IMG/VR virus record: IMGVR_UViG_3300024344_000143 | Location: 1 to 22,219 of that record | Strand: one strand, 5' to 3' | Length of the DNA: 22,219 nucleotides | Source of the DNA: a virus | In this document: piece by piece, positions 1-22,219 of the stretch | Numbering within the stretch: position 1 is the first letter of the stretch | Layout: every line of letters begins with the position of its first letter | The notes under the pieces: generated by a model | Databases searched by the model: none | What the model saw: the letters and a program-made list of their open reading frames with translations, nothing else | Told to the model about the DNA's origin: nothing | Position numbers and translations under genes: made by a program

Positions 1-31
1 TAAATTAAAAAATTCCTTCTTAAACTCCGAC

Positions 32-60
32 AGCCCTCTATACTCTAGGGGGCTTTTTTT
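32..60 (+). terminator. Intrinsic terminator closing an upstream gene
   Basis: Bases 32-40 pair with 46-54 in a nine-base-pair stem (one G-T wobble) around a five-base loop, followed at once by a T run to base 60. This is a textbook Rho-independent terminator on the + strand. The gene it ends lies before the window; the TAA at 1-3 could be its stop codon, but that cannot be shown. Confidence 0.9.
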
Positions 61-94
61 ATGCTGTTTTGTCTGCTGTTTTCTGCTGTATGTG

Positions 95-287
95 GAGTAT
101 GTCTAGTTATATCTTGTATTGCTCTAGATTGTATTATAAGCCCTTGTATTCCTTGAGTATTCCTAGTTTATGTCTAGTGGGTATTACTGCTCATTATTGC
201 CCTAGATTATACTAATATAAACCTGAGTATTGCTAGTCTAGTCTAAATAATAAAGGAACGGCCTCAATATCCTAGAGTATAACTAAT
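95..287 (+). repeat. Direct-repeat array GAGTATNNCTAGT
   Basis: GAGTATNNCTAGT occurs at 95-107, 155-167 and 225-237, with a degenerate fourth copy at 275-287 (GAGTATAACTAAT). Start-to-start distances are 60, 70 and 50 bases, all multiples of ten. A related pair TTGCYCTAGATT occurs at 119-130 and 197-208. ATACTCTAG at 40-48 is the reverse complement of CTAGAGTAT at 272-280. The pattern resembles a phased set of protein-binding sites such as iterons or operators. Which protein would bind is unknown. Confidence 0.65.
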
Positions 288-314
288 AATAAACTAATTA
301 AAAAATTTGTTACC

Positions 315-384
315 CCAAGTTATAGTTGGCTCGTGCGTCAAAGTAAGTCTAGTAATAGACTAGCTATACCTAGTTCTAACTTGG
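315..384 (+). ncRNA. Possible structured RNA element
   Basis: Bases 315-322 and 377-384 form a perfect eight-base-pair stem. Inside it, 346-351 pairs with 356-361 around a GTAA loop, which would be a GNRA-type tetraloop in RNA. A terminator-like hairpin follows at 403-437. The layout of closing stem, inner hairpin and terminator suggests a small transcript or a structured leader. I found no clear promoter for it and no match to a known RNA family, so the call is tentative. Confidence 0.3.
346..361. repeat. CTAG dyad 1
   Basis: AGTCTA and TAGACT are perfect inverted repeats around GTAA. The core CTAGTAATA is shared with the dyad at 721-742, and nearly so with the one at 521-535. It could be an operator for a dimeric regulator or an RNA hairpin. 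Confidence 0.5.
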
Positions 385-402
385 TTGGTCAAACGAAATG
401 CT

Positions 403-437
403 TGGCAAGAAATCATCATGGTTTTCTGCCATTTTTT
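403..437 (+). terminator. Probable intrinsic terminator
   Basis: TGGCA at 403-407 pairs with TGCCA at 427-431. After a bulged A408, GAAA at 409-412 pairs with TTTC at 423-426, leaving a ten-base loop. Six T residues follow at 432-437. The stem is weaker than the one at 32-60. A terminator here implies a transcript starting between 61 and about 400. Confidence 0.5.
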
Positions 438-457
438 AAGGGGGAGGGTAAGGGACA

Positions 458-488
458 CTAGGTACCATAGGGAGATATATATACCTAG
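458..488. repeat. Inverted repeat CTAGGTA / TACCTAG
   Basis: CTAGGTA at 458-464 and TACCTAG at 482-488 are perfect inverted repeats of seven bases around a 17-base spacer that includes a TA-rich run. It may be a protein-binding dyad; nothing indicates which protein. Confidence 0.35.
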
Positions 489-520
489 CTGCTAATGATT
501 TTCTAATTATAACCTTATAT

Positions 521-535
521 AGACTAGTATAGTCT
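521..535. repeat. CTAG dyad 2
   Basis: AGACTA and TAGTCT are perfect inverted repeats around GTA. The sequence is close to the dyads at 346-361 and 721-742. Confidence 0.45.
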
Positions 536-682
536 GCTGTTAGTTATATACCATTAGCTATAAACTAGTATTACTATCTGTATATAATAGACCCGGCCTA
601 GGGGGCCTAATTACTATTATATCCCTATACAGCAATCTGTCAAGAAAAATCGTATTTTTTTTATTTTTTTTTTATTTTTTAC

Positions 683-710
683 TTGACAACATCCTGATTC
701 TGGATATAAT
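683..710 (+). promoter_or_regulatory. Sigma70-type promoter for the structural operon
   Basis: TTGACA at 683-688 and TATAAT at 705-710 match both consensus hexamers exactly, with a 16-base spacer. T-rich tracts at 655-680 lie just upstream and resemble an UP element. Transcription would start near 717, about 100 bases before the first gene. It is the only convincing promoter found and reads towards all annotated genes. It implies use of the host RNA polymerase rather than a phage-specific late promoter. Confidence 0.88.
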
Positions 711-720
711 ATATATAAGT

Positions 721-742
721 GAGACTAGTAATAAACTAGCTC
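721..742 (+). promoter_or_regulatory. Dyad at the transcript 5' end (CTAG dyad 3)
   Basis: GAG plus CTAGT (721-729, with A724 bulged) pairs with ACTAG plus CTC (735-742) around a five-base AT-rich loop. It lies within a few bases of the expected transcription start. It could be an operator next to the promoter or a 5' stem-loop protecting the mRNA. It shares the CTAGTAATA core with the other dyads. Confidence 0.5.
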
Positions 743-757
743 AATAAAAGGGGATAT

Positions 758-809
758 TGGGAACTAGTGGCAGTTCGTAAGACCTTTCCTTATTCTTAGG
801 CGGTTCCCA
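758..809 (+). promoter_or_regulatory. Leader hairpin before the first gene
   Basis: TGGGAAC at 758-764 pairs with GTTCCCA at 803-809, closing a loop of 38 bases that ends ten bases before the start codon at 819. That gene has no Shine-Dalgarno sequence at normal distance, and AGGCGG at 798-803 is too far away. The fold may therefore position or block the ribosome. No known riboswitch class is recognised. Confidence 0.35.
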
Positions 810-818
810 TTTAACACT

Positions 819-1328
819 ATGACAAATGAAGAAACAAAGAAATTATTAGATGAATACAAAAAAGACCCAGTAACCTTTAGATTAAAATATGGTGCTAGGG
901 CTGAATCGGATTTATTGGAAACAGCACACAAAAAAGGTATGACAAAAGAAGTTCAAAAGAAAACAGCCAAGTATGGAGGTAAAATGAAAAAAAAATATGA
1001 TACTGGAGATGCAGTTCGTAGATTTATAGAACAACAAGGAGATAAATTAGAATCTGACTATGGAAAGTCTGAAGCGGCACAACAATCAGAAAGAACACCT
1101 ACAACACCTGCAGAAGCTAGAGAACAAGGATGGACAGCAACAGGAATTGCGAAAATGTCTGACCCTCCTCTAATAGGTTTTGAAAAAGATGGTAAAGTTA
1201 TATATGTTCGAAGTAGTAATACAAAGGTGGGAGCAGAACGTAAAAAAAGAGGAACTAATAAAAGAGGTGGCTCTATATCTAAATACAGTAAAGGCGGTGG
1301 TGTAAGGGCTGCTAAATATAAAATATAG
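819..1328 (+). CDS. Small basic phage protein with Lys/Gly tail (169 aa)
   Basis: This is the first gene after the promoter at 683-710. I do not recognise a function. The protein is lysine-rich and hydrophilic, with an N-terminal part likely helical (residues 1-90) and a stretch around residues 97-130 (GWTATGIAKM, then an IGFEKDGKVIYVR strand pattern) that looks like a small folded unit. The C-terminus ends in KYSKGGGVRAAKYKI, nearly identical to the end of the next gene product, and a weaker copy (KYGGKM) lies near residue 52. No Shine-Dalgarno sequence precedes the ATG. Its stop overlaps the Shine-Dalgarno of the gene at 1337. Similar small GG-tailed proteins sit before terminase in marine phages (from memory). 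A virion or packaging role is only inferred from position. Confidence 0.75.
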   Translation: MTNEETKKLLDEYKKDPVTFRLKYGARAESDLLETAHKKGMTKEVQKKTAKYGGKMKKKYDTGDAVRRFIEQQGDKLESDYGKSEAAQQSERTPTTPAEAREQGWTATGIAKMSDPPLIGFEKDGKVIYVRSSNTKVGAERKKRGTNKRGGSISKYSKGGGVRAAKYKI

Positions 1329-1336
1329 GAGACATT

Positions 1337-1792
1337 ATGGGGAGTTTTAAAGATAAGTTAGTTGAACAAGGAAAAGATGTACTAAAAGGAGCAACTATAG
1401 TGCCCGGTAATCCTGTAATAGGAATTGGGGCAGCAAAACTACGTAAAAAAATTCTTGAAATTGCAAAAAAATTAAAGAAAGCTAAATCACCACAAGAAGA
1501 ATTTGATTTACAAAAATTACTTGATGAGCTAAAATCAGAACAAAAATTAGCACAAGGTGATAGAGGTGCGGCAGAACGAATGCCAAAAAGAGCTTCTGAT
1601 AAAAATCTTAGAAATGCTGCGATGAGAAAAATGATTGAACATCTTAAAGAACATGGATGGCAGAGAGACAATTCTCCGGGCCGTTTCCCTGTGGGGCCGG
1701 GGCCTGTTCCTATGAGTAAAAAAAAGGGTGGTAAAATTAAATCAAAATATAGCAAAGGTGGCGGTGTAAGACCTGCCAAATATAAAATATAA
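1337..1792 (+). CDS. Small basic phage protein with Lys/Gly tail (151 aa)
   Basis: The function is unknown. AGGAG overlaps the preceding stop and gives a good ribosome-binding site. Residues about 10-35 include a Gly/Ile/Val-rich segment (GATIVPGNPVIGIG), followed by a lysine-rich probable coiled coil at about 35-75 and a helical stretch to about 120. The last 15 residues, KYSKGGGVRPAKYKI, differ by one residue from those of the previous gene product, and the DNA of the two tails is also alike. The stop codon overlaps the next ATG (TAATG), so translation is probably coupled. The reading frame on the opposite strand here is a shadow. Confidence 0.75.
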   Translation: MGSFKDKLVEQGKDVLKGATIVPGNPVIGIGAAKLRKKILEIAKKLKKAKSPQEEFDLQKLLDELKSEQKLAQGDRGAAERMPKRASDKNLRNAAMRKMIEHLKEHGWQRDNSPGRFPVGPGPVPMSKKKGGKIKSKYSKGGGVRPAKYKI

Positions 1793-1944
1793 TGTCTAAA
1801 CCCGGATTATACGCAAACATAAATAAAAGAAAAAAAGCAGGAACATCTCGTTCCAAATCAAAATCAACAATTACACCTAAAGCATATGCTAACATGAAAG
1901 CAGGATTTCCTAAAAAAATGCGTGGTGGTAAAACAAAAAAATAA
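1792..1944 (+). CDS. Very small basic protein (50 aa)
   Basis: A 50-codon gene overlapping its neighbours by one base at both ends (TAATG at 1790-1794 and 1942-1946), which strongly favours it being real. It begins MSKPGLYANINKRKKAG and is rich in Lys, Arg and Ser, ending RGGKTKK. I recall small proteins with a KPGL(W/Y)ANI start next to terminase genes in marine and cyanobacterial phages; their function is unknown. The high positive charge would suit binding of DNA or of an acidic partner. It shares the Gly-Gly-Lys C-terminal character of its neighbours. Confidence 0.75.
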   Translation: MSKPGLYANINKRKKAGTSRSKSKSTITPKAYANMKAGFPKKMRGGKTKK

Positions 1945-2240
1945 TGGCATTAAAAAAGTATCAAAATCCAAGTGGTGGATTAAATGATGCAGGTAGAAAA
2001 CACTTTGGTGTAAAGGCTCCTGTTTCTCAAGGTACTAATCCAAGAAGAGTTTCTTTTGCTGCAAGATTTGCAGGAATGAAAGGGCCAATGAAAAAACCTA
2101 GTGGAGAACCAACTAGAAAAGCATTAGCATTAAAAAAGTGGGGATTTGGTTCTGAAGGAGCAGCACGTAGTTTTGCTAATAAAAATAAAGCTACAGCCAA
2201 ATATGGTGGTGCTGTACGAAAACCAAATTATAAAATATAG
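1944..2240 (+). CDS. Conserved small phage protein (98 aa)
   Basis: It starts on the TAATG overlap with the preceding gene. The motifs GGLNDAGRKHFG (residues 11-22), RRVSFAARFAGMKGPM (about 34-49) and the later KALALKKWGFGS look like a conserved family that I recall from marine phages as a domain of unknown function. The C-terminus, AKYGGAVRKPNYKI, is a diverged form of the tail on the gene products at 819 and 1337, and the DNA also ends in a similar AT-rich TATAAAATATAG. The family membership is from memory; no function can be given. Confidence 0.78.
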   Translation: MALKKYQNPSGGLNDAGRKHFGVKAPVSQGTNPRRVSFAARFAGMKGPMKKPSGEPTRKALALKKWGFGSEGAARSFANKNKATAKYGGAVRKPNYKI

Positions 2241-2249
2241 GAGTAACTA

Positions 2250-2498
2250 ATGAAAATGAAAAAACCAAAAATGTATGGTGGTGGAATGCCTCATAAAAAA
2301 TCAAAAAAAGGATATAAAAGTGGAGATGATGTTAAATCACCACATTTATCCGATAAAAAACCTCATATTACAAAACCTAAGGGACAAGAAATGTTTGCAA
2401 AACAATTTTATATAAAAGGGAAGGGTGGTAAATATATACCAGTTCCTAAAAGAATGATTAATAAAAGAATTGTAGCTAAAAAAGGTGGCAAAGTATAG
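2250..2498 (+). CDS. Small Lys/Gly-rich protein (82 aa)
   Basis: AGGAG sits just before the ATG. The protein is very basic, with MYGGGM near the start, a His/Pro/Lys-rich middle and a C-terminal KKGGKV. It looks like the shortest member of the GG-tailed group in this cluster. Its TAG stop overlaps a GTG that starts the cysteine-rich gene. No enzyme motif is visible. A structural, DNA-binding or packaging-accessory role is possible but unproven. Confidence 0.7.
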   Translation: MKMKKPKMYGGGMPHKKSKKGYKSGDDVKSPHLSDKKPHITKPKGQEMFAKQFYIKGKGGKYIPVPKRMINKRIVAKKGGKV

Positions 2499-2602
2499 TG
2501 CCAATTTGTAAAATTTGTGAACATGAATGTCATTGTTCTAATGGCGGCTCCTGCTGTGGTGGACAATGTGAATGTAAATGTTGTGAGCATAAAGATGAGT
2601 AA
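2498..2602 (+). CDS. Cysteine-rich metal-binding-like peptide (34 aa, GTG start)
   Basis: GTG at 2498 overlaps the TAG of the previous gene by one base, and the stop lies inside the ATGAGTAA overlap with the next start at 2595. The 34 residues contain ten cysteines (positions 4, 7, 11, 13, 19, 20, 24, 26, 28, 29) and three histidines, arranged as CKIC, HECHC, CC, CEC and CC. This spacing suits zinc or other metal binding, in the manner of a metallothionein or a tiny zinc ribbon. The overlaps at both ends and the dense Cys pattern argue for a real gene despite its size. The frame starting at ATG 2517 in this stretch is less likely. Confidence 0.68.
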   Translation: MPICKICEHECHCSNGGSCCGGQCECKCCEHKDE

Positions 2603-2795
2603 ATTAAATTGTATAGGTTTTCCTCATGATGACCCTTATGGATTATCAGAAGCATTTTGGAAAATATTTACTAAACCTAAAACAGAAAATAAAGTATTAC
2701 CCTATTTAAAAGCAATAAAAAATGAATCAGATACTCCCAAACCGAAAAAAAGAATTAACCCAAAAACAGGAAAAATTTCTAGACGTTCTCTTTAG
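2595..2795 (+). CDS. Small hypothetical protein overlapping terS (66 aa)
   Basis: ATG 2595 overlaps the end of the cysteine-rich gene (ATGAGTAA). A longer version from 2517 would run through that gene in another frame with a low-complexity Val/Asn leader, so 2595 is preferred. The N-terminal part (CIGFPHDDPYGLSEAFWKIF) looks folded, and the C-terminal 25 residues are Lys/Pro-rich. The last 74 bases overlap the start of the small terminase gene in another frame. The function is unknown; position suggests a packaging accessory. Confidence 0.6.
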   Translation: MSKLNCIGFPHDDPYGLSEAFWKIFTKPKTENKVLPYLKAIKNESDTPKPKKRINPKTGKISRRSL

Positions 2796-3129
2796 CAACG
2801 GAGGACAAGTAATGTCCGCTATTGAAGAGGCAGGATACAGCCCAGATTCTAGAGGGTGGTTAATGAAGTCTGTAAAAGACGAAATTATAGATAGAGCCAA
2901 AACACAATTAGCAGGTTCTTCTGTAAAAGCAATAAATAGATTAACAGAAGGATTAGATGCTGATGGAACTATACCTTCTGGACAAATGGATGTTAGAATG
3001 AAAGCTGCTTCTGAAATATTAGATAGAACAGGTATTAGTAAACGTCAGGAAGTTAATGTTAGTGGTCAAGTGTTACATGGTGTTGTAATGTTACCGGCTA
3101 AAGATAAAATAAAAACAATAAATGAATGA
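2722..3129 (+). CDS. terS: Terminase small subunit
   Basis: This protein would recognise the packaging site on phage DNA and hand it to the large subunit. Residues 12-40 (LTQKQEKFLDVLFSNGG, then an AIEEAGY helix) match the N-terminal helix-turn-helix typical of TerS (Terminase_2-like). A central helical region (about 50-110) suits ring assembly, and the C-terminal tail probably contacts TerL. At 135 aa it has normal length for the family. No better start exists in frame than ATG 2722, which overlaps the previous gene by 74 bases without a clear Shine-Dalgarno. Its stop overlaps the terL start (ATGA), the usual coupled arrangement. The identification rests on the motif pattern and the neighbour. 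Confidence 0.85.
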   Translation: MNQILPNRKKELTQKQEKFLDVLFSNGGQVMSAIEEAGYSPDSRGWLMKSVKDEIIDRAKTQLAGSSVKAINRLTEGLDADGTIPSGQMDVRMKAASEILDRTGISKRQEVNVSGQVLHGVVMLPAKDKIKTINE

Positions 3130-4757
3130 CAAGAACATATCATTTCAGCATTGCACAGAAGGCAAGAATAGAAGCCAGACGTAAATTAAGAGAAAAGCAA
3201 AAGAAAGCAGACAAATTAGCAAAGAAATTAGCTAATGAACGTCAAAGAACAAAAGAATTAAAAGAAAACCTTAAAAGAGTTGATGCAATCAACAAAAAAG
3301 GTGGTGCTATAACAGATGATATACTGGATAAAGTACCAAAATCAGTTAAAAAGTCAGTAGAAGACCAAGCTGAAGTAGTTTTTATGCCTAATGAAGGCCC
3401 ACAAACTAAATTTTTAGCTTCTCCAGAGAAAGAAGTACTTTATGGAGGTGCTGCAGGTGGTGGAAAATCATTTGCACTACTAGTTGACTTACTTAGATAC
3501 TGTCATAATCCAAATCATAGGGCATTATTACTAAGAAGAACATTAGCTGAACTAACAGAATTAATAGATAGTAGCCGAAAACTCTATGCGAAAGCATTTC
3601 CGGGTGCTATTTTTAAAGAATCAAAAAGTACATGGCATTTTCCATCTGGTGCAACAGCATTATTCTCATATGTGGACAAAGACAGCGATGTAACAAGGTA
3701 TCAAGGACAAGCATTTACTTGGATTGGTATTGATGAGCTAGGACATTATCCTACTCCTTATGTTTGGAACTACTTACGTTCACGTTTACGTAGTACAGAT
3801 AAAAGTATTGACACATATATGAGAGCTTCTTCTAACCCCGGTGGTGTAGGAGGATGGTGGATAAAGAAAATGTTTGTAGACCCAGTATTACCGGGTGAAC
3901 CTTTTTATGCTACAGACATAGATACAGGTGACGTTTTAAAATTTGGTAGATATCACGAAAAAGCAGGTGAACCTTTATTTCAAAGAAAGTTTATACCTGC
4001 ACGATTAACAGATAATCCATATCTTGCTGAATCTGGTGAATATGAAGCAATGCTTTCATCATTACCTGAAGTAGAAAGAAAGAGATTATTAGATGGTGAC
4101 TGGGATGTTGCAGAAGGGGCAGCATTTCCAGAGTTCAGTAAAGTTATACACGTTATTGAACCTTATGAATTACCCAACAATTGGATAAGAATACGTTCTG
4201 CTGATTATGGATATTCCTCACCAAGTTGTGTCCTTTGGGGTGCAGTTGATTGGGATGGAAATATAATTATATACAGAGAACTATATCAGAGTGGACTTAC
4301 GGGTGAACAACTTGCAAACAGAATAAATGACTTAGAGGTTTATGACCCTCCAATGCACACTTCTGTACTAGATGCTAGTTGTTGGAGTAAATCAGGTATT
4401 GGCCCTAGTATTGCTGATAGCATTATTAGAGCCGGTATACGTTTTGTACCATCAAACAGAGATAGAATAAGTGGTAAAGTAGAATTACATAGACGATTGT
4501 CTATACGAGAAAAAACAGGTGAACCACAATTAAAAATATTTTCTAATTGTATAAACTTGATTAGAACATTACCAACAATACCTTATGCAAAAAATAATGC
4601 AGAGGATGTTGATACAAAAACAGATGACCATGCTTACGATGCTTTACGTTATATGGTTATGACAAGACAGACAGGTGAACGGCAAAGAGCCAATTACAGA
4701 TTAAATAAATTAAAAGCAGAAACATATGAACCAGTAGATAGGATTTTTGGATATTAA
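3126..4757 (+). CDS. terL: Terminase large subunit
   Basis: The ATP-driven DNA packaging motor and nuclease that docks on the portal. The N-terminal 60 residues are a Lys/Arg-rich coiled coil, longer than in many TerL proteins. The ATPase Walker A is GGAAGGGKS (residues 107-115) and the Walker B is IGIDE (200-204), with E204 as the likely catalytic Glu. The RNase H-like nuclease domain begins at the SADYGYSS strand (D360), followed by VLDAS (D416) and a DDHAYDALRY motif (D501 or D505), giving the acidic triad that binds metal. At 543 aa it is within the usual range. It overlaps terS by ATGA. Nothing key is missing, so it should be active. Confidence 0.97.
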   Translation: MTRTYHFSIAQKARIEARRKLREKQKKADKLAKKLANERQRTKELKENLKRVDAINKKGGAITDDILDKVPKSVKKSVEDQAEVVFMPNEGPQTKFLASPEKEVLYGGAAGGGKSFALLVDLLRYCHNPNHRALLLRRTLAELTELIDSSRKLYAKAFPGAIFKESKSTWHFPSGATALFSYVDKDSDVTRYQGQAFTWIGIDELGHYPTPYVWNYLRSRLRSTDKSIDTYMRASSNPGGVGGWWIKKMFVDPVLPGEPFYATDIDTGDVLKFGRYHEKAGEPLFQRKFIPARLTDNPYLAESGEYEAMLSSLPEVERKRLLDGDWDVAEGAAFPEFSKVIHVIEPYELPNNWIRIRSADYGYSSPSCVLWGAVDWDGNIIIYRELYQSGLTGEQLANRINDLEVYDPPMHTSVLDASCWSKSGIGPSIADSIIRAGIRFVPSNRDRISGKVELHRRLSIREKTGEPQLKIFSNCINLIRTLPTIPYAKNNAEDVDTKTDDHAYDALRYMVMTRQTGERQRANYRLNKLKAETYEPVDRIFGY

Positions 4758-4758
4758 T

Positions 4759-6729
4759 ATGGCTGAAGATACAAAAAGAGCTTTAGAAACTTTACAAGAT
4801 TTAGCAATTGATGCGGCTAGTGGTCTAGCTGAAGAAACTGAGGTATATCAAGAAGCTGAACGTCTTGTAGCGGATAATAAAACATTATTTGGAACAGTTA
4901 ATGCTATTATAAATAAAGAATTAGGCGGTTCAATTAATTTAGGTGAAAATAAAGAATTAGGTTTTATGATTAAACCAGAAGAAAAAAAAGCTCATATTGG
5001 TTTTAAAATGAGTTTTCAAAGTGGTGATGTAGTTCAAGGTAGTTTGACTGTTGTAGAAGCATTAGAGGAGTATCTTGCTGATTTAAAAAGACGAGGTAAA
5101 AATCTTTCTGCAACACAGGGATTTATTACTAAATTCCAAAATAGTCAATTGGGAAATATGTTAATTGATGATATTGGAAAAGATACATCTTCTGCTGTAA
5201 AATTTTTTCATAATCCAGAAATATTAAATATGACTCAGGATATGAGAAGTTCATTACGAAGTGTATTAGGGTCTGCTGCTAATGCAACTAAACCCGGTTC
5301 TGGTGTAATTTTTACTTCAATAAAAAAAAATGAACCTACTGCACTAACAAAAGGATTACCAAAAAGCCAATTAACACCAGAAGGTAAATTTTTTGTAACT
5401 GCACAACCAAAAGCTTCTTTTGGGTTAAGGAATGCTGTCCCCCATGTTTATAAAGCAATACCTAAAATTGTTGATAATGAATCTAGATTATTTGCAACAG
5501 TTATGGCTTTTACAGGATTAAGACCTGAAGAATTATACAAAGTAACAGCATCCCAAATTGATTTAGATAATTTTGAAATAACAAATGTAGGTGGAAAAAA
5601 AGGTGGCCCCGGAATGATTCCTACTGGAGGTAAAACATTTACATTATCACCTTTAGCATTAGAGGCTATTACAGAATTAAAAGAAAATGCTGATGAAAAA
5701 GGAAAAATATTTAAAAAAACACAAGCTACATTAAAGGCAAATATTAAAAAGACTGTCATTACTGAATTAGATAGTGTTGATAAAGAATTAAATAAAGCAC
5801 TAAAAAAAGGTAAATTAAAAGGTTTTCAAGTTAAACTATTCAGAGATATTGTACAGACAGGTGGTAAGAATATTGGATTAGGTGCTCTTGGTGTAAAAGA
5901 AATGGTAGGTCATACTTTAAAAGGGAGTGACATACAAATGTTTTATACATCTGGTGAAAGAATATTGCCGGGTGTTAATGAAGAAATGCGATTAAATGCA
6001 ACTAGATTACAAAATGCATTTTTAAGAAATGCCGGATTTGAATCCCCAAGAGAATTTGGTTTACAAATGGGTTTAAGTGAAGAAAAAATTGGAAGATTAG
6101 AAACAGCTTTAGTTGACCCGGAAGCCCCTAGTACAGCAAGACCTACAGCATTACCTGCAGAACAGGAATTTATAGATGAATCAAAAACAAGAACAAGTAC
6201 TCAAGCATCTAAAGAAGTAAGAGAAACAGCAGCAGAAAAAATTGCAAGGCAACAAGCTCAAATTACTGGACAAGAAGGAAGATTAAGAGAGATAGAATCA
6301 CAAGCAGCAAAATCAGGAACACGAGCAGGTACAGGAAAAGCTATTAAAAGAGAAGGTGGTAAACAAGTTTTAAAGAAATTAGGTTTATTAGGTGTTGGAG
6401 CAGCAGTGGGTACAGGAGTTGCAAAAACAATTATAGGTGGCCCAATTGGAGCAGCAACAACAGTTGCTCAACTAGGTGCAGACCAATATTTAAATCCAAG
6501 AGAATTTAAAAAGTCAGAAGAATATGAACCTTATCAATTAGCAAAAAAAATACAAAGTCAAGAAACAGGATTAAGAAGTTTTATTAGTTCTGATAAAGAT
6601 GTAAGAGCTAATTATGATAAATTACATGAAATGGGGTATTCAAAACAAGATGCCTTAACTAAAGGTAAAAACAAACAATTACAATCGAGAGATAATTTAA
6701 AAAATCAATTAGCCAGTATATTTACATAA
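4759..6729 (+). CDS. Tyrosine recombinase with long C-terminal extension
   Basis: Residues about 230-400 carry the complete tyrosine recombinase catalytic set: TGLRPEE (R255), a beta-hairpin lysine (K292 or a nearby Lys), KLFR in place of HxLR (K359, R362), MVGH (H385) and the nucleophile in MFYTS (Y396). Residues about 75-215 would be the core-binding domain. This fold cuts and rejoins DNA through a 3'-phosphotyrosine. Beyond Y396 lie about 260 extra residues: a Gln/Glu/Ala-rich probable coiled coil (470-530), a Gly/Ala/Ile-rich hydrophobic stretch (about 543-572) and a charged tail. Integrases are usually 300-450 aa, so this is unusually long. I chose ATG 4759, one base after the terL stop; an upstream TTG at 4747 is less likely. 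It is co-oriented with the structural genes. It may integrate the phage or resolve concatemers, and a virion role cannot be excluded. Confidence 0.82.
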   Translation: MAEDTKRALETLQDLAIDAASGLAEETEVYQEAERLVADNKTLFGTVNAIINKELGGSINLGENKELGFMIKPEEKKAHIGFKMSFQSGDVVQGSLTVVEALEEYLADLKRRGKNLSATQGFITKFQNSQLGNMLIDDIGKDTSSAVKFFHNPEILNMTQDMRSSLRSVLGSAANATKPGSGVIFTSIKKNEPTALTKGLPKSQLTPEGKFFVTAQPKASFGLRNAVPHVYKAIPKIVDNESRLFATVMAFTGLRPEELYKVTASQIDLDNFEITNVGGKKGGPGMIPTGGKTFTLSPLALEAITELKENADEKGKIFKKTQATLKANIKKTVITELDSVDKELNKALKKGKLKGFQVKLFRDIVQTGGKNIGLGALGVKEMVGHTLKGSDIQMFYTSGERILPGVNEEMRLNATRLQNAFLRNAGFESPREFGLQMGLSEEKIGRLETALVDPEAPSTARPTALPAEQEFIDESKTRTSTQASKEVRETAAEKIARQQAQITGQEGRLREIESQAAKSGTRAGTGKAIKREGGKQVLKKLGLLGVGAAVGTGVAKTIIGGPIGAATTVAQLGADQYLNPREFKKSEEYEPYQLAKKIQSQETGLRSFISSDKDVRANYDKLHEMGYSKQDALTKGKNKQLQSRDNLKNQLASIFT

Positions 6730-6732
6730 TAT

Positions 6733-7062
6733 ATGAATAAAATACCACAATCTATAAAGATTGGATATAGAGATTATAAATTAGAAAAGTGGAAACAAAC
6801 TGTTGCTAGTGCAAATGAAGCACATGGACAGTTTTTTGCTAAAGAAGGTATAATAGGTTATACTGATGAAGAAAAGGGAGTTTCTCATGCTAATACAATT
6901 TTGCATGAAATATTACACGCAATAGTTTATCAATGGAATGTTGAACTAGGTGAGAAAGAAGAAGAAACTTTAGTTAATAGTTTAACTAATGGTTTAACAA
7001 CAGTATTTGTAGATAATCCAGAATTACTAGATTATTTAAAAAACAAAATAAAGGAGGGCTAA
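6733..7062 (+). CDS. Small HExxH zincin-like protein (109 aa)
   Basis: Residues 58-63 read HEILHA, the HExxH zinc-binding and catalytic motif of metallopeptidases, in a helix after a short beta-rich N-terminal half. A downstream Glu-rich helix (EKEEETLVNSL, about 76-86) could supply the third zinc ligand. Similar small HExxH proteins occur between terminase and portal in marine phages (from memory), with no proven substrate. It could be a prohead or virion protease or an inactive structural relative. It starts four bases after the recombinase gene, without a strong Shine-Dalgarno. The AAGGAGGG before its stop serves the next gene. Confidence 0.75.
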   Translation: MNKIPQSIKIGYRDYKLEKWKQTVASANEAHGQFFAKEGIIGYTDEEKGVSHANTILHEILHAIVYQWNVELGEKEEETLVNSLTNGLTTVFVDNPELLDYLKNKIKEG

Positions 7063-7266
7063 ATGCCACAACCAATAATGACCAAATATAAACAGGGTGA
7101 CCTTGGTATGCCCTATCCTAAAAAAAAGGATAAAATGAAAAATCTTAATCTATCAATGCATGGCGGAGAAGCTGACCCTAGTATTGCTACTAAAGATTAT
7201 CCAACCAAACCAAACAATCATGTGCAATCTTCTTTCTGGAAGAAAGCAAGTGAAAAAGATTATTAG
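7063..7266 (+). CDS. Small protein, paralogue of the next gene (67 aa)
   Basis: It follows the HExxH gene with no gap and has a strong Shine-Dalgarno (AGGAGGG). The N-terminus, MPQPIMTKYKQGDLG, closely matches MPQPIMKKYSQGELG of the following gene; the rest differs and is Lys/Asp/Pro-rich with no domain that I know. The two were probably made by duplication and then diverged. The strong ribosome-binding site suggests a protein needed in quantity, perhaps a head component, but this is inference. Confidence 0.75.
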   Translation: MPQPIMTKYKQGDLGMPYPKKKDKMKNLNLSMHGGEADPSIATKDYPTKPNNHVQSSFWKKASEKDY

Positions 7267-7275
7267 GAGGAAATA

Positions 7276-7485
7276 ATGCCACAACCAATTATGAAAAAAT
7301 ACTCGCAAGGAGAACTAGGTGATACTTATGCAAAAAAAGCTAATGCATCATTAGAGTCATTTGCTTCAAAAAAAATTAAGCATGGAGAACTTAGTAGTTC
7401 AGCCGATAAACCGGGTAAAAAAAATAAAGGACAAGGTTTAAAAGCCATGGGTGCTGACGATTATAGTTTAGACAAAAAATTTTAA
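7276..7485 (+). CDS. Small protein, paralogue of the previous gene (69 aa)
   Basis: AGGAGG precedes the ATG at good spacing. It begins MPQPIMKKYSQGELG like its neighbour, then has an Ala/Ser/Lys-rich helical stretch and a Lys/Gly-rich part, ending in an aromatic-tipped tail (DDYSLDKKF; the neighbour ends SEKDY). No enzyme motif is visible. It sits directly before the portal gene, a place where phages often encode small head-completion or portal-associated proteins. Confidence 0.75.
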   Translation: MPQPIMKKYSQGELGDTYAKKANASLESFASKKIKHGELSSSADKPGKKNKGQGLKAMGADDYSLDKKF

Positions 7486-7497
7486 TAAAGGATATTA

Positions 7498-9594
7498 ATG
7501 GCTATCGACAAAACAGATGAGGCCAAAGAGATAGATAATGCCGAGAATGTTCCCGGCTTAGTTGCTCACGTTAAAAAAAAATTTACATCTGCTGAAGATG
7601 GAAAGAATGAAGATGAAACACGATGGCTAAAAGCATATAAAAATTATCGTGGTATTTTTGATAGTACAACTCAATTTCGTTCTTCTGAAAAATCTAAAGT
7701 ATTTGTAAAAATAACAAAAGTAAAAGTTCTATCTGCTTATGGACAAATTGCAGATATATTATTTGCTAATAGCAAATTTCCATTATCTGTAGAAGCTACT
7801 CCCGTACCAGAAGGCATAGCTGAATTTGCACATTTACAAACACCTCAGTCTCCACCAATGACTGACCCCTATGGGTTTAATGGTGATGGACGAGTATTAG
7901 AACCGGGTGCAATGGAAGCAACTGCACCAAAAGATTTTTTAGGTGGTTTATCTTCTAAATTTTCTGGAACTAATCTTAGAGAAGGTGCAGCTAAAATGGG
8001 GGAACCCCAAATTAAACCTGCTCAAGAAACTGCTCGTAAAATGGAAAAAATGATACATGACCAGTTACTTGATACTTCTGCTGTTAATGTGTTAAGACAT
8101 TCTATATTTGAATGTGCTTTATTAGGTACAGGAATTATTAAAGGGCCATTTAGTTATAACAAAAAAGTACATCAATGGATGGGAACTGGGGACGAAAAAG
8201 AATATAGTCCCTATGATAAAGAAGTACCTAAAATTGAAGCGGTATCATGTTGGGATTTTTTTCCAGACCCTTCTGCTACAAATATAGATGATTGTGAATA
8301 TGTTATACAAAGACATAGATTAAATAGAGAACAATTAAAAGATTTAATTAATAGACCTTATTTCGATAAAAATGCTATTTTAGAAACATTAGATATTGGG
8401 CCAAATTATGAAGAAAAATATTATGAACAAACTATTCATGGTGTTAATGACCCGACATATGTAGATAATAGATACGAGGTTTATGAATATTGGGGTAATT
8501 GTGATGCCTCATTATGTGAAGAAATTGGAATGACAATTCCACAAGGAATGACTGATTTAAAATCAGTACAAGTTAATGTATGGATTTGTGGCAATAAAGT
8601 TTTACGTGCTGTACTGAATCCATTTACACCAGAACGAATACCATATCAAGCATTTCCTTATGAGTTAAATCCATATCAATTTTTTGGCATTGGAGTTGCT
8701 GAAAATATGGATGATGCCCAATTATTAATGAATGGTCATATTAGAATGGCTATAGATAATTTAGCATTAGCAGGTAATTTAGTATTTGATATTGATGAAA
8801 CTCAATTAGTTCCCGGACAAAGTATGGATATATTTCCGGGTAAAATATTTAGAAGACAATCTGGAGTTACTGGAACGGCAGTAAATGGAATTAAATTTCC
8901 AAGTACAGCACAAGAAAATGTTCAGATGTATGATAAAGCAAGACAATTAGCTGATGAAGAAACAGGAATACCTTCTGTAGTTCATGGACAAACAGGTGTG
9001 ACAGGCACAGGAAGAACAGCAGCAGGTTTATCAATGATTATGTCTTCAGCAGGATTATCCATAAAAACTGTAATCAAAAATGTAGATGATTATCTGTTAA
9101 AACCATTAGGTGAAGCAATGTTTCAATGGAATATGCAATTTGGAAAAACACCAGACGTTATAGGTGATTTAGAAATTAAACCTAAAGGTACATCCGCAGT
9201 AATGCAGAAAGAAGTTAGAACGCAAAGATTAACTACTTTATTGCAAACAGTAGCAAACCCAATGTTAGCTCCATTTATAAAACTCCCTAATTTAATGAGG
9301 GAATTGGCAATAGCACAAGATATTGACCCAGAAAGTTTAGTAAATGATATGAGTGAAGCAGCTATCTTTGCAGATATGTTAAGAGGATTAGCAAATGTTC
9401 AAGGCACAGGCCCAGAAACTCAGCCCACTGGTGAACAACCAACAGGCATGGAAGGCACTGGAGGAGCACCTTCAGGAGCAAATCAACCAAACGTATCAGG
9501 TCTTGGGAACGGCCAAATCGGAGTCGGAAATGTTCCACAATCAGGGGAAACTGGCTTCACTGGTTCACCTCAAGAACCTGAAGGAATCGTGTAA
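7498..9594 (+). CDS. Portal protein
   Basis: The dodecameric ring at one vertex through which DNA enters and leaves, and on which the tail assembles. It is assigned from its size (698 aa), its place after terminase and before scaffold and capsid, and its sequence: an N-terminal helical part (WLKAYKNYRGI), a central region with WDFFPDP (about 257-263), aromatic-rich strands, and a long clip/stem-like region (ENMDDAQLLMNGHIRMAIDN, about 401-420). It resembles portals of marine podovirus-like phages as I remember them. The last 60 residues are Gly/Thr/Pro/Gln-rich and low in complexity, exactly where a second gene overlaps in another frame. AAGGA precedes the ATG. Confidence 0.92.
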   Translation: MAIDKTDEAKEIDNAENVPGLVAHVKKKFTSAEDGKNEDETRWLKAYKNYRGIFDSTTQFRSSEKSKVFVKITKVKVLSAYGQIADILFANSKFPLSVEATPVPEGIAEFAHLQTPQSPPMTDPYGFNGDGRVLEPGAMEATAPKDFLGGLSSKFSGTNLREGAAKMGEPQIKPAQETARKMEKMIHDQLLDTSAVNVLRHSIFECALLGTGIIKGPFSYNKKVHQWMGTGDEKEYSPYDKEVPKIEAVSCWDFFPDPSATNIDDCEYVIQRHRLNREQLKDLINRPYFDKNAILETLDIGPNYEEKYYEQTIHGVNDPTYVDNRYEVYEYWGNCDASLCEEIGMTIPQGMTDLKSVQVNVWICGNKVLRAVLNPFTPERIPYQAFPYELNPYQFFGIGVAENMDDAQLLMNGHIRMAIDNLALAGNLVFDIDETQLVPGQSMDIFPGKIFRRQSGVTGTAVNGIKFPSTAQENVQMYDKARQLADEETGIPSVVHGQTGVTGTGRTAAGLSMIMSSAGLSIKTVIKNVDDYLLKPLGEAMFQWNMQFGKTPDVIGDLEIKPKGTSAVMQKEVRTQRLTTLLQTVANPMLAPFIKLPNLMRELAIAQDIDPESLVNDMSEAAIFADMLRGLANVQGTGPETQPTGEQPTGMEGTGGAPSGANQPNVSGLGNGQIGVGNVPQSGETGFTGSPQEPEGIV

Positions 9595-9625
9595 ACACGC
9601 ATCGGATATAGGAGATAAAGAATAA
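9395..9625 (+). CDS. Small coiled protein overprinted on the portal 3' end (76 aa)
   Basis: It starts at ATG 9395 inside the portal gene, preceded by AGAGGA, and ends in a TAAATG junction with the next gene. The first 200 bases are read in two frames. The sequence (LSPLVNNQQAWKALEEHL, later an SESEMFHNQGKLASLVHL helix) has the Trp, Leu and Gln spacing of a helical protein family that I recall just after portal genes in podoviruses. GC content in the overlap is 51% (102 of 200 by hand), against 35% in the 94 bases before it, as expected when two frames are constrained. A portal- or head-linked role is likely but unproven. Confidence 0.72.
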   Translation: MFKAQAQKLSPLVNNQQAWKALEEHLQEQINQTYQVLGTAKSESEMFHNQGKLASLVHLKNLKESCKHASDIGDKE

Positions 9626-11317
9626 ATGGTAGATTGGTATGATACACAGGAAGCGGTAAAGGCAGCAGTAAAACCTAGTAATAGGCCACATGAAATGATG
9701 GAAATGAGAAATAAGAAAACATTTCCAAATATACAAGCTGAAACATCTGCAAATTCAAAAAATAAATCTGTTGAAAATTCTAATTGGGGTAATGTAGCCC
9801 CACCTCCACCAACATCACAAAATTATTCAAAAAATACTGAACATAAAAATACAAAATCTGATAATACATTTAGTTTTTATGATAGAGGTACGAATTTTAC
9901 TAATAATAATATAAAAACTCCTAATACTGCATTTAATGATACTGGTTTTTTTGATAGAGGTAATTATGCTGTTAATAAAAATTTAGCAAGTGATAGACCA
10001 CCGGGAATTGCAAAAGCTAATAATAAAAATATATATCATTTTGATAATGATAATGAAGGCTTTATAGATATTGATAGTTTACCTTTTGATGACGATAAAA
10101 CATATGGAGATATGGCTGATGAACAAGATGATTTAATAGATTGGTGGTATAGTGACAAAGATAAAGGTCTCAATGGTTTAGGAGCATCACTTTTTGGAAA
10201 ATCTAATATTAATCATGCAAATCATAATATAGCTTCTACTCATTCCATAGCTAAAAAAATACAAGAGTTAAATCCAGAATGGACATGGCATGAAGTTTTA
10301 AACTTTATACAAGGTGATTATCACGAGGATGGAAGAAAAAGTGTTTTAGGTAAATATACTAATGAAGATGGACTTGCTTTAGCTATTCCAAATAAAAGAG
10401 GGGATAAATGGAAATCTATTAATCCTGATACATGGGCAGTTATGGGAATTGATTTAAATGATACATCAACATTTTTTGATGAAAGAGGAAAAACAAAACA
10501 TTATAATACATTTAGTGGTGGATTACGTGGTAATTGGGAAATGAATACTGGAGAATTAATGGATAGAGAAAGTTATACCACAAATTTAAATATGTTAGGA
10601 GCAAAAATAGACCCTAGTAATAAAGATTTATTTCAACAACAACGTAATTTAATTGATAGAGTTAAATTTTTTAATCCACATCATGGTAAATCAGGATTAG
10701 CAAAAGTATTTCTGGGAGCACTAGCAGGATTTGGTGGTGTACCGGGAATGTTAGCTACACAAGCTATTAATAGTAAAGCAACGGCAGAAGGAACTAGAGA
10801 ACCATTAGACCAAAAACTGCTTGAAACTTTAGTTGCACCATTTACACCATGGTTTGAACAAGAAGGAATTGGTGAAAATGGAATTGAAAGTATGTTTGCA
10901 TCAAGTGGTGGTATTATTATAAATGATAAAACATCATTAGCAAATAAATATAATTTATCACAATATCACTATGATGAAACAGATATTAATAAAGATAATC
11001 CGTCAGAAAGACATTCAATGTATAACCCTCAAAAATATACATCTGAAGATGCTGTTTCACCAGAAACAAAATATGGACAGTGGATTGGTACAGATGAAAC
11101 AGAAGCTTATTCAACAGATTTTATAGATTCAGATGGTGATGGAGTAGATGATAGATGGCAATCAGGGCCGGGAGAACCTAGTCAAAAACCGGGAGAGTCA
11201 CAGGGAACATCAACAGCAGCAACAAATAATCCTGCGTGGATGGATTTTAGTGGTGGTTTTGAAAGATTATTTACAGCAAAAGAAGGTGGAATTGTAGGAT
11301 TTATGGAGAAAAAATAA
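9626..11317 (+). CDS. Large unknown virion-like protein with Ca-loop motif (563 aa)
   Basis: I do not recognise the family. Residues 1-170 are Asn/Thr/Asp-rich and probably disordered, with repeated FYDRG and FFDRG motifs. A compact region (about 190-330) contains ELNPEWTWHEVLNF and NPDTWAVMGIDLN. A Gly/Ala/Leu-rich segment (LAKVFLGALAGFGGVPGMLA, about 354-373) could touch membrane. DSDGDGVDDRW (501-511) matches the calcium-binding loop seen in EF-hand, dockerin and thrombospondin type 3 repeats. It ends GFMEKK, and the next gene begins MTGFMRK. Its place between portal and scaffold, beside a lysozyme fusion, suggests an internal or ejected virion protein. Confidence 0.7.
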   Translation: MVDWYDTQEAVKAAVKPSNRPHEMMEMRNKKTFPNIQAETSANSKNKSVENSNWGNVAPPPPTSQNYSKNTEHKNTKSDNTFSFYDRGTNFTNNNIKTPNTAFNDTGFFDRGNYAVNKNLASDRPPGIAKANNKNIYHFDNDNEGFIDIDSLPFDDDKTYGDMADEQDDLIDWWYSDKDKGLNGLGASLFGKSNINHANHNIASTHSIAKKIQELNPEWTWHEVLNFIQGDYHEDGRKSVLGKYTNEDGLALAIPNKRGDKWKSINPDTWAVMGIDLNDTSTFFDERGKTKHYNTFSGGLRGNWEMNTGELMDRESYTTNLNMLGAKIDPSNKDLFQQQRNLIDRVKFFNPHHGKSGLAKVFLGALAGFGGVPGMLATQAINSKATAEGTREPLDQKLLETLVAPFTPWFEQEGIGENGIESMFASSGGIIINDKTSLANKYNLSQYHYDETDINKDNPSERHSMYNPQKYTSEDAVSPETKYGQWIGTDETEAYSTDFIDSDGDGVDDRWQSGPGEPSQKPGESQGTSTAATNNPAWMDFSGGFERLFTAKEGGIVGFMEKK

Positions 11318-12936
11318 TGACAGGATTTATGAGAAAACCACAAATGATTAATGACCCTAGTGCGGCTCCTGCTGCAATGAGAGCAGATGATGTAGATTTA
11401 CAAGCTCAAGAAGGTGATTTTATAATGGGTTATCCTGCAATGCAACAAAATGGCCCAAGAGTAAGAAGTTTAGTTGAACGTGCTATGTTAAGAGCAAAAG
11501 ATGCAGGTGTTAAAACTAAAGGTTATAAACATGGTGATAAAGTAGATATACTTGTACATAATGGTGAAATGCAAATACCAAATCAATTAGTTAAATATAT
11601 TGAAGGTGGCTATACAACATTAAAAAAATTAAATGCTCCGTCTAAACATCAAGAGGGGGATGTTGTATCCGATAGACAGCCGGGTTTAGATAACCCAGAA
11701 TTATTCGATTTTTTCTCACTTAATGATGAAGAAAAAATGAAATTTTTTAGTAGGGAATATAAAAGAAGATTTCCTCCAGCGATATCCGATAGACAACCGG
11801 GTTTAGATAACCAAATGGCAGATTTAAATCAAGCTGTAATGACTATATCAGCCCCAACTGAAGGTGGTGGACTTTTATTTGATAAAAAAAATGCTAAAGA
11901 TTATCCATCCGTACAAAAAAATGGATTATATTCTGAGCAATTATGGAAAAAATTTTTAAATAAATTAGTTAAATTAACTCCATCTAATCCCACTATACAA
12001 AGAGAAACAGCAATAAAAGTTAAAGAAGCAATAGAAAGTAGTACAAAATCAGTAAATCCAAGAATATTATTAAATAATAAATTTATAAAAAATTCTAATG
12101 CATCAACTGAATTTCATTATTTAATGAATGAAACTAATAAAATGATGAATACAACTAATGTTCCTTATAAAGTTGAATTAATAAGAGATGGTTTAATATT
12201 TGATTATCCAGAAGGAACACCCGGATTAACAGGTAAAAATAAATCTTATAAAACATATAAAGATTTTTTTAGCCCTATGAATCTTGATTATAATTCAAAT
12301 GAACCCCTATCACATTTAAGCAAACAAGTATTACAAGCTAAAAAAATGTTTTCTGATACAGATGATATTTCAACAGATATGACAGGAAATACAGGACAGC
12401 ATAGTAGACAGTCTTATAAAGCTCAATTCCCTGCAGAATATGGTAAATTATTTCAATTTTTAAAAGATGTAGAACAACATAATTCATCTATTTATCAAGA
12501 CGTAGGAAAACCGGCTATAGGATATGGTCATAGATTATCATCAGATGAACTAAAAGCATATAATGGAATGCCGGGAGAAAGGTCTGTTCCTAATTGGAAT
12601 AAAGAAGATTCAGAATATATGTTAGGAAAAGATATATTAGAAGCTGAACATTTAGCAAGAACAATATATAATTCTCATAGTGGTGATAAATTTTCTAATT
12701 TAGATGAAAATAGAAGAATGATGCTTACTGAAATGGCATTTAATATGGGAAATAAATTAAAAGACTTTCCAAAATTTATGAATGCTATAAAAAATGAAGA
12801 TTATCCTACAATGAGTAATGAATATCATAGAACAGCAACAGATGAAAATGGTAACAAATTACAAGGAATTGAAACAAGAAATAAAGAGTTTTTCAGAAGA
12901 TTTATTTCACCTTATTTACATGATAATAAATTTTAA
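11317..12936 (+). CDS. Virion-associated protein with C-terminal T4-type lysozyme
   Basis: The C-terminal 165 residues match GH24 (T4-type) muramidase: E386 and D395, nine residues apart as in T4 lysozyme E11 and D20, then AIGYGH (400-405). The helical body includes LTEMAFNMGNKL and a closing RNKEFFRRF. This enzyme would cut peptidoglycan between MurNAc and GlcNAc. The conserved Thr before IGYGH is Ala (A400), and the loop is one residue short. The N-terminal 110 residues (QEGDFIMGYPA, later VDILVHNGEMQIPN) resemble a domain that I recall from marine phage structural proteins. A repeated SDRQPGLDN occurs twice, 39 residues apart. The fusion and late-operon position suggest a virion lysin used at entry. 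It starts on the previous stop (TAATG). Confidence 0.85.
   Translation: MTGFMRKPQMINDPSAAPAAMRADDVDLQAQEGDFIMGYPAMQQNGPRVRSLVERAMLRAKDAGVKTKGYKHGDKVDILVHNGEMQIPNQLVKYIEGGYTTLKKLNAPSKHQEGDVVSDRQPGLDNPELFDFFSLNDEEKMKFFSREYKRRFPPAISDRQPGLDNQMADLNQAVMTISAPTEGGGLLFDKKNAKDYPSVQKNGLYSEQLWKKFLNKLVKLTPSNPTIQRETAIKVKEAIESSTKSVNPRILLNNKFIKNSNASTEFHYLMNETNKMMNTTNVPYKVELIRDGLIFDYPEGTPGLTGKNKSYKTYKDFFSPMNLDYNSNEPLSHLSKQVLQAKKMFSDTDDISTDMTGNTGQHSRQSYKAQFPAEYGKLFQFLKDVEQHNSSIYQDVGKPAIGYGHRLSSDELKAYNGMPGERSVPNWNKEDSEYMLGKDILEAEHLARTIYNSHSGDKFSNLDENRRMMLTEMAFNMGNKLKDFPKFMNAIKNEDYPTMSNEYHRTATDENGNKLQGIETRNKEFFRRFISPYLHDNKF
11668..11812 (+). repeat. In-frame direct repeat within the lysozyme fusion
   Basis: A 28-base unit at 11668-11695 recurs at 11785-11812 with one mismatch, 117 bases apart and in frame, each encoding SDRQPGLDN. 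It lies in the linker between the N-terminal domain and the lysozyme. A segment between the copies could be gained or lost by recombination without breaking the frame. Confidence 0.8.
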
Positions 12937-12950
12937 CTGAAATAGGCGAC

Positions 12951-12967
12951 CTATACATAATGTATAG
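12951..12967. promoter_or_regulatory. Palindrome upstream of the scaffold gene
   Basis: CTATACAT and ATGTATAG form a perfect inverted repeat around one base, in the 85-base gap between the lysozyme fusion and the scaffold gene. A smaller hairpin (CCTTA with TAAGG, 12992-13005) follows. It may be an operator, an RNA processing site or part of a capsid-gene promoter. No T run follows, so it is not an intrinsic terminator. Confidence 0.4.
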
Positions 12968-13021
12968 CCCCAAAAAACACAACCGAGCTACCCTTATTTA
13001 TAAGGCACTCAAGGAGGAAAA

Positions 13022-13852
13022 ATGGTAGATGAAGCTAAACAAGAACAAGACTTAGAGCCTACCCCATATAAAAATGCTTATCGAAAAGATTTAGATAAGC
13101 CAGTAGAAACTGAAACAGTTGAAACAAAGGACACCGAAAAGGCTACTCCTAAAAAAACAACTGGCTTTGTTGAAACAGAGAAAACTTCTCAAGAACATGA
13201 TTTTAAAAAACGATATGATGATTTAAAATCTCATTATGATAAAAAAGTAAATGAATGGAAAGAGAAGGAAAATAATTTAATAAAAAATCAAGAAAGTCTT
13301 AAACGAGCTAATTATGCTCCACCTAAATCATTAGAGGAGTTAGAACAGTTTAAACAAGATTATCCAGATGTTTATGAAGTTGTTGAATCTGTATCTCATT
13401 TACAAGCAAATGATAGAGTTAAGGATATTGAAAACAGATTATCTGAATTACAATCTAAAGAAAAAGATTTAGTTAAAGAAACTGCTTACAAAGAATTAAA
13501 ATCATTTCATTCAGACTTTGATACTTTAAAAGAAAGTGATGAGTTTACAGTTTGGTTAAATGAACAACCAGAAAGTATTTCAGATGGTATTTACAAAAAT
13601 AATACTGATGCAAAATGGGCCGCTAGAGTAGTTGACTTGTATAAAGCCGACCACAATCTACAAACAAAACAAACGACCAAACCTAATGCTGCTGAAGCTG
13701 TAACTAGAACTAATAGAGGTTCTATTGCAACAGAAGGTGGTAAAAAAATTTGGTCAGTGTCTGAAATTGCAAAACTTAGACCTCAACAATTTGCTAAATA
13801 TGAAAAGGAAATTGATGCAGCGAGGAAAGAGGGACGTATAGAACAGGCATAA
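13022..13852 (+). CDS. Scaffolding protein
   Basis: It directs assembly of the capsid shell inside the prohead and then leaves or is degraded. The evidence is the gene order (directly before the major capsid gene), an acidic and lysine-rich composition, a long predicted coiled coil (about residues 60-160: FKKRYDDLKSHYDKK, later ENRLSELQSKEKDL) and a C-terminal basic segment (KYEKEIDAARKEGR) of the kind that binds coat protein. The N-terminal 60 residues are Thr/Glu/Lys-rich and likely disordered. A very good Shine-Dalgarno (AAGGAGG) lies just before the ATG. The length of 276 aa fits the family. Confidence 0.85.
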   Translation: MVDEAKQEQDLEPTPYKNAYRKDLDKPVETETVETKDTEKATPKKTTGFVETEKTSQEHDFKKRYDDLKSHYDKKVNEWKEKENNLIKNQESLKRANYAPPKSLEELEQFKQDYPDVYEVVESVSHLQANDRVKDIENRLSELQSKEKDLVKETAYKELKSFHSDFDTLKESDEFTVWLNEQPESISDGIYKNNTDAKWAARVVDLYKADHNLQTKQTTKPNAAEAVTRTNRGSIATEGGKKIWSVSEIAKLRPQQFAKYEKEIDAARKEGRIEQA

Positions 13853-13872
13853 AATTTTAACTGGAGGAAATT

Positions 13873-14772
13873 ATGGCTATTGCTAAAGGAGCCGGTTATA
13901 CTAACTTACCATCGGGTAATTGGTTACCGGTAATTTATAGTCAAAAGGTTCAAAAGTTTTTCCGTACGGCTTCGGTTGTTGAAGATATAACCAACACCGA
14001 CTATGCGGGAGAGATTGAAAACTTCGGAGATACAGTTAATATTATTAAAGAGCCAAGCATAAGTGTAAATTCTTATACTAGAGGTGGCCATGTTGCTATT
14101 CAAAATTTAGCAGATGACCAACTTCAATTAGTTGTAGACCAAGCAAATGCTTTCGCTTTTAAAGTTGACGATATTGAAGAAAGACAAGCTCACGTAAACT
14201 GGGAATCTTTGGCTACGTCTTCAGGGGCTTATGCTCTTAAAGACTCATACGATGAGAACATCATCGCTGCTATGCTTTCTGGTGCAGGAACAACTGTAGG
14301 TTCAGATGGTTCAGGAACAGATACCGGATTCGGTACTTCTGAAACTGACCCTCTTAACGTTATGGCTAACTGTGCTAAGAGACTACATGGAGCAGATGTT
14401 CCAACTGAAAACAGATGGTTTTTAGCTTCACCTGAATTTTATGAGCAACTTGCTCAAGCATCAGCGAAGTTAATGGATGCATCTGTAACAGGAGACGGAA
14501 AATCACCTATTAGAAACGGTAGAGTGGTTGAAGGTCAAATTCAAGGCTTCAAATGTTATATGACTAATAACTTTGCAGCTTCAACAACATCTAACTATTA
14601 TAAAGTATTATGGGGACACATGAGTTCTACTGCAACTGCTAATGCAATTGCAAAAACAGAAGTTATCAGAGACCCAGATTCTTTTGCTGATGTAGTTAGA
14701 GGATTACACGTGTTTGGAAGAAAAGTGCTTCGTTCGGAAGCATTAATGGCTAGACACTTATTAATTGATTAA
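13873..14772 (+). CDS. Major capsid protein
   Basis: The main shell protein. At 299 aa, right after scaffold and with a strong ribosome-binding site (TGGAGG), it is the expected coat gene. The sequence starts MAIAKGAGYTNLPSGNWLP and includes FGDTVNI (50s), a helical spine-like region (YALKDSYDENIIAAML, about 118-133) and the late RGLHVFGRKVLRSEAL strand and helix. These features match coat proteins of marine podovirus-like phages as I remember them, most likely with an HK97 fold. Codons ending in C and G appear more often than in neighbours, as in strongly expressed genes. No protease cleavage region is evident, consistent with a separate scaffold. Confidence 0.9.
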   Translation: MAIAKGAGYTNLPSGNWLPVIYSQKVQKFFRTASVVEDITNTDYAGEIENFGDTVNIIKEPSISVNSYTRGGHVAIQNLADDQLQLVVDQANAFAFKVDDIEERQAHVNWESLATSSGAYALKDSYDENIIAAMLSGAGTTVGSDGSGTDTGFGTSETDPLNVMANCAKRLHGADVPTENRWFLASPEFYEQLAQASAKLMDASVTGDGKSPIRNGRVVEGQIQGFKCYMTNNFAASTTSNYYKVLWGHMSSTATANAIAKTEVIRDPDSFADVVRGLHVFGRKVLRSEALMARHLLID

Positions 14773-14786
14773 GGGAGGATAGAACT

Positions 14787-15260
14787 ATGGCTACATATGA
14801 TGTAACTGGGCCGGGTGGAACTAATCGTCCCGGCAGATATAACCCCGGAATAAGAACTCCTTATTTAGTGGAAAATACAATTGATGTCTCAGCAATCAAT
14901 GGAGACAGTGGAGCAGCACAAAATGATGTTCTACGTGTTCTTGATTTACCTGCTGAAACTTTAGTTATGGAAGCAGGAATTGAAGTGCTAACTGCATTAT
15001 CAAGTTCTGTAACTATGGACTTAGGTATTACAGGTGGAGATGTTGATATTTATGCTGATGGAGATACTAACGCAACGGGTTATTCAACATTAACAGCTAC
15101 AGCAAGACATATAGCAGCAACTGCTGATACACTTGATGTACTTGTATTAAGTGCGGCTTCAACTGCGGGTAAAATCCGTGTTTGGGCAGTACTTTGTGAT
15201 GTTGCAGGTGTGGATGAGACAGACAGACAGTCTAGTACTCAACACGATACTGCACAATAA
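14787..15260 (+). CDS. Putative capsid decoration or minor head protein (157 aa)
   Basis: It lies between the coat gene and a strong terminator, with GGGAGG upstream. The N-terminal 30 residues are Gly/Pro/Arg-rich and extended; the rest alternates Val, Leu, Ala, Thr and Asp (VLRVLDLPAETLVMEAGIEVL), as in an all-beta fold. Co-transcription with the coat gene and the lack of enzyme motifs suggest a head decoration or cement protein. I recall similar genes after the coat gene in marine phages. A minor tail role is the alternative. Confidence 0.7.
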   Translation: MATYDVTGPGGTNRPGRYNPGIRTPYLVENTIDVSAINGDSGAAQNDVLRVLDLPAETLVMEAGIEVLTALSSSVTMDLGITGGDVDIYADGDTNATGYSTLTATARHIAATADTLDVLVLSAASTAGKIRVWAVLCDVAGVDETDRQSSTQHDTAQ

Positions 15261-15272
15261 TTAATATAATTT

Positions 15273-15295
15273 AGGGGGGCTTTTTGCCCCCTTTT
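15273..15295 (+). terminator. Strong intrinsic terminator after the capsid block
   Basis: GGGGGC at 15275-15280 pairs with GCCCCC at 15286-15291 around a TTTTT loop; the stem extends by a G-T and an A-T pair and is followed by TTTT. It would separate the capsid block from the tail genes and set their relative expression. Some read-through must occur, or an unseen promoter must serve the genes after it. Confidence 0.92.
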
Positions 15296-15309
15296 ATAAA
15301 AGAGGATTT

Positions 15310-15513
15310 ATGGTAGTACATGATTTACGGAAGGCATCAAAAGTTGCTTCCGGACAAAAGATTGTTTCTTTGGGTGCAGATAATACTGACTTAGAGAAAC
15401 GAGTATCTAGTATAGAATATAAATTAGATACATTAATAACCTTGCTTAATAAGGAGGCAAATAATGACAAGACTAGACTTAAGCCCATTCAGGGCAATGA
15501 CAGTGGGATTTGA
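15310..15513 (+). CDS. Small coiled-coil protein (67 aa)
   Basis: The first gene after the terminator, with AGAGGA before the ATG. The N-terminal half has VASGQKIVSLG, and the middle (DLEKRVSSIEYKLDTLITLL) is a clear heptad coiled coil. The last 17 codons overlap the Hsp20 gene in another frame. The function is unknown; such small coiled coils may act in assembly. The opposite-strand frame here is a shadow. Confidence 0.65.
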   Translation: MVVHDLRKASKVASGQKIVSLGADNTDLEKRVSSIEYKLDTLITLLNKEANNDKTRLKPIQGNDSGI

Positions 15514-15871
15514 TAGCTTATTTAACGATATAGCTGATTATAGACCCAACAATTATCCACCTTACAATATTGTAAAGTTTGATAATAAAACATACGAACT
15601 AAGTTTTGCAGTTGCAGGATTTTCTAAAAAAGAAATAAGTGTAACACAAAAAGAAAATTCTGTATTTATTGAAGGACAAATTGATACAGAAAGTAAAATA
15701 GAACATGAGTATTTACATAAAGGAATAGCAGAAAGAAATTTTAAACAATCTTTTAAGTTATCTGAATATATGATTGTAACTGATGCAAAATTAGAAAATG
15801 GATTGTTAAAAGTATTATTGGTACAAGAATTACCAAAAGAAAAACAACCTAAAGAAATTAAAATAAATTAA
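15464..15871 (+). CDS. hsp20: Hsp20 family small heat shock protein
   Basis: An ATP-independent chaperone that holds unfolding proteins. Residues about 30-135 form the alpha-crystallin domain: YELSFAVAGFSKKEI, then VFIEGQ, FKQSFKLSEY, and the conserved signature DAKLENGLLKVLL (A-x-x-x-NGxL). The C-terminus EIKIN carries the I-x-I/V type motif that links subunits into oligomers. At 135 aa it is slightly short, with a brief N-terminal arm (SPFRAMTVGFDSLFNDI) typical of IbpA-like proteins. A strong AAGGAGG lies before ATG 15464, inside the previous gene. Phage Hsp20 genes are known from marine phages; placed here it may help head or tail assembly or protect host proteins. Confidence 0.93.
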   Translation: MTRLDLSPFRAMTVGFDSLFNDIADYRPNNYPPYNIVKFDNKTYELSFAVAGFSKKEISVTQKENSVFIEGQIDTESKIEHEYLHKGIAERNFKQSFKLSEYMIVTDAKLENGLLKVLLVQELPKEKQPKEIKIN

Positions 15872-15876
15872 AAAAA

Positions 15877-15896
15877 GTGGGGTATAATAACCCCAC
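15877..15896. other. Hairpin between hsp20 and the next gene
   Basis: GTGGGG and CCCCAC pair perfectly around an eight-base AT loop. On the + strand no T run follows. An A run before it would serve as a T run only for transcripts from the opposite strand. It may stabilise the 3' end of the hsp20 mRNA or weaken read-through. Confidence 0.5.
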
Positions 15897-15910
15897 ATTA
15901 AGAGTTTAAA

Positions 15911-16141
15911 ATGATTAAAATATGGTTTATGCTAATATTAGTATCTATGCCAAATGCACCTTCGGTTAAATATAATGGGTTTTTGTATCCAAATGAAGAA
16001 GAATGTCAAGTAGCAAGATATGAATTTTATGAAGCATATAATAGTAAATCTACAGAATATAAATCAGTAACAGCAATAGATGCATATTGTATAGAATTTG
16101 AAAGTTTTCCAATAGCAGGATTAAATAAAACAGGGGTATAA
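15911..16141 (+). CDS. Small exported or membrane-anchored protein (76 aa)
   Basis: The first 14 residues (MIKIWFMLILVSMP) look like a short signal peptide or membrane anchor: one Lys, then a hydrophobic core. The rest is acidic with many Tyr and Glu residues and two cysteines (C33 and C60) that could form a disulfide outside the cytoplasm. I recall similar proteins with a YPNEEEC-like motif and an FESFPI-like end before the tail adaptor gene of marine phages. The role is unknown; cell lysis or envelope modification would fit. Its stop overlaps the next start (TAATG). Confidence 0.7.
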   Translation: MIKIWFMLILVSMPNAPSVKYNGFLYPNEEECQVARYEFYEAYNSKSTEYKSVTAIDAYCIEFESFPIAGLNKTGV

Positions 16142-17241
16142 TGGCAACAACATATTTAACATTAGTAAATAATGTCTTAAATGAATTAAATGAACCAGAA
16201 TTAACATCTTCTACTTTTTCAAGTAGCAGAGGTATACAAACATCTGTAAAAAAATTTGTGCTTAAAGCTATGCATGAAGTATATAATTCATTATCAGAAG
16301 TTCCTGATTTATATTTATCAACTACCCAAGATACAAATTCAGGACAAAGAGCATATAGTTTACCATCGTCTGCATCACCACAAAGTACAGATAAAGCATA
16401 TAGAAAAATGGATTGGGATACATTTAGATTAGTTCCTAAAGAATTAGTTACTAATGGTGAATTTACTTCTGATATTTCAAGTTGGACTACAATAGCAGGT
16501 TCTGGTAGTGCTGCTTATAATAGTGGAGGAAATGGTAGAGCAAGATTAAATGATTATGCTATATATCAATCTATATCAACTGTAAAAAATAAAACATATA
16601 GATTACAATTAAGAGTTTTTGATTCTCATAGTGTAGGAGCATCATTAAAAGTTCAAGTTGGAACATCTGCTGAAGATACAACAAATTTAAATACAACTGT
16701 AGAAGTATCAAATTTTGGTGAAGGTAAAGTTTTAGATACAACATTTGATGCTACAGCACAAACAACATATATAACATTAAACAATACTGTAACATCAACA
16801 AATTTAGATATTGATTATGTACGAATATCTGAAAATATAGGTGTTAAAAAATTAAAATATATAACATATGATGATTGGCAAAATAGATATTTAGAAACAG
16901 ATTTATCAAATACATCATCATCTCAAGGTACACCAGATTATGTTTATCATACACAGGATAAAAAATTTGGATTATCACCAGTACCAGATAAAAGTAATTA
17001 TACTATACAATATGAATATTGGCAAGTACATACTGACTTATCAGCACATGGTGATACTATGGACTTAGATGATAGATTTAAAGATGTAATTATAACAAAA
17101 GCAAAATATTATGCTTATGTATTACGTTCTGACCCACAAGCAGCAGCAATGTCTGTTAAAGAATATGATAATCAATTACAAGCTTTACGTTCAGAATATA
17201 TTAATACTAAAACATATATGAGAGATACAAGGGTTAATTAA
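16141..17241 (+). CDS. Head-tail adaptor with inserted carbohydrate-binding-like domain
   Basis: It probably sits between portal and tail hub, like T7 gp11 or P22 gp4. The N-terminal part (residues 1-100: YLTLVNNVLNELNEPEL, then KKFVLKAMHEVY) and the C-terminal part (about 231-366: KLKYITYDDWQNRYLET, then LDDRFKDVIITKAKYYAY) form the adaptor. Between them, residues about 101-230 look like a separate beta-sandwich: LVTNGEFTSDISSWTT, an IYQSIS strand, KTYRLQLRVF, and a closing LDIDYVRIS. This order of motifs is typical of carbohydrate-binding modules of the galactose-binding fold. The insertion would display a glycan-binding domain at the neck. It overlaps both neighbours by one base. Confidence 0.78.
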   Translation: MATTYLTLVNNVLNELNEPELTSSTFSSSRGIQTSVKKFVLKAMHEVYNSLSEVPDLYLSTTQDTNSGQRAYSLPSSASPQSTDKAYRKMDWDTFRLVPKELVTNGEFTSDISSWTTIAGSGSAAYNSGGNGRARLNDYAIYQSISTVKNKTYRLQLRVFDSHSVGASLKVQVGTSAEDTTNLNTTVEVSNFGEGKVLDTTFDATAQTTYITLNNTVTSTNLDIDYVRISENIGVKKLKYITYDDWQNRYLETDLSNTSSSQGTPDYVYHTQDKKFGLSPVPDKSNYTIQYEYWQVHTDLSAHGDTMDLDDRFKDVIITKAKYYAYVLRSDPQAAAMSVKEYDNQLQALRSEYINTKTYMRDTRVN

Positions 17242-18779
17242 TGCCAGATACTTCACAAATATCACCATTTACAGCAAGTTGTGGTGGAGGATTAGTTTTA
17301 AATAAAGATGTATTTACAATGCATCCGGGTGAAGCATTACAACTACAAAATTTTGAACCGAGTATTGAAGGTGGATACAGAAAACTAAATGGAACAACAA
17401 AATTTAATTCAACAATAGTACCACAAGTTTCTGCTTCTACTGAACGTGTTCAATTATGTGCAATATTTAATGATATTTTAGTTGTAGCAAGAGGTGGAAC
17501 TGTATTAACAGGAACTACTTCTGGAAGTTGGACTTCTAGAGCTACAAGTAAAGGCACAAGTAATACTTATGATTTTGATAAATTTAACTTTGATGGAAAT
17601 GATAAAATAATTATTGCTACTGGAGAAGCGGCTGCATTTACATTAAATACAAGTTATACTGAAGATATAATAAATGCTACAGGCGGTGGAACAGCACCAA
17701 CTAATCCAAAATTTGTAAAATCATTTGCAAATCATATGTGGTATGGTGGAATGTCTAATGCAACATCAACATTGCAATATTCAGGCCCATATACAGAAGA
17801 TGATTTTGATACTGATGGCGGCACAATTATTATGGGTGATGTTATCACAGGAATAAAAGTGTTTCGTGATGAGTTATTTGTATTTTGTGAGAGTAGTATT
17901 TATAAAATAACAGGTACTAGTTCAAGTAATTTTGCAAAAGCAGAGGTAGCAAAAGGTATAGGTACTTTAGCACACCATTCAATACAAGAATTAGGTGGTG
18001 ACCTTATATTCTTAGCCGCAGATGGTTTACGTACAATTGCAGGTACTGCAAGAATTGGTGACGTAGAATTAGGTACTGTATCAAAACAAGTACAGGACAG
18101 AATAAATGAAATTGGTTATGATAATGTAACAGCTTTAGTTATAGGTAATAAATCTCAATATCGTTTATTTTATCCTAAAACAACTGGCGGTGAAACAACT
18201 GCTAAAGGTTTAATTGCTGTAATTAAATCAAATCCAAATACACAACAAATGGGATTTGAATATGCAGATATAAAAGGATTAAAAGTTTCTTGTTGTGATT
18301 CTGATTTAATTAGTAACACGGAAACTACTGTCTCTGGTGGATATGATGGTTATATCTATAAGCAAGATGATGGTAATTCTTGGACAATGGCAGGTAGTAC
18401 AGGAACTATAGAAGCTACATTTAGGTCTCCAGATATGACAATGGGTGACCCCGGCATAAGAAAAAATATGCAAAGAATAAATTTAAACTGGAAGCCAGAA
18501 GGTGAAGTTAGTGCTAGTATGTTTGTACGTTATAATTATGATGATAGTGATACACCACAACCTAGTGCATTTAGTTTAGAAACATCAGGTACTGGAGCAA
18601 TATTTGGAAGTGGAGCTTTTGGTACAGCCGTTTATGGTTTAGGCGATTTGCCAATTACAAGAGAAGCAGTAGAAGGGTCTGGATTTGCTGTAGCATTAAA
18701 AGTTACAGATACAAGTACAAATAACCCTTTTACATTAAAAGGATTTGAATTAGAATTTACACCGGGAGGAAGAAGATAG
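17241..18779 (+). CDS. Tail hub or tail tubular protein B-like
   Basis: At 512 aa it is placed right after the adaptor and before the fibre, where podoviruses encode the hub or nozzle (T7 gp12, P22 gp10). The N-terminus FTASCGGGLVLNKD and the MHPGEALQLQNFEPS stretch (about 28-42), followed by many beta strands, recall this class in marine phages, which close the DNA channel and carry fibres. No enzymatic motif is seen. The C-terminal 120 residues (NMQRINLNWKPEGE, later NPFTLKGFELEF) are also beta-rich. It starts on a TAATG overlap. The assignment leans on position as much as on sequence. Confidence 0.72.
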   Translation: MPDTSQISPFTASCGGGLVLNKDVFTMHPGEALQLQNFEPSIEGGYRKLNGTTKFNSTIVPQVSASTERVQLCAIFNDILVVARGGTVLTGTTSGSWTSRATSKGTSNTYDFDKFNFDGNDKIIIATGEAAAFTLNTSYTEDIINATGGGTAPTNPKFVKSFANHMWYGGMSNATSTLQYSGPYTEDDFDTDGGTIIMGDVITGIKVFRDELFVFCESSIYKITGTSSSNFAKAEVAKGIGTLAHHSIQELGGDLIFLAADGLRTIAGTARIGDVELGTVSKQVQDRINEIGYDNVTALVIGNKSQYRLFYPKTTGGETTAKGLIAVIKSNPNTQQMGFEYADIKGLKVSCCDSDLISNTETTVSGGYDGYIYKQDDGNSWTMAGSTGTIEATFRSPDMTMGDPGIRKNMQRINLNWKPEGEVSASMFVRYNYDDSDTPQPSAFSLETSGTGAIFGSGAFGTAVYGLGDLPITREAVEGSGFAVALKVTDTSTNNPFTLKGFELEFTPGGRR

Positions 18780-21362
18780 ATGGGTTCAACATATACAAGA
18801 CAAAGTTCTAGTAACATTGTTGATGGTGCGGTAATTGAAGCATCTGATTTAAACAATGAATTTGACCAGTTATTAGCAGCATTTGCTGTTAGTACAGGCC
18901 ATACACATGATGGAACAGCAGCAGAAGGTGGGCCAGTTACCAAATTACTTGGAAATACATTAACATTTGGAGCAGGTACTGCAGGTACAGATATTACAGT
19001 AACATTTGATGGTGAAACATCTGATGGTGTTTTATATTGGATGGAAGATGAAGACCATTTTAAATTTGCTGATGATATTGTTGTAGATAGTACAAAACGA
19101 TTATATTTTAATGATGAAGGTGGAGAATATATTTATGGTGATGGCACAGATTTATATTTAACATCTGGTGCAGATATTAATATACCGGCTAATATTGGAT
19201 TAACATTTGGTGATGATGGAGAAAAAATTGAAGGTGATGGTACTGATTTAACTATATCAGCTAATAATTTAAATGTAGACGCAGGAGCAGATATTAATCT
19301 TGATGCTGATGGTGGAGATATTTTCTTTAAAGATGGCGGTACTACTTTTGGTAGTGCAACAAATACTTCTGGAAATTTAATAATTAAATCTGGTACTACT
19401 ACAGCAGTAACGTTTAGTGGTGCTAATGCTACAGTTGCAGGTAATTTATCTGTAGGTGGAGATTTTGATGTTACAGGAAGTTTAGACTTTAGTGATGCAG
19501 ATATTACAAATGTAGGTAGTATTCAATTAGATTCAATTGCAGGTGATGGTGATACTAATACATCAATTACTTTTAGTGGTTCAGATGTAATAACTATTAC
19601 AGCAGGTGGGGATAATCAATTTACATTTAATAATGGTTCTATTTTACCAGTAACAGATAATGACATAGATTTAGGTTCTGGTTCATATGAATTTAAAGAT
19701 GGGTACTTTGATGGTACTCTTTATGCAGATGCAATAAACTTTAATGGTACAGCAATTTCTGCTACAGCAGCAGAATTAAATATCATGGATGGAGTTACTT
19801 CTACTGCAACAGAAATAAATATATTAGATGGTGATAATAGTGCTTCTACAGTAACTATTGCAGATGCTGATAGAATTATCTTAAATGATAATGGTACAAT
19901 GAAACAAGTTGCTGTTACAGCACTTAATACTTATACAAGTTCAAGTATTGCAGCAGATAATATTGCAACAGGTGATGGTGCAGTAACAATAGCAACATCT
20001 TCTGGTGATATTACTATAGATGCTCAAGCAGGTGATGCTGATATTATATTTAAAGGAACTGATTCAAGTTCTGATATAACAGCTTTAACTCTTGATATGA
20101 GTGAAGCAGGGGCGGCAACATTTAATAATAAAGTTGTTGCAACAGAATTAGATATATCTGGAAATATGGATATTGATGGTACATCTAACTTAGATGCTGT
20201 TGATATTGATGGTGCGGTACAAATAGATAATACTGTTACTATTGGTGTAGATGATACTGGATATGATGTAAAGTTTTTTGGAGATACAGCAAGTGCTTAT
20301 ATGTTATGGGATACATCTGCTGATGATTTAGTATTAGCCGGTGCAGCAGGTATTGACCTTGCAGGAGATATAGATGTTGATGGTACAGCTAATTTAGATA
20401 ATACAGATATAGATGGAACTCTTGCTGTGGATGGTACAACCATTTCATTAGATGCAACAACATCATTAAATATAGATAACTCTAATACATCTAATGGTAT
20501 AACTCTAGGTACTGCAACTTCTGGAGTACCAATTTCAATTGGTCATTCAACTTCTGAAGTAACTGTTAATGATAATTTAACTGTAACTGGAAACTTTACT
20601 GTTAATGGAACTACAACAACTGTAAATAGTACAACAACTACAGTTGATGACCCTATAATAACATTAGGTGGAGATAGTGCTCCGGGTTCTGATGATAATA
20701 AAGATAGGGGTGTTGAATTTAGATATCATGATGGTTCAGCAGCAAGAGTAGGTTTCTTTGGTTATGATGATAGTGCAAGTGCATTTACATTTTTAACTGC
20801 AGCAACTAATAGTTCTGAAGTTTTTAGTGGTACGATAGGTAATGTAACGGCAGGTGTTGGTACATTTGCTTCTTTAGATATATCTGGTAATATAGATATT
20901 GATGGAACATCTAATTTAGATGCAGTAGATATTGATGGTGCTGTACAGATTGATAATACAGTTACTATTGGTGCAGATGACCAAGGTTATGATGTTATAT
21001 TTTATGGGGATACCGCATCAGCAAATTTAACTTGGGATACATCAGTAGATGATTTAATACTTAATGGTGGTGCTAGAATAGTTGTTCCTGATGGTCAACT
21101 TGTTTTAGGTAGCACAGCAGTAAGTTCAACTGCGGCAGAATTAAATATTTTAGATGGTGTTACATCAACAGCAACTGAACTTAATATTATAGATGGAGAT
21201 ACAAATGCTTCTTCTGTAACTTTAGCAGATGCAGATAGAATGGTAATTAATGATGGCGGCACAATGAAACAAGTAGCAGTAACTGCTATGACAACTTACA
21301 TTGAATCAAATGCAAGTTTTGCAAGTAAAGGCTTCGCAACGGCAATGTCGATTGCGTTATAG
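18780..21362 (+). CDS. Repeat-rich tail fibre protein (860 aa)
   Basis: A long Asp/Gly/Thr-rich, beta-repeat protein typical of trimeric phage fibres. Residues 1-50 would attach to the tail; the body repeats short units such as DIDGTSNLDAVDIDGAVQID (twice) and TAAELNI(M/L)DGVTSTATE (twice), the second a motif very common in marine phage fibres. The C-terminus ends FATAMSIAL. Two long near-copies are visible: about 20151-20335 with 20877-21065, and about 19761-19940 with 21121-21300. It probably binds the host surface. The stop of the previous gene abuts the ATG; no cleavage domain was seen. Confidence 0.85.
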   Translation: MGSTYTRQSSSNIVDGAVIEASDLNNEFDQLLAAFAVSTGHTHDGTAAEGGPVTKLLGNTLTFGAGTAGTDITVTFDGETSDGVLYWMEDEDHFKFADDIVVDSTKRLYFNDEGGEYIYGDGTDLYLTSGADINIPANIGLTFGDDGEKIEGDGTDLTISANNLNVDAGADINLDADGGDIFFKDGGTTFGSATNTSGNLIIKSGTTTAVTFSGANATVAGNLSVGGDFDVTGSLDFSDADITNVGSIQLDSIAGDGDTNTSITFSGSDVITITAGGDNQFTFNNGSILPVTDNDIDLGSGSYEFKDGYFDGTLYADAINFNGTAISATAAELNIMDGVTSTATEINILDGDNSASTVTIADADRIILNDNGTMKQVAVTALNTYTSSSIAADNIATGDGAVTIATSSGDITIDAQAGDADIIFKGTDSSSDITALTLDMSEAGAATFNNKVVATELDISGNMDIDGTSNLDAVDIDGAVQIDNTVTIGVDDTGYDVKFFGDTASAYMLWDTSADDLVLAGAAGIDLAGDIDVDGTANLDNTDIDGTLAVDGTTISLDATTSLNIDNSNTSNGITLGTATSGVPISIGHSTSEVTVNDNLTVTGNFTVNGTTTTVNSTTTTVDDPIITLGGDSAPGSDDNKDRGVEFRYHDGSAARVGFFGYDDSASAFTFLTAATNSSEVFSGTIGNVTAGVGTFASLDISGNIDIDGTSNLDAVDIDGAVQIDNTVTIGADDQGYDVIFYGDTASANLTWDTSVDDLILNGGARIVVPDGQLVLGSTAVSSTAAELNILDGVTSTATELNIIDGDTNASSVTLADADRMVINDGGTMKQVAVTAMTTYIESNASFASKGFATAMSIAL
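19761..21300 (+). repeat. Internal duplications in the tail fibre gene
   Basis: Two paired segments recur within the gene. About 20151-20335 matches about 20877-21065 (726 bases apart, encoding SGN(M/I)DIDGTSNLD onwards). About 19761-19940 matches about 21121-21300 (encoding TAAELN onwards). Both offsets keep the reading frame. Such duplications can drive change in fibre length by recombination. Confidence 0.75.
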
Positions 21363-21385
21363 TTTAATAAACAGGAGGATATAGT

Positions 21386-21715
21386 ATGGCACAAGATTTT
21401 GAATCAACTGGGGTATTAGTTACAAATAGTGAAACAGCTATTTTAACATCAAACTCAGATGATGCTATTGTTGGGCTAAGACTAGCTAATATTCTAACAA
21501 CTGCAATAACAATGGATGTTTACATCGATTTAGCAGGTGCGGGAACGAACTATTATCTTTGTAAAAATTTAAGTATCCCACCGGCAAGTTCAGTTGAACT
21601 GATTCAAGGTGGAGCTAAAATAGTTTTAAATACAACAGATGTAGTTTATGGATTATGTGGAACATCAAATGGATGCCACGTATGGATTAGCTATGTTGAT
21701 GCAATTAGTACATAA
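21386..21715 (+). CDS. Small putative tail protein (109 aa)
   Basis: AGGAGG precedes the ATG. The sequence alternates Thr, Val, Leu and Ala (AILTSNSDDAIVGLRLANIL, then TMDVYIDLAG) and looks like a compact beta-sandwich with two or three cysteines. It lies among fibre genes, so a fibre accessory, cap or chaperone role is plausible. Similar short proteins sit after fibre genes in marine phages as I recall; no function is known. Confidence 0.7.
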   Translation: MAQDFESTGVLVTNSETAILTSNSDDAIVGLRLANILTTAITMDVYIDLAGAGTNYYLCKNLSIPPASSVELIQGGAKIVLNTTDVVYGLCGTSNGCHVWISYVDAIST

Positions 21716-21726
21716 GGAGAAATAAT

Positions 21727-21900
21727 ATGACGGAAAGTGTAGGAGGCCCAATATATATTGGTGATGCACCGGGAGGAGAAACTCTTCCAGAGAATGATTC
21801 TACTATTGATTTAAATCAAGTAGTAAAAAATTCTGTAGTAGCAGGGCCTATAACAATTAATGCAACTGTAACAGTTGATGGAAACTTAGTGGTAGTATAA
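21727..21900 (+). CDS. Very small tail-region protein (57 aa)
   Basis: A 57-codon gene with AAGGAG (21714-21719) at correct spacing before ATG 21727 and a stop two bases before the next start. The protein begins MTESVGGPIYIGDAPGG and its second half (VVAGPITINATVTVDGNLVVV) is a strand-rich repeat like those of phage fibre bodies. It may be a small fibre-associated subunit. The close packing and ribosome-binding site support it as real. Confidence 0.7.
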   Translation: MTESVGGPIYIGDAPGGETLPENDSTIDLNQVVKNSVVAGPITINATVTVDGNLVVV

Positions 21901-21901
21901 T

Positions 21902-22219
21902 ATGGCAAATATAGAATTAGATGGTGCAAATAAAAAAATAACAGTAGATTCTGGTGATTTAACACTAGATATACCGGGCGATATTATTTTAGATGCTGAT
22001 GGTGGAGATTTAACATTTGCAGATGGTGGAACTAATCTTTTAAAAGTAACTAATAGTTCTTCAGATGTAGTATTACAGACACAAGTTGATGCTAAAGATA
22101 TTATTTTTAAACAATATGATGGAAGAAATCTTTTAGAAATTAATGATGGTGGTTATGTTGCTATTGCAAATGGTGCAACTGGGCCGGGTCAATTAAGATT
22201 ATATGAAGATACTGATAAT
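21902..22219 (+). CDS. Second tail fibre-like protein, 3' end outside the window
   Basis: ATG 21902 opens a frame that stays open for 106 codons to the window edge. The product (MANIELDGANKKITVD, then LDADGGDLTFADGGT and later EINDGGYVAIANGA) has the same Asp/Gly-rich beta repeats as the 860-residue fibre, including a DADGGD unit found there near residue 176. It is probably another fibre or receptor-binding subunit. The total length and C-terminal domain are unknown. Confidence 0.75.
   Translation, partial: MANIELDGANKKITVDSGDLTLDIPGDIILDADGGDLTFADGGTNLLKVTNSSSDVVLQTQVDAKDIIFKQYDGRNLLEINDGGYVAIANGATGPGQLRLYEDTDN

Follow-up and report, generated by a model that had tools for sequence, protein, structure and literature searches.

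A recombinase gene between terminase and portal genes

The window, meaning the whole stretch of DNA analysed, is a 22,219-base virus fragment with 33% GC, and its packaging and structural genes resemble those of HMO-2011-type marine podoviruses. Judged from the GC content alone, the hosts of this clade may be SAR11. The gene order runs from small ORFs and a terminase small subunit candidate through terL, a tyrosine recombinase gene, three small ORFs and the portal gene to a large unknown gene, a lysozyme-domain protein, coat, HSP20, adaptor and tail genes (Table 1). The coat, portal and adaptor genes are of the P22/SU10 type. The portal is 53.7% identical to that of Pelagibacter phage HTVC033P and 46.6% to that of HMO-2011; identity to HMO-2011-type portals is 46-54% over 96-99%, and terL, portal and coat are all related to those of this group. 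The recombinase gene is packed closely into the operon, with 2 bp of intergenic sequence upstream and 3 bp downstream.

Table 1. Features of the window around the terL-portal slot
Feature	Position	Strand	Remarks
Predicted sigma70-type promoter at head of packaging/structural operon	683..710	+	12/12 consensus match
Predicted divergent partner sigma70 promoter	643-616	-	consensus match
Terminase small subunit candidate	2722-3129		weak
terL, terminase large subunit; left border of variable slot	3126..4757	+	PF03237 5e-9; phrog_979 5e-62
Tyrosine recombinase gene, 656 aa	4759..6729	+	ATG 4759; alternative in-frame TTG 4747, overlapping terL end
N-module, residues 1-90	4759..5028	+	helices plus 3-strand sheet (AlphaFold)
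Core-binding (SAM-like) domain, residues about 97-193	5047..5337	+	AlphaFold helices; matches integrase N-terminal domains 3lys, 2kob, 2kd1
Catalytic domain, residues about 218-426	5410..6036	+	R255, K281, K359, R362, H385, Y396
C-terminal extension	6037..6729	+	long helix 483-518; hydrophobic Gly/Ala stretch about residues 541-575 (LGLLGVGAAVGTGVAKTIIGGPIGAATTVAQLG)
Three small ORFs in recombinase-portal gap; right slot border	6733..7485 (6733-7062, 7063-7266, 7276-7485)	+	conserved 51-99%, unlike recombinase
SU10-type portal protein	7498..9594	+	PF23899 3.7e-31

The DnaJ-domain DNA polymerase motif (two CXXCXGXG) is absent from the near-complete relatives G001-G006 and present as two motifs in G015 and G012; the polymerase gene itself lies outside the window fragment. 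G001-G006 lack this signature of HMO-2011-type phages despite their related terL and portal, and therefore may represent a separate group that shares the structural module. A PADLOC search returned chance-level matches only.

Nearly every near-complete relative has a perfect divergent sigma70 pair, with spacers of 16-17, at 1-5 kb upstream of terL. The pair is seen in the window (616-710), in G001-G006, G012-G014 and G020, and also in L012, L013, L014 and L093, which suggests that host RNA polymerase transcribes in both directions. The gene had been placed in a late operon when it was read from sequence alone. Operon position by itself does not show late expression, because a 12/12 sigma70-type promoter heads the operon and the divergent pair is common to the relatives. 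The noncoding stretch at 1-818 of the window holds 20 CTAG in 818 bp, compared with 44 in the remaining 21.4 kb, and a CTAG-rich region around the divergent promoter pair also occurs in L012, L014 and L093.

Fold, catalytic residues and C-terminal extension

The family profile and the structure model make the nature of the protein unambiguous. As a single sequence it matches Pfam PF00589 weakly (E 0.0066, below the curated cut-off) and the integrase family PHROG_1 (phrog_1) at 8e-13. A family profile of 30 homologues searched against the PDB matches IntI4 (4e-9), XerD (5e-8), an XerC-like protein (9e-8) and XerH (3e-5), with XerA also matched. The AlphaFold model has a mean pLDDT of 66.9 and a pTM of 0.45, with most of the core at 80-95 and weaker loops. 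VIA-align of this model gives Z scores of 14.6 to Brujita integrase (5vfz) and 14.4 to 4a8e (XerC-like/XerA), while the catalytic domain compares with 3nkh at 2.7 A over 150 residues and with many integrase catalytic domains at about 3 A. The model, the VIA-align comparison and the family profile thus identify a core-binding domain plus the catalytic fold of the tyrosine recombinase superfamily, and structure prediction bears out the fold that the sequence-only reading had proposed.

The Arg-I, hairpin Lys, Arg-II, His/Trp and Tyr set is present as R255, K281, R362, H385 and Y396. In an alignment of 69 homologues the tyrosine is kept in all 69, Arg-I in 66, Arg-II in 63, the histidine in 54 and the hairpin lysine in 44, against a core background with a median top-residue fraction of 0.29. 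The full catalytic set occurs in 55 of the 69, and the other 14 deviate. At the box-II position (HxxR) the window has K359 and the homologues have K, S, G, Y, N, T or E, so this position is not conserved in the family. R255, K359, R362, H385 and Y396 all lie where the sequence-only reading had placed them, and the conservation of the tyrosine and both arginines among homologues supports its catalytic assignment. Its catalytic lysine near 292 has to be moved, as residue 292 is lysine in 11 of the 69 homologues; the beta-hairpin catalytic lysine is probably K281.

Beyond the catalytic domain, the model shows helices to about residue 444, then the long helix, a low-confidence region (518-613) with the Gly/Ala-rich stretch, and further helices. 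The extension of 260 residues with its Gly/Ala hydrophobic segment, first described from the translation, is therefore real. Most family members continue for 190-450 residues past the nucleophile tyrosine, and in most a Gly/Ala hydrophobic stretch follows it by ~100-290 residues; measured against shuffles, the stretch reaches p 0.02 in the window and is in clear excess in only some members. No library family accounts for the extension, which places it outside known integrase architecture, as had been suspected. The C-terminal tails are clade-specific (Y.GF, QFEQQSRL, NSFL, IFN) and extension profiles from different clades find no mutual match; they do not show a shared C-terminal packaging tag.

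Among known systems, the Xer and integron recombinases (XerA, XerC/D, XerH and IntI4; NF040815, TIGR02225, TIGR02249) give the best family profile matches and share the core-binding and catalytic domains with the Arg-Lys-Arg-His-Tyr set. The slot family differs from them in its C-terminal extension of 190-450 aa, its terL-portal location, its hypervariability and its unconserved box-II His/Lys, and the window's clade adds an N-module. Phage integrases (Brujita gp33, 5vfz; lambda Int; Tn1549 Int; PHROG_1) likewise share the fold and catalytic residues, whereas the slot recombinase is about twice their size and lies outside an integration module, with no attP or immunity genes found.

Distribution and divergence of the slot gene

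Searches of viral contigs with terL and portal yielded 155 contig stretches, most of which carry an ORF between the two genes. Only through these neighbours did the recombinase family become visible: tblastn of the window recombinase against isolated phages gave no match, and its peptide patterns found nothing in viral contigs. An iterated profile assigned 75 of 111 distinct terL-portal ORFs of at least 250 aa to the recombinase family, and about six of the remainder are portal fragments. Counted as distinct terL-portal intervals, about 55 hold the recombinase, 25 hold another long ORF and 14 hold none, one of these 14 (L089) being a contig edge. A recombinase-only query (A9) recovered about 44-45 loci. 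All newly found loci have terL and/or portal on the expected side and at the expected distance, and the others were known from the terL and portal scans, so no recombinase was found outside the terL-portal slot.

On a terL tree of 91 rows the presence of the recombinase requires 3 changes, compared with 26.5 after shuffling, and every member of three clades (59 rows) keeps it. Because presence tracks the terL tree, the gene is a stable part of these three clades, and the notion of casual cargo that comes and goes was dropped for the recombinase. The terL-recombinase-portal order, which had drawn attention as an odd placement in the window, is conserved across the uncultured clade in the viral-contig search. 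Other slot contents toggle, with empty and filled slots in phages whose terL is 95% identical. Elsewhere the slot is empty or holds unrelated large proteins, including GG-tailed proteins; a FAD-dependent oxidoreductase with a 300-aa N-terminal part in Rhizobium phage RHph_N3_19 (L207:3309-5858); a GDSL lipase-like protein in phiM6 (L007:5222-6829); and, in another clade, a protein modelled as low-confidence helices (L097, pLDDT 64). The recombinase is absent from isolates whose packaging genes are related. A slot recombinase gene goes unmentioned in the published survey of HMO-2011-type phages (PMC9038755), and the open-licence literature yielded no description of a tyrosine recombinase in the terL-portal interval or within virions.

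The recombinase is hypervariable but CATALYTICALLY conserved, with the active-site Tyr and the two Arg nearly unchanged. In relatives whose terL is 99% and portal 92% identical to those of the window, the recombinases are only about 30% identical. DNA identity collapses either right at the terL stop or around codon 90, and it returns at 6733-6737. In the clade with terL above 88%, the N-module is the best conserved part of the protein, at 46-66% identity compared with about 27% for the core. Modules are shuffled between recombinases: in L009 the N-module is 86% like that of L008, the core is nearest L019 (39%) and the C-extension nearest L016 (62%). Close pairs give a recombinase dN/dS of about 0.4-0.7, values that show relaxed purifying selection and do not prove positive selection. 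Other window genes vary as much between near-identical phages: the tail fibre, g9626 (25-33%) and the lysozyme-domain part of g11317 (27-31%). Most of the rest are 50-99% identical.

By computation it is nearly certain that the gene encodes an Xer/integron-integrase-like tyrosine recombinase with intact Arg, Lys, Arg, His and Tyr, that its family is restricted to the terL-portal slot in a single assemblage of uncultured marine podoviruses, and that this family diverges very rapidly and exchanges modules, with the nucleophile and both arginines preserved.

Possible roles of the slot recombinase

The favoured explanation, with a probability of roughly 40%, is that an active recombinase is made together with the virion genes, attaches to the virion by its C-terminal extension, reaches the cell interior along with the DNA, and cuts and rejoins a phage-specific site. 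The protein would be produced from the packaging and virion operon, and association could involve the amphipathic or hydrophobic Gly-Ala segment and the clade-specific tails. Once it had entered alongside the phage DNA, it would cut and rejoin DNA through a short-lived 3'-phosphotyrosyl bond, each phage having a different target site. The target may be the host chromosome or the incoming genome, leading to integration, circularisation or the disabling of a host locus. Hypervariability would then mirror shifts in the host target, as it would for two other products of this operon, the tail fibre and the lysozyme-type protein.

A fuller version of the same idea is more doubtful: a site-specific recombinase that forms part of the phage particle and is injected along with the genome, its target specificity diversifying as fast as the host-range genes, might work on host DNA or on incoming phage DNA from the very beginning of infection with no prior expression. 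Against virion delivery, the profile comparison found no packaging signal common to the slot proteins of one clade and another. The related SU10 virion uses gp20-24 as its ejection proteins (PMC9509320), which does not point to the terL-portal interval. With a sigma70-type promoter the gene could also be expressed as soon as infection begins, which removes the need for virion delivery. If the recombinase is virion-borne, phages would have a previously unreported means of introducing such an enzyme into a cell. The slot family also offers a natural set of very diverse, apparently active (as predicted) recombinases with different target sites, which would be useful for studies of recombinase specificity.

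It is unlikely, though worth weighing, that the protein is an out-of-place integrase of a temperate or pseudotemperate phage that integrates at host att sites, with divergence and module exchange reflecting att-site switching. The integrase-superfamily fold and catalytic residues fit this, a host-type promoter could drive early expression, and CRP-3 of the HMO-2011 group is reported to integrate (PMC9038755). HMO-2011 and CRP-207, with similar packaging modules, have an ordinary integrase in the early region and no gene in the slot, and near-complete slot phages contain no other recombinase, so the second ordinary integrase that the sequence-only reading had considered is absent there. Against integration, neither terL nor recombinase profiles found a provirus in 84,980 species genomes, among which host genomes may be under-sampled; no HTH_3 repressor matched in 10 near-complete relatives, the window being a fragment; the 2 bp and 3 bp gaps leave no intergenic room for an attP beside the gene; and no tRNA-like attP occurs in the contigs examined. 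Two T-arm-like matches in relatives were discarded as tRNA attP, lying within coding sequence with no tRNA context. The nearly doubled protein size and the strict terL-portal position also stay unexplained under this reading. The integrases of HMO-2011, CRP-207 and CRP-3 resemble the slot protein in being tyrosine integrases of phages with related terL and portal, but they are about 300 aa long, lie in the early region and belong to another lineage, in phages whose slot holds no gene. Slot cores are not close to these integrases (core HMM 7-9 bits), and an origin from the group's early integrase is not supported. The HMO-2011-group survey found no identifiable lysogeny genes in subgroups IV-X, and members of this dominant marine group without a recognised integrase have been described as perhaps obligately lytic (PMC9038755). 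This question is affected by the finding that phages resembling that group have, in their packaging operon, a conserved recombinase that had gone unrecognised.

A role in genome processing is quite improbable. Here the recombinase would resolve concatemers or multimers, or circularise the genome, at a phage-borne site and in step with packaging, in a Cre- or Xer-like manner. Its place beside terL and portal, kept throughout three clades, and its Xer-like family matches agree with such a role, which has also been proposed for phiCbK gp143 (PMC3556154). Sister phages with the same packaging genes, however, package without it, their slot being empty or unrelated. The 22-kb window contains no lox-like site (arms of 11 bp, up to 1 mismatch). 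Because the recombinases diverge extremely between phages with 99% identical terL, a target site would have to co-vary, whereas the noncoding region upstream is 75-80% conserved. Both phiCbK gp143 and the XerC/XerD genes of Lacusarx are tyrosine recombinases in phages not known as temperate; gp143 differs in being a 208-aa minimal core (PMC3556154), and those of Lacusarx are found in a tRNA or a miscellaneous region rather than in the terL-portal interval (PMC5648845).

Protelomerases of the TelN/TelK type are large proteins with a tyrosine-recombinase-type catalytic domain. The slot recombinase has no listed Pfam or NCBIfam match of that type, and no telRL-type palindrome (arms of at least 12 bp, spacer 0-10) appears in 13 sequences (the window, 10 long relatives and 2 shorter contigs), which may lack ends. 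The terminus resolvase suggested by the sequence-only reading is thus unsupported in its protelomerase form, and this candidate was set aside.

Very unlikely is a recombinase-fold DNA-binding protein or self-mobile cassette in place of a working recombinase: such regulators exist (MrpR of SPbeta, 8a0a, is in the fold list at Z 8.4), 14 of 69 members deviate from the full catalytic set and alleles are swapped with sharp borders, but conservation of Tyr in 69/69, Arg-I at 96% and Arg-II at 91%, compared with a 29% median, argues for catalysis. At filled and empty sites, identity ends with the terL stop and picks up again some 20-28 bp further on, with no overlap and no flanking core repeat, unlike recombinase-mediated insertion. 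The recombinase therefore does not appear to insert its own gene, and the self-mobile cassette was rejected; the closest filled/empty pairs hold non-recombinase slot genes and are an indirect test for the recombinase.

Elsewhere in the window, the ORFs at 7063-7266 and 7276-7485 are tandem paralogues (repeat D2) just 5' of the portal gene, and an HSP20/alpha-crystallin-like ORF (15464-15871) lies amid head and tail genes. In the region 9626-12936, g11317 keeps an N-terminus of ~120 aa, and the part beyond, including the lysozyme domain, is hypervariable. Three consecutive ORFs end in a common YSKGGGVRxAKYKI-like C-tail (1274-1327, 1738-1791 and 2186-2239), and similar C-tails (YAMGGKVYSNSVRKPKFK) terminate non-recombinase slot proteins of other phages.
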